Assembly (NCBI GenBank): GCA_963921825.1
Contig: OY997594.1
Span: 60,373,675 to 60,437,674 of the forward strand
DNA from: Erodium maritimum
Taxonomy: Eukaryota; Streptophyta; Magnoliopsida; Geraniales; Geraniaceae
Direction: 5' to 3'
Length of the DNA stretch: 64,000 nt
Shown here: positions 1 to 64,000 of the stretch, in pieces
Layout: every line of letters starts with the position of its first letter
Numbering within the stretch: position 1 is the first letter of the stretch
Notes under the pieces: generated by a model
Told to the model about the DNA's origin: nothing
The model's database searches: none
The model's input: only the letters and a program-made list of their open reading frames with translations
Translations under genes and position numbers: made by a program

Positions 1-2
1 TA

Positions 3-1972
3 TATGAAGAAATATCGGACATTCAGTTTCCCGAACTGTCGTTACATCCAAAGTTTACTCAGAAGAACAAAGCCGGCCAGAAAAGGTTGTGTTGGACACA
101 TGAGTCGATATTTTGGGAACTCCCGTATTGGAAATCTTTGCATACAAGGCACGCATTGGACGTGATGCATATTGAAAAAAATGTGTGCGACAATCTTATT
201 GGAACGCTTTTTAACTTGCCTGGGAAAACAAAAGATTATTTGAAAGCCAGACAAATGTGGGAGGAATTGGGTGTGCATAAGGATCTATGGGCCAAAACAA
301 CGGGCAACAAGACTTTCATGCCTTATGCCGACTACACGATCAAGCCTGAGAAACGTGGTGAAGCGCTTGATAAGGTTACAAATATAAGGTTTCCATCGGG
401 CTATGCGGGATCCTTGAAAAACAAGATAAGCGTGAAGGATAAGAAGTTTTTTGGGCTTAAAACACACGACAATCATGTTTTGCTGCAACGTATTCTTCCC
501 ATCATTGTACGCCCTTATGTGGCACCGCACGTAGCCACCGTGATATGTGAGCTTGCAAATTTCTTTCAGTCTCTCTGTGCAAGGGAGATTTCAAAGAAGA
601 AGCTAAAAGAGATGCAGGTTGATATTGTATTGATTCTCAGTAAGTTGGAAATGATATTCCCTCCGCCGTTCCACACGATCATGGTGCATTTATGTAAACA
701 TCTCCCATCTCAAGTATTGCAAACCGGTCCTGTCCACTATACTTGGATGTTCTCGATGGAACGTGAATTGGGGTACTACAAAAAATGGGTGCGCAACCAC
801 CGATACCCAGAGGGTTGCATCGCAGAATCGTATATCAATCATCAATGTGCGACGTTCATCAATTTGTACCTCGATAAACGAGTCATGGATCCGTAGACCC
901 CAGATAAATGGGGCATTTCTATTGTTTCCAAACATGTGCTTCCAACTATTTAGATATGGGAGCCCTTGTTAACAAAGGAATTCGTGCGTATCGCTCATTG
1001 GACCGCTATGCAGAATGCTGAAGAATTTAGCTCCGAGATGATTGATTTCAAAGAGGATTATGAGACGGAATACCCAGGGTCAACCGATTTACAACACCGA
1101 ATTGGAACATTTTGCTCAATGTTCAAGGAAACCGTAAGTTCAATATCAGTTAAACGTGTAGTCCTATATATATAAATAAAATATATTTATCACCGTGTAT
1201 ATATTACTAATACCTGTAAGCACAAATTCCCAGATGGAATCGTATCCCGATGACGATCAACAATATACGGCATCAAAGGCTCTGAGTCGTTATGTGCAGA
1301 GAGTAAATTATTATGTGCAATGTCATGTACACGGTGTGAAATACTTGTCCGAACAGCGCGATAAAGGAAGAAGCTCACAGAACAGTGGTGTGATGCTAAA
1401 TGCAGAGGGCGGTGTAGCTTATTATGGTGTGTAGTTATACGTCGTTGAGCTTATGTACACTGGACGGATGCCTGTTGTTCTGTTTTACTGTCGATGGTAT
1501 GATCTAAATTCCGTGAAAGTAGATAATGGTTTGATATCCATAAATACCAACACAAATGCATATCGCGACGATCCATTCTGTCTAGCAACCATGGCCAAAC
1601 AGGCAAGTTGGCATTAGTTGTATATAGTACTGTACTTCATTGTTGGATGTGTTACTAATTATTTAATGTGCATTACAGATATTCTACATCGATGACCCGA
1701 AAATGGGTGGAGGGTATAAGATCGTGAACAAGGTTGCCCCTAGAGGACTATTCATCTCGGCAAATCGTTTGCCATCCATTTCATACGAGGTTGACGCTCC
1801 TTACCAAGAGTCCGAGCCTGAAACTGCACTTCTTGTAGCGGAACTAAATGTGCTACCCCATTATGATGGCGGTCTCCAAGAGGTACATGATGTGGACGAT
1901 AACGACGAGAATAGTGAAGATGACTGCGAAGATCATGGATACAACAATGAAGAAATACATGAATCCGATTAA
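3..1972 (+). pseudogene. TNP2-like CACTA transposase, C-terminal half, with three in-frame TAG codons
   Basis: Catalytic-type transposase of a CACTA element (TnpD/TNP2 role, acting on the element ends in the nucleus). The frame is open from base 3. It shows the end of the transposase core (LDVMHIEKNVCDNLIGTL), then DUF4218 (FSMERELGYYKKWVRN, PEGCIAESYI), then DUF4216 (VVLFYCRWYD, AYRDDPFCLA, VNKVAPRGLF) and an acidic tail ending in TAA. Exons inferred from frame and splice sites are about 3–1133, 1234–1602 and 1679–1972, all phase 0. The last intron has a GC donor (1603) in place of GT. TAG codons at 894–896, 951–953 and 1432–1434 interrupt a frame that otherwise continues into recognisable family sequence, so the gene is dead by point mutation and has no frameshift in the part seen. 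Confidence 0.85.
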
Positions 1973-2133
1973 ATATATATAAGTATTGTACTAATATTGT
2001 ACGTACAAACATGTAACTTCTAATGTGTTGTATGTGTGCAAACTTATCAAGTTGAAACAAATGCAATGATTGGCTGTGCAGATAAACTGTTTTCCAGGTG
2101 GCATGACGTTTCTTGCAAATTTGTTCTACTCTG

Positions 2134-3535
2134 CCCTGTCACTTGGCCGATGGATGCTAGCATCCGTCGGTCAGGACAGTACCTGGCCGACGAATCCAAG
2201 CAGCCACAAAACAGAGAGCAAATGCTCTGTTTCAGTGTGTAATTCGTGCATAAACCCGTGACATTGCTTTGTTTTTGTATGTTACAGCGTTCATACATTG
2301 TTTTACAACACCCTAAACATATATATGATGTGAAAGAGAATTACGGAAATCATTAAGTCAATTAATCGATTTTTTTAGTTCTCTAGCGACATATCCAACG
2401 AATATGTCGGAAAGGTTATTAACACTTGGCTGACGGATGCACATCCGTCTGCCAAGTTCTACCTATAAGTCGGTAGAGATGGTTGACTAATTTGCAAAAT
2501 ATATTTGACCACCCTATTAACGACGAATGAACCGTTCGATGATTGTTTTTTTTACATAAGTACACTAGAGTAGATAGTACATATGTGATGACCGGTCTTG
2601 ATTATATCATATGCGAGATACCGACATGTATTGAGCGAAATCGCCAGTTCCACTATGAGCTGGAACATATTCAGCTTATAACGTATGACGTTGTGTCGTT
2701 CATATTTTTTTATGTGTTATGTATGAGTAATGTGCGATCTTATGTTGTATATGAGGCATACAACGTACCTATATCGTTCAATTATCAATACTGCTATAGT
2801 CGGGAAATAATACTGGTTTTTGGGAGTCGATCAACGTCGGTCAACCTGGCCTGGCCGACGGATGCATATAACCATCGGCCAGGTTTGACAATATCGCCAA
2901 AATGCCAAGTGTTTGTATCAATACGACAACGTTTCAACCTGCCAGACGGATGCAGCCTATACGTCGGGATGGTCATCAGAACTTGGCTGACGGATACACA
3001 TACGTGAGCCAAGTGCTACCAATACGTGGGTAAAGTGGGTTGACTATTTTACAAAACAAATTTGACCACCATATGAACGACGAATTAACCGTTCGATGAT
3101 AGTTTTTTTTAAATATGTATACTAGTTTGGATAGTAGATACGATATGAGCGGTCTTGATTATATCATATGCGAGACACCGAAACGTATTGATCGAAATCG
3201 CCAGTTCCACTATGTGCATGAACATATTCGGCTTATAACGTATGACATTGTCTCGTTCATTTTTTGTATGTCATATGTATGCGTATTATACGATCTTCTG
3301 TCCAAACTTTGAGTCATACTAAGTTCTTATATCGTTCCATTTTCAATACTCTGATAGTCGGGAAATATGACGGGTTTTTGGGTTTTGGTCAATGGTAGTC
3401 AACTTATGATGGCCGACGGATGTAGATATCCATCGGCCAGGTTAAAAAATTCTGCAAAAAATTGCTAAGTGTTGGTGGCAAAACGACATCGTTTTGTATT
3501 GGCCGATGTATACTACATCCGTCGGGACAGGTCTA
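2134..3535. repeat. Palindromic subterminal-type repeat block, with a ~557-bp tandem duplication
   Basis: Several short inverted repeats of the type TTGGCyGACGGAT…ATCCGTCGGCCAA occur, for example near 2140–2200, 2424–2458, 2855–2893, 2937–2970, 2981–3015, 3410–3442 and 3498–3530. In addition a unit starting at ACTTGGCTGACGG (2424) repeats at 2981, an offset of 557 bp, and both copies contain the same diverged AT-rich filler. The block sits between the two transposase genes, not at an element end. No gene is supported here; open frames in the block are short and track the duplication. Confidence 0.75.
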
Positions 3536-3536
3536 A

Positions 3537-3923
3537 ATGTTAGGTCAAGACCGAGTCGGCCTCGCTTTTCCCTCATTTCCCGACTCTTCTTCGTCTGTCT
3601 TCTCTCCCTCTCTCTCAGTCGCCGGTGACCATTCTCGGCCGATCCTCTCGTCGCCGACCTGTTCGCGCCGCAGGCGAGTCGTACTGGACCAGGGGTTGTC
3701 GTCTCTGAGCAGATCTCGCCGTCGACGACGTCCCCAGCGTCAACGCCTCTCTCTTGGCCGACCTGTTCGCTGCCTACCGTCAACGTCTCCGACCAGATAG
3801 CGTGGTCTCCGACGTGTTCGCTGCCGAGCGTCAACGTCTCCGACCAGAGCTCGTCGTCGCCGACCTCTTCTCGCCCCAGCCTCAACGTCTCCGACCACAT
3901 CTGTTCGCGCTCCTCTTCGACAG
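3537..3923 (+). other. Probable non-coding leader exon of the Transposase_24 gene, with 51-bp tandem repeats
   Basis: A pyrimidine-rich GC-rich tract is followed by three units spaced 51 bp apart (near 3756, 3807, 3858), each containing GTCAACGTCTCCGACCA or close variants. A splice-donor-like CAG|GTACGTG lies at 3921–3930. A matching acceptor, TTCGCAG, occurs just before the ATG at 5137. I infer a 5' untranslated exon joined across a ~1.2-kb intron. The open frame through the repeats (17-residue periods) starts only at TTG, so I do not call it protein coding. RNA data could show otherwise. Confidence 0.45.
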
Positions 3924-4022
3924 GTACGTGCCTCTCGTACAATTATCTTCTTCTACCCTCTTCACATGAAACCCCTACAAAGCCCTAATTTTTTGTTGAA
4001 CAAAGAACATAATTTTTGATTG

Positions 4023-4976
4023 AACTGAATTTGTGTTGAAGAAAGAACATAATTTGTGACCTAATTGATTATTGATTCTGATTTAAACATTTCAAAATAC
4101 CTAAATGACCATTGTGTTTCACTCAAAAATGGGTTGATGATAAATTGGGTACAGTTTAAGGGTTCCTAACACATTCACCTTATACTAAACCCTAATGGTG
4201 TATCAGGTTCGAATCAATTAAGTAAACATTTGTTGTGTAGTGATCGTGACGAGGTTAGGTTAGGAGTTAGTATGGTAGATGATGATTTGTAGCTGTATTG
4301 GCCAACACTAATGGAAGAAGCTTCCAAAGAAAAAACCAAAACCAGATTAACTCTAATTCTAACCGTGAAGCGGAAGCACAACCCAATGCTCATTAGTCCT
4401 CCATCCGTCAATAAAAATGTGAGGAGCTAATTATCGGTGACCAGCACCAAAATCCCGATGAGCCAAACCCTAAAACCATAAAAACCCAAGCTAGTGATCA
4501 TTGATTAGTTGAAAAAAGTAGCTAGCTAGAATGAATTTATTGGCTGGCCCATAGAAACACTAAATTTTTCTACATTGACAATAAGAGAATCTTATATAAT
4601 GGACTATATATCTATCGGTTTCATCGTATATATTATAAAATATATCATATACAATATGATAAAGAACATGAACTATTCAAAATATCGTCCATATTATTTA
4701 AAAGATAATATGACCAATACGTTCAATAATTGTTAACTGAATTTGTGTTGAAGAAAGAACAGAATTTGTGACCTAAATGATTATTGATTCTGATTTAAAC
4801 ATTTCAAAATACCTAAATGACCATTGTGTTTCACTCAAAAATGGGTTGATGATAAATTGGGTACAGTTTAAGGGTTCCTAACACATTCACCTTATACTAA
4901 ACCCTAATGGTGTATCAGGTTCGAATCAATTAAGTAAACATTTGTTGTGTAGTGATCGTGACGAGGTTAGGTTAGG
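4023..4976. repeat. Direct duplication of a 242-bp segment inside the leader intron
   Basis: Bases 4023–4264 and 4735–4976 are the same 242-bp sequence with only two substitutions seen (in the stretch after GAAAGAACA). The 470-bp spacer between them (4265–4734) has no matching copy and contains an AT-rich stretch near 4600–4700. The near identity implies a recent local duplication. No other feature is visible in the intron. Confidence 0.85.
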
Positions 4977-5136
4977 TATCATTGATTTAAATTTACCCAT
5001 TCACGCATTAGCACCGAACTGTTGTAGACTTTAAATTTATGGGTGAGCTATGTATAGGATTGCAATTTTTTTTGTTGAGTTTCTATGCTATATTTTCTAA
5101 ATCAAAGTATGATTTGAGTTCACATGACTTCGCAGG

Positions 5137-6991
5137 ATGGGGAAGAGAAATTATAAGAAGTTCTACAACCGGTTCAACTTCTTGAGCGCCCCCGAGGCCC
5201 TTCGAGCGCAACCCTGCGCATCTGGTGGAACCACCCAAGACTCCACCCAAAATACAACGGCTCGGGCACCTACAATGCGGCACCTCCGAGACTGCGAGTC
5301 TCCTTCTCCCGGTTGTAGTGAGGCAACCCCTTCTCCCGGTGGTAGTGAGGCAACATCTACCACCAACAGGGAAGATGTCTTGAGCATTCGTTCCCAAAAA
5401 CTAGTGGAGGACGATGAGGATGTGGCTGCCATGCTGGCCGGAGGAGAGGTGGCCTCCACCATAACAAAGACCAAGACGGGGAAGCGAGGTATTGTGACCA
5501 ACAAGAACCTCCACCGTAGGCTCAAGGATCTGGCTCCGCCAGGGGGAAAATTTACCTTGGGCCATAACGGTAAACACCTGACAGGGACGCTTGAGAGGGA
5601 GGATGCCGTACGGGTGATTGGGTCCATAGTGCGGACTTACATCCCCATGGGCCAGGCGTTCTTCCATGAACTTCCTGAAAGTGCTAAGGAGGTTATGTTC
5701 TACCAGCTCAGCGTAAGTACATTACCTTTTCGCATTCATTGATTCATTTAATTATTTCTTATATAATTACTAATCCTGGTGTTTTTATTTTCTCAGATGT
5801 TGTACGAGTTCGAAACCGGACCACACTTTACCAAGCTTCTGGATTTTGTCATGGAAACGGCATCCAGCCGCTACCGTGAATGGAAGTATGAAATCCATGA
5901 GTGGATCCTCAAGATGGAGCCGAAGTACAAAGACCCCGATCACCCCGATGCTGAGATACACATACCCACACCGCTGGAGTTCCTTGAACGCGAGGAGCAG
6001 TTCCGTTGGCTCTACAGGCACTTCAAATCAGAGGACTTCAAAGTAAGTACTTTATTATTGTGTTTGGTAAATTCTGTAAAATATTACTCACGAGTTATCA
6101 ATAATTAGTTTCGAATTAGAGTGTATTACAATTGTTTACCATCTGATTTGTTTATTGTAGAAATTGAGCGACAATGGGAAGGCCTCTCGAGCACAGAACC
6201 TGACTGCACATCACGAGGGTAGTATGCCCCTCGCAAAACGGGCCAAACGGTTTCTTGCCAAATCCTCCCTCCTTCCACGCTGCGACGCCTACGTCGAGGT
6301 CTACACAAAGGAAAATGACCTCAACAAGGAGAACGTGAAAAGAGCGGTATATCTTGTTTTAATTAAATTAATTGCATAACTTATTAAAGGTAATACAATT
6401 ATTGATTTTTCTCTCCTGTATCGTATAAAACTTTAAATTATATTGGTGTTTTATGTATCTCAGGCACATGCAAAATCTGTTGTGGATGAGGCCCGTGAGC
6501 GGTTATCGCAGTCACAGGTGACGGAGTGCGAGGGTTCATCGCCTACTGTGGCGAAGGCATTGACTTTGGAGGAAGAGCTCCCCCTCATCCAGATTATCAT
6601 GGGTAAACAGCAGAAGGGCAGACTCCAATCAGGCATTGGGAAGGCGGTCAAGCTCCCGACCCAACGGGATGTAGGAGCCAGTGGGTGCTCGAGTGCGCGT
6701 TCAGTCAGCTCGTCTGAGGAGCTAGAAGACCCGAAGACTCGTTTGGCTGATCAACATGCTAAGTTCGCTCGGAAATTGGAGGAGCAACGCCGGTTGATGG
6801 AGGAGCAACGCCTAGAAATGGAGTCCAGGATTGCTGCCCAAGCTGCTGAACAAGCTCAATTCCGGGAGTTGTTCAACTCTTGGGCTTCCACTCAGCAGAA
6901 CAGCATCGTGCCTTCTTCTGTCAGACCGTCAGCGACTCCTACATCAGCGACTCCGGCTTCAGAGACCCCGCCATCAGCCCCGCCATCTTGA
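5137..6991 (+). CDS. Transposase_24 (TnpA-like) protein of the CACTA element, four exons, intact
   Basis: CACTA second protein, expected to bind the subterminal repeats and help bring the element ends together. Exons 5137–5712, 5797–6042, 6161–6346 and 6464–6991 all join in phase 0 at GTAAGT/GTATAT donors and CAG or TAG acceptors, giving 511 residues. The ATG at 5137 directly follows an acceptor. The basic N terminus (GKRNYKKFYNRF) leads to a central Transposase_24 region of about residues 150–340 (RRLKDLAPPGG, EFLEREEQFRWLYRHF, KLSDNGKASRAQN, YVEVYTKEND). Then come a glutamate/arginine-rich predicted coiled coil (about 425–475) and a Ser/Thr/Pro/Ala tail. The frame is uninterrupted, unlike the TNP2 gene upstream, so this copy may still make a repeat-binding protein. 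Confidence 0.85.
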
Positions 6992-7249
6992 CCTTAGTCA
7001 GTCCTCCCCTTTTTCCTATGAACATTATGTTATTTGGATACCTGAACTGATAACTTTTTATGTTCTGTGCACTGATAAACTTATTTAGAACTACTATATT
7101 TGATAATGTCGGTTGAATGTTTGGTTGCCATGTTTATGGTTTGTATGTGTGCTTGCTGTTATTACGGTTTGGATGGTACAGGAACAGGTACATTTTACTG
7201 CACGGTTGGGTGCATGAATTTTGAAACATTTTTTTTTGTTTTTCTACTC
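6992..7249. other. 3' flank of the TnpA-like gene
   Basis: Short AT-rich sequence between the TAA/TGA-ended coding region and the palindromic array, with a run of nine T near 7231. It is presumably 3' untranslated and polyadenylation sequence. No other structure is seen. Confidence 0.4.
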
Positions 7250-7860
7250 AAACTTGGCTGACGGATACAAGAATCTACATCCGTCGGACATGTTTAGACC
7301 TGGCCGACAGATAGCACCCGTCGGCAGGGTGTTAAACCTTGCCCGACATATTGCACCCGTCGGCAGGGTTGAAGTCTTGCCTGACGGATGTCACCCGTCG
7401 GCATGGTCTACAAACTTGCCTGACGGGAAAGACCCGTCGGCATGGTGTCAACACTTGCCTGACGGGAGTGATACGACTGCCAAGATTTCCCACCTTGCCG
7501 ACGGGTATGACCCGTCAGGCAAGCCATAACACCCTGCCGACGGGTATCATCCTTCAGGCAAGAAGTCAAGCCTTGCCGACGGGTCCGATATGTCGGCCAG
7601 GTGGACATTCCTGCCTGACGTATGATACCCGTCGGCAGGGTCACCGAAGCAGACTGACGGATCGAATCCGTGACTAAGGTAATCATTTTTGGCTAACGGA
7701 TGGGATCCGTCAGGCCATTGTTCAGCCTACCGATGGATTGTTGCATCCGTCGGCCAAATACTTGGCCGACGAGACATGGCCGACGGATGTATCCGTCAGC
7801 CAAGACCCAGGCCGACGGATAAGCTAACCTGGGAGACGGATGTAATCCGTCACCTAGGTC
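7250..7860. repeat. Array of GCCGACGG/CCGTCGGC palindromes downstream of the TnpA-like gene
   Basis: About fifteen short hairpin units occur back to back. Each pairs a TTGCCTGACGG- or TGGCCGACGGAT-type arm with its complement CCGTCGGCA or ATCCGTCGGCCA, with 4–12 bases between arms. Examples lie around 7255–7290, 7377–7405, 7415–7443, 7497–7530, 7724–7756 and 7776–7803. Arm sequence drifts from CTGACGG to CCGACGG along the array. The same motif is scattered at 2134–3535. The likely role is multiple binding sites for the TnpA-like protein encoded just upstream. It is not a CRISPR array: spacing is irregular and units are self-palindromic. Confidence 0.8.
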
Positions 7861-10800
7861 AAGATCAGCAGTAGTAACTCTTTTCATGACATTCTTCTAG
7901 TAGGTGGTGATTTTAATTCTGTGTTGTCTGTTGAGGAACGACGTGGCAGTAGTTTCAAGAGAGCAGATGCTGCAGCTTTCTCTGATTTTATTGAGGACTT
8001 GGGTCTTTTGGATCTTGTTATAATCGGGTCTAAGTACACTTGGTATGATACGGTATCAAAAGCCTCTCGCCTTGATAGGTTTTTGGTTTCTTCTGAGGCC
8101 ATCTCTGCTCTTGGTTTGTTGGTTCAACGGGGTCTCCAGAGAGGGGTTTCGGATCATAAGCAGTTGTTTTGGGTGTGGAGGTTGTTGATTGGGGCCCAAA
8201 GCCTCTTCGATTGATTAATGCTTGGCTTGAGAACATGTCGTTCATTCCCACAGTCAAGTTTCTTTGGGAGTCTTATTCTTTCTCCGGCGATCCCTATTTT
8301 GTTTTATGGTCCAAATTGAGGAGTCTGCGAAGGGATTTGCAGGTTTGGAACAAAGAAGTGTTTGGCAGGGTGGATGGAGAAGTGGTAAAATTAACTGCTG
8401 AGTTGGAAAGCTGGGATGCCATTTTGGAGGTTAGAGAATTGGATGGGACGGAGCGTGCTAGCAGGGCTTGATGTCGAGCTCTTTTAATCCAAAAGACTCG
8501 ATGGTTGGCCAGAATTTGGAGCCAAAAGGTTAGATTCCTTTGGTTTAAAGGATGTGATTGGTGCTCTCGTTTCTTTCATCGGATTGCTAATTATAGGGCC
8601 ACTCGTAACCGGATTTCCAGTATCTGTCTGGATCACGTCACTCTAGACACCCCGGTGGCTATCAAACGGGTGGCGGATGAACACTTTGCTAAGCGTTTTG
8701 AAGTCGATCCGGGGGTTTGTGTTGATTTACCACACCTACCTTTTCGCCGAATCTCTGTGGTTCAGGCGAAGTGGCTGGAATCTTCTTTTGATGTGCAGGA
8801 GATTTTTCAGGCTGTGAAAGACTGTGGGGGTGAGAAGGCTGCTGGACCAGATGGGTTCGCTTTGAGGTTTTTTCAGGTGTGTTGGAAAATTGTTGGGTTG
8901 GATGTATGCAATTTTCTGTTATCTTTTCAGGCCTCAGGGAAACTTGACAAAGGGATTAATTCATCCTTTTTGACCTTAATCCCTAAGTCAAATGTTGTCA
9001 CTGGTTTTGATGATTTTCGCCCTATCAGTTTGATTTCTGGCTCGTATAAGATTTTTGGCCAAGGTTCTTGCTAATCGACTCAAAAAGGTTCTCCCGGGGC
9101 TAATTAGTGACACCCAGAGTGGGTTTGTGGCAGGGAGGCAGCTGGTTGATTGGGTTTTTATAGCTTCAGAGTTGATCAAGGAGTTGAAGCGATCGAAAGA
9201 TGAGGTGGTTCTTCTTAAACTGGACTTCGAAAAAGCCTATGATAAAGTCCATTGGGGGTTTATTGATAAGGTTTTGGTGGAGATGGGGTTTGGATGATTA
9301 TGGAGATCTTGGATGCAGGGTTGTTTTAAAGCCTCGTTGTCAGTTTTGATAAATGGGTCGCCAAGCTCAGATTTTCAGATTCTTAATGGCATCCGGCAAG
9401 GGTGTCCTTTGTCACCTTTTCTGTTTCTAATTGCTGCTGAGGGGTTGCATCAACTCCTGGAGGATGGGTTGAGAACCGGGGCCTTTAGGGGAGTCCAAGT
9501 AGGTTCGGCTGGTCTTGTTGTCTCTCATTTGCAGTTCGCAGATGACACCCTATTGTTCATCAAGGGTGATATGGAGGGTATTTTTTTCATCAAAGATTTG
9601 TTGGAGAAGTTTCAGAAGGGGTCGGGTCTGAAAATAAATTTTTCTAAGTCAACTGCTGTGGTGTTGAATAAGAGAGTTTGTTTGGAAGAAGATGTTGCCC
9701 GTTCCTTAGGATGTCAGGTGGGGTCGTTGCCTATGAAATATTTGGGCTTTTGGTTGGGCGTGAACCCGAGAAGATTTTCAACTTGGGACTCGGTGGTGGA
9801 AAAGTTTAAAAAAGCCCTTGGTTTGTGGAAACTCAAGAACCTGAACATGGCAGGTCGCATTGTTTTAATTAAGTCGACCTTATCGGCTCTTCCTTTGTTC
9901 TTTATGTCACTTTTGAAAGCCCCTAAAAAGGTGATTTCTGTTTTAGAAGCTTGGTAGAGGAGGTTTTTGTGGACTAATCCTTTCACAGGGAAGATGTTCT
10001 GCAAGGTTCGTTGGAGTGTGGTGTGTAAATCCAAGGAGGAAGGTGGACTTGGTATTAGGAGGTTGGGGGCAATGAATGCCAGTTTATTGGCCAAGTGGTA
10101 GTGGAGGTTCGCTTGTGATTCAGATTCTCTATGGAAAAAGGTCGTTTGTGCACTTTTTGGCTGGGACACATCTGATTGGGACCTTCTAAAGGTTGATAAG
10201 CCGAGGTCCTCTTTCCTGGTCAATCATATCATTTCCTTGGCATCTGATCCTAGTTTTGAGGCACTTTTTGGGAATCAGAGTGTTCATTGGAGGTTGGGGA
10301 AGGGTGACCGAATATCTTTTTGGGATGATGTGTGGGTAGGATCCTCCTCGCTACATTATCGTTTTCCAAATCTTTATTCGTTGGCTGCAACAAAGTTCAA
10401 GAAGGTGCAGTTCTTTTGGCTCTCGGGAGTTTGGAGAGTTGGTTACCTGCGTGAGCTTGAGCATTGGGAAGAAGAGGAGGCCTTGGTTTTGATGGGTTTG
10501 GTGGATGGAGCGATGTTGAGACCGGATATGGAGGATTGCATGATTTGGGAGAAGCATGTTAAGGGCTTCTCGGTCTCCTCTACCTATCGTTGCTTGGCGG
10601 GGCCAGTAGGGGGAGTACCTCCAGTGGAATGGGCATCGATTATGTGGGTGAAGAATGTCCCGCCGAAGTTCTGTGTGTTTGTGTGGCTGGCAGCTCACAA
10701 CGCTCTTCCTACCAAGGAGTTCTTGGAGAGCAGAGGTTTGCAGATATCTTTGAATAGTATGTTATGTCCTTTATGCATGCTATTTTTTGAATATGTTGAT

Positions 10801-11381
10801 CATGTTTTACTACATTGTGAGTTTGCTTGGAAGATTTGGAGTAGGGTGTTTTTATGGTGGAAGGTGTGTGGTCCTATGCCGAGAAGTTTGGGGGATGTTC
10901 TACTTTGGTGGAAGGGGTTGGGGTCCAGGCAGTGGTGGTCTGGTTGGGTTCGGGTTGCTTATGTGACGTTATGGTCTATTTGGGTTACTCGAAACGGTGC
11001 AGTGTTTAATCAGACCATGGACAATGAGATTGGGGTGATGGCGAAGGTCCAGACTCATTCTTTTGGGGTGTGTTGGAATTCAGGCTCTTTCCGCCTAGGG
11101 GTGACTTTTGAGGATTGGGTTAGAGACCCGTCTTGGTGCCTATGGAGTGGCAGGAGGCAACAACAAAGAAGGATTGTTTGATGCTCTTATGTTACCTTTT
11201 TGGTCTTGTTTATGCTTAGTTTGGTTGTTTTGTTCTTGGTTTTCAGTTTTGAACTGTTGTTAAGCTTTCGTAGCTGTTTTGGTATGGAGATCTGGCCCTG
11301 TTTTGGGGTCATTTCTTTCGTTTCGTTCTATTCACTAATAGAACGAATGCTGAATAAAATCTTTAGCCTATCAAAAAAAAA
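7850..11381 (+). mobile_element. L1-type LINE, 5'-truncated, with poly(A) tail
   Basis: The plus-strand retroposon begins inside the endonuclease domain (GGDFNS at about 7905), runs through reverse transcriptase and zf-RVT, and ends with a 3' untranslated region. That region has a late ATAAAATC signal followed by TATC and ten A (11373–11382). A frame compatible with LINE coding can be read back to about 7858, where the CACTA palindromes stop, so the true junction is within a few tens of bases. I found no convincing target-site duplication between about 7860 and 11382. Confidence 0.85.
7890..11178 (+). pseudogene. LINE ORF2: endonuclease (partial), reverse transcriptase, zf-RVT
   Basis: Polyprotein that copies LINE RNA by target-primed reverse transcription. 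The order is the endonuclease C-terminal part (GGDFN, then RLDRFL and SDHK), a linker with RFFHRIANY, reverse transcriptase (AAGPDGF, FRPISLI, ANRL, LDFEKAYDKV, GIRQGCPLSPFLF, catalytic FADD at 9535–9546), the thumb region, then zf-RVT (VPPKFCVFVWLA, LCPLC, DHVLLHC). Damage includes a one-base loss in a G run near 8170, one extra T in the T run near 9051, TGA at 8469 and 9295, and TAG at 9955 and 10099. The stops at 9295 and 9955 fall where tryptophan is expected. It cannot yield a full protein. Confidence 0.88.
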
Positions 11382-11543
11382 GATATTCAATTTCATATCA
11401 TAAAAAGTTAATTATAAAATCAACAAAAATCCAATAACTTATTTGATTTCTATTAGTGTATTTTGAATTAGTAACTTTGTGGAAAATATATAAAAATAGT
11501 AAACATCCTTATAAAAATGGTAATCTTTTGTGAAAGATGAACA

Positions 11544-12810
11544 ATATAGGTGAAAAATAGTGTGTCGAATAGACGCGAAAAACGTTCCTAAGGTTTTGAA
11601 AACCGTCGTCTCCATTTAATTTTCATTTTATCCCTCCCAGACCACCTCCATGGATTCCGTTCAACACAAACCGATGAGCCCAAGCATCATACTCACAACC
11701 CAGACGCCCATCGATCCCTTGCCCGTTATCATCCTCCCCATAGCCGAACATCCTTTGGAATCGAACTACTCAAGCCCCACTTTGATGCCTGCATATCAGA
11801 AAGATCATACTGCGGTGATCGGTACCGAGCCGACTGACATGCACGAACCCCCTATGTGTCGATCACGATCACTATCTCCGGTTGCAGATGGAGTCTTGGT
11901 GGGGACAGATCATGTCGCTTTCTCGGATTGTAGGGAAAAGGGACCTCGACCGGTGATCATAAGGGGTTTGGGAGGTCGGTTCATGCAAGGGAACATGATG
12001 GGCTATCACTGGGGCCTATTGTGACGTACTACAGCAATTGGACCTCGTCCTCGCCCTCGAATGGGGGGAGGAGACCAGGGAACACCACTGGGAGTAGTGT
12101 CCGGGTTCGGGATCTACCTGGAGGACAAGTCTTTCCTGTTTTATTTGCAGGTGAACAGGGAGAACTGGTCCAAATGCAAGGAACACAGAAGGAACCTCAG
12201 GACCAATCTGGAGGAATGGGCCATATTTGGTCAAAGGAGATGAAGTCGAAGGGTAAAGGACTTCTGCGTCTACACCACGCTGAAGTGGGTCATGCAACTT
12301 TGCGTCCCTGCGGGGAGTCGCAGATCTGTTCCACCATGCATCCGATAAGGGATGAGGAGGAAGTTCAATAGCCATATGTGGAGGTGTCACAACCTCCTTC
12401 AGAGCAATGAGAGGACTCGGCGGGGGTGGGAAAGCTCCAACTGGGCCTATACCCACAGACCCGGGACTGCCGGTGCCGGGAAGTCTCGAGAAAACCGCAA
12501 TCAGAGCACCCTTTCAGGCTTGCTTTACCTTCTTCTTACTTTAGTTTGGGTTGGTTAGTTCTTTTTGATTTTTGAACTATTTATTTTTTGTTTCGTACTT
12601 TTGGAATGCTGGTAAGGGGATGTCTTGAGTTAGTATCTGCGATCCAAAGTAGTATTTTTCTACGCGTCCATGAGCGCCGAGTTGGCTACGGGCAACCAGG
12701 ACATATATCTGGAACCCAAGGCTTTTACGCCTTACTTTATATGATTTACATTTTGCATTGATGCACTTCCCCAGTTTTCTCGTTTAAAAAAAACATATAT
12801 GTGAAAAACA
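11544..12810 (+). mobile_element. Short poly(A) retroposon, possibly a deleted LINE derivative
   Basis: A 1.2-kb segment is bounded by ATATAGGTGAAAAATA (11544–11559) and ATATATGTGAAAAACA (12795–12810), 14 of 16 identical, as in an aged target duplication. The 3' end shows TCGTTTAAAAAAAAC (poly A at about 12786–12793). Inside, an open frame from ATG 11650 to 12024 codes for 124 residues, rich in Pro/Thr/Ile at the start. Frames continue to about 12560 after stops. The protein is not recognised; it could be a degraded ORF1-type protein. Confidence is limited by the imperfect duplication. Confidence 0.5.
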
Positions 12811-14109
12811 TATTTTTTTGACAAAGTAGTGGTGAGAATATTCACATACCGTTGATTAATTTTCCATCGTATAAATACTTCCTTTAGCTCCTTGATTGGT
12901 TATATCAAATCGTAGACCTTCTCTTGCCAACCAATGGGCTATAGAGAGCATTTTGTTAGGACCAGCGCATTACAGTGTAACCGAATTACAATTGAACTAT
13001 ATATAATTAGTAGAGTTGAATAGGGGTGTAACCGGACTTGATACCCTGTCTGAAGGCCATCTAATTACGTTGTCTGAATGATCCGGATCCAAAATATTCT
13101 ATGTTCAGAATATGTCTGGATCATCTATAAAATTTCGGATTTTTGGGCTTTCGACCAGTTCTGAATTTTATCCGAACCTTGATGTGCTCACTTTTTGAGA
13201 CCAAAATGTCCATTTCAACCCATTTCCTATGTTAAAAATAAAAAAATAAAAAACAAGAAAAAACACTAACAAATTTTTTAACCATTCGGGTGAAAACCCA
13301 TTACGCATGTATCATTGAGTGATCTCAATGATCCATGCTTAATTTTAAAAAACACACACCGTAAATCTACTTTATACAAATAATAATCAAATATTTTACG
13401 ACCACCAAGACAATATTATAAGAAGTTACAATAGGGTAAATTTCTAAACTAAATTCAAGATTATAAAAGTCATATTAAATTTAAATATTTTATTTCAAAT
13501 AATAATAATTTTTTGGTATCATGGATTTAAATATGAATAAATATTAAATACTACCGGACCTGATATTACCCGTTATTCGTCGATCTAGAATCCTAGATCC
13601 ATATCCGAGTCTGGATCATATGTGTATTCGGATTTCGAAACAGATTTTTTCCAAATTCATTCAGATCGGTTACTTTCTGGATCGGATCGGTCGGATTCAC
13701 CTTGATTTTGTATTTTTTGGCACACCCATATGACTGATTAGGTTCGGTATCACAAGATATCAAGTTTACTTAGGCGACTGAATTGGTTTGATTGCGTAAG
13801 ACAACTTAGGTGGCTAGTTCAATTGGGTCTCGTAAGATAACTTAGGGGATTTATTTAGTTCGGTCGCACAAGTGAAATTAGGCGACTGATTCAGTTTAGT
13901 TGCGACAAAAAGATTTAAAATAATATATTTTTTTATAAATACTGCACCCAAACGTGCACTACCTGTGTTTATACAATTTTAACAGCCTATTTCGTCGCAC
14001 AAATCATTCGATAGTACTTGTATTAAAAGTACTCAAGGAATAATCAATATCTCATGTAAAATGTAACTAAGTGAATGTTAAATGTCTCACAATTTAGTCT
14101 AAGTGAAAT
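12811..14109. other. AT-rich gene-free stretch
   Basis: No open frame above background. Bases about 13027–13727 start with GGGGTGT and end with ACACCC and are rich in GATCCGGAT-like words. That could be a small hAT-like non-autonomous element, but no 8-bp target duplication is visible, so it is left unassigned. Confidence 0.35.
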
Positions 14110-14520
14110 GACCTACTACCATGCCTTAGACGGGGTTTTGAAACGCCATGCCTCGATAACGATCCTGCATTGTGGCCCTGTATAGGCATCATGAAATGTA
14201 TCGGTAACCTGCACGATGATTGCCTTAAACTCTTTCATCCGGCTCTAGGTCTTAGCGAGGGTTTTCTTCACTTGTACCAACTCCTTAGAGGCTTGCGAGG
14301 ATGAGCTCGAGCTACTCGCGAGACCTGTTTCCCTTGGTGTTAAAACTCTTACCTTCTTTCTGAGTTCTAATTGGAATCGTCCCTTCTAGTAGCTTTCCTC
14401 CTAACGGATCACATCCAGCTCTTCAACTTTAGGTAGTATGTACGAGGATAAGTTTTCGTCTTCTTCGACTTCATATGAGGACGTAAGTTGTCCAACTTTT
14501 CTACGAGCTTAACTTTAAAA
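14110..14520 (-). pseudogene. Decayed minus-strand coding fragment, unrecognised
   Basis: Read on the minus strand from about 14500 to 14130, one frame gives a protein-like stretch with acidic and serine-rich composition (SSYEVEEDENLSSYI, then GLASSSSSSQASKEL, then MKEFKAIIVQVTDTF). It is interrupted by stops (TAG three times in about 130 codons) and has no start or end. The base composition (higher GC than its flanks) supports former coding sequence. I do not recognise the family; a retroelement gag remnant is possible. Confidence 0.35.
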
Positions 14521-14954
14521 TTTTGCTAAGAAAGGATATAAATTGAAAATGTAGAAAGAAGATGCAATTTTAAACAAAAAATAAAAAAAAACATGTGAAA
14601 ATGTTAATATTTCTTATTGGTTGTCGACCCAACGCCTAGTAAACAAGAACGATTTAACGTGGAAGTGATTTGTCAGTTGTATTTGGATGATATATTAAGA
14701 AGGACATGAAACTAATTTATTTCAAAAACTAAATTCCAAATTAAAATAAGAAAGTGTATAAAAAGAGGAAGTTGAATCCATTTGGTTGATTACTATATAG
14801 TAAGAGTAAAAGTTGAGTAAGTTACCCTTTGAGGGTCCAAAAATGAGAACGTTTTGAAATAATGAAAGACGTGTATGCTATCACATAACCCGATTTATCC
14901 GGTTGAGCTTTGTAATAATGAGATCAAACTTATTTATTACGAGCTAGAAAAATG

Positions 14955-15410
14955 TTTTTTTATAAGCTAAAATTTTTATTAAGAAAATGTTCTACAAGAA
15001 AGTAAATCAAAGCCAGAAAACGATCCACAAAAAGGACCATTTCCCCAGACCAAAACAGTTACAAAGAGCAACAAAAAACACCCAATAAGGAAAGTAAACG
15101 AAAACAATCATCTACTTCCTACTCGAGTTCAAACAGAGAAACTGGTTAGACACCGGAACCGAAATAGGAGCTCCTACTATAGTCGGATCAGGGTAACTCT
15201 CGTCCTCACTAACCTCGACGTTTTCATCCTGCGGGACTCCACATTTGAGGGCCAAAGAAGCAAGGTCGATTGTCTTTTTCTAACTTTCTTGCTAAAACTC
15301 CAAGTACCCGAGCTATCTTGTTTAACAATATCAATAGTGAAGCTTCCCAAATTGTCTCCTTTACCAGCAGATGTTGTAATAACCACTCCCGGTCAACGCT
15401 AGTCAAACCT
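14955..15410 (-). mobile_element. 3' fragment of a LINE-type retroposon, minus strand
   Basis: The plus strand shows seven or eight T at about 14955–14961, followed by TATAAGCTAAAATTTTTATTAAG. On the minus strand this is the LINE-like tail CTTAATAAAAATTTTAGCTTATA plus poly(A). Upstream on the minus strand is a 69-codon open piece (15177–15386) not recognised as a domain. The 5' boundary near 15410 is only estimated and no target duplication was confirmed. Confidence 0.5.
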
Positions 15411-17103
15411 ACGAAAAACAGGACAATTTAAAATGTTAAGACATACACTTAACTTAACCTAAATTGACCCCGAGGGTCATACCGGACTTAAGATGACCCC
15501 GATATCGACCAAAGTGAGTTCCGGGGGACTCAGGGCAACTTTCTGATCAATTTGGGAAATGTTGACTTTTCGCGGGAAAAGTCAACCGAGCGAAGTTTTG
15601 GTCCATTCGAGGACCGTTTTGCATCCAAAACGCTTAGCCGTCGTCGCAGCGGTCTTAGTTGAGCCGTTTCCTTGTAGCCCGTCAAGTTTCGTAATTTTTG
15701 GGAAAAAGTGCCCGTTCGGGGCCCGAAACGTCCGATTTTCGCGAATCTGATTGCTTGATATTTTCCAAAAGCTGTGGGACGCGCCTTGCCACTTGTCAAA
15801 CAAGTGGTGGTGTTAGTTTTGGGGGGAAAACTAAAGATAGTTTTGGGGGGAAAACTAAAGATGAGGGGGATAAGGAGGTTCGGCCAACACATTTAGAAAG
15901 AGAAAAAAAAGGAAAAAGAAGAGAGAAGTTAGAAAGAGAAGGAGGAGGAGAAGAAGAGAGCTTGGAGTAGGGTTTGGTCACTATTCACGTCATCCATCCA
16001 TTGGATCGTCTAAAGGTTAGGAGGAATTGACTTCCCATCGTCTTCCTCTTTGGTAAGAACCAAACCGATCGTTGATTTTATAATTTTCACATGTTAGGGT
16101 TTGGTTAAAAATGATTAGTTAGGGTTGTTTTGAGGTTGGGGGTTTGTTAGAGACGTTTTGGAGGCGTTTGGAGGTGAAGGAGGACGTTTTCCGGCGACCG
16201 GGAGCTCGGGAGGAGCTCTGGCCACCTTAGGGGGGTGGCCGGCCACCATGTGAGGTGGCTGGCCGGAGCTAGGGCCGGCCACCACCATGGTGGGCCGGGC
16301 CCATTTAAGCCCTAGGGCCCACGGCCAAGTTTGGCCGGGTGGGGCCCACGTGCTCGGGTGCTCGGGTTTAGTGTTCGGGAGGTTTAAAACGTTCCCTGGA
16401 CCATTTATCCATAACCGAATCGAAAATTGGAATTAAATTGGAAAAGTTATATTTAACGGGTTTTAGAAACTTGAAACGGTAATTAATTGACTCGGAAGTC
16501 GGAATTCGATTCTGTCAAGTACATTGGGACCCTTGAATTATTCTGAGACCGTAGATACGAAAACGGGAACTTTTGGAGCCCCGGAAGGGCATTTCCAAAA
16601 CCCGGGCAGATTCGCCATGTCGGGCGAATCGGGCCTTTACGAGTCCTTTATCGACAATGTCGAGTAATTGGGAAGCTTGGGAGTGATCAACATTGTCGGG
16701 GTTACGTTTGGGCGTTAAGTTTATTGAATTGCAGTTTATTCCTGCGAGTTTAAAGTGCATTAAAAATTTTGTTCTTTTAGATCGTACCGCGGACCGAGGC
16801 AAGGGAAAGCTGGGTGAATGACTGAGGTCACACCGGAGCTCTTTGGTTGGCTTTTGGAGAACTTATACGAGGTAGGGAAAAGTAGCCGGATCTCGGCCCT
16901 GACTAGGGAAAGTTAACAGTAGAATTGCATGTGACACCGGGGTGTCGTGGGTTGAGTAGGTTTATTTAAATATTAGAGAAGCATGATACAGGAATGTAGC
17001 GTTTATGAGAAAATCATGTGACACTTAGTAGTGTCGTAGGAACAGAGAACTTAGCAATATTAGAATTACTGGAGGCATATGACCATGCCCGGAGGTTGAC
17101 TGT

Positions 17104-17440
17104 TTAATTTACGTCTTGGGTGGCCATGAGAGCCCGTGTTTTATTGTTGGTGTCTTGGGTGGCCATGAGAGCCCGTGTTTTATTGTTTGTGTCTTGGGTG
17201 GCCATGAGAGCCCGTGTTTTATTGTTGGTGTCTTGGGTGGCCATGAGAGCCCGTGTTTTACTGTTGGGATGTCTTGGGAGGCCATGAGTGCCCGTGGGGT
17301 TGTTGAGCCCGTGAGTTACTGTTGGTGTGTCTTGGGAGGCCATGAGGGTCTGTGGGGTTGTTGAACCCGAGCTTTTACCGTTGGAGTCTTGAGTGGCCAT
17401 GAGTGCATGTGGAGTGTTGAACTGGTCTTGTTACTGTTTG
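17104..17440. repeat. Minisatellite in LTR, units built on TGGCCATGAGAGCCCGTG
   Basis: About seven units of 39–60 bp follow one another, each with GTCTTGGGTGGCCATGAG or a close variant followed by a (T/G)TTGTTGGTG-type end. The first four units are nearly identical. Open frames across the array on both strands (GGHESPCFIV-type periods) are by-products of the period and are not called as genes. Related units occur inverted at 28400–28990. Confidence 0.85.
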
Positions 17441-17459
17441 TTGAACCTTGCTTGTGATT

Positions 17460-17690
17460 GTGATTGCGGATCCCGGTAGGTTACGAGCATTCTTTGGCTG
17501 GCCTTACCAAGTTCGAGTCCCGGTAGGTTACGAGCATTCTTTGGCTGGCCTTACCAAGTTCGGGTCTCGGTAGGTTACGAGCATTCTTTGGCTGGCCTGA
17601 TCCGTGTTCGAGTCTTGACAGGTTGTGAGTATTCTTTAGCTAGCCTGATCCGTGTTCGTGTCTTTGGAGGAGGTCGTAAGTGGTTGTGTT
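17460..17690. repeat. Tandem repeat, ~59-bp unit with GGTAGGTTACGAGCATTC
   Basis: Three to four units carry CGGTAGGTTACGAGCATTC then TTTGGCTGGCCT, ending in AAGTTCG or GTGTTCG. The last unit is diverged. They lie inside the long LTR, between the previous minisatellite and the conserved hairpin block. Confidence 0.8.
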
Positions 17691-18069
17691 GGGTCTACAT
17701 TACGGGTTTGAGGTAGAGTATGTTGAGGAAGGTAACGGGTTGTGGGTCAGTTGAGTTACTTGAGTTTGGGGATTGTTTTCTCGGTTTTTGGGTCGGTTGG
17801 GGCGTTACCGGCTTTGTCAGCTAATTATGCCGTAGTTAGTCTGTTATCCGTGGTGGTGAGTGAACGCTCACCCCTAGCTGCTTTTCCTACAGGTACTTGT
17901 CGCAGGTCGGACTAGGTGAGCTTCTGAAGCTTGAAGAGCTAGGGGCGGGAGTCCGGGTTACTTTTTAGTCTAGCGACGGATACCTCGCATTTTGTCCGCT
18001 TGTGGGACGTTTTATTTTGAGTTGTAATTATTATTTTGTTGAACTAAACTGGTATTTTAAAGTGATTTA

Positions 18070-18400
18070 ATAGGTCGTGAGTGCCTGTGGGGTTGTTGAG
18101 CCCGTGAGTTACTGTTGGTGATTTTGAGTGGCCGTGAGTGCCCGTGGGGTTGTTGAACCCGTGAGTTACTGTTGGTGGTTTTGAGAGGCCATGAGTGCCC
18201 GTGGGGTTGTTGAACCCGTGAGTTACTGTCGATGGTTTTGAGAGGCCGTGAGTTCCCGTAGGGTTGTTGAGCCCGTGAGTTACTGTTGGTGTATCTTGGG
18301 AGGCCGTGAGTGCCTGTGGGGTTGTTGAGTTCGTGTTTTACGGTTGGTGTCTCGTGTGGCCATGAGTGCCTGTGGAGTGTTGATCATGTGTTGTTGCTGT
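18070..18400. repeat. Minisatellite, ~58-bp unit with GTGAGTGCCCGTGGGGTTG
   Basis: About five units with GTGCCCGTGGGGTTGTTGA followed by CCCGTGAGTTACTGT. This array is a second cluster of the 17104–17440 type, placed after an internal duplication. Bases 17690–18080 resemble 18890–19290, both including the hairpin block and the CTAGCGACGGATACC motif, so the LTR has grown by segmental duplication. Confidence 0.8.
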
Positions 18401-18555
18401 TTGTTGAACTTGCTTGTGATTGTGATTGTGGTTACCTGAGGTTGGGGGCCCGCTTCATGAAACGGGGGTCCACGAGCACACGCGTCTGCATGTTCAGACG
18501 GGGTAGGGGGCCCGCCCGACAACAAAGGGGTCCTGGCCGCGCGTGTGTGGTTTGG

Positions 18556-18752
18556 GGTTGTGATTGCGATAGGTCGACAACCTGATCCGACTTTGTGTAG
18601 ATGAATTGCGATAGGTCGACAGCCTGATCCGACTTTGTGTCGATGAATTGCGATAGGTCGACAGCCTGATCCGACTTTGTGTCGATATATTGCGATAGGT
18701 CGACAGCCTGATCCGACTTTATGTCGAGGAATTGCGATAGGTCGACCGCATG
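18556..18752. repeat. Tandem repeat, ~44-bp unit GCGATAGGTCGACAGCCTGA
   Basis: Five units of 44 bp share GATTGCGATAGGTCGAC, then a CCTGATCCGACTTTGTGTCGA part. The last unit is shorter. It is a local expansion inside the long LTR and corresponds to the 60-bp array at 28074–28253 of the inverted copy, which carries the same GGTCGAC core. Confidence 0.85.
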
Positions 18753-19357
18753 ACCTAATTGAGATTGGTAAAGGGCGTGAGGGAGGTTACCAAGCAGCTG
18801 GTATGCGATCCTTTGTGATCTTGTTTGGTGTGCGATCCTTTGTGATCTTGGGTTTGCGTGGTGGTCTTTTGAGTCCTTGGAAGAGGTCGTGATCGTTGTG
18901 TTGGGTCTACATTATGAGTCCGAGTGTTGAGTCTGTTGAGGAAGTAACAGGTTGTGTGTCAATTAAGTTACTTGAGTTTGGGGATGGTATTCCCGGTGTT
19001 GGGTCTAGTTTTGGTGTTACCGGCATTGTCTGCTAAGTATGCCGTAGTCAGTCTGTTATCCGTGGTGGTGAGCGAACGCTCACCCCTAGCTGCTTTTCCT
19101 ACAGGTACTGATCACAGGACGGACTAGGTGAGCTCTCGAAGCTTGAGGAGCTAGGAGCGGAGTCCGGGTTTTATCTTTTGAGTCTAGCGACGGATACCAT
19201 ACTTTTGTCCACTTGTTGGGACGAGTTTTCAGTTGTAAACATTATTTTGTTGAACAAACAGTGATCTTAAAGTGATTCAATGTAAAAGGTTTCAAAATGT
19301 TTTATTGTTTTAAAAGTTCACGTCCTGAGTTCGGTTTACTGAAATTGGGGCGTGACA

Positions 19358-21085
19358 CGGATATTGTTAGTTTTCGCAAAAAAAAAGTCAAGCGTAGTTG
19401 GGAAGTGCAAGGAAAGGTCAAGCCTAGTTAAGATCGCCAAAACTAACCTCAAGGAGGGCTAGGACCCATGGTTTTCTCTTTGAAATTGCTATTAATTATA
19501 TTACCTAAAGCCTATATTTCAATTTCTAATGAAGCCATAACACAGAGACATTGATGAAATTTAAAAAATATACAGTAAATTGACTTCCTGATGACCTCGA
19601 TATTAATTTATATGGAGTATAATTGTGAATCCAAGACTACACGATTCATTGCGAGACAGTACAGTGTACTCGAAGCAAGGGTATCCGACCGATCGAATTA
19701 GCTGTTCGCAGAAACTCCGGTTCGTCGATTGGTGGCGGTGACGGCGGAGTATTGCAACAACGTCGTCTTCAACTGCAACGGAAGGTGAGAAGACCCTTCT
19801 CCATCTCCAAGAATGCATAGCGCGAAGGATCGGGACAATCACAAAGCAATTACACATGATAATAATTTATAGTTTTAAAATTGTCAAGGGCAATTCTGGA
19901 ATTTATAAAAATATGTAGGTCACCGGGTATGCAAGTGGTAATTAAGGTGATAGCGGGTGAGTTTGTGAGACTAAAGGTCATTAGCGGGTAAGTAATTGGA
20001 GTTCCCCATGTATTTAATATAAATGTTACTTATTTGTACTGATGCAAGGATAAGCATTTCTAATGATAATTCTACAATAAAAGACGTGGTCAAACCCAAA
20101 CCCAAAATAGCACCGACACCGCCTCAGACACAATCAACATACGACTACATGTAGCTCACCCAACAATGGGGAGCTTCTTTGTGTCGGATACCAGTAAAAC
20201 TGGACGACAAAATGATGCATAAAGCCAGTGGATGTCCCCAAACAATTTTGTATCCATGACTTTTGGCCATCAAACACGTTCAGTCTCATACTAGATTGTC
20301 CCAAAGAAAGTGGCGGATCCAAAATATAATTTAGAGCATGTCATCGATCATTACTAAATTTGATGCAAAATAAATGGAAACTACATTCACATGCAGACTA
20401 CGTGTAACCCACGTGCAAATTACGTGCAAGAAATATGTTAAAATAACCATAAATTTTTTGATATGATATCAGATTTAGGTCCATAAGACATCAAATCGAA
20501 AGAAACTGAAAGATCTACGATTTTATATAAACTTTTGGATAAAAGTATGTCATGGCATGACTTATACCCCTCTAAATATGCCTCTTCTCAAAGACGGTTC
20601 TTTTAGTACTTTGACAAAAGTGTATATATATATATATAAGGCTATCTACTAGAAACTAAAGAAATACTATAATTTAGAAACTAAAAACATCTGTAGATCA
20701 CTACACATCTAATGGCTCTTATTATTTAACCACTTAATAGATTTAGTAAATTAATTAATAAAATGAAGCACAGAAATGGAAACAGAAAAATCTCTCTCTT
20801 CTGCATGCAATCCTAGGGCCCACAAACCCATGAAATATCAAACTGTTAATGAGCATCTTAGAATTCACCTGCAATTGGAAGTTATAGCAATTCAACTTCC
20901 ATAGCATCGTGGTTATATATGGCAACACTCTAGTATATACTCATGATTCAAATGTAAATTACCAGATGCAAGGTATGATAATTTAATATTCAATACAACC
21001 TAAATACTATGGCCTACAAATTGTAATAATTAAAAGATTTTGCATCAAGCAAATAACTGTCATTAATAATTCTAATAAAAATTCG
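19358..21085. other. AT-rich gene-free stretch
   Basis: Only short non-ATG frames are present. A TA microsatellite lies near 20623–20637 and a poly(A) run near 19377. I see no domain, splice pattern or repeat boundary. Confidence 0.4.
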
Positions 21086-21335
21086 TAATTAATAAATTTG
21101 TGTTCTAAAATATCAATTTTAAGGTAGATCACTCTTAGCATGGTATGTAGAAGCAAAAACTATGAAACTATTTTGTACACCGGTTTTCTACATATAATTT
21201 CAAGAAATCGCTTATTTAAAACTTGAAATAGTTCCACCAAAAACATGAAACTCTTTTGTACACATGTGCTCTACATACCATGCTAAGAGTGATCTACCTT
21301 AAAATTGATATTTTAGAACACATATTTATTAATTA
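21086..21335. mobile_element. Fold-back / MITE-like element with ~66-bp inverted arms
   Basis: The left arm (21086–21151) begins TAATTAATAAATTTGTGTTC and contains GGTAGATCACTCTTAGCATG. The right arm (about 21270–21335) is its reverse complement with one mismatch seen in the outer 60 bases (AATATG versus AATTTG). The loop of about 118 bases carries a direct repeat of the arm-proximal ATGAAACT(A/C)TTTTGTACAC word. No coding sequence. The flanks do not show a clear target duplication beyond A/T bases. Confidence 0.75.
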
Positions 21336-21803
21336 TCTAGTGTCTATCCTACTATTTCATGTAACCAAAATACAAAACAATGGATTACATGTGCTGCAGA
21401 TTGAAACATAATTCTAACTTGAATTGAAACATCTTTTTTTTTTATATTGAAACAAGTAATTATTGAAAAGTTTCACAATTCTTGTATGTTATGATGTATA
21501 GCAAAACACTTTCATTTGAAATTGTTTCATTACAAACAAAATGAACAATATGTGGATAAAGACTGAAAACATAATGCTAAATTGAATTGAAACATTTTTT
21601 TATTCTATATTGAAACAAGTAATTATTGAATGTATCATCTTGAAACAATTAATCGTCAAAACTGAAACACTTTAATAACAGGCTTGATAGTTAAATTGTA
21701 AATGTTATAATAACCATTTGGGGCAAAGACCGGGAAAAATGGTAAAAGATTGATGCATTACTCTATGAGTGAAAATTGGTACATGCATAAATATAGCAGA
21801 AAA
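21336..21803. other. AT-rich gene-free stretch
   Basis: Contains repeated words such as GAAACA, TTTTTT and TATATTGAAACAAGTAATTATTGAA (near 21450 and 21608, about 155 bp apart), indicating a diverged local duplication. No gene seen. Confidence 0.4.
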
Positions 21804-24166
21804 CTATTTGTATACGTTATGTGGCGTAACTAATGAAACATTACTGTACATAGACCGGAACTTTTGAAAATCAATTTTGTTCAATTTCAAGACCAATACG
21901 TTATTGATATGATTGAGAACTATTGGTATTTTTGTTGCTTCTGCTCCTCCATCCTTTAATGTTCCTTTGGCTGCATTTAGACCCAACATACAGACATTCA
22001 CATTGCTCATAGCCTCCTTCATTCATCAATTATGAAAAAAATTGTTGCAGTACCTCAGTTCTCAGGATGAATGGCTTTAGACTAGTGACTTTAGGCTGCT
22101 GCAGGTGCATTGTGCTTCTTCCATCTCCTCACAATAATTCTGTGCTGATCCTTGCTGCCAATATCAACAACCACAAAACTTAAAACAACAATGATTTGAT
22201 CGACTAATGTAGGAGGTTGCTCAGTAATAGTTTCAGAATTTGAGCTCTACAACTGATTCCTCCCACTGATCAAATCATTTCTCAAGAAACTTCGCATTTC
22301 TTGATTCCACAATCCTGGTGCTATGAGATGGACAGTAAAATCTATATCCCTTGGATCGTTCCGCATATCCAACAAAATAACCGCTAAGGGTTCTAGGATC
22401 CAATTTCTTTTCTTGTGGGCTGTATATCCTCACTTCAGACGTGCATCCCCATACGCGTACATGGTACAAACTCGGTTTCCAACCCTTGAATAATTCAAAA
22501 GGTGTCTTTGAAACAGACTTGGTTGGAACACGGTTTAATATGTACACATCCGTCTTAAGTGCGTCAGTCCACAATAATAATGGGAGATTCATACTCCTCA
22601 CCATCTCCACCAAGGTCCAGTTTCTTCTTTCAGCTACACCTTTCTCACTAGGAGATTCTGTATTGGTGTATTGAGCAATTATTCCATGCTCTTGAATAAA
22701 CTTAGCGAACGGACCCGATGCTTGACCACCTTCGTTGTATCTACTGTAGTACTCTTCTCCTTTGTCATTCCTGACAATCTTGATTTTCTTCTCATATTGA
22801 TTTTCAACTTCTACTCTGAAAATCTTAAATACGTCTAATGCTTCACTTTTGTGGTGAAGAATATAAACATATGTATACCATGAGAAGTCATCAATAAATG
22901 AGATGAAGTATTTCAGACCAATATTCATATCCATGTCAAGACATCAAATATCTATATGGATGATTTCAAGTAATTTGGAACTTATGTGTGCACCCTTTTT
23001 GGATATCTTGGTTTGCTATCCCTTTATGCAATCCACACAAACCTCGAAATCAGAAAGGTCTAGAGTACTAAGTACTCCATCTTTTACTAATCTCTTGATT
23101 CCATCCATCGAGATATGTCTCAATCTCTGATGCCACAACATTGAAGATTCCTCATTTTCAACGCATCATTTTGTGCCAGTTTCCATCTGCATAACCGATT
23201 TAGTGGTGTTACTTTGAACATTCATCATAAATAAACTATTGCACAAAATGCCATTTCCCATAACATCAAATTTATTGAATAACTTTTGATGTATCACGGA
23301 AATAAAAGGCATAGTCAAAAGGCAATAGTCTAGATATAGATATCAAATTCCTGGGAAATCTAGGTACATGGAATGTATCATGCAAAGTTAACAAATAACC
23401 ACTAGATAATAGTTATTTGGCACATTTCAACATATTTAACACTGAGCGCACTTTGTTTCCTAAATAAATGCATTGCTCATTTCCTGCATCTATGTTGAAA
23501 CATGGATTGAAGAACCATATTCAGTCCACCATGCGTTAACAAGAACATCAACCACATTGGACTCGTCCTTATGATGTCATTTTGCCTTCTTCTGGGTTGT
23601 AAGCATTACAGTCTCACCTTGCTTCATTATCAACCGGCTTTCCTCTTGAACACACATAGTCATGAGTTCATTCATCGACCATTTATCCTTATGTGTGTTG
23701 TAAGATATTTCGAAAGGACCGAATTGATGAGGAAGAGTGTTCAAAATGCAATGCACCAAGAAGGTGACAGACATCTCGACTTCCAATGTTTTTAATTTTT
23801 CCGCAATATCCCTAATTTCTCATGATGTGCTCGTGCAGACCATGGAGACATGTGAGCTTAACAGAGGAAAACTGTCCGATGAGGGTACTAGCTAAGGATT
23901 TATTCGAAGTCTGGAATTGCTCATCAATTTCTACGAGAAGCGATCGAGCATTTCCATACTTCTCCACCAATCTCCTTATGCATACAAAATGTATCTATCA
24001 ACGTACAACTTGCCTGTGGGCTAAAGCCATACGCAAACAAAACATTGCATATACACATAAGTACCCTCTCTTTCCAGATGGAGTAGTTTTCCCCATTCAG
24101 CATGGGAACCTCTACTTTGAGGTCATTAATATTCAAAGAGTTTGATGCTACAAACATTACATGCAT
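21804..24166 (-). pseudogene. Copia gag and integrase remnant
   Basis: Gag part: VPMLNGENYSIWKERV near 24110, then a UBN2-like region (VHCILNTLPHQFGPFEISYN near 23720) with frame breaks between. A protease-like WWTEY word lies near 23525. GAG-pre-integrase (LWHQRLRHISMDGIKRL near 23110) leads to a long open integrase piece, 22275–22934. That piece has [37 protein letters not shown] and [16 protein letters not shown], i.e. the D, D and E neighbourhood of a retroviral-type integrase core. It then continues in broken frames to about 21804. Several stops and frame changes make it non-functional. Confidence 0.8.
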
Positions 24167-24360
24167 AATATAAAATAAAAATATAAATGAGACTAACTAT
24201 CATGCTTTACATACATAAGCATACAAAATGTATCTATCGACATACAACTTGCATGTGGGCTAAAGTCATATGCAAATAGAACATTCATACAATAATGAAT
24301 CTATCGACGTAAAACTTGCATGTGGGCTAAAGTTATATGCAAATAGAACATTCGTACAAA
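23981..24360. repeat. Three copies of a gag-coding segment, two in the copia leader
   Basis: The words ACAAAATGTATCTATC, ACTTGC(C/A)TGTGGGCTAAAG and GCAAA(C/T)A(A/G)AACATT, in that order, occur at 23983–24047 (inside gag), about 24222–24286 and about 24295–24352. The second and third copies lie upstream of the gag start on the minus strand. The order suggests local tandem duplication of the gag 5' region rather than new gene content. Confidence 0.7.
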
Positions 24361-24752
24361 GAAACCAATAAAATTATCAAAATCATGTTCATTTTCCTAA
24401 TTCATGTGAGTAGATTAGAAAATATAATTTTGATATTTTATTCTGATCAGTTATATAGAGTTTAATAGAATATCATGTGGGATCGATTCCATTAAATCCG
24501 ATATAATTAATCACAACTTTAATGATTCATTTTCATACATATATATTGTTAGTCTAAAGATGTTGTGGCTACTCTCTAAACAAACAATATACACGTACAT
24601 AAATAAAAGATGGATAATAAAACACCAAAAACATGATAATTTTAGTTGAAAATCAGCTCGAGGGATCCACCAAGAAATGATAATTTTGGACTAAAAGGTC
24701 AAACTGAGCTGGTACTAGAACAAATTAATTCTACTGAGCTAGATTAACAAAA

Positions 24753-24826
24753 ATTAGCTCTAGCTCAATGGTGAGGTCCTCCTTTAGCAGTGTTCAAGTC
24801 TTAGGTTCGAGTCTCCATAGGTTGAT
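24753..24826 (+). repeat. tRNA-like (SINE head-like) sequence 1
   Basis: TAGCTCAATGGTGAGG resembles an internal pol III A box, and GGTTCGAGTC a B box about 33 bases later, with no complete acceptor stem. Probably a tRNA-derived SINE head or tRNA relic. It sits in the copia leader 140 bp from a second similar sequence. Confidence 0.4.
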
Positions 24827-24889
24827 TTTCAAATAATGTTGCAGAAACAGAAGTTAAAACAGTTCTTTAACATATTGATCAACAAATGA

Positions 24890-24957
24890 AGTCGGCCCAG
24901 TGGATAAGGCGTTACTGAAGCCCAGACTCTCCTGGGTTCGAATCCCAGGGGGTAAAT
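24890..24957 (+). repeat. tRNA-like (SINE head-like) sequence 2
   Basis: GGCCCAGTGGATAAGGCG matches a D-arm/A-box, and CTGGGTTCGAATCCCAG is a perfect five-pair T-arm with B box. The 3' acceptor side (GGGGTAA) has no complementary 5' side and the anticodon stem does not form, so it is not a functional tRNA gene. A T run follows at about 24966, as at pol III ends. Confidence 0.45.
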
Positions 24958-25281
24958 TTTCTTCTTTTTTCAAAAAAAATACCCAGAACCAGACCCGGGT
25001 CCATAACCGGGTCAACGACCCGAAAACGGGTCAGCTTCATCTTCAACCTCTAACCGGGTCAAAACGACCCGGTTCAGGCCTAGTTTCAAACCCAACTTGG
25101 ACCCGATCGGATCTCCCTCAAAAAGGCATCAATTTTTTTTTTTTAAAGCCCAGAGTTCATGGAAATCGATTTTCCATTTGATTTCCATAATCAAAACACA
25201 AGAATCATGCAAAATAAACAAACCCCAACAATTGCATAAACTTGAAAGAAAAAAAACGAAAACAAGGCAGATGATTAACAT

Positions 25282-25293
25282 GCTCTGATACCA
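25282..25293 (-). promoter_or_regulatory. Primer binding site for tRNA-iMet (copia)
   Basis: The minus strand reads TGGTATCAGAGC, two bases downstream of the LTR end. It primes minus-strand DNA synthesis in reverse transcription. Confidence 0.85.
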
Positions 25294-25295
25294 AC

Positions 25296-25663
25296 TGTAA
25301 GTACTTCAACACGTGATCATACAAACACGGTATAATCACTAAAAGCGGAATTAGGATCACTTACCTCCAGCCATTGCTTACTTTATTTTGATTTGAAGAC
25401 CTTGAAGAATTTTAGAACAACCTTGATGATTCTGGTCTTCCAAGTCCTACCACTATTTCTCTCTCTATCTGATGGTGTATGAGTAACGTAAAATGAGATT
25501 ATTTGGTGGACTTGGGTACTAATCAACTTATCAATTTATATCTCTTCCATCTAACTTCCATCAACAGTTAAGAAATGAAGAGGTATGATGGTTGATAGTT
25601 TATTTTGACTCCAAATAACCATACTGATCACCTTATGATATCAATAAATGGGAAAAACTTACA
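25296..25663 (-). repeat. 5' LTR of the minus-strand copia, 368 bp
   Basis: On the plus strand it starts TGTAAGTACTTC and ends AAAAACTTACA, so the ends are inverted TGTAAGT/ACTTACA. The primer site follows at once on its 3' side. No second copy was found in the window. Confidence 0.75.
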
Positions 25664-25749
25664 TTTACCGGTAGCGAAATTCACGAAGGAAATAGGAATT
25701 AACCGTAAAAGGAAATGGCGGAGTACGGTGGTGGAGCTGTTCGTCGAGA

Positions 25750-26460
25750 GAGAAATAACACGGGCTCTCATGCCCACCCAAGACTCAACAATAATACACG
25801 GGCTCTCAAGGCCACCCAAGACACCAAAATAATCAATCAACCTCCGGCTTAACCAAAGCCTCTAAAAGTCCTAAAATCAACAGTTTCTCAATCAACCTCC
25901 GGGCATGGTCATATGCCTCCAGTACTCCTAATATCGATGAGTTCACAAACAACCTCCGGGCATGGTCATATGCCTCCAGTAATTCTAATCACGCTAAGTT
26001 CTTTGCTCCTACGACACTACTAAGTGTCACATGCTTTTCTCTTAAACGCTACGTTCCCGTATCATGCCTTTCTAATATTCGATAAACCTATTTAACCCAC
26101 GACACCCCGGTGTCACATGCAATTCTACTATTAACTTTCCCCAGTCAGGGCCGAGATCCGGCTACTTTTCCCTACCTTGTGGTCTTCCTCGAACAAATAC
26201 TCCTATCAACTGCTGTCCGGCTAGCCTCCTCTCCGTCTTCTCGGGCGAATTCCAAGCCTGGGTTTTTAACAATTCAAACTTACGATCATATCAGGTAACG
26301 GTCCGAAGTAAGTCCAATACGTTTCCCCTTTAAACATGAACGGTCAAAAGCAGGATTACGACGAATCGGGTTCAAGCACCCGAGCACAGAACCCGGTGCA
26401 CGTTTACCGAGACATGGTTCCCAGTGCACGGATCCCGGCTCAATTCCCACCAGGGCACAG
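25750..26460 (-). repeat. Fragment of the long LTR (matches 28925–29622)
   Basis: About 700 bp, nearly identical to the middle of the LTR at 27494–30655. It enters at AATAACACGGGCTCTCA and leaves at GGATCCCGGCTCAATTCCC, after which the two copies diverge. Both LTR ends are missing, so it is an internal LTR fragment left by deletion or recombination. Confidence 0.75.
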
Positions 26461-27490
26461 GGGAAACTAGTTCGTACGGCGCCGCAGCGCACCAACCCTA
26501 ACCTCTACCCGGCGAGACTCTCACACCGAGGCGCTGTATTACTACCGTAGGTCATCAATGAGTCTCGAACTCAAGACCTCATCTCTTAACACCAACCTTT
26601 CGGCCCTTACAACCCACAACTATGGACACAACTACGCCAAACCAGCACTCAAACTGCACCAACGCGAACCAATTCACGCAACCACAACACTAACCTGCGT
26701 AAACAAGACGGTGTAAAAGACAGGGGTCACGGAACCGTGACAGACGCCGTCACGGTTGGGGTCACGGTGCCGTGACGAAGGCTCTAAATTGCCAAAACGC
26801 GCTGCTCCGTCACGGATCCGTGACAGGATCCGTGACACTCGCGCATGCCAGTTTTCCAAAAACGTTTCAAACTCGACCCTTACTCCCTTTTTAACCTCAA
26901 AAGAAACCTTGAACGAAACACACGCTTGACCCACAATTTACCAACACACGTACGACCATTCAAGACCAAACACAAGTCTCCCCAACCTCAATCATAGGCC
27001 GACACGGCCAAACAACAACACTCGCCCACCGGGCCAACCAACATGGAAACATGCCCACCGGGCCAACCAAAATCAAACACGCCCACAGGGCCAATCAAAT
27101 TTTAAAACGCGCCCACTGGGCCAACCAATTTTTAAAACTTTTTCCCTTCATCAAAAATCTCATTTCCTGACACCAGGTAGTTACAACCCGGTCCAGGCGT
27201 CCCCGAACTACATTGTACCCACTTGATATCAACACCGTCACGCTCGACTACAGGGGCGCCCCTGAGTCGAGTCGCGACAGCTTAAAAACCTTTCACGCAG
27301 CAACACACAAACAGTATGCCAGTAACCCCGTACTGCACATACACACAAACACAAGCAGGACTCACAACACAACGGGTCTACACACGGTTCCCGACCTGCG
27401 TACCCAACGTACGACGAAACTTTACCGACTCGACTCTCCCCACCTAATTGACGGACAGTCCGAGGTATGAAACCTCGAGCTCTGATACCA
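26461..27490 (-). mobile_element. Internal (non-coding) remnant of the long-LTR retroelement
   Basis: Sequence between the LTR fragment and the primer site of the next LTR. It has no retroviral domain in any frame. It contains a cluster of GTCACGG/CCGTGAC palindromes (26725–26850) and a run of (C/G)CCCAC(C/A/T)GGGCCAA(C/T)CAA repeats (about 27024–27125). The tRNA-iMet primer site (TGGTATCAGAGC on the minus strand) is at 27479–27490, three bases from the LTR. A non-autonomous leader region is the simplest reading. Confidence 0.55.
26725..26850. repeat. Cluster of GTCACGG…CCGTGAC palindromes
   Basis: At least four perfect or near-perfect small palindromes fall within 125 bp (for example GTCACGGAACCGTGAC, GTCACGGTGCCGTGAC, GTCACGGATCCGTGAC). 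They are in the leader region just inside a long-LTR element. Function unknown; they could form stacked RNA hairpins. Confidence 0.8.
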
Positions 27491-28073
27491 AGCTGTCACG
27501 CCCCAATTTCAGTAAACCGAACTCGGGACGCGAACATTTAAAATAATAAACACTTTGAAACCTTTTCCATTAAATCGCTTTAAAAACACCATTTGTTCAA
27601 CAACATAATATTACAACTTAAAATACGTCCCAACAAATGGACAAAAGTATGGTATCCGTCGCTAGTTTCAAAATAATCCCAGAATCCCGCTCCTAGCTCT
27701 TCAAGCTTCAGAAGCTCACCTAGTCCAACCTGCGACCGGTACCTATAGGAAAAGCAGCTAGGGGTGAGCGTTCGCTCACCACCACGGATAACAGACTGAC
27801 TACGACATAAATAGTAGACAATGCCGGTAACACCAACAACAAACTTAACACCGGGGATCACTATTCCCAACTCAAGTACTCCGACTAACACACACCCACA
27901 GTTACTTTCCTCAACCGACTCGGCACTCGAACATGTCAAGTAGACCCGACACAACAATCGACGACCTCCTCCAAGGACACGACAGACAACCACGCAACAC
28001 TCAAGATCACAAGGGATCGCACACCAAACAAGATCACAAAGGATCGCATACCAGCTGCTCAGTAACCATCTCT

Positions 28074-28253
28074 GTATCTCTCGCCCTTTCCGATCCCAGT
28101 CGGTCCAGGCGGTCGACCTGTCTTACAACATCTCTGTCCCTCGCCCTTTCCGATCCCAGTCGGTCCAGGCGGTCGACCTGTCTTACAACTTCTCTGTCCC
28201 TCGCCCTTTCCGATCCCAGTCGGTCCAGGCGGTCGACCTGTCTTACAACTTCC
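28074..28253. repeat. Three perfect-period 60-bp tandem repeats
   Basis: TCGCCCTTTCCGATCCCAG recurs at exactly 28081, 28141 and 28201, with almost no change between units. Because 60 is divisible by three, every frame reads through as a 20-residue period on both strands. This explains the repetitive open frames here without a real protein. Confidence 0.9.
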
Positions 28254-28399
28254 CCCGATCCCAATCGGGGAGCTAGCCAACAACCTCTCCGCCTCTCCCG
28301 ATCCAAGTCGGGAGGCTAGCTGCACCACGCAACCTCCACCATGATCAAGTAACCAAACACAATCACAAACAAAGTTCAACAACCAGTAACAACACAGGT

Positions 28400-28990
28400 T
28401 CAATACTCACAGGCACTCATGGCCACCAAGACACCAAAAGTAAAACTCGGACTCAACAGCCCCACAGGCACTCACGGCCTCCCAAGACACACAAACAGTA
28501 ACTCACGGGCTCAACAACCCTACATGCACTCATGGCCTCCCAAGACACACCGCCAAACAGGACACGGGTTCAACAACCCCACGGCACTCATGGCCTCCCA
28601 AAACACCAAAGGTACAGACACGGGTTCAACAACCCCACAGGCACTCATGGCCACCCAAAACACCAACAGTAAAGACACGGGTCCAACAACCCCACAGGCA
28701 CTCACGGCCTCCCAAGACACACCAACAACAAAGGCACGGGTTCGACAACCCACAGGCACTCATGGCCACCCAAAACTCAACAATAATACACGCTCGCAAC
28801 TTACCGAGACTCTAACTCGTAAGCCAGCCAAAGAATGCTCGCAACCTCCCGAGACTCTAACTCGGTCAGGCCAGCCAAAACCCCAACAGTAAATACGGGC
28901 TCTCATGGCCACCCAAAACACAAATAATAACACGGGCTCTCACGCCCACCCAAGACTCAACAATAATACACGGGCTCTCAAGGCCACCCA
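28400..28990. repeat. Minisatellite, CCCACAGGCACTCATGGCC units
   Basis: Eight to ten units of about 45–60 bp with GGCACTCATGGCC(A/T)CCCAA and ACACGGGTTCAACAAC parts. It is the inverted counterpart of the arrays at 17104–17440 and 18070–18400. Confidence 0.85.
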
Positions 28991-30397
28991 AGACACCAAA
29001 ATAATCAATCAACCTCCGGCTTAACCAAAACCTCTAACAGTCCTAATATCAACAGTTTCTCAATCAACCTCCGGGCATGGTCATATGCCTCCAGTACTCC
29101 TAATATCGATGAGTTCACAAACAACCTCCGGGCATGGTCATGTGCCTCCAGTAATTCTAATCACGCTAAGTTCTCTGCTCCTACGACACTACTAAGTGTC
29201 ACATGCTTTTCTCTTAAACGCTACGTTCCCGTATCATGCCTTTCTAATATTCGATAAACATACTTAACCCACGACACCCCGGTGTCACATGCAATTATAC
29301 TGTTAACTTTCCCCAGTCAGGGCCGAGATCCGGTTACTGTTCCCTACCTTGTGGTCTTCCTCGAACAAATACTCCTATCAACTGATGTCCGGCTAGCCTC
29401 CTCTCCGTCTTCTCGGGCGAAGTCCAAGCCTGGGTTTTTAACAATTCAAACTTACAATCAGATCAGGTAACGGTCCGAAGTAAGTCCAATACGTTTCCCC
29501 TTTAAACATGAACGGTCAAAAGCGGGATTACGACGAATCGGGTTCGAGCACCCGAGCACAGAACCCGGTGCACGTTTACCGAAACACGGTTCCCAGTGCA
29601 CGGATCCCGGCTCAATTCCCGAGGTCTGATTTAGCGTTCCGCTTTTTAGTTCTCGTTCTAAGTCCGGTTTACTCGTCCGAGGTTTCAAGTTCGTTCAACA
29701 GTCCAAACACCGTCTTTTATTCCAATCTGATTTTGATTCAAAATATTTCCCTTTTTAATAAATCTTGCTCTTTAATTTTTCCGGTTCAACAAAAGGTGTT
29801 CAACTTGCACAGATCCAACGCAAAGCTCCAGACAATAATTAAAAAGGGAAGAGGGAGAGGGGTGCCGGAACAGATTCCGACCACCGGCGGAGACGCCGAC
29901 GGTCAAAGTCTCACGGTTAGTGCTCACCGTAGGAAGAACGACAACTACGAGAGAGGGGATGCGACGTCGGGCGCGGCGGCGGAGCACGGCGGGGATTCCG
30001 CCTCGGATCTGGATGACACCGGCGATTTCGTCCCCAGATCAGTCGCGCTCGCCGGCGAGACCGTCTGGACGGCACGGCGACGGGGCTCGGGAGGTAAGAG
30101 GGCGAGATGGGCTCGGTCTCTGAGAGAGGACAGAGAGACGGCCGGTGAGGTGGATCGATGGTGACGTGAGGAGAGTGAAGGAGTGGACGGTGAGGGAGAG
30201 GAGGTCGGGGGTTGTCGGCGTTGTTGACTGGAAGAGAGATGAGAGGAGATGGAGGGTTGTGGGGGAGGTGGCCGGTGATGGAGATGAACGGCGTCGGGAG
30301 GGAATCGGAGGAGAAGAGGGATGGGTGGTCGAGAGGTCCTGCTGCGCTACAGAGAATGGGAAGGACGCGAAAATGGGGATGAAACCCTAAAGTGGGG

Positions 30398-30405
30398 CTT
30401 TTATA
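30398..30405 (-). promoter_or_regulatory. TATA box in the long LTR
   Basis: The minus strand reads GGTATAAAAGCC, followed downstream by a CT-rich leader. It is consistent with the U3 promoter of the LTR on the minus strand. Confidence 0.5.
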
Positions 30406-30837
30406 CCCCGGCCTGGTCCTGACCTATGGCGGATTGGGCTCGGCACCACTCTGTTGGGCCGGCTCGTGCACTGGGCTTGGCCTAACCGACTGGCCCAGTC
30501 CGCCTGACCCTGTAGCTTCTCCCTCTTTTCTTTTCTTTTTCTTTCTTTTTTTTTTGAACGAAAAAAAGAGATTAAACCCAAAAAAAATCACCCACGACGT
30601 TCCGATCGAACAAAACTTAAAACTTGTACCATTTAAAATCGAAGCGGTCTTCACAATATGTATGAAAATGACCAAAACATCCTTTCAGAGTATAAAATTA
30701 CGGAAAGAAATTACAAATAATGGTTAATTACGAAAACTTCCATAACAAATCACAACCATCTATACAAGGTAATCTAATGGCTGAAATTGATTTTCAAATT
30801 ATAGTGAAACATATAGATTTTAGTTGATAACGACACT

Positions 30838-31248
30838 ATATATATATATATATATATAGGGTAGCTATCCAGTAAAAACCATCCTTATTGTGCAAACTAC
30901 GAACCAATCTAAGCCACAGGATGCGGTCAAAGTGACGTCAGCCGAGCGCGCACGATGCTGACACGTGGCAGATTCGCGCGCGCCTCTGCCCGCGCGCGTG
31001 AGCGTGTTGACCACGCGCGCGCACGGTGCTAATAGTTTGGCGCGCATAGTGCTGATAGTTTAGCACAGTGCCAAACTATTAGCACTGTGCGCCCAAATTA
31101 TTAGCACTATGCGCGCCACGTGTCAGCACTGTGCGCGCGCACCAGCAGCGCGCGTGCCCACGTGTCAGCACCTGGTGAGTTTGTAGTTTGCACAATAAGG
31201 GGTGGTTTGTATTTGATACCAACCCTATATATATATATATATATCTTA
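30838..31248. mobile_element. Terminal-inverted-repeat element inside TA repeats, GC-rich core
   Basis: The left end reads TATATAGGGTAGCTATCC… then CCTTATTGTGCAAACTAC. The right end is the reverse complement, with the shared core CCTTATTGTGCAAACTAC exact and the outer AGGGT conserved. Ends are about 55 bp and imperfect, and both flanks are (TA)n. The 300-bp core is unusually GC-rich, with many GCGCGC and (T/A)AGCACTGTGCGCGC words and G-box-like CACGTGTCAGCA/TGACACGTGGCA sequences. No coding capacity; a non-autonomous DNA element. Confidence 0.7.
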
Positions 31249-31984
31249 AAGTTATTGTTATTTGCATGTTTCTTTCTCATGCTAATTTTCTTTAAGATAC
31301 CTATTGTCGTGGACAAATATTGGCCAAGTTTTTACATCAAGAGAATGAGGAGTTTCGGAATCATGAGTGGAACAAGCACAAGGTATGCTCTAATTTGGGA
31401 CAAGAACCTTACATTGAACTTGTAATGAAGAGATACAAGGATTTTAATCTGGCAAACTTCTCATAGACACAAGTGTGATTTTGAATGCAGATACATGGAT
31501 TTTAATCTGTTTTGTTGGGATTGATTGATATTATGTTGAATGTGCAGCAATAAGATTTAGAAGCATCAGTAGTGGTAAGGCTATCTCAAACGAGATTGAG
31601 GGAGCGACCAAGGTAAGACCCAAACTACGATGCGAGCTTACTGAGGGAAACATATGGCCTTAGTGAGATCTCACTATGTTCGACAAGACCACCACCAGCT
31701 ATAAAAAAATGTACGGGTTGTAACCCCCTTGGTCAATGTGGAGGCCAAGTGTTTGTTTCCCCAAACCCGATCAATAAGTAATGTTCCCCATATATGTATA
31801 TATATATATATATACATATATATGTGTGTGTGTGTGTAAGGCCACTATTAACAAAGAATTAAATAGCATAAATCAACCGTGCAAACAAGGAAAGAAAGGA
31901 AGTGATTGTGGATTGTGAACATAGGACAAAAGAAAAAGTTATCCAATTTAAGAGTACACATCTAGTGTGTATATTCGTAATACC
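31249..31984. other. Gene-free stretch with TA/TG microsatellite
   Basis: A (TA)n(TG)n-type microsatellite lies at about 31792–31838. The remainder has only short frames. It may include the 3' end of the copia relic, but no LTR pair was recognised. Confidence 0.35.
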
Positions 31985-32147
31985 CCCTTAAAGTTGGAAC
32001 TAGTAGGTCGATAATGCCCGACTTGTGAAGTAATATTTATGATCGAGTGATTTAGTGAAGATATCTACCAATTGTGTTGACTCGAGATTGGGTGAGGGCT
32101 AACGGTTTGAGCTTGTACGAGTTGGAAAACAAAGTGACAATCTATCT

Positions 32148-34693
32148 TGTCATGCCCCAAATCCGGTTCTTGCCCGGACTCGAGGCATGACTAGGATAAA
32201 ACGATTAAAAAGGCAATAACTCAACAGTAACTTCCTGAAAATCTCCAATACACAACCCAAATCCACATAACTCACTTTAAAACATAAATAACCCTCCAGG
32301 GGTGTAATAATAATCCTCCAACATGGTTTGTTCAAAACTGAAATGAAATGAAAACGAAGTCTCTACAAGACACCCACACCAAGAAGCTCACGAGCCTCTA
32401 CTCCTCAATCAAGCCTGTAATCACAACAATAAACTCATAGGGGTGAGCTTGCGCTCAGTAGGGAAAATACATAACATGGTGGACTTTAAACTCAATAATT
32501 TCATCAGCAAAGTCAACAAGATAAATCTTAACAATCACAGGAAATAGGTAAACCAATCAATGTCGTGGCACATGAAGTCACCACCCTCCGATCCACATAT
32601 GATGTGTCCTCTCGGATTTTCCCTCCAATCCAGAGGAGACGCATATCATTGAGGCTACCGAAAACAACCCTTCGGGGCGCATATCGTCGGGATTCTCAGA
32701 AACGTCTCTAAAGGATTTTATGGCCTCGAGAACCAAGGTATTACTCCCATAGGAAGCATACACTTGGGCAATTCAATGATAATCAAATAATAATTGAGTA
32801 ACACACTCAAACCGAAACACGAAGCAATCCATTCCCAACAAACACCACTTCATTATCACACATAGCTCACGCATCACCTTTTCACCACAACACACAGTAC
32901 ACGAATCACATGGCCACAACACACAAATAACACAATCACAACTTACCGTTCACTTACCAGTTACGACCCATCGGGGCATCGATCACCTGATTGCACCGCT
33001 AGGTACAACCAGTCATACTCGATGCTCCAAACAACCATTTAAGGAAATCAAGCAATCATTCAACTACAGTCAACAGTCAAACACGAGTTCAATCAACCAA
33101 TCATGAAAACCTTCAAACGAGCATTCAAATATGCAATTCAACTAGTTCCATTAGACTCTTTAGCCTATCCACTAAGCAACCAAACAACCAAGCATGTGAT
33201 CCTAACACGCAACTAATCCGAGGGCTTTGCCAAGGCCGCTCTACCAGTAAAACAATTCCCAAGTATTGAAAGCGAGTTACACTAGTGATTGACATCTTAA
33301 TCATTCACCACTAGACACTTCCGGTTATCAGTAATTGAAAGACAATTATTCTAGTTATTCGCATCCTATAGGCATTTCTAAGACATTTCCGATTTTATTA
33401 GTCTAACATGCACACTAAGCATTTAAACGAGAGGTTAAGACTTTCCCTACCTCAAGGTCTTCCTCTCAACACTCTGATGATAAGCCCGGTGGTCGCCACT
33501 AAGTTCTTCACACGGGTCCCGGCGTGATCTTTTCCCTTCTAGCTCGGGTCCAAATTCTTTGCTCTCGGGCGAAGTCCCGTCTAGGTTTGACACATAAAAT
33601 GTCCAAATCAATAATGATAAAAGTCCCAAGGTCCTCTGATTCTTAAATCAAATCACCAAAATCTCACCTTTATTTAAATAAAGTTGATTAATTAATCTGG
33701 TTTTTAAAATGGTTTTAAATGACTCGGGTTGACCCGGATCCAGACCCTGACCCGGATCCAGACTCGACCCGGTCCGGATCAATACCCACTACTGAGCCTG
33801 GCCTGGCCCGCGAGGCGTACTGGGCCCAAAGCCCGTCTTCTATTGTCGTCTGGCCCAAGGCCCAACACCGGACCTGGTCCACTCGGTTCTGTCTGGTCCC
33901 GTGCCTGAACTGACGGCAGCTCCGGCGAGACACGACTTCCGGCCGTCATCTGCGGCGTCAAGGGAAGCTTAGGGGAGGGGAGAACGGGGCGGAGTTGGTT
34001 GTTGAGACTCTGGCGACACTGTGACGGTGTCGTGGTTGAATGGAAACGCGACCCGAGGCCTCCCGTCTCAGATCTGACGGAGGTGGGTTTCGCCGGCTAG
34101 GGTTCCGAGTCGCACAGCTCGAATCGAGATCGGGAAGCCGGAATCTCGGCCATACGAGGTCAGGGAAGGAGAAGGATGACGTGAGAAGGGTCGAGACGGA
34201 CACCCACCGTCTCTGACGCACACGACGAGCTCGAATTTCCCGTCGGCGGCGCTGGCTCGTTTGGTTCGAAGAAGAAGAGAAGGGAGAGACAGATGGGGGT
34301 TCCTGGGTTTCGTTGTTGCGTGGTTGTGGTGGGGAGTAACAACAGAAGAAGGAGCACGAAGGGGGAAGCTCCGGGGGTGGTTCGGGACGTGCGACGGCGA
34401 GAGTCGAGGGATTTCTGGCGAGAGGAAGACGAAGGGGCGAAGTAGCAGATGTGAACAGTACCCGTTTAGGGTTTCGGCCCCATTTTATAGTGGAGCTGCA
34501 CGAGCCTGGGTTGGGCTTGCAGGCTGGGATGCGCACTTGATGCGAATGGGCCGGAGCTGGCCCAAACTCGAGCTCGGCCCAAAACTGCTGCTTCTCCCTT
34601 TTTTTTCTCTTTCAAAAAACAGCTTGTTGCAAACTTCTACCATCACGTTTCAGCTCGCACTTTACTACTCTTTTAAACGAAGTGGGTTTTACA
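32148..34693 (-). repeat. 3' LTR of the gypsy element, 2.5 kb
   Basis: Termini are TG…CA. A TATA box (TATAAAAT, minus strand) is at 34482–34489. A GC-rich leader-like stretch on the minus strand runs about 34440–33700, and the GAGC hairpin block is at 32411–32470. No gene is supported; open frames over the GC-rich part have no homology. Confidence 0.78.
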
Positions 34694-34712
34694 ATCTACC
34701 CCCCTTAGAGAA
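34694..34712 (-). promoter_or_regulatory. Polypurine tract of the gypsy element
   Basis: The minus strand reads TCTCTAAGGGGGGTAGAT immediately before the LTR start TGTAAAAC. It is the expected plus-strand primer of reverse transcription. Confidence 0.8.
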
Positions 34713-36521
34713 ATTTCGCCCTCAAAATTTAACATGAACGTGCTCCTCTTATCCAAATCTTAGGGAACGTTCGATTACGACTCACCAATGAGGGAGCCGC
34801 GGTGTACTTCTGTAGTTCGGAGACACGTGGGAGTTGCCAGACAACGGTTCTGGCTCTGTCTGAAGACCTCAAATGTACAAAAACTTGCGGGGCCAACTTG
34901 CCTATGTCGTTGTCGATCCGCTAAGGCTCCTTTTTTTTGTTCACTCTCAGAAATATTTGATCGCGTAATGGAACTCAACAGGTCGCGGTTGGTCATCTGC
35001 GTAACTCTCCTATCGGCTCTACTCGGTCTTTAACCGTTTCCGCATTTACGCGACTTCTACTTACTCGCGCTTCACTGGGGCACGCTAGTTAGTCGAAAGC
35101 CATACTTGGCGGTGAAAAATATTCCTTCTCAACAGTTCGATGTTTCAACGAGTAACCATAGCTCAAGAACTGCTGATGTATCCAACATGTCAAATAACAC
35201 TCGGATCGCTATGGAATACCAGATGGGGTGTAAACATCCAATACCGGAAGCCTACCTCGGTATAGACGTCGTACTGAGATATTCTATATCGGTCTAGATA
35301 CTCTATACCAAAATCTTCCGTCGGTCAAATGTATCATGCCGGAACACCTCGCAAGGCGAACAGAAGTAGGAAATTACACGTAGACATAACCACTCAGTTT
35401 CCTTCTTAGTAATCGCTACCTGGTCAACTCACCCAGAATTTCCAATATTCGTCAAGTCAAGATCAACCACAAACGATCACACGATCAAGTAACACATAAA
35501 CCACTTCCTCGAGACTCAGGATTTCATAATCATTGCACGGTTCGGAACATCCATCCGGCGGACCAATAGGCGCAACTCAAAAAGGGGTAATCGTACCCAC
35601 CTCAGATACTGAGGAATGCCAGATAACGATCCAATCAACTTCTAACAGACTCCAATTTTAGTGTAGACGGCGGACCGTCATCAGCAACTTCGATGTAGAT
35701 ACTTCTTATCATAACCCTCAACTGTACCGGTATCACACCGGATAGAACGACTTCGGTGCGGACATGCCATACCGGAATCCTCCTTCGGTATGGGTGTCTT
35801 ACCGGAGAACTCCGAAAATCGGACAAGGACGGAGCCATCCGTAGGTGTAACTCCTCAATTTCTCTTTAGTAACCGTCTCTCGAATAGTTCACACTAGAAC
35901 GCCAAAAAGGTCTTGTCACGACCTATCACACACAGGTCAAGCAAGAGACACCCAAATGGAAACGTTCACTCAAAGGTTCTCATAGCCACTGCGTGTTTAG
36001 GAACAACCGCTCGTGTCATCCCTTTCGTGGAAAGATAGACGTATGTCAATCAAGTAAATGGTACAACGTACCGGTAGTCGAAACGCGGCATGCCTCAAAA
36101 TATGACTTACTCAAACCTCCTGTCATACTAAGCCTGGCATACAGGTGCCTCACACAACTAATTTCCAACGGAACTCGTAACCACATTCCTCAACTCTAGA
36201 TCCCATCACACTCACAAAACATAATCGAACGAACCAACACCAACTGCAACCACATCACTTAACAGGTCACCACACACAGGGTAAACGATAAGGCACACAC
36301 GTGTCTCGCACACAACCAACATCACGCACATCGGTTAAATCTTAACACGGTTCTCAACCTGACACGGGTCAGTTACACATCACGTACCACAAACTTAACT
36401 CGCGGTAGGCCAACCACATCTCACTGTGATCAATCGAGAAGGTTATCCAACTCGCGATATTTCTCTTTACATCAATATTAGTTCTCAACATCTGATTAAC
36501 CACTTCACAAGTGGCGAAGTA
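34713..36521 (-). other. Non-coding internal region of the gypsy element
   Basis: No retroviral domain could be read in any frame; only short open frames. Sequence quality is that of decayed coding DNA (GC about 45–50%). A deletion that removed most of the 5' LTR and the primer site ends at 36521. Confidence 0.5.
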
Positions 36522-39500
36522 GCGAAGTAGCAGATGTGAACAGTACCCGTTTAGGGTTTCGGCCCCATTTTATAGTGGAGCTGCGCGAGCCTGGGTTGGG
36601 CTTGCAGGCTGGGCTGCGCACTTGATGCGAATGGGCCGGAGCTGGCCCAAACTCGAGCTCGGCCCAAAACTGTTGCTTCTCCTTTTTTTTTCTCTTTCAA
36701 AAAACAGCTTGTTGCAAACTTCTACCCTCACGTTTCAGCTCGCACTTTACTACTCTTTTAAACGAAGTGGGTTTTACATATCTCAATGTGCTTGGCCCAT
36801 TCATAGAACACCGGGTTGGATGAAATACGAATGACATCTTGGTTATCACAAAAAAGGGAACGACCGTCGTTTGAGGTGCACGTAAATCCTGAAATTGTTC
36901 ACAAAGCCAAACGATCTCATCACTGGTGGCGGCCATGGCACGATGTTCAACCTCGACTGAGGAACAAGAGATGACATTCTGTTTCTTGGAGCGCCAAGAA
37001 ATAAAGGGAGGAGCCTAAGAAAAAAATGTAAGTTATGGTAGTTCGTCCGATGTCCGGTTATCCTGCCCAATCAATATCACAATATGCTTGTAAAGATAAC
37101 AGGGTTTCGAAGAAAAGAAAGATGCCTTGCCCTGGACATTCTTTAAGATAACGAAGTACATTAAAGGTAGAATCGAGGTGGGGTTGTCTTTGATCATGCA
37201 TGAGCTGGCTCAAAATGTATGTGGCATAGCTGATGTCTGGACGTGTGATGGAGAGGTGTAAAATTCGACCAATGAGTCGTCGATACTAGCTAACGCCCTA
37301 ACAAGGAGGTGCAATGGTTTCCAAGAGACGATATTGGCAAGAGAATCCGGCATGCTTGCAACTAGTGAGACCACAATCAATCTAAATGTCAAGAACATAT
37401 TTGCGTTGAGTGAGAAAAATACCACTTGGGGAGCGAGAGAATTCAAGACCCAAAAAATGCTTTACGTTTCTAAATCTTTGATACAAAAATTCTGATCCAA
37501 GTGTAGTTTGATCGTTAGATCCTGAGATGATGATGTCGTCGACATGAATAAGTATGGTGACAAAGGATCCTTTTGTTGTGTATGTGAACAAAGAGTGGTC
37601 CGCCAAGGAAGGCCGAAAGCTTTTCGAAGCCCATATATGGATTTATGGAGATGACAGAAATAATAATCTCCCTACTTAGAGAAACCTTGAGGAACCTTCA
37701 TGTAAACCTCTTCCTTCAAGTCCCCGTGCATGCATTATTGACGTCTAGTTGGTGGAGAGGTCAATGTTTGGTAGCGGCGACTATAAGAAGACAGCGGGCG
37801 ATAACCATTTTAGCTATAGGAACATATGTATCTGTGTAATCAACTCCTTCAACCTGAGTGTAACCTTTAGCAACCAACCGAGTTTTCAAGGGTTTAATTA
37901 TGCAATTGGGTCGGTAGTTGACTTTATACACCAATTTGGAACCCACAACACGTTTTCCCGGGGGAAGAGGACTTAATACCCAAGTATTGTTGGCTTCTAG
38001 ATCCATAATTTCTCATGTCGCGGTGTTTCTCTAATGCTAATGTTTGTAAGCTTGATGAAATGTGCAGAGTATCCACATAAGAGATGGGTGATAATAAAGC
38101 AACATGGTTGGAAGATTTATTTTATAACAAATTGATTGACTAAAAGGATATATTATAGAGAATACCGAAGGAGAGGTAGGGGACTAAGTGGACTCTAGTG
38201 GAACGAGGGAAGGCGGAAGGGCATAGTCATAACCAGATAGTCGAGAAGACATGTGGCATTGTCTCCTTGCACGGACAGGTTCTTGGGTTGAAAGCGCATG
38301 GGTCTTGTCAGGCTTAATTGTGGATGGCACATCATTATCAAGGTGACTAGTTTGGGTTGCATATGAGTTCTAAAGAGGAATCGAGATCTCTAAAGGTTAT
38401 GTAGAATCGACAGTGTGATGAGGGACAATTTTTTTTCTTCTTACGTGTAGCTCGATAGGGTAGGTGGAAGGGTAAAATAGAGGCGTATGATGATCATCTG
38501 TATAAAGACATTGAATGCTTGGAAGATATTATCCCAAAGCCGAACATCCCGAGAAACATATATAGTTTTAGTTTCCAAGTCATAAAAACAATAAACCTTT
38601 TATCCTTTTAGATATCCCAAGAAAATTCCAGACTTTGAATGAGAGGAAAATTTGTCTTTAGTTTGATGATGTGCATAACAAAGGCAACCAAAAAATTTCA
38701 AATGTTTGTGAAGAGGTATTTTGCCCAAAATAATCTCACATGGAGTTTTGTTATTAATGATCACAAGTGGCGTTTCATTGATGAGGTATGTATCTAAGTT
38801 AGGTAGGTTGGATGAGAATTACTCGAGCAACCTAGAGTAAGCGCCGATGTTTCCATTCCACTACTCTATTTTATTGTGGGGTTCCAGGCTAACTGGTTTA
38901 AATTCTATACCATGTGTGTCATAATAGGCCATAAGTTCATTGTGGCGAAACAACATTCCCCCATTTATGGGTAAGGTGTTGATGTTTATAAGAAATTGAC
39001 CACACACCCAATGGAAAAAGATCAACAATGTTTTTTGTTTTCAGATTTGAGCTTCATCAAATAATTCCATGTCACACGATTATAATCATGCACAATAGTT
39101 AGGAAGAAATGAAAACCAGAAAGTGATGGTGTACGATAAGAACCCAAAATATCGAAATGTATTAAATGAAAAGGTTGAAAGGATTTATTCATGCGGATCA
39201 GAAAAATAAGACGTGTTGATTTTTCCTTGCAATAGCATCACAAAGTCCTAATCCGTGTTTACTTAATGTTATTGGTTAATTTGGCACCAAAGAAAATCGA
39301 TTGGCCGGTATGTCGCCCTAGCGCCGATGCCACCAAAGAAAATCCAGTGACTTTGGTTGGGACGGTTTCACCATTCGACATTTTAATGGATGTAGATTTA
39401 ATATAAAAAAAAGATATCACATAACTGATTATGATCATTAGTAATATGATCATTTGCACCAGAATCAATAATACAACGCTAAATACCATTTACCCAAAAA

Positions 39501-40569
39501 ATTTAAACCGGAAGAATCTGAGTTGTTAGTGGGCGAAACTCCTGCAAATGTGTTTCCAATGGGTTCAGACCCATTCAACTCAACTGAATCAATCACTCAA
39601 ATATTTACTCTACGGTCATTGTTTCCTTAAATACTACTCTATGGAAGACTTGAAAGCAGAATCGTCTATGGTTAAATCTAATATTGTCTCCAATTGGCTG
39701 TCCAAAACTCACACCACTTTGTCTGTCCTCAACATGGTTGTTTCAAGAAGCATTGTATAGTGAATGTATCATCTTTTGATTAACCTAAACGTCTTCGTGG
39801 AAGTTGGAAGTCACGTAAATGACCAAGATTGTAATAACTTGTTCCCAAAGTTATGTCATTTGCCAACTTATCTATCGGCCCTATTAGATAACCAACTCAA
39901 CTAAAATCTTAAACTGATAGTTGAAAGACCAATTATAATTATATTCTAACACACGTCCTCACGGACAAGCCTGTTTATGGGTTTGGAGGTGAATTATTTA
40001 AAAGAGGAGATGAGCTCATTGAGAAGAGTGATAAGGGCTGACCTATTTTGGGCAAATTTGATAAATAGAGAAGAAATTAGAATTTTTGTAGTTAGTGAGG
40101 TTAAAACCCGGGTCCATGAGGAATCAAGCTCTGATACCATAATAAAAAACTAATTCAACTAAAAGTTCAAGTTGATAGTTAAAGGGCTAATTATAAGGGT
40201 AAATTACGTTTCACTACCCCGAACTATACGCGTTTAACGGTTTACTACCCCAATGTTCACTCGTACCAATCACCTACCCCGAACTAACGTTTAGTAACGC
40301 CGTTGGTACCTTCCATCCACTTTTCCATCTGTTCACTGTTCATTTTTCTAAAATGGCAAAAATACCCTTATCTCTTCAACCCTAAATACCTATCCAACCC
40401 CAAGTCCAACCCTAACTTGCTCTCCAACCCTAAACCCACCTTTCTTTTTTATATTTTTCAACTACAAATTAAATTATTTAAAAAAAAACAGATCTGTTAA
40501 ACTAAATTTATAAATACAATTATTTTAAAAAATTACATTTTTATTTTTATATCAAGTAATTTTTTTAAT

Positions 40570-41190
40570 ATTAACTCACCCACCCACACCACACTTCTCC
40601 CTCACCCACACCACATCGTCTCCCTCACCATCATCGCCGCCACAGTTCCCTTGCCAGCAGATCTGGTCCGTCCCGATCTTCAACTCGCCGGTAGCAACTC
40701 GGGGACCGGAAGATGAAGATCTTCAACCCTAACTTCCAATACCTCCCTCTCCCTCTGTTGACCTCCCTCTCTCTCTCCACAAACTCGAGTTTTTTCTGCT
40801 CTTTCCATCGATTTCTCTCTTTCCATGTTAAACCCATCTCTGTACCCTTTTCAATTTTGTGCAAATCTGAGATCTGAAGAACATGTCGGAGAAGACGATG
40901 TCGCCGTCCTCCGAGTTCGTGATGGGTTGTACTGTAGAAGATGCTGCCGCTGTCCTCATGTACTCCACGGGCTCCTCCTTCGCTAGCCATGGATTGAAGA
41001 CGGGAACCATAAAATCCGGCATGATTCGTCGGATCTGGAACGACCTCGACGCGGTCTGTTCATCTCCGGCGAGGTTTCTTTCGCTGGCCAAGGGATGAAC
41101 TGGTGATGAAATGAACTGCTGATGAAAGATGACGAGCACCATGAAATCCGGCCTGATTCGCCAGATCTGGAACGACCACGAAGAGTTGTT
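40570..41190 (+). other. Gene-like cargo of the outer MULE, including a 71-codon ORF
   Basis: A CT-rich leader-like part (40570–40880) is followed by an ORF from ATG 40883 to TGA 41098 (71 residues, starting MSEKTMSPSSEFVMGC). A 45-bp segment ending in CCAGATCTGGAACGACC is duplicated (about 41005–41045 and 41133–41173). GC content is well above the AT-rich shoulders. I do not recognise the protein. The composition and position suggest a captured host-gene 5' region, but a genome search is needed to show a parent gene. Confidence 0.4.
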
Positions 41191-41642
41191 CGTCTACTTC
41201 GATGAATTTATATATATTAAATAAAGAAATCAAATTTGTAAAAAGTTTATTTTAATTATATTTCAATTTTTAAGAAATAAGTAATGAATATTCAATTAAA
41301 AATTTATTCTAAATATATACATTAAAAATAAATAAATAAATCAAAATTTAAAAAAAATTATTATCAGTTTTTTTTTAAATAGTTATTAATAAGGGTAAAT
41401 TACAGATGCATACCCTTAAGTATGGCCGTTTAACCGATGCATACTCTTAAGTTTGAACTTAACCGATGCATACCCTACGTTTCATTAATTAATAGAAAAC
41501 CCCTTCTGTCAGTCTGCCGTGACGAAAATGGTCACGTGTTGATCACATGGTACGGAAATTTTTTGATAATGGCCAGAATGCCCTCAGGTGTTCTTCTTCT
41601 TCTTCTTCTTAGGTGAGTCGCGTTCAAACGTCCTTGTGAGAG

Positions 41643-42367
41643 ATGATCAGCTCTGAAGGAAGGAGAGAAGCGACAGGAAGGGGGGAGATGGAGGACGATG
41701 TGTGGAGGTGTTGTTGTGGTCTCATAGCTCCCATTCAAACCTCAAGGACGAGCGAAAATCTTGGGAGGAGGTTCGCTGGATGCGCACTGTACAAGGTAAG
41801 AAATTGTGCCCTAATTTCGAATTTCTAGGTTTTGGGAAATCGATGGGTAGGATTAAGGAGTAGTTAGAAATGGTGAAGGGTTTTGTGAAATGCCCCTTTC
41901 GTTTGAGTTTCAGATGTAATTGACCCTGTTAAGAAGGCTTTGGTTAATGTTTTGTAAAATCGATTTTGCAGAGTTCAAGGAAATGCAGTTTCTTCAAGTG
42001 GATTGATGATCCTACTTGTGCTGCTGGGAAAAGGGTGCTGCCAGGGTTGTATTCAAGAATCAAAGCATTGGAGTGCACAATTCAGATTGTGGATGAAGAA
42101 AATGTTAAGCTACTGAAATCATTAGGTGAAATGGAGAGGAGAAATTCAAGTCTTGAGAAGGAGTTTGAAGTAATGTTAACTGCAAAAGCTGAAGTGGAAG
42201 AGAAGAATTCAACAATGGAGAAGGAAATTAGGAAAATGAATGAAGTTATTGAGTGGATGGAGGTGGAGAAAAAGGACTTGGACAAGAAAAAGAAAAAAAT
42301 GTGGATGTTTGTGTTCATCACATTTTGTATTTTGTTCAGCTTAATCTCTAGTTCAGTAGATGTGTAA
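41643..42367 (+). CDS. GRF zinc-finger, coiled-coil, membrane-anchored protein carried by the MULE
   Basis: Two exons, 41643–41795 and 41972–42367, join in phase 0 (AAG|GTAAGA donor, TTTTGCAG acceptor) to give 182 residues without a break. The GRF-type zinc finger spans about residues 22–63: CCCG, SENLGRRFAGC, then CSFFKWID after the junction. Conserved Cys23/25, Cys47 and Cys56 are the likely zinc ligands. A long Glu/Lys/Met-rich coiled coil follows (about 75–158), then a C-terminal hydrophobic segment (MWMFVFITFCILFSLI, about 160–178). ATG codon 16 is an alternative start. Similar small GRF proteins of unknown role are common in plants. Here the gene lies within the terminal repeats and converges with the transposase gene, so a role as a second MULE protein is inferred. 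The splice junction falls inside the finger. Confidence 0.8.
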
Positions 42368-42958
42368 TAGAGAACAAGTATGTGTATGTTGTGTTGAATG
42401 TACTTGTAGTTGAAAAAGATGGTTGGTTTTGAACTCTGAAAGATTTGCAATGAGTTATTTGGTTTAGTTGTGTTGAGTTGCAATGAATTATTGGGTTTGC
42501 AATGTAGTTGGTTTAGTTGTACTCATTTCATGTTGTGGTTCATTTGTTGACAGGTCTTGGAAGCAAATGTAGCACAATTTGTACATGACTTGGCTTGAAA
42601 TTTTGAAAAATTTGGACAGGACTTGGCTGGAAATATAGCAAGACCAAGACCTGTTCAAATGACTTAAACATTTCATAATACACAATGATCCTTAAATTGA
42701 CTTAAACATTTCATAATATCACTGAAATAACATTCAATCATACAAACCATACATCATTTACTCAAATGATCCTGAAATTGTCATGAAATGAGAAGGTTGT
42801 TCAAATGCACATGCACACATAAAGAACCATAAAGGTTCCACCTACCAATACACAATGACACCTTAGTGGCAACACAGAGAATCTTTCTTACAAAAAAAGA
42901 CATAAACTGTCATGGTGTTGCTGTAGCATTGGGGACCACTAAAAAAACCCTAAATTGA
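42368..42958. other. Intergenic spacer between the two convergent MULE genes
   Basis: AT-rich sequence expected to hold both 3' ends. Words such as ACTTAAACATTTCATAATA are repeated (about 42663 and 42700). No further gene seen. Confidence 0.4.
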
Positions 42959-42961
42959 TAA

Positions 42962-45900
42962 CTAAGGGATCCAAGTGGTAGAGGAAGTTGGCTGTGAGGT
43001 GCTCCCACTTCCAGATCTCAAAGGAGGTCTTCCTCGACCTCTAGCACCTCTCCCTATAGTTGTTGCTCTGCCTCTCCTCCCTCTCCCTCTTGATGAGCTT
43101 GCAGTAGCAGGAGGTGGTTGGGATGTTGATCCACCAACAAAAAACCTAGCTTCTTGCATGAATCTTGTTCCGCCGGCTGCTCCCAACGAGGTGAAGGCTT
43201 GTTGTGGTATGAAAAATTGAATTCAGTTTGTGGATAATTGAAGGCTTTGAATATTAATTTTGTACCATCGTTACCTGACTTTGTTGTTGGTGGAGATTGA
43301 GTTCCTGTTGTGCTAGGCCAACTGAAGGTGGAGGCTGTTGTGGTTCAGGGTTCCGAGCACGCATCCTGCGAAGGGCTTCTTGCCTTTTGGCTTCAATTTC
43401 ATCTTGGGTGCAGGTTTTCCTCCTTTTCTTCATTTTATTAAGTGCAGACTCTTGTCTTCTCTTCTGAACCTCGGCCTCCTTATCAGTACCCTGTCGAGTA
43501 AACAGATAACAAGTTATAGTACTAGATTAAACATACAAGCAAGGTATAGCAAGGTTGAGTAAACATACAACCTTAGATTGGTCATTTGTTGGCATCTGCT
43601 GACTTTGACCCTGAAATATACAAATTAGATTGATTAACATATATCAGTACACAATTTGAGGAAAATAAATTTGAAGCGTAAATTGATTACCTTAGCTTGT
43701 GTCTGTCTGGCCTTTCTTTGTGTGGATGTTTCACCAATGTCCCTTGCAGAGCATGTCCTTTGGTTGTGTCCCTTTTGTTTGCATTTAGAACACGTAACAG
43801 TTGTGCTATTCTTTGTAGCTTTGTGAGGGTTCTCACCCTTCTTGGTAGCTGTCTGAGCCTTCTTGTGACTGTTCTCAGCCCTCTCACCAGCACTTGGCAT
43901 CCTCCTAGTCCTAGGCCTACCAGGGGGTTTATGAGCTATAGGTGGAGACAGTTTTGGGTACCCTAAATCCCTTGGCCAATTTTCCCTAGTTGGCACTGGT
44001 CTAACGAAGGATGAGTACACTTGTTTATTGGTGCTAACATGGTAGTATTTGTGTACATAATTATGAACTTCATCTCTAATGAAACTAATACATGCCACTC
44101 CATGGACACACGGTAAATCGTTCAATTGGAACTCTAAGCATGTACAAGTTAGGGCCTTCAAATCAACTGTGAAAGACCTGGTGTTTTGTTTGACCTCAAA
44201 CACACCACCACCACTAGCTAGTATTGAACAAGACTTTCTACCCTCCTCCTTCAACTTAGCTAGGTGTTTAGCTATAGCTTTACAGATAACCCCATCGTAC
44301 CCCTCATGTGAAGTATGTCTCCTATAGAAAAGCCCCATTAATTGTTTTCTAATTTCCTCTAAGAGGTCATATATAGGCATCTCCCTAGCATCAAGAATCC
44401 ATTTGTTGAAGGAATCGGATAGACTGTTTACCTGAACACTACTACAGGCCCTAGTAGTGTAAAATAGCTTGCACCATCCACTAGGATCCTTATCGCTCAG
44501 CCAGTCATGGGCAACCGGATCTATCAACTTCAGCTTCTCCATCCTCTCCTGAAACTGTGTTTGGGACGATGCCTTAGCACAAAGCCACACCTGTGCTTTC
44601 AGTTCCTCCCCTTTGAAGGTCGTCATGAAGTTGTCGACCAAGTGTCGAACACAGAACCTGTGCTCGACACCTTGCATCCAATCTTTAAACAGTTCAACCA
44701 ATCCCTACATTCAAACTTTGTCAGTTCAAGTTATGTGAATGGTAGATGAACGTAACGAAAGTTGAAGAGTTAAGTAGAAAGTTTACCTTTAGTTTGTCAG
44801 ATATGATGACCTAGCCTCTCAAATCATTGGTTCCATAATCATCAAAGAATTGCTCCAGGAACCAATGTCATGATGCTTTATTCTCTTGTTCGACCACCGC
44901 AAATGCTAGTGGTAGCATGCCCTTGTTCCCGTCCCAGCCAACAGCACTGAGTAGCACACCCCCAAAATCTCCTTTTAGATGGAAGCCATCGATTCCAACG
45001 AGGGATCTACACCCAGCCAAGAAGTCTCTCCTTTGAGCCTCATACCGTATATAAATCCTTCTAAAATGTGACTTAGCTTCTAGTTCATTTTCCACATGAA
45101 GGTGTTCGATATCCACCTTCGCTGTGCTGTTACAGTTTGTCTGTCGAACCTGAAAGAGGGTATAAATCTGTTAGAAAATAAATGCAAAAGCTAGGTACTT
45201 CATAATGGAATTTACATAAACACATACCATTTGGCAGTAAGTGTATAAATCTTCGTACTGCTTCGCCTTGTCCCCACCAAGAATTTCCTTAGCCCTCCAG
45301 ATAGTCATATATGTTGTCTGTAAATGAACAGACATTTTCACTGCATTTAGGATCTTCTTCTGCATCTGTTTGCCCGTCATATTTGGGCTTGTCATCACCT
45401 CACTCAAGAACCTGCAAACACAAAGCCACAACCAATTAGTAGACACCCATTGTTGAAAATAAACATTCACTACAACTCATCCTAGTACATACACTAACCT
45501 TTTAGCTAGGTATTCAATGGTGCACTGCCTGATCCTTTGTGATCCTTCACAGTTGTGCTTAGGCTTCCAATTCTTGATCGACAACACCACATTGTCCTTA
45601 TCAGCGCTTGCGTAGCAGTAGAAAGGGCAGTCAGGTCCAGTGCATACAATGCCAATCTTCTTGGGCTCGTTCCTTGTAAAATTGTAGTCAAACTCATGCT
45701 CCACAGCATAAGCTTTCAAGACCAGCCTGCAAACTTTGGCATTTGCAAATGTGGAATACAGTCCTAATTCCACACCCTCTAGGACTGACTCCTCGTCCCA
45801 CATTTGCTGCCACCCTCTATACCTTGTAGGTTCGGGTTCTTCTTCGGATTCCTCATATGAATCAATGAACCCTTCAGGTACTTCTGCTCCTTCTGGTCCT

Positions 45901-47310
45901 TCTGCTCCTACTGCTCCAGTTCCACTTTCATCTTCAACTCCGTCTTCTGCGTCAGGTACTTCAACATCCTCACCATCATCTAACTGTATCTCCACAGCTT
46001 CTTCCTCCATAACCGCTTTCCCTTTCCTCACCCTCTCAGCCTCCTCATCTCTTGATTTCTCCATTTCCTCTCTCAACCAATCATCCTCTTCCTCACTTTC
46101 TGGTTCAGGCTCATGTACAGCATCAGGATGAATTTCAGGTTGTCTATGAGGTTCCTCACTTTCTGGATGATCATGATTTTTATCAAAATGATGATCATCA
46201 TCATGATGGTCATCATCATGATCATCATTTTGATCATCATTTTCATCACTACTCTCTTCATCTGACTCAAGTGAATAAACAACATTCACTTTCCTACAAT
46301 CACCCTTCATCTGCATTCTCTTAAACTTACTTGGGCTTACAAATAAGTTACACTTGTTCTTCACCACACACTTCTCTATTGGATTATACCTCTCATCCTT
46401 AACTGGTAGTGCTGACCACAACAAATCACCCCGAGGGGAAACTACCCTAACAGGCTCTATGCCTAAACCCACATACATTGATATTGCTACAGTTTCAGGG
46501 TATGTGTCAAACATTTCATCAAAGTCCTTATCAGCCTCAACTAGCTTAAACCAAGCTGGCTCCCAATTATTTCCAATATGACAACCAGGGACTTTCCAGA
46601 ACAGTAAGGAATTTGGTGGGCATCCTAACTTAGCTATTAATGTCTGAAACCTAAAGTATGCACATTGCTCTTGAGGAAGTACGACAAATTCAATGTCGCC
46701 TCCCTCATATCGGGTGAAACCATCAGTTATCTCCCCCCATAGTGAATTTCAAACATCCTATGTATGATTTCATCGGGCTGATAGAGGAGAACAAAACACA
46801 AACAAAAAGCAACAAACAAGTAACACAATGTCAGGACAGTGTCGAAGTTTTTTCAAAACACAAAAACAAAAACCCTAATTTTTTTCATATCATCTATACT
46901 GCATTGACAATGTCGAAGTTTCAGAGCATCCTCACAACCATAACTCCACAATTCCTTTCACCACAGACCAAAACCCCTAAAAATTTCAAAACCTAGCTGA
47001 CATTCAAAGGCATTGTGCTATTCAAATGTATTCTTGTTCATTTAAACTCACATTCATCACAGAAAAATCCAAATCAAACCAACACACCCTACCCCGATGC
47101 ATATCAGATAACCCTAATGTCTAAACTTCACAAACCCTAGAAAAATTCAACCCCAACCAACAACCAAGCAACACAGAAATTTCAAATCGCATGAAGAAGA
47201 AGGTTTCGAGCACTTACAACATCTGCATCGTCGAACCCTTCGTCTTCGAACCCTTCGTCTTCGTACATGTAACCACCGCTTTCAGAATCGGACTCCGAAG
47301 TTGAAACCAT
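42962..47310 (-). pseudogene. MuDR-type MULE transposase, eight exons, with two nonsense codons and one frameshift
   Basis: Minus-strand exons inferred from splice sites and frame: 47218–47310 (ATG at 47310, acidic start), 45499–46777, 45226–45411, 44787–45149, 43691–44704, 43572–43610, 43275–43490, and a last exon from about 43190 to the TAG at 42962, whose acceptor I could not fix. Exon 2 has a MuDR N-terminal region (DEIIHRMFEIHYGG; TRYEGGDIEFVVL) and a long acidic stretch. Exon 4 has the MULE catalytic core (LVGIDGFHLKG, AVVEQENKAS). Exon 5 has VEHRFCVRHL, a SWIM finger (CTCLEFQLNDLPCVH) and a CCHC knuckle (CSKCKQKGHNQRTC). The tail is GRG-rich. Lesions: run of six G (46733–46738) one short of frame, TGA at 44868–44870 and TAG at 44811–44813, both replacing expected Trp. 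Confidence 0.88.
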
Positions 47311-48121
47311 GTTGTAAGCTCCCTCTTCTCTCTGGTCTCTTCTCTCCTTCTACTCTCTCATCTCTTCTCTCGCGTCTCTTCTCTTCACAGAAATTTTCGT
47401 CTTTCTAAAGTCCACCGTCACAGACTGTTAACGGAAGGGGTTTTCTGTTAATTAATGAAACGTTAGGGTATGCATCGGTTAAGTTCAAACTTAAGGGTAT
47501 GCATCGGTTAAACGGCCATACTTAAGGGTATGCATCTGTAATTTACCCTATTAATAATTTAAGAAATGGATAATTATAAATATTTAATATTGAATCACTA
47601 AAGAATTAATAATTACTTTAAAAAATATATTTAAGAATTTTTTAAAACCTGTATAAAAAATCTGATTTTTAAAATATATTTTTATAATTTTTAATTATTT
47701 TTTAGTATTAAGTAGATGGGTTTGTGAGTAGGGGTAGATTTTGGTAATTTTTAATATTATCCGAGGGTATTTTCGTCATTTTACAAAAAAGTTAACAACT
47801 ATGGATGGAAAGGGGGTAACGTCGTTACTAAACATTAGTTTGGGGTAGGTGATTGCTATGAATGAACTTTGGGGTGGTCAAACGTTAAACGGGTATAGTT
47901 TGGGATAGTCAAACGTAATTTACCCTAATTATAATTATATTCTAACATACTCAACAACACTATCCTTATTTAGCCCTAAAACCCCGATTCATGAATGAAC
48001 AAAATCAGCTTAATTGGTCGATCATAAAAGAGTAATAAATATGCTCAAAAAGCCCCAAAACTTCCTTTTGGATGAATCTGGGAGTATGCTTTGCGATTTC
48101 ATAACGTTTGCTTCAAAACCT

Positions 48122-49027
48122 TTGCTTTGGTATATATATATTTTTATCAGCAAATTTTAATGAAGGAACAAGTTCTCAAAATGAGAACAAGTCCAAGGGG
48201 AATCCCTCGATTACAACCTGGAGCATGCCTGTCTAGCATGTGAAAACCAGAACCATAACCCAAACAAAGGGTACACAAAGGTCATCTAACCAAAATTTGC
48301 TAACAAGTAGAAAACATACAGATGGTCTCAACATAACCAGATATATCTAACTTGAGGTACAACCAAGGCCCAACAAGGAGCAACTGAACTAACAGAAAAA
48401 CTAAAACCAGAGAAAAAACAAAAACAAGCAAATGAAGGCCTCCGGCCATACTTACAAAGCAACGAACAAAAGAAAGAAACTCAAATCCAGTGAGAGTAGC
48501 AAAGACATCAGAGCAAACACACGAAATCGGACCTGAAACCTACTCCCTGAAAACCTGCTACCAAAAACCCCCCCACCAGTCTTTCCTCTAGATTAAGGCC
48601 ACACTGACCAGGTCACCAAGACCAACAAACTACAGGGTGGCCACCACCGGCTCACCGTGAGGCCCAACACTGGGGCAAGAGAGGAAAAGAACCGAGAAGA
48701 GAGGAAAAGGGAGACAAGACTTACCAGGAAGAGGAAGAGGCTAACCCAGCGAACGCAGAACCAAGTGACCACACCCGAAAGAACACCGAGACAACGCCCC
48801 CGTGGCCAGCACCAACAGGAAGAAAACGGACCCAGTCGACCCCCAAATCATCACCGACAACGAAGAGAGGAGCAGATCTTGGAGGGCCTTGACCTTCTGT
48901 GAGCAGCAAAAATAACCGAGCAATTTCACACTCACCAAATCATAAGGCTTCAAAACCCCTTGCACTGCTCAGTTTCGAAAAAAAACCCACCGAAACCAGG
49001 ACTCCAATAGGTTGCTTTGGTATATAT
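48122..49027 (-). mobile_element. LINE-derived retroposon with 16-bp target duplication
   Basis: TTGCTTTGGTATATAT occurs at 48122–48137 and 49012–49027. The insert between (48138–49011) reads on the minus strand toward a tail AATTTGCTGATAAAAA, with the end motif CTTCATTAAAATTTGCTGATA seen in other LINE tails here. No protein domain was recognised; frames such as 48657–48902 are low-complexity basic sequence. It is probably a 5'-truncated or internally deleted copy. Confidence 0.8.
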
Positions 49028-49438
49028 GATTTTATCTCATGTTGCATACATCATCAAACATTAGTGATTGCTTTGGCTGATGAGTCTTGCCAGGTGAAGC
49101 AAGGGATGGATGATCCAATTTGTTCATAATTTACACCACTCTACTTGGTAGTCCAACCCAACGTGCCTGATTAAATTTTGAATGTTTATAATAATGGATG
49201 GAAGTTAGATGTTTATTCATCGTGTGGTTTGAAATGGGATGTTGATTTTCAATTGAAATTGATTGATATGTTACATGATAATTAAGTTGTACTCAAGCTG
49301 AGGAAAACCCACTAGTAATTGCTTTGCAATCATTTACACTACGGACGTGCATAACCTGATACAGTGTCTGATAATCCAGACCAAAAGCATATATAACACA
49401 TTAATTGTACACTAAAATAGAAGCATTTGAAATCCTCG
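49028..49438. other. 3' flank of the receptor kinase gene
   Basis: AT-rich, gene-free. Presumed downstream region of the minus-strand kinase gene. No clear structure seen. Confidence 0.4.
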
Positions 49439-51418
49439 TCATCTGCCGGAGAGTTGCGTGAAGGGAGTGATCTGTCCTCCGGTGAGAGAATTGTCACATT
49501 CCTTGGAGAAAGACGGAGGCATGGCCGGCCACATGAAAGCGGGCCTCTCCATCGGCAGGTACGGCGGATCAGCCTCTCCGGTGAGAACCTGCAACACGAT
49601 CTTCATGGAAGGCCTCTTGTGCGGATTCGGATGGCAGCAAGCCAGCCCCAGGATCATCAGGCACTCCATTTCTTCGCTCTCGAACTCCCCCTTCAGCTTC
49701 CGATCCACCGCCTCGAGCATCCTGTTCTTGCTCCGGAGGTTCCACAGCCAGTACACTATGCTATTGTTGTAGTCATTGTCCTCCTCGCTCTGATTTCCAG
49801 GCTTCCTCCCGCAAACAACCACCAGAACGAGGACCCCGAACGCGTAAACGTCGGTCTGCTCGGTGGCCCTGCCGGTCAGCAGGCACTCCGGCGCCATATA
49901 ACCCGGAGTCCCAGCGATCGCCTGGGTGGAGTGGTGGGTGAGGTCGTTCTGCTGGATGGTACGCGCCAGGCCGAAGTCTCCCAGCCTGGCGTTGAACTCG
50001 GAATCGAGCATGATGTTGCTCGCCTTGACGTCCCGGTGGAGCACCTTCCTCTCGCACCCGTTGTGGAGGTAATCCAAGGCCTGCGCCACCCCGAAGATGA
50101 CGTGGCTTCTCGTCCCCCAGCAGAGCATGGGGTCCTCCTCTCCCGGGGCGAGCTTCTTGTCCGGGAAGATATGCTTGTCGAGGCTGAAGTTGGGCATGAA
50201 CTCGTACACGAGGAGGAGGTCGTGCCTCTCGTAGCACCACCCGATGAGCTTCACCAGGTTCTTGTGATGGAGGCTCCCGATGGTCGTCACCTCCGCGATG
50301 AACTCTTGCTTGCCTTGCCGCGAGTTCTCCGAGATCCTCTTCACGGCCACGTCTCTATTGAGAAGATGCCCCTTGTACACCGTCCCGAACCCTCCGCTCC
50401 CGAGCTTGTTCTTCAGGTCGAAGTTGCCCGTCGCTCTCTTGAGTTCTTTCAACTTGAACTTCCTCGGAGCCATGGAGCTTCCCGAGATCTGATCCTCCAG
50501 CCGAGGATAAGCTTCTTGCTCGATCTCTATCCGATGCTTCCTGTTCCAATACAAGAGACACAAGACCCCACAAAGCAAGACAAGGGCCGCTATTGGAACC
50601 GCTATGACAATCAACAAGTTGGACTTTTCGGCGTCCACGTCATCAGCGTAGAACTCCCAGGACCTGACACAGTTAAGCTCCGTGTAGTCGCTGGTAGAGC
50701 CCGCGAAGCCGACGTAAACCTCTTCGGGAAGATAGGCGGAGAGGTCAAGAGGCTCGGAGATCACAAGGTGATCGAGAAGATCATCGTCCGTCATCGAAAC
50801 GAACACGGAAACAACCGTTCCGTTGTAGCTGACATGGACATAAACGTCGGTGCCTTTATCGCCGCCGGCGGTGAGATTGACGCCGTGTTGGAGCAACGAT
50901 TCCTGCCTGATGGAGTAGACGCTGTTGACGTCCAAGCCGACGTGGTTCCCGTCAACGTCCTCGGGATAGCTCCGCCTGGTGTCGAACTCGATGGCCACGA
51001 TCCGAGCGCGGGACGAGCCGTTGGTGGCCTGGTTGACGATGCCGAGCCACTGGCCGGAGCTGTGGTCGGGGAGGGAGGAGTCTCCGGTGAGGATGAAGGC
51101 GAGGCCTTCCCCTCCGGGAGAGGTGCGGGGGGTGATGTTGATGAGGAAGGTGGTGTTGAAGGAGGTGGGGGTGGGGTGGTCTTCGCCCCAGAGGCGGAAG
51201 CGGTGGTTGTGGACGATGCGGCCGGACTTGTTGAAGATGGAGGCGACGCTGAGGTCGGGGGTGACCTGGATGGCGTTGGAGACGATGTAGGATGTGTTGC
51301 GGATGAAGTGGAGATCATCCAGACCGTCTCTGAAGGACGGGTAGTAGATTTCGAAGCAGCCCACTTGAGTATCAAGGATCAGGAAGGCTGCGAGGAGTAA
51401 AAGTATGGATATGCGCAT
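49439..51418 (-). CDS. L-type lectin-domain receptor-like kinase
   Basis: Plasma-membrane receptor kinase: an extracellular legume-lectin domain linked by one membrane helix to a Ser/Thr kinase. Members act in defence, hormone and developmental signalling; the ligand is unknown here. The single-exon frame is intact at 659 residues from the first true ATG (51418); the frame extends 14 codons upstream but only from GTG. Signal peptide about 1–21 (RISILLLLAAFLIL). Lectin domain about 22–258, with the metal-site region IVAIEFDTRRSYPEDVDGNHV. Transmembrane 268–290. Kinase about 330–615, with GSGGFGTVYKG (340–350), VAVKRI (Lys360), Glu376, HRDVKASN (461–468, Asp463) and DFG (481–483), so an active RD kinase is expected. 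GC content is much higher than its surroundings, as usual for intronless members. It could be a singleton-clade (S-type) LecRK, but the subgroup cannot be fixed by eye. Confidence 0.93.
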   Translation of the reverse strand: MRISILLLLAAFLILDTQVGCFEIYYPSFRDGLDDLHFIRNTSYIVSNAIQVTPDLSVASIFNKSGRIVHNHRFRLWGEDHPTPTSFNTTFLINITPRTSPGGEGLAFILTGDSSLPDHSSGQWLGIVNQATNGSSRARIVAIEFDTRRSYPEDVDGNHVGLDVNSVYSIRQESLLQHGVNLTAGGDKGTDVYVHVSYNGTVVSVFVSMTDDDLLDHLVISEPLDLSAYLPEEVYVGFAGSTSDYTELNCVRSWEFYADDVDAEKSNLLIVIAVPIAALVLLCGVLCLLYWNRKHRIEIEQEAYPRLEDQISGSSMAPRKFKLKELKRATGNFDLKNKLGSGGFGTVYKGHLLNRDVAVKRISENSRQGKQEFIAEVTTIGSLHHKNLVKLIGWCYERHDLLLVYEFMPNFSLDKHIFPDKKLAPGEEDPMLCWGTRSHVIFGVAQALDYLHNGCERKVLHRDVKASNIMLDSEFNARLGDFGLARTIQQNDLTHHSTQAIAGTPGYMAPECLLTGRATEQTDVYAFGVLVLVVVCGRKPGNQSEEDNDYNNSIVYWLWNLRSKNRMLEAVDRKLKGEFESEEMECLMILGLACCHPNPHKRPSMKIVLQVLTGEADPPYLPMERPAFMWPAMPPSFSKECDNSLTGGQITPFTQLSGR

Positions 51419-51649
51419 GTTCCTCTGTGGTTGGTGATGGATGTGCAAAGTTATGCTCACTGCAAACCTTCATTTTATGGCTGAAACTTTCCTTTTTTTC
51501 TATTTTCTATATTGCTCAACAGAACCTTCCTTGTAATTGAGTAATTAGCTGCATATACAGACCTTGACCAAATGATTTTTTTTATTCGGTTGTTAGAGTC
51601 AATGGTGCATTTGCTTAAGGAAAAAAAATGACTAGTCACACTTAACATA
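51419..51649 (-). promoter_or_regulatory. Proximal upstream region of the kinase gene
   Basis: AT-rich sequence between the kinase ATG and a retroposon insertion. Contains TTATAT-type words around 51550 but no certain TATA box. The insertion at 51650 limits the original promoter to about 230 bp. Confidence 0.4.
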
Positions 51650-52944
51650 AGATGCATATGATTTTTGTTTTTGTTTTTTGAGTAAACGCGACTTTCATTC
51701 CTTCAAAAAGAGTCAGTACATGCTTGTAAGTCTTACTGGGACAAATATAATAACCCTGTAACTACCGTAACGTCTAGGACGTTGTGTTGAGATGTCATAG
51801 AGGCGACCTAAAACTGACAACCAAAGATAATGAACTAGAGCAGTAATGAAATAAACAACCAAATCTACTAACGAGAAACTGAAAGACAATAAAACTAAAA
51901 CCCGTTGACGATCACTGCTCAAGGGGGGGTCTGAATACCGTTGGGTCTCCCGAGAACGACGATATGCTTCGTTGATAAACCTGAACCTGTGAACAACAGT
52001 GGAGAAGGTCTGATAGGGCACCCTCAAAGACTCCTTCCTGTCCCTGAGGCCTGTCTGATGACTCATGCGTGGCGGCGGGGCTGTTTCCCAGCCCTAGCCC
52101 GAATTGTGACTCGTCGGTCACCCCATTCTTCTACTGCTGGTTGCTCCAACACTCAAACTCCGTCATTCAATCCGGTTGACCGCCAACCCGACGCCCGAGG
52201 CCACTCCAGACCCAGGCCTTGAGCCTCAAACCAGTTTTGGGGACTCGGAGAAGGAGGCCAAGTGGGATACCCATCTCCCCCATACGACAACGGTCTCAAA
52301 GCGAGGTCATGATTCAGCCATCGTGGACGCCGTTAGAAAGGACCCAGAGCAAGGTCATGGATCAGGCGCTGAGAGAAGGAACCCAGAGCAAGGTCTTGGG
52401 CCAGTCGTCGTGGAGGCCGGAAGAGGATATCAGTGCGTGGAGACCAAAAACGCCCCCGTGCGAATCCCCGATGTGGAGGAAGCGACGACATAGTTGGCCA
52501 GTCCTGATGACAACCCGATGCCCGCTCCGCCCGACGATGTATCCTAGATGGAGGGATTGAAGGGATCGCACGAGATGAAGATGCCTTCAGAGTCGACCGA
52601 AGCGCCGACAGGAACCCCCGGAACGCGCCGCCCGGCAGGAAACCCAGAGCAAGGTCATGGGAAACAGACGACACCCACCGGAAGAGATGTCCGTAATCGG
52701 GAGAGCAGTGAAGGCCCCTAGGATGAGGAGGGATGAGGCCAACGTGTGAGAGTGCGCGCCAGAACAACGAAGAGGGACCGGACAGTAGTCGGGAGCATGG
52801 ATCAGACAGTAGCCAGGAGAGGCAGAGCCTGTGTCGGAGTGAGACACGTCGAGAAGGGGATGAAACCCTAGGTCTAACTTCCAAAAGAGGCGTAAACTCT
52901 AACAGAGCCATGATGACAATTCAACTGTTAGATGCATATGATTT
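51650..52944 (-). mobile_element. Non-autonomous retroposon with 15-bp target duplication, upstream of the kinase
   Basis: AGATGCATATGATTT occurs at 51650–51664 and 52930–52944. The 1.27-kb insert ends on its left (minus-strand 3' end) in GAATGAAAGTCGCGTTTACTC followed by an A-rich tail. Inside, the minus-strand open frame 52333–52911 (192 codons, Leu/Ser/Arg-rich) has no recognised domain. It contains three or four copies of CATGACCTTGCTCTGGGT (plus-strand CCCAGAGCAAGGTCATGG at about 52340, 52383 and 52646, and a variant near 52295). No reverse transcriptase is present, so it must have been moved by LINE proteins in trans. Confidence 0.85.
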
Positions 52945-54479
52945 CAAATAGTGGGGTTTCCCATATGATTTCAAATAGTGGATTTTCCTCCATTGTAACC
53001 TAAATTAATTCCAAATTTATTCAATGTTGAATGGACACATATTTTATACTGCGGATAAGATTTGAAACTTTTGTAAGGTTTGAGGATAATTTGTAATATC
53101 TTCAAAAATAAGACCATATTCAATTAATAGAGATGATTTCTATAATTTTGTTTATAAATCCAAATTGATTTTAATTAAAATATTATTTTGATTTGGAGTA
53201 TAAAACCAAAAAATTAACTTTCTGCTTCAATAAATATACAGTTTGATAATTTCAAGTCAATTTTAACTAAAATGACAAGTTTAGAAGATGATTTTGAAGC
53301 ATGTCATTGTCTTTACTACATAAAGTGGGTTCGAAGCAATTTCTAGCTTGACAGATACTTATGAAGCAAGGATTGGATTGGCTAGTTTTGTTTTTCAACG
53401 GTTGGGGTTGCTTTCAATATTATTTTGGCCTCCATCTCATTTTCAAAGTCCCTTTCATGCCCCGTTTTAATAGTTAACATTGTGAGCTTTATTTCTCTCA
53501 TGCACTCAAGCTCACACTTTCTTCGTACGAATATAAGATGAAACAAGAAAGAAGGGTATGATAAAGATTAGAGGTTTGACCTATCTCTTTGCTACTATTA
53601 TAGCTTCGGCTGACTCATAACCCATACGACCAACCAAGATTTTAATCCATCCCCACGTCACTTTGACCATATCAAAGTAATACATATAAAAACAAACTTA
53701 GTGATAAGGTGATAACTTCAAGTTCCAGACAAGGAAATGTCGTCACAACAAATGTGTAGTTTCATATATTTATGTATTGAAATTATGATGTCAAAATGAT
53801 TGTTCATTTTCATATAAAGGTTAAAGATAATTTATATTTATAAAATTCAAATTTGAAGAAATTTTCTGACTTTTCTTCCCAATTCAAATTCATTGAAGAC
53901 TTGAATTAATCAATGTACCGATGATATATTCCATATTTATTAAAAGTCAAAGATGTGACTAGGTCTTTTCTTATTGTATAATGTGCCTATCTTGGTTGTC
54001 ACAGTTGAACTTAAGAAGCTTTTTGTTTGTTTGTGTGTTTGTCCGTAAGTACCAAAATTCCAGTGAAAAAAAGAAGGCAATAAAAGAAAATCATTTTATT
54101 TCCAAAGAAATTAATATTAGTCTTTTCAAGCAAACTTTTCTTCCCCAACATTTCACATCACACAACATCCATTTTAATAAGCTCCCTCTTGATCGATAGA
54201 GGAACGACAAGTTAGTTGTGTAGAGTTTCACTCTCATGTCTAGATATGGTCTACACAAGAACATGACCCAGAGAAATCAAAGAAGAATAAAGATTTTTGA
54301 AACCTTGGAGTGTCTCTCTAAAACGTTAATAATATCCACTTCTGCTATCGTGTTCCATCAATTCCGCTACACACACCACTCGGTACAAATCTTCAAGGCC
54401 ACATTCTGCCACATAAGGAGAGAAACTGTCCGTCCAATAACATGATCGAGCCCTTAGGACCAAAACTTTACAACAAAAA
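52945..54479. other. AT-rich gene-free stretch
   Basis: CATATGATTTCAAATAGTGG occurs twice at its start (about 52936 and 52962). Otherwise no gene, domain or repeat boundary seen. Confidence 0.4.
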
Positions 54480-55640
54480 AAAAATTTGGATCATCAAAAG
54501 CAAATTGAAATTATCTTTTGAGGCAAAAGATACAAAACGATAAATTCCAATCCAGCTACAGATTGAGAAAAACCGCCACAAAAAAACAACAACACGCAAG
54601 TGAACAAACAAGATCCAGTACAAGAGTAAACAAATAATGATGCAAGCAAGTGTTAATGTTGATCATAGTAAAGGCCAGGTGAATGAGCACATTCTTCAGG
54701 CTTTGCTGTGATGAAAGTGAGAGGACTAATTCTTCAAGCTTCGAGTAAAGAGTAACCAAGGACAAATATTCTTGTGCAGCGATGTGAATATGCAGGCATA
54801 AGTACTTGTGCATCTTGTGCAAGTGATGCTGTGAATGTGTAATGATAGCCTTTCCAGAATGAAGGCTTGACCTTCAAGAAGCTCCAAAAAAAGGAGTGAG
54901 CCACTGACAATCCGAGGAGGAGGACTCCAGAACCGAAGATTGCACCAAAAACCCGATAACCCGAGCTGAAGCAAACACCCCATCAACCGTAGTTGGGCGC
55001 GACTCAGACGGAACCAACGATCTACAAGCAGTACCCGAGAAACGCGTCCCACCATTCCGAAAACGAGACGCCGGAATCACCGGCGAGAAGAGCAACCAGT
55101 ATCAACGAGTCCGTCCAACCCAGGCAAGAAAACGAAAAAGAAAAACAAGAACAGAAACCCACATCGGCCACAACCGACCCCACTACGAATCGAACCACCG
55201 ACGCTTCAAACCTTTCCACACCAGGAGCTAATCTGATCACACCAAATCCAGCTTACAGCCACAACGCGAGACAACCAGCCAAAACCCCAACTTCGACAGT
55301 GCAACGCCAAGCCAGAACCGCGTCAATCATGAGCCTGAGAGGACGATGAAAGACATACCACGCCGGTTCGAAAGCCAAACGCCGGAGAAGACACCGAACT
55401 AAGTCGGAGGAGAAGCCAGAGCTGTCAGAGCTCGGGAGAGACAGGTCTGACGAGTATAGAAAGGAGCGAGCTTGCTCCGAGGTACAGATCTGGAATAACA
55501 ACAACGATAACCGGCGAGTACCCGAGCGGATCAGAGACAACCACCGCTTTCGACAAGACCCCGACCACACCAAACCCATCCACAACGAGAGACAACCGAT
55601 TCAGGGTTTTGACCCGACCTAGTTTCCTGACCCAATTTAG
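54480..55640 (-). mobile_element. Probable LINE-related non-autonomous retroposon, minus strand
   Basis: The minus strand reads from a GC-rich, gene-like 5' part (about 55630–54890) into an AT-rich 3' part ending CAAAAGATAATTTCAATTTGC then TTTTGATGATCC, similar in style to other LINE tails in this window. Frames on both strands are short and give no known domain. No target duplication was identified, and the base run at 54473–54483 is A on the plus strand, so the poly(A) end is not clear. Confidence 0.4.
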
Positions 55641-56196
55641 GTTTCCGAACCGATTCAAGCCTCTGACTCATGTCCGGTTTCGGCTATGTCCTTTCCTTCG
55701 AGTCTAGTTGTGCAAGAGGCCTCACCAGCCCAATAATGGGACAGTCCTTGAAAGGACGCCCTACTCAAGCCTAGTCGTAGGGGTCGCCCTCTAAAGAAAC
55801 AATTTACTTTTGCTAGAGTAATGAAGGACCTCCAGCTCGTATCTCAAGGAGTGATAGACCACCTGTAGTCCTTTGATGCTTGATTGGACGCAACCCTCAA
55901 GGTTAAGGACAATAAGGGACGAGTGTCTCGAATTTATAGTACTAGGTCCAAGAGTCGGGCTCTCAAGATGGTTCTGAATCACTCTTTTGATAGTGAGTGG
56001 TACGAGGAAGCGTAGGCCTAGTTTGCCAGTTCTTTGTTCTCTGGTCCAAGAACTCTTTTCATTACTTTTAGTCCTATGGTTACGGGTTTTGCCCGTGTCA
56101 GCTCCCGTATATCCAGCTTTTATGTAATCGTTGTCTTTTTTGGAATTTTTCATTTCAGAAAGTATTTTTCAATAAAAATTTTGCGCTTATCAAAAA
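55640..56196 (+). mobile_element. 5'-truncated retroposon fragment, plus strand
   Basis: The plus-strand sequence ends with CAATAAAAATTTTGCGCTTATC and six A at about 56190–56196, a LINE-type 3' end like that at 11355–11382. Upstream, one plus frame gives broken protein-like words (FARVMKDLQLVSQGVIDHL, LKMVLNHSFDSEWYEEA) that could be a LINE ORF1 or linker. The 5' limit is a guess. Confidence 0.45.
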
Positions 56197-56426
56197 ATAG
56201 ATTAGTATTCAAATGATGCATGTGATTATGAATTTTAGATTATGAAACAATTTTTTTTCACCTTGTTTATGAAATATATAATCCAACATCATGTATTGTA
56301 TTTTGTTGCTTTTAATTAGAAGAGCGGTTTCTGTTTCGAGATGTTCCTCTTTCGGGTGGTTTTCCCCATCTTTATAATTCTTCTCAAATTTTAAAGATCA
56401 TATAAAAAACAGCATGTATTCTCCGA

Positions 56427-56805
56427 GTTCTGAAAATCCCGACTGAGCGCCGCCTAGGCCCCATTTTGTGCCTAGCCGACCCGACTTGGCGCCTAGAACA
56501 ATTTTTCATATTATAGTGACTAGATTACAATAATTAGATGGTTGTCCAGAGTTGTTCGGTGTTGGTGATATTATGGATTGTGCTTCAAAGTTGTTTGGTG
56601 TTATTTTTTTAGGTATTTTAAATATTCTTTACCATTTTAATATAAGAAAGTTCATATTTTGTATCTATATATAGTAATATACATAGTAAAAATTTAAAAA
56701 GTAGAAAAATACAAATCCGATTAGTCCCCGATTAATCTCCGTCTAGTCCTCGATTAATCCCTGAAGGCCATAGCCGCCTGACTAGCGCCTAACGACTTTT
56801 AGAAC
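56427..56805. mobile_element. Small terminal-inverted-repeat element
   Basis: The left end, GTTCTGAAAATCCCGACTGA, pairs with the right end, read as GTTCTAAAAGTCGTTAGGCG on the minus strand. Both ends carry GCGCC and CCTAG-type words just inside. The core is AT-rich. The 379-bp size and lack of coding capacity fit a non-autonomous element. The target duplication was not resolved. Confidence 0.45.
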
Positions 56806-57758
56806 CTTGTGTATTTTATACCGAATTGGATATTGACCGCACAGAAAAATCGTTTCACACGCGGTAGAATGGTCGATGCACCCATCCTCATCGATTTGTC
56901 AAAGAAATTTGTGGAACATCCAAAAACTAGCATCCGTGAAGCGGTTGTGCATTTTTTATATGGAGTAAACCTCATCACCCGTAAATAATCTGGCTTTTGT
57001 TGAAAATAGCTATCTTGGTACACTACTACCTCCATCACGCATCAGAAAAGTCTGTGACTCATCCGAAAACGACGTCGAAGCATAGCTTTGATGTAGATAG
57101 GACGCTCAACGAAATAGTCTAGCATCAATCGTTGATGACCGTCATGACGTCGTCAGTCGATGATCGTACACAGGTCTTCCCTTGTTAAATGTCACCGCTC
57201 TTGTTCTCTCACTTCTTCACCGTGAAAGCGTATTGTGCTTCTATATTCGTCCTGGTTTGTCCTATCATACACTCGTATACAGTGGGATCCATAATGATTG
57301 TAGAACACAACAATTTTTTTCGATGAACAACTACATTAAATTGGTCCATTTTATAAGCAAAAAGCTTTATTTAAAAATATTTTTTCAGACCCTCACTAGC
57401 TCGGCGTTGTAGTAGTGTTGAATGGTCAAAAGCCTGTTGCGAATCACACACGCGAATCACACACATCACTATCAGGACTGCATAGTAGACGTGAAGTTAC
57501 ACTCGTTCTCGCCATGTCAGCGTTTCATAGAGTCCCCAATATCTACGACTCGCTCCAACGTTCAAACACTAAACGAGCCGCTAAACTTGACAATCGTTCG
57601 TACATAGACAACATTGATTAGCGTTTAAGGTGGAGTGATGGAGTTTAGCATTAATCAACGGTTGAAAGGAGTTAATCAACGGTCTCGTGCTGTGCATTAT
57701 TTGGGCCACTTATATCGGGTCGGGCTTCCACAACTAAATGGTCAACCTTGTTAGTTGG
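56806..57758. other. Gene-free stretch
   Basis: Only short frames below 80 codons, none with homology. Some paired words (AATCACACACGCGAATCACAC near 57440) are local repeats. Confidence 0.4.
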
Positions 57759-58389
57759 TGGTGTGCACATCGAAACTAGCTCTCAAGGGAAATCAAGAAG
57801 ACATTCAAAATCAATTCAAGATTCCAACAAATCTGTTTGGCTCAATCCAAGGAATTAAATGAAGGCATTTTGGCTCTTTCAAATGAATTAATGAAGACAA
57901 CTTGTTCCATATTTCCGAAGACAAATCAGCCACTTATTCAATGCAAGGGAGATGAATTCAAGACCATTAATGAGCTATTTGTGTTGATTTGCAAATTTTC
58001 AACATTTAGATAAACCAAGAGTCATTTAGTTGTCCAAAGCTATTAATTTTGAATCATGTTGTTGTCCTATATAAAGGTTCATATACAGAATGTAATAGAC
58101 AAATTTATGCAAGTTTTATGAAATAAAAATTTTGAGTTTTCGTCTGGGAAGAACTTATCACATTCAACCTTCTTGTGTGCGAAGCCTTGAAGCTTGTTTG
58201 TTCGACTTATCACATTCTTTCCATAATCTGTGTGGCGTCATTCAATCCACCATCTATCCTCCTAGTTACTTCGATTCTTCAAAGAGTGTTGTACGGCCAG
58301 TTGAAGCAATCTTCATCTTCATCCATTGGAACCTTAGAAAGTGTTGTACGACTAGCTAAGGTTCTCCATCCTACCATCACGTTCCTATA
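57759..58389 (+). repeat. LTR A of a head-to-tail LTR pair (631 bp)
   Basis: Starts TGGTGTGCACATCGAAACTAG and ends ACGTTCCTATA. It contains a TATA box (CCTATATAAAGG, about 58068) and an AATAAAA-type signal (about 58123), the expected U3-R layout on the plus strand. It is followed without any internal region by a second copy. Confidence 0.65.
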
Positions 58390-58604
58390 TGATGTGGACA
58401 TCGAAACTAGCTCTCAAGGGAAATCAAGAAGACATTCAAAATCAATTCAAGATTCCAACAAATCTGTTTTGGCTCAATCTAAGGAATTAAATGAAGGCAT
58501 TTTGGCTCTTTCCAAGGAATTAATGAAGGCAACTTGTTCAGCCACTTATTCAATGCAAGGAAGATGAATTCAAGACCATTAATATTTGTGCTGATTTGCA
58601 AATT

Positions 58605-61600
58605 TCCAATGTCACGCCCCAAATCCGGTATTGACCGGACCCGAGACGTGACTTAGTGAATTTCAAATAAAATCAATTTAAGACAAATAAAAACTGATAA
58701 AGATAAATAACATAAAACAACGAGTTAGAGTTTCTGAGTCCAACGCTCAGTAAAATACATAAGTCCGAAAAAACCGTTCGTCACTACGAAAATATAAAAT
58801 AAACATAAATCCCGACCCTCGCTAGCCCCATGATCTGCGATGTCCTCTACTCCAAGTCATGACCACTACCTGTAGAAAGCACAGTGTAATAGGGGGGTGA
58901 GCTTGACGCTCAGTAGGGAAAACCATCAAAACCTCCTTATCTCGAATTCACCAAAATGCAGTTCCATAAATTAATTATATAATAAAGGTTTTAATACTAC
59001 GACATTTGAACCAGATAAAAGCCAATACCCCTCTTTAAACTCGGATACTCAATGTCCAACTATACCAACACCGATTCCTAAATCAATTTAAAGACAAACC
59101 CCTTTTTAAACCCGACGTTTACCAGACTAACCATACTAACTTTAGCTCAACCTCATCCAATCGACTAAGGCACACAACGAAGGGAACAATCCAGTTTAGA
59201 CATCCAATTTCGTTTCTAAACTAACTTTGTAACGATTAAAAGGAGAGAGCGACAACGAGAACATAATATCCAACTTAAACAACCTTCACTTTACCCGACC
59301 ACAAATTGTCCCGAGATTCCACATCCCAAGCCCCTTCATAAATCGTAACCCTCGCGCGGTCTAGGGAGCAACCCTCTCGACCCGGCGCAACCGTACGCAA
59401 CTTCCCCAACACAAAGTCGGGATAGGCGGTTGACCTCATCGTGGTGCTCAACACAGAGTTTTACCGATCAACGGAAGGCAGGGAAATCACCTCTTCGCGG
59501 CCTCGTCTCTCGCGGTGCTCAACACAGCGTTTTACCGAGTGCTAGTCGGAAGGTAGGGACATCACATCTTCGCGGAACACAACGTTTTACCGACTCACGG
59601 TCGGAAGGTAGGGAAACCACCGTTCTCATGTAACCAAAGTACCACAACCCAACATTTTACCGATTACGCGCCGGAAGGTACGATACACCTGACGGAAGTA
59701 CTTCTCTCACACTTTACCGGCCGCGCATCAAAACAATCGCAATCACGCTCACAACAGGATCACAACCACAGGTAACCACAGTACCATCACCACAATCACG
59801 ATCACGTCGGTCTATCACTCACCCGACCATATCACAACAATGATTCACATCAGAACAATCACGACACACTTGCCCACGCATAGCAACGACATGTTACACC
59901 GAACATAATATGCTTTGACCCTTAAATGACACTCACAACTGTTCCGTACTTACCATCACTTACCGACACCACACTCCACGTGGTTACCCCACCAGCTTAA
60001 CCGGTATCCCCAAACATTCCCAATCCAACATATCAATTAAAACAGGGAAAAGCACCCAAATCACGGATCATGCGTTCTCTAGTCAATTCTACTCGTTTAC
60101 ATGCTTATTAACTATTAACCAATTCAGACAGCACAACACGAATCCAACAATCAGCAATCAATCCTACAGGCACGACATGACCCGATTCTACCAGCACGAC
60201 AATTTCCCAAGATAGAAACGTAAATGTTCACAGTTTGATACGTCTACGCTAGTTGTTCGCATCCTATATGCATACTAGTTATTTAGCCGGTTATTAGGTT
60301 TCCCTATATGCATTTTAGTAAAACTGTAATAAAGCGGGTTCGAGGTAATCCCTACCTCTAGACGAATCGATAGTTGCGTCTCCTAGCTGCTGACGTCCTG
60401 GCCCTACCGGTCTTCTCCGTACTCGGGGTAACGGCCTGGTTCACAACAAAAGGGATGTATCAGTCCCAGTCCAGTCTGTAACGGTCCTCTACATATAAAT
60501 TAAGTCCATTAATCGGTTTGTCCAAACGTCCTTTTAAAAAAAACGATTTTAATCCAATTAAATTAATTAATATTTTAATTAAACTGGTCAGACCCGGCCC
60601 GACCCGAGTCCGAACCCGGTCCAGACCCGGTTCAGAACCCTGACCCGGACCCGGCCACTGACCCGGTCCAGACCCTGGTCCAACTCGAGTCCAGACCCAT
60701 CTGAGTTTTGGCCGAGGCCTGGTACGAGGCCCAACCGATCTGACCGAGGCCCAAAAGATCAGTTCCTAGCCCAAAAGGCCCACCGTTTCTTTATGCTCGA
60801 GTCTGATGGTGAGTCGGCTAGGGTTTCGCTCCTGCGAGGCTCTGGCTTGACGAGGTGGTGGACGTTGACGGGGGAAGCTCGGAGAAGGGAAAAGCTGACC
60901 GGTGAGGAGCGTCCAGGCTTCGGCATGACGGTGGCAGGGCGTGGTGGTGGCTGGAACGCGATTCAATAGCTCTTCCGTTCAGATCTGGCGAGGCGAGGGT
61001 TCGCCAGCGACGTTCCGGTTGAACCCGTCCCAGACCAGCTCGTCCCGACGAGTCTTTCAGGCGAGGTGAGGTCTGGGAAGAGGAACGGCGAAAGGGGAGT
61101 GCGAATCGAGCGGTTCTTCGTCTCCGGCATGACTCGAGTCGTGCTCGGGAGAAAGACAAACCAGAAACGAGAGGTCCGACGACGGGCATCGTTCCAGTTC
61201 ACGGCGAGGCTTTCTGTCGAGGGTGAGGGAGGGGTCGGGATGGAAGTAGAAGGAGAGGGAGAAGACGATGGAGGCCGGAGATGGCATCGCTGGCGAGGGT
61301 TCGCCGAGGGAAGGCTTGAGTTCAGAGAGGAGGAGATGAGCGCGGCGCCTCGAGATGTGAGCTTCTGAAGTGAGAAGCGAAGGTAGCTTCTAGGGTTAGC
61401 AAGAGGGGCTTTAAGCTCAACTGATGGACTTGCACAGACGGGCTTGGGTTCGTTGACTGGACCTGGTCCAGTTGACCGGCCCAATTTTATTTCTCCCTTC
61501 CTTTTTTTTTGAATTCATTTCTTTTTCTTTTCCCTTTTTTTTTGAATTCGATCCCGAAATAAAACCCGCTCTCCAACCCTTGACGGTCCGGCAATAATTT

Positions 61601-61633
61601 AATTCTCTTAAATTACCCGGTCTTTACATCCAA
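58605..61633 (-). mobile_element. 3.0-kb solo LTR with TCCAA target duplication
   Basis: The LTR is 58610–61628, with plus-strand ends TGTCACGCCCC and GGTCTTTACA, flanked by TCCAA at 58605–58609 and 61629–61633. No internal region or second LTR is present, so it arose by LTR–LTR recombination. Orientation is minus by comparison with 27494–30655 and 32148–34693. It holds the GAGC hairpin block (58866–58920), a diverged repeat array with ACCGA and GGAAGGTAGGGA words (about 59440–59690), and GC-rich, gene-like sequence near its 5' end (about 60780–61400). Open frames there are unsupported. Confidence 0.85.
59440..59700. repeat. Diverged tandem repeat in the solo LTR
   Basis: Three to four units share CACAGCGTTTTACCGA and GTCGGAAGGTAGGGA(A/C)A words at roughly 60–90-bp spacing. 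It corresponds by position to the minisatellite arrays of the other long LTRs but has a different sequence. Confidence 0.65.
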
Positions 61634-62031
61634 CATTTAGATAAACCAAGAGTCATTTAGTTGTCCAAAGCTATTAATTTTGAATCTTGTTGTTGTCCTA
61701 TATAAAGGTTCATATTCAGAATGTAATAGACAAGTTTATGCAAGTTTTATGAAATAAAAATTCGAGTTTTCTTCTGGGAAGAACCTATCACATTCAACCT
61801 TCTTGTGTGCGAAGCCTTGAAGCTTGTTTGTTCGAATTATCACAGACTTTCCATAATCTGTGTGGCGTCATTCAATCCACCATCTATCCTCCTAGTTACT
61901 TCGATTCTTCAAAGAGTGTTGTACAACCAGTTGAAGCAATCTCCATCATCGACTTCATCTTCATCCATTGGAACCTTAAAAAGTGTTGTACGACCAGCTA
62001 AGGTTCTCCATCCTACCACCACGTTCCTGCA

Positions 62032-62240
62032 TCAATTGAGTGTGGCCCTAGCCTTTATAAGTAGCATTTTATCCTTATATTTTCCCGATGTGGGTTTATA
62101 CTTCAACACTCCCCCTCACGTGTAGGACTTGACATCTACATGTGGGCCATTGCAGGACTGGACATCTGCATATGCACCGGAGACCACAAGGTGGAGGTGA
62201 CAAATTGGTCGTGGGCCGAACCAGCTCTGATACCATGTTA
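62032..62240 (-). mobile_element. LTR-element fragment with primer site and polypurine-like tract
   Basis: The minus strand shows TGGTATCAGAGC (62224–62235) directly after TTTAACA, as at an LTR end. 110 bp on, it shows GTGAGGGGGAG (62109–62118) followed by TGTTGAAGTATAAACCCAC, as at the start of a 3' LTR. A TRIM with a ~115-bp interior would fit, but the two putative LTRs do not match each other at their outer parts, so at least one is truncated. Confidence 0.4.
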
Positions 62241-62735
62241 AAGCTCAATCCAACCCAAAAACTCGTACTAATGGGTGGAAACATCAGGATGTATAACAAG
62301 AGGTCAATTTATCCACACACTTTCGATATGAGACTCACAATTCAACAAATTTATTCTTTACCAATAATTGAAAGAAGTCTGCAACGTGACATATGAATAT
62401 CTAAATTCACGCTTGCTACCTATCACAGATCCTTGTACCTAGAATTTCTTCTCCAACTACGGCCGACACTTCAATTCACACTTGACGCCTACAGAAACCC
62501 TATGGAACTAAACCATGCCAAAGAAACAAGACTTACAATACACTACCAGAATCTTGTCAAATAAAAAACAATTATTTTATAAATAAGCCACGAGGACTCG
62601 CTTGGATATAGTGGGATGAATAAGCCCATAATAATAGAGTACAGAAACATGTAGTGACTGATTTTTTCACAATATATACGGCAATTAGATATGATGTTTT
62701 TTTCATAACACAAAACGCTCTCCACACATCTCCAA
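62241..62735. other. Gene-free stretch, possibly remainder of an LTR
   Basis: AT-rich with no open frame of note. It could be the 5' LTR that belongs to the primer site at 62224–62235. Confidence 0.35.
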
Positions 62736-64000
62736 GTGGGATCTCTCTCTATCTTACTTAGCGTCGCCGCCGTCGCCGTCTACCACCACCGTCGCCGTCC
62801 GTCCTCTACCTCCTTCATCACCACCATCACATCCCCAGCCGTCCTCTCTACAGATCCACCGTCCCCAGCCGCGTCTCCGTCTGCGCTAGGTGCTGCCTCC
62901 ATCTCCTCGAGCTCTTCAACACGGCCATCAGCATTTGCAGAACCGTCGCCGCCATCCCTTCAGCAAGCTCGGTCATTTATGCCCAACCGATGCCGGATCT
63001 TCCCATCCACCGCCCCCACGGGCCGAAAATGGTCCTCCCCGATCAGATCCAACCCCATGCAGAGGTTGTCCACGGCTTGGAAGTCTCCTTCCAGCGAGAG
63101 GACAACCACGCCGAAGGTCCACCGCCGCTGCTCGGTCCGGACCCAGTCCCTCCTCGACTGTCGCCGCATCCTGTAGATCTGAAGGACAAGCCGGGCGCGC
63201 CCCTGGCTGTAGGCGTGTCTCCAGATTCACCAGGGCCATTTCCGACCTACATTGGGCACATATCAACGGCGAGGGATGTCCACCGGGATCTGATATCCCT
63301 CCCTCGGCCACCCCATTCTCCGGTGGTGACTAAATATCTCCCGCCGTCGGAGCGTGTACCGGTCCCAAGGCTCGACTGCCCGGTCGCCGGAAGCCCGTAG
63401 AGGTCGTCATCTGAGCTCCAAACATTTTTCAACAACTTAGGACCAGTCACTGGTCAACTCTAAATTCTCCCTGTGCTCTGCACGGTACAAAACCTGACCT
63501 ACCGTGCGATGTTTCGTGCGGTGTCCTCTTGTTATTGGTTGGGAAGCTCGCGGTAGTCGTATTTCGCTAACTGTTTCCGGATCTCAACGTGAGATGCTCT
63601 CACTTCTACGGTGCAACTTAGTGGTTACGTTAGTTCTCGCAGGACGTTGGCGTTCGTCATTCCCTTGTCAACAAAGATACGTCTTGGTGCTCGGTTCGCA
63701 TTCTCCGTATTCGGCTCTGCTGGGAATGTCGCTTTATGTCGTTGTATTTCTCGATGTTGTTTGGCTGTAACGTGCGACGCGGATGATGTGACTCTCGAAC
63801 GGTCTTCTTGCTGTTGCGCGGCACGAGCTCTCTCCTTGATCCCCTACATGCTCCGGTCTTGGTGTCGTCGTCGTAGCCGTCTTCTCCTCGGGCTTGTCGC
63901 GTCGGTACTGGTATCGATTCTTCATCTTGATGCGGTTCATCTTCGGGTGGTCTCCATGCCTCCTTAGCGCTCCGCTCCTCTCCTTCTTGAGTCGTGTTGC
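62736..64000. other. GC-rich, CT-rich unassigned segment running to the window end
   Basis: Starts with CTCTCTCTATC and repeated GTCGCCGCC words, then high-GC sequence with overlapping open frames on both strands (for example + 62736–63176 and + 62890–63333, − 62973–63311). Composition resembles the 5' leaders of LINEs and LTRs seen elsewhere in the window. No frame gives a known domain and none is clearly favoured. It might be the 5' part of a retroelement or a host gene continuing past the window. Confidence 0.35.

What the first reader, a model, noticed from the sequence alone, without database searches (positions are those of the whole stretch)
41384..47557. MULE carrying an intact GRF zinc-finger/coiled-coil/membrane gene convergent with its transposase
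Exact 9-bp duplications and ~130-bp terminal repeats prove that both genes belong to one mobile unit. The second gene codes for GRF finger, long coiled coil and C-terminal membrane helix, and remains open while the transposase has decayed. The layout mirrors mudrA/mudrB of maize MuDR, whose second protein has no known relatives outside close MuDR elements. Plants contain many small GRF proteins of unknown role; this suggests at least some are a MULE accessory protein.
Basis: partly seen in the sequence, partly recalled or inferred. Interest (0 to 1): 0.88.

Follow-up and report, generated by a model that had tools for sequence, protein, structure and literature searches.

The report
Jumping gene with zinc-finger partner gene
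This stretch of plant DNA is a mobile element that carries, facing its own transposase gene, a second gene for a small zinc-finger protein; the same facing pair recurs in dozens of related elements of this genome, so the zinc-finger gene looks like a standing part of the element and not a stray passenger, although what it does is not yet shown.

Summary
Window 41384-47557 is a Mutator-like element (MULE): exact 9-bp target duplication, 132/133-nt terminal repeats, a broken transposase on the minus strand, and a spliced 182-aa GRF-finger/coiled-coil/membrane-tail gene convergent with it. In the plant's own 763-Mb genome, eight complete elements of two subfamilies have exact, different 9-bp duplications and the same convergent pair. 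Of 114 transposase loci, 61 have a convergent GRF gene on the 3' side: 49 of 55 at 50% identity or more, 12 of 59 below. In these capped lists no GRF gene lies within 10 kb in any other arrangement. GRF dN/dS between subfamilies is 0.32-0.43 (25 pairs); three pairs tested give Fisher p of 2.3e-4 or less. The six best Pfam-GRF places elsewhere in the genome are only distantly similar. So the gene is an old, selected second gene of a MULE clade. Its role, perhaps that of a MURB-like helper, is inferred. The membrane tail was absent from the two most distant copies read. My open-access searches listed no paper evidently about GRF fingers in MULEs.

The parts
41384..41392 (.). left 9-bp target site duplication TATTAATAA
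   Evidence: identical to 47549-47557
41393..41524 (+). left terminal inverted repeat with ~30-nt sub-repeats
41643..41795 (+). GRF gene exon 1 (start at 41643 or 41688; first half of the GRF finger)
   Evidence: other copies
41796..41971 (+). intron of GRF gene, GTAAGA...TTGCAG, splitting the finger
   Evidence: 23 of 28 chosen donors read GTAAGN, GTGAGT or GTTAGT (GT and AG themselves are by construction of the script)
41972..42367 (+). GRF gene exon 2: rest of finger, coiled coil, C-terminal membrane helix, stop
43634..44704 (-). transposase C-terminal exon: end of catalytic region, SWIM finger, CCHC-like knuckle (knuckle read by eye)
   Evidence: PF04434 26.5 bits; open in this copy
44800..45170 (-). 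transposase catalytic fragment (MULE domain), with two in-frame stops near its end
   Evidence: PF10551 24.2 bits, below cut-off 27.6; stops
45171..45476 (-). transposase middle fragment
   Evidence: 59-92% identical stretches in ten other copies
45477..46748 (-). transposase N-terminal region with DBD_Tnp_Mut; frameshift near its 5' end
   Evidence: PF03108 25.9 bits
47218..47310 (-). probable first coding exon of the transposase
   Evidence: read from frames; splice sites not confirmed by transcripts
47416..47548 (-). right terminal inverted repeat
47549..47557 (.). right 9-bp target site duplication TATTAATAA

Best explanation
The element is one degenerate copy of a two-gene MULE clade. Gene 1 is the DDE transposase. 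Gene 2, transcribed towards it from the other terminal repeat, codes for a GRF zinc ribbon joined to a coiled coil and, in the nearer subfamilies, a C-terminal membrane tail. Shown: gene 2 moves with the element, recurs in a fixed convergent place, and has been under purifying selection. Inferred: it is an accessory protein of transposition. My likeliest mechanism is that the GRF ribbon holds single-stranded DNA at excised ends or the donor gap (GRF ribbons of APE2, NEIL3 and TOP3A bind single-stranded DNA; recalled), the coiled coil makes oligomers that bridge the ends, and the tail, where present, tethers the complex to a membrane, so that the protein aids reinsertion much as maize MURB is needed for new insertions. 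I give about 0.9 to 'integral, selected second gene' and about 0.4 to 'helps integration through single-stranded DNA'; the figure below is for the first part with a role in transposition of some kind.
For: Eight elements with exact 9-bp duplications and both genes (window; L050, L051, L053; L042, L045, L047, L048; genes placed). Pairing in 61 of 114 transposase loci, each on the 3' side and opposite strand. GRF dN/dS 0.32-0.43 in the 25 between-subfamily pairs; three pairs tested give Fisher p 3.6e-6, 5.4e-5 and 2.3e-4, with the lowest pN/pS over the finger. Cysteines C23, C25, C47, C56, the GRRF motif and FFxW are invariant in the five divergent GRF proteins aligned. Same intron place in both subfamilies and in L056-L058 (read). 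Nearest solved structures are NEIL3 GRF domains, E 1.3e-6. Precedents: PMC6446971 (passages and the section holding its Table 1) reports extra ORFs, often antisense, in plant MULEs; PMC9168764 (passages and one section) reports an antisense ORFR in Abermu elements and cites MURB as needed for new insertions.
Against: No expression, binding or transposition data. All counts come from one genome and from capped lists. Coil and tail are less constrained than the finger (pN/pS 0.60-0.62 against 0.25-0.37; Fisher p 0.03-0.05), and within subfamilies dN/dS runs from 0.38 to 1.88, as expected of dying copies but also of weak constraint. A membrane tail is odd for a protein that would meet DNA. At 40-44% transposase identity only 1 of 32 loci was paired by search, plus one (L058) by direct reading; below 40%, 0 of 10. 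PMC9168764 notes recent activity of an Abermu lacking ORFR, so such ORFs may be dispensable.
Confidence: 0.75

Rival explanations
1. The GRF protein protects the element from silencing or repression (like VANC of Hiun/VANDAL) rather than taking part in the DNA reactions.
For: Accessory ORFs of plant MULEs with anti-silencing roles are known (PMC6446971 passage). The pairing and selection data fit this equally well.
Against: The passage describes vanB and vanC as divergent proteins, and GRF is not mentioned in that paper's main text; a membrane tail does not suggest a chromatin role.
Confidence: 0.25
2. The GRF gene is a host gene fragment captured recently by this element (Pack-MULE-like passenger).
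For: MULEs capture host genes, and GRF domains occur in host-like genes of this genome (six places).
Against: The gene is shared beside transposases down to 43-44% identity with the same intron place; dN/dS 0.32-0.43; the stretches around the six places show at most 46% identity over 24 aa. An ancient capture at the root of the clade is not excluded and is likely in some form.
Confidence: 0.04
3. A stable but dispensable passenger that is kept because its promoter or DNA serves the element (for example the terminal-repeat promoter or regulation by convergent transcripts), with the protein mattering little.
For: Weaker constraint on coil and tail; only 10 of 28 copies keep the frame through the tail.
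Against: Finger residues are invariant across the five divergent proteins aligned and protein-level constraint is significant in the three pairs tested.
Confidence: 0.12

Closest known systems
maize MuDR (mudrA/mudrB)
   Same: MULE with ~9-bp duplication, long terminal repeats, and two genes transcribed in opposite directions (layout as described in PMC9168764)
Abermu MULEs with antisense ORFR (PMC9168764)
   Same: antisense second ORF between transposase and a terminal repeat, evolving faster than the transposase, Ka/Ks below 1
   Different: the passages I read name no domain for ORFR and call its function unclear; 'GRF' does not occur in the main text
Plant MULE groups with plant mobile domain (PMD) ORF, often antisense (PMC6446971 Table 1)
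   Same: antisense accessory ORF noted for groups 42 and 47-50
   Different: the accessory domain is PMD there; 'GRF' has 0 occurrences in the main text
GRF zinc ribbon proteins (Pfam PF06839; NEIL3, APE2, TOP3A)
   Same: finger matches PF06839 above cut-off in four of the five proteins scanned (L058 at 23.2 bits is below) and NEIL3 chains
   Different: no enzyme domain found; coiled coil and, in nearer copies, a membrane tail instead; carried by a transposon

Membership tests
Mutator-like element (MULE) | 8-11 bp, usually 9-bp, target site duplication | tested here: met
   exact 9 bp in window and in 7 relatives; L049 inexact, for L052 only one end found
Mutator-like element (MULE) | long terminal inverted repeats | tested here: met
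   132/133 nt; 139 and 136 nt in L042 and L047
Mutator-like element (MULE) | MULE DDE transposase with DBD_Tnp_Mut and SWIM | tested here: met
   PF03108 and PF04434 above cut-off; PF10551 24.2 bits, below its cut-off of 27.6, in a fragment broken by stops
MuDR-type two-gene element | second gene convergent with the transposase | tested here: met
MuDR-type two-gene element | second protein homologous to MURB | not testable with these tools
MuDR-type two-gene element | second protein needed for insertion | not testable with these tools
   needs a transposition assay
Pack-MULE | no transposase, carries a captured host gene fragment | tested here: not met
   transposase present; GRF shared across the clade and under selection
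GRF zinc ribbon (PF06839) | profile match and finger cysteines | tested here: met
   35.9 bits against 25.9; cysteines invariant in the five proteins aligned
GRF zinc ribbon (PF06839) | single-stranded DNA binding | not testable with these tools
   recalled property of APE2, NEIL3 and TOP3A; needs an assay
VANDAL/Hiun with VANC | VANC-like anti-silencing protein | not tested
   no VANC sequence compared; in the Pfam scan only GRF is above its cut-off in the second protein

The most novel reading that the evidence does not exclude
A whole clade of plant MULEs has carried, since before its transposases diverged to 43% identity, a GRF-finger/coiled-coil protein as its standard second gene. This protein is the recognisable counterpart of MURB, acting on single-stranded DNA ends during reinsertion, and much of the unexplained set of small plant GRF genes consists of MULE genes or their domesticated descendants.
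Probability: 0.35. Interest if true: 0.8.

Novelty: new variant of a known kind. Interest (0 to 1): 0.62.

Why it matters
MURB of maize MuDR is reported as needed for new insertions (PMC9168764 passage), but PMC6446971 calls its function unknown. A MULE accessory protein with a domain of known fold and suspected single-stranded DNA binding would give that question a biochemical handle. It also warns that many plant genes annotated as small GRF proteins may be transposon genes: in this genome 52 of the 94 GRF loci found with one query lie within 10 kb of a MULE transposase in one fixed arrangement.

Tried and rejected
Recent host capture was rejected. Exchange of the GRF gene between subfamilies was considered because GRF dS (about 0.65) is lower than transposase dS (about 1.2). 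Fourfold sites differ, in the one pair tested, as 9 of 32 against 86 of 187, Fisher p 0.08, so I make no claim. The transposase and the GRF protein were sought in viral contigs, and the GRF protein in genome contigs, without result. The protein collection gave no GRF relative and three distant transposases. Rfam gave nothing at gathering level. Literature searches answered. I judged their listings by title and start of abstract and opened only PMC9168764 and PMC6446971, so a link inside an unopened paper (for example the seven) is not excluded. Searches timed out, so PMD and MURB-207 could not be searched.

What the counts leave out: one search scored 40 of 1388 candidates, 114 of 1499, 150 of 843 and 150 of 981, and the printed lists were cut short, so absence from a list is weak evidence. 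Loci within 3 kb on one strand were merged in both GRF lists, and in the transposase list. Within 50 kb one search counts 55 convergent 3' neighbours and 4 in other arrangements. C2:26050823 and C2:26064235 look like one segmental duplication and are not independent. The 10 copies used for dN/dS were chosen for open frames.
Full report
The element. The window lies at C7:60373675-60437674 of a 763-Mb genome in 40 contigs. Bases 41384-41392 and 47549-47557 are the same 9-mer, and 132/133-nt inverted repeats start at 41393 and end at 47548. On the plus strand a two-exon gene codes for 182 aa with a GRF zinc ribbon (PF06839, 35.9 bits), a coiled coil (heptad core positions 74% hydrophobic against 18% in the best register) and a hydrophobic C-terminus. 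On the minus strand lie pieces of a MULE transposase with DBD_Tnp_Mut, a sub-threshold MULE domain and SWIM. It has a frameshift and two in-frame stops, so this copy is unlikely to be autonomous.

Copies in the same genome. The GRF end of the element (1248 nt) matches 28 places that hold GRF sequence (window included), the others at about 68-98% nucleotide identity. I read the gene in all 28. The script chose for each copy the GT-AG pair that best matched the window protein; 23 of 28 chosen donors read GTAAGN, GTGAGT or GTTAGT. Ten copies keep an open frame through the membrane tail (window, L014, L018, L019, L028, L036, L042, L043, L044, L047). L042 has lost a finger cysteine; L027 and L046 are open but with lost finger cysteines or a shortened coil, and were not counted. 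Complete elements were checked where I held the DNA. Exact 9-bp duplications flank the window copy, L050, L051 and L053 (subfamily 1) and L042, L045, L047 and L048 (subfamily 2). The eight duplications differ from each other and each element has the same convergent pair. L049 has both genes and both ends but an inexact duplication, and for L052 only one end was found. Between subfamilies the catalytic and C-terminal pieces of the transposase are about 60-72% identical, the N-terminal region mostly 41-58%, and stretches of the GRF protein about 46-70%.

Pairing test. A transposase exon as query gave 114 loci after merging (merged). The window GRF protein gave 94 loci. Within 10 kb there are 52 neighbour pairs; all 52 have the GRF gene on the transposase's 3' side and on the opposite strand, none in the three other arrangements; 0.28 pairs are expected by chance. 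By transposase identity: 10 of 11 at 80% or more, 32 of 36 at 60-79%, 7 of 8 at 50-59%, 3 of 59 below 50%. The one miss at 80% or more is an internal deletion in which the transposase end runs into the terminal repeat (L055). Of the other five misses at 50% or more, two have a convergent GRF about 18 and 40 kb away, as later insertions could cause, and three are unexplained. A distant GRF protein (L056, from beside a 44% transposase) as query raised the class below 50% to 11 of 59, again 11 of 11 in the convergent arrangement: 10 of 17 at 45-49%, 1 of 32 at 40-44%, 0 of 10 below 40%. Reading the 3' flank of one 43% transposase that neither list had paired showed a convergent GRF gene with the same intron place and a coiled coil (L058; PF06839 23.2 bits, below the cut-off). 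In all that makes 61 of 114, a lower bound. Of the 94 GRF loci, 42 have no listed transposase within 10 kb. Some of these hold transposase fragments (L016 and L043), and L017 and L019 show the terminal-repeat end but no transposase within the 1.5-kb flank held. The rest were mostly not read and may be remnants, host genes or domesticated genes.

Selection. NG86 on the 10 open copies gives dN/dS 0.32-0.43 at dS 0.57-0.70 in the 25 between-subfamily pairs, and 0.38-1.88 within subfamilies. For three between-subfamily pairs the excess of synonymous change has Fisher p 3.6e-6, 5.4e-5 and 2.3e-4; pN/pS is 0.25-0.37 over the finger (p 3.6e-6 to 7.8e-4) and 0.60-0.62 over coil and tail (p 0.03-0.05). 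The transposase of the window copy against five subfamily-2 copies shows 0.15-0.17 at dS 1.1-1.3. The GRF protein is therefore selected, but less strictly than the transposase. The open frame of the window copy alone would prove nothing.

Where the tail goes. Window, subfamily 2 and L057 (beside a 68% transposase) have finger, coil and membrane tail. L056 (44%) and L058 (43%) have finger and coil but no tail in the copies read. The invariant core in the five divergent proteins aligned includes the four finger cysteines, the GRRF motif and FFxW. The finger, not the tail, is the constant part.

Function. The nearest solved chains are NEIL3 GRF domains. From recall, GRF ribbons of NEIL3, APE2 and TOP3A bind single-stranded DNA. 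I infer a role at single-stranded ends or gaps, with oligomers through the coil, serving reinsertion as MURB does; PMC9168764 cites that no new insertions were found in maize lines without mudrB (passage). An anti-silencing role like that of VANC is the main rival; nothing I ran separates the two.

What is known. PMC6446971 (passages and the section with Table 1) lists extra ORFs, often antisense PMD, in plant MULE groups, and its main text does not contain 'GRF'. PMC9168764 (passages and one section) describes antisense ORFR genes of unclear function in Abermu elements, and its main text does not contain 'GRF'. Full-text searches for GRF finger with MULE and transposase, transposon, Mutator or transposition gave no or few papers, none of them evidently about this by title and abstract start; those papers were not opened. 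Repbase and most subscription papers were not searchable, so the pairing may be recorded there. I rate it a new variant of a known kind: a two-gene MULE whose second gene carries a recognisable domain.

Noticed in passing
window 40188-47934: The element sits inside another MULE-like element: inverted repeats of about 180 nt at 40197 onward and up to 47925, opening with nearly the same letters (GGGTAAATTAC), flanked by TAATTATAA on both sides. Without the insert it is about 1.56 kb and looks non-autonomous.
   Followed up: partly
G000, e.g. C4:44059169, C3:81595706, C6:73018105, C8:20895843: A large set of GRF exon-1-like stretches with a 61-aa open frame, most at 53-60% identity to the L056 finger, with no transposase of this clade within 10 kb in the lists; perhaps the second gene of a further MULE group.
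   Followed up: no
window 41915-41926: The GRF intron holds a stretch resembling the inverted terminal-repeat end (TGTAATTGACCC against TGTAATTTACCC), also in copies L013-L015 and L049, L050, L052, which overlap. Chance or relic of an internal end is open.
   Followed up: no
L007:4128-4561; L024:407-859; L027:2828-3220: Short elements of about 0.4 kb with the same or related ends; the last two have exact 9-bp duplications (ATTACTTTA, ATAAAGGTT): probably small non-autonomous derivatives of the clade.
   Followed up: partly
G000:C2:26050823 and C2:26064235: Two GRF loci 13.4 kb apart with identical scores and identical proteins, each with a convergent transposase: probably a segmental or tandem duplication that includes the element.
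   Followed up: no
window 49439-51469, minus strand: A 676-aa open frame that reads like a lectin-domain receptor kinase (judged by eye, no family search).
   Followed up: no
window 8472-11181 (+) and 22275-22943 (-): Frames that read like a LINE-type reverse transcriptase and a Copia-type integrase (judged by eye, no family search).
   Followed up: no
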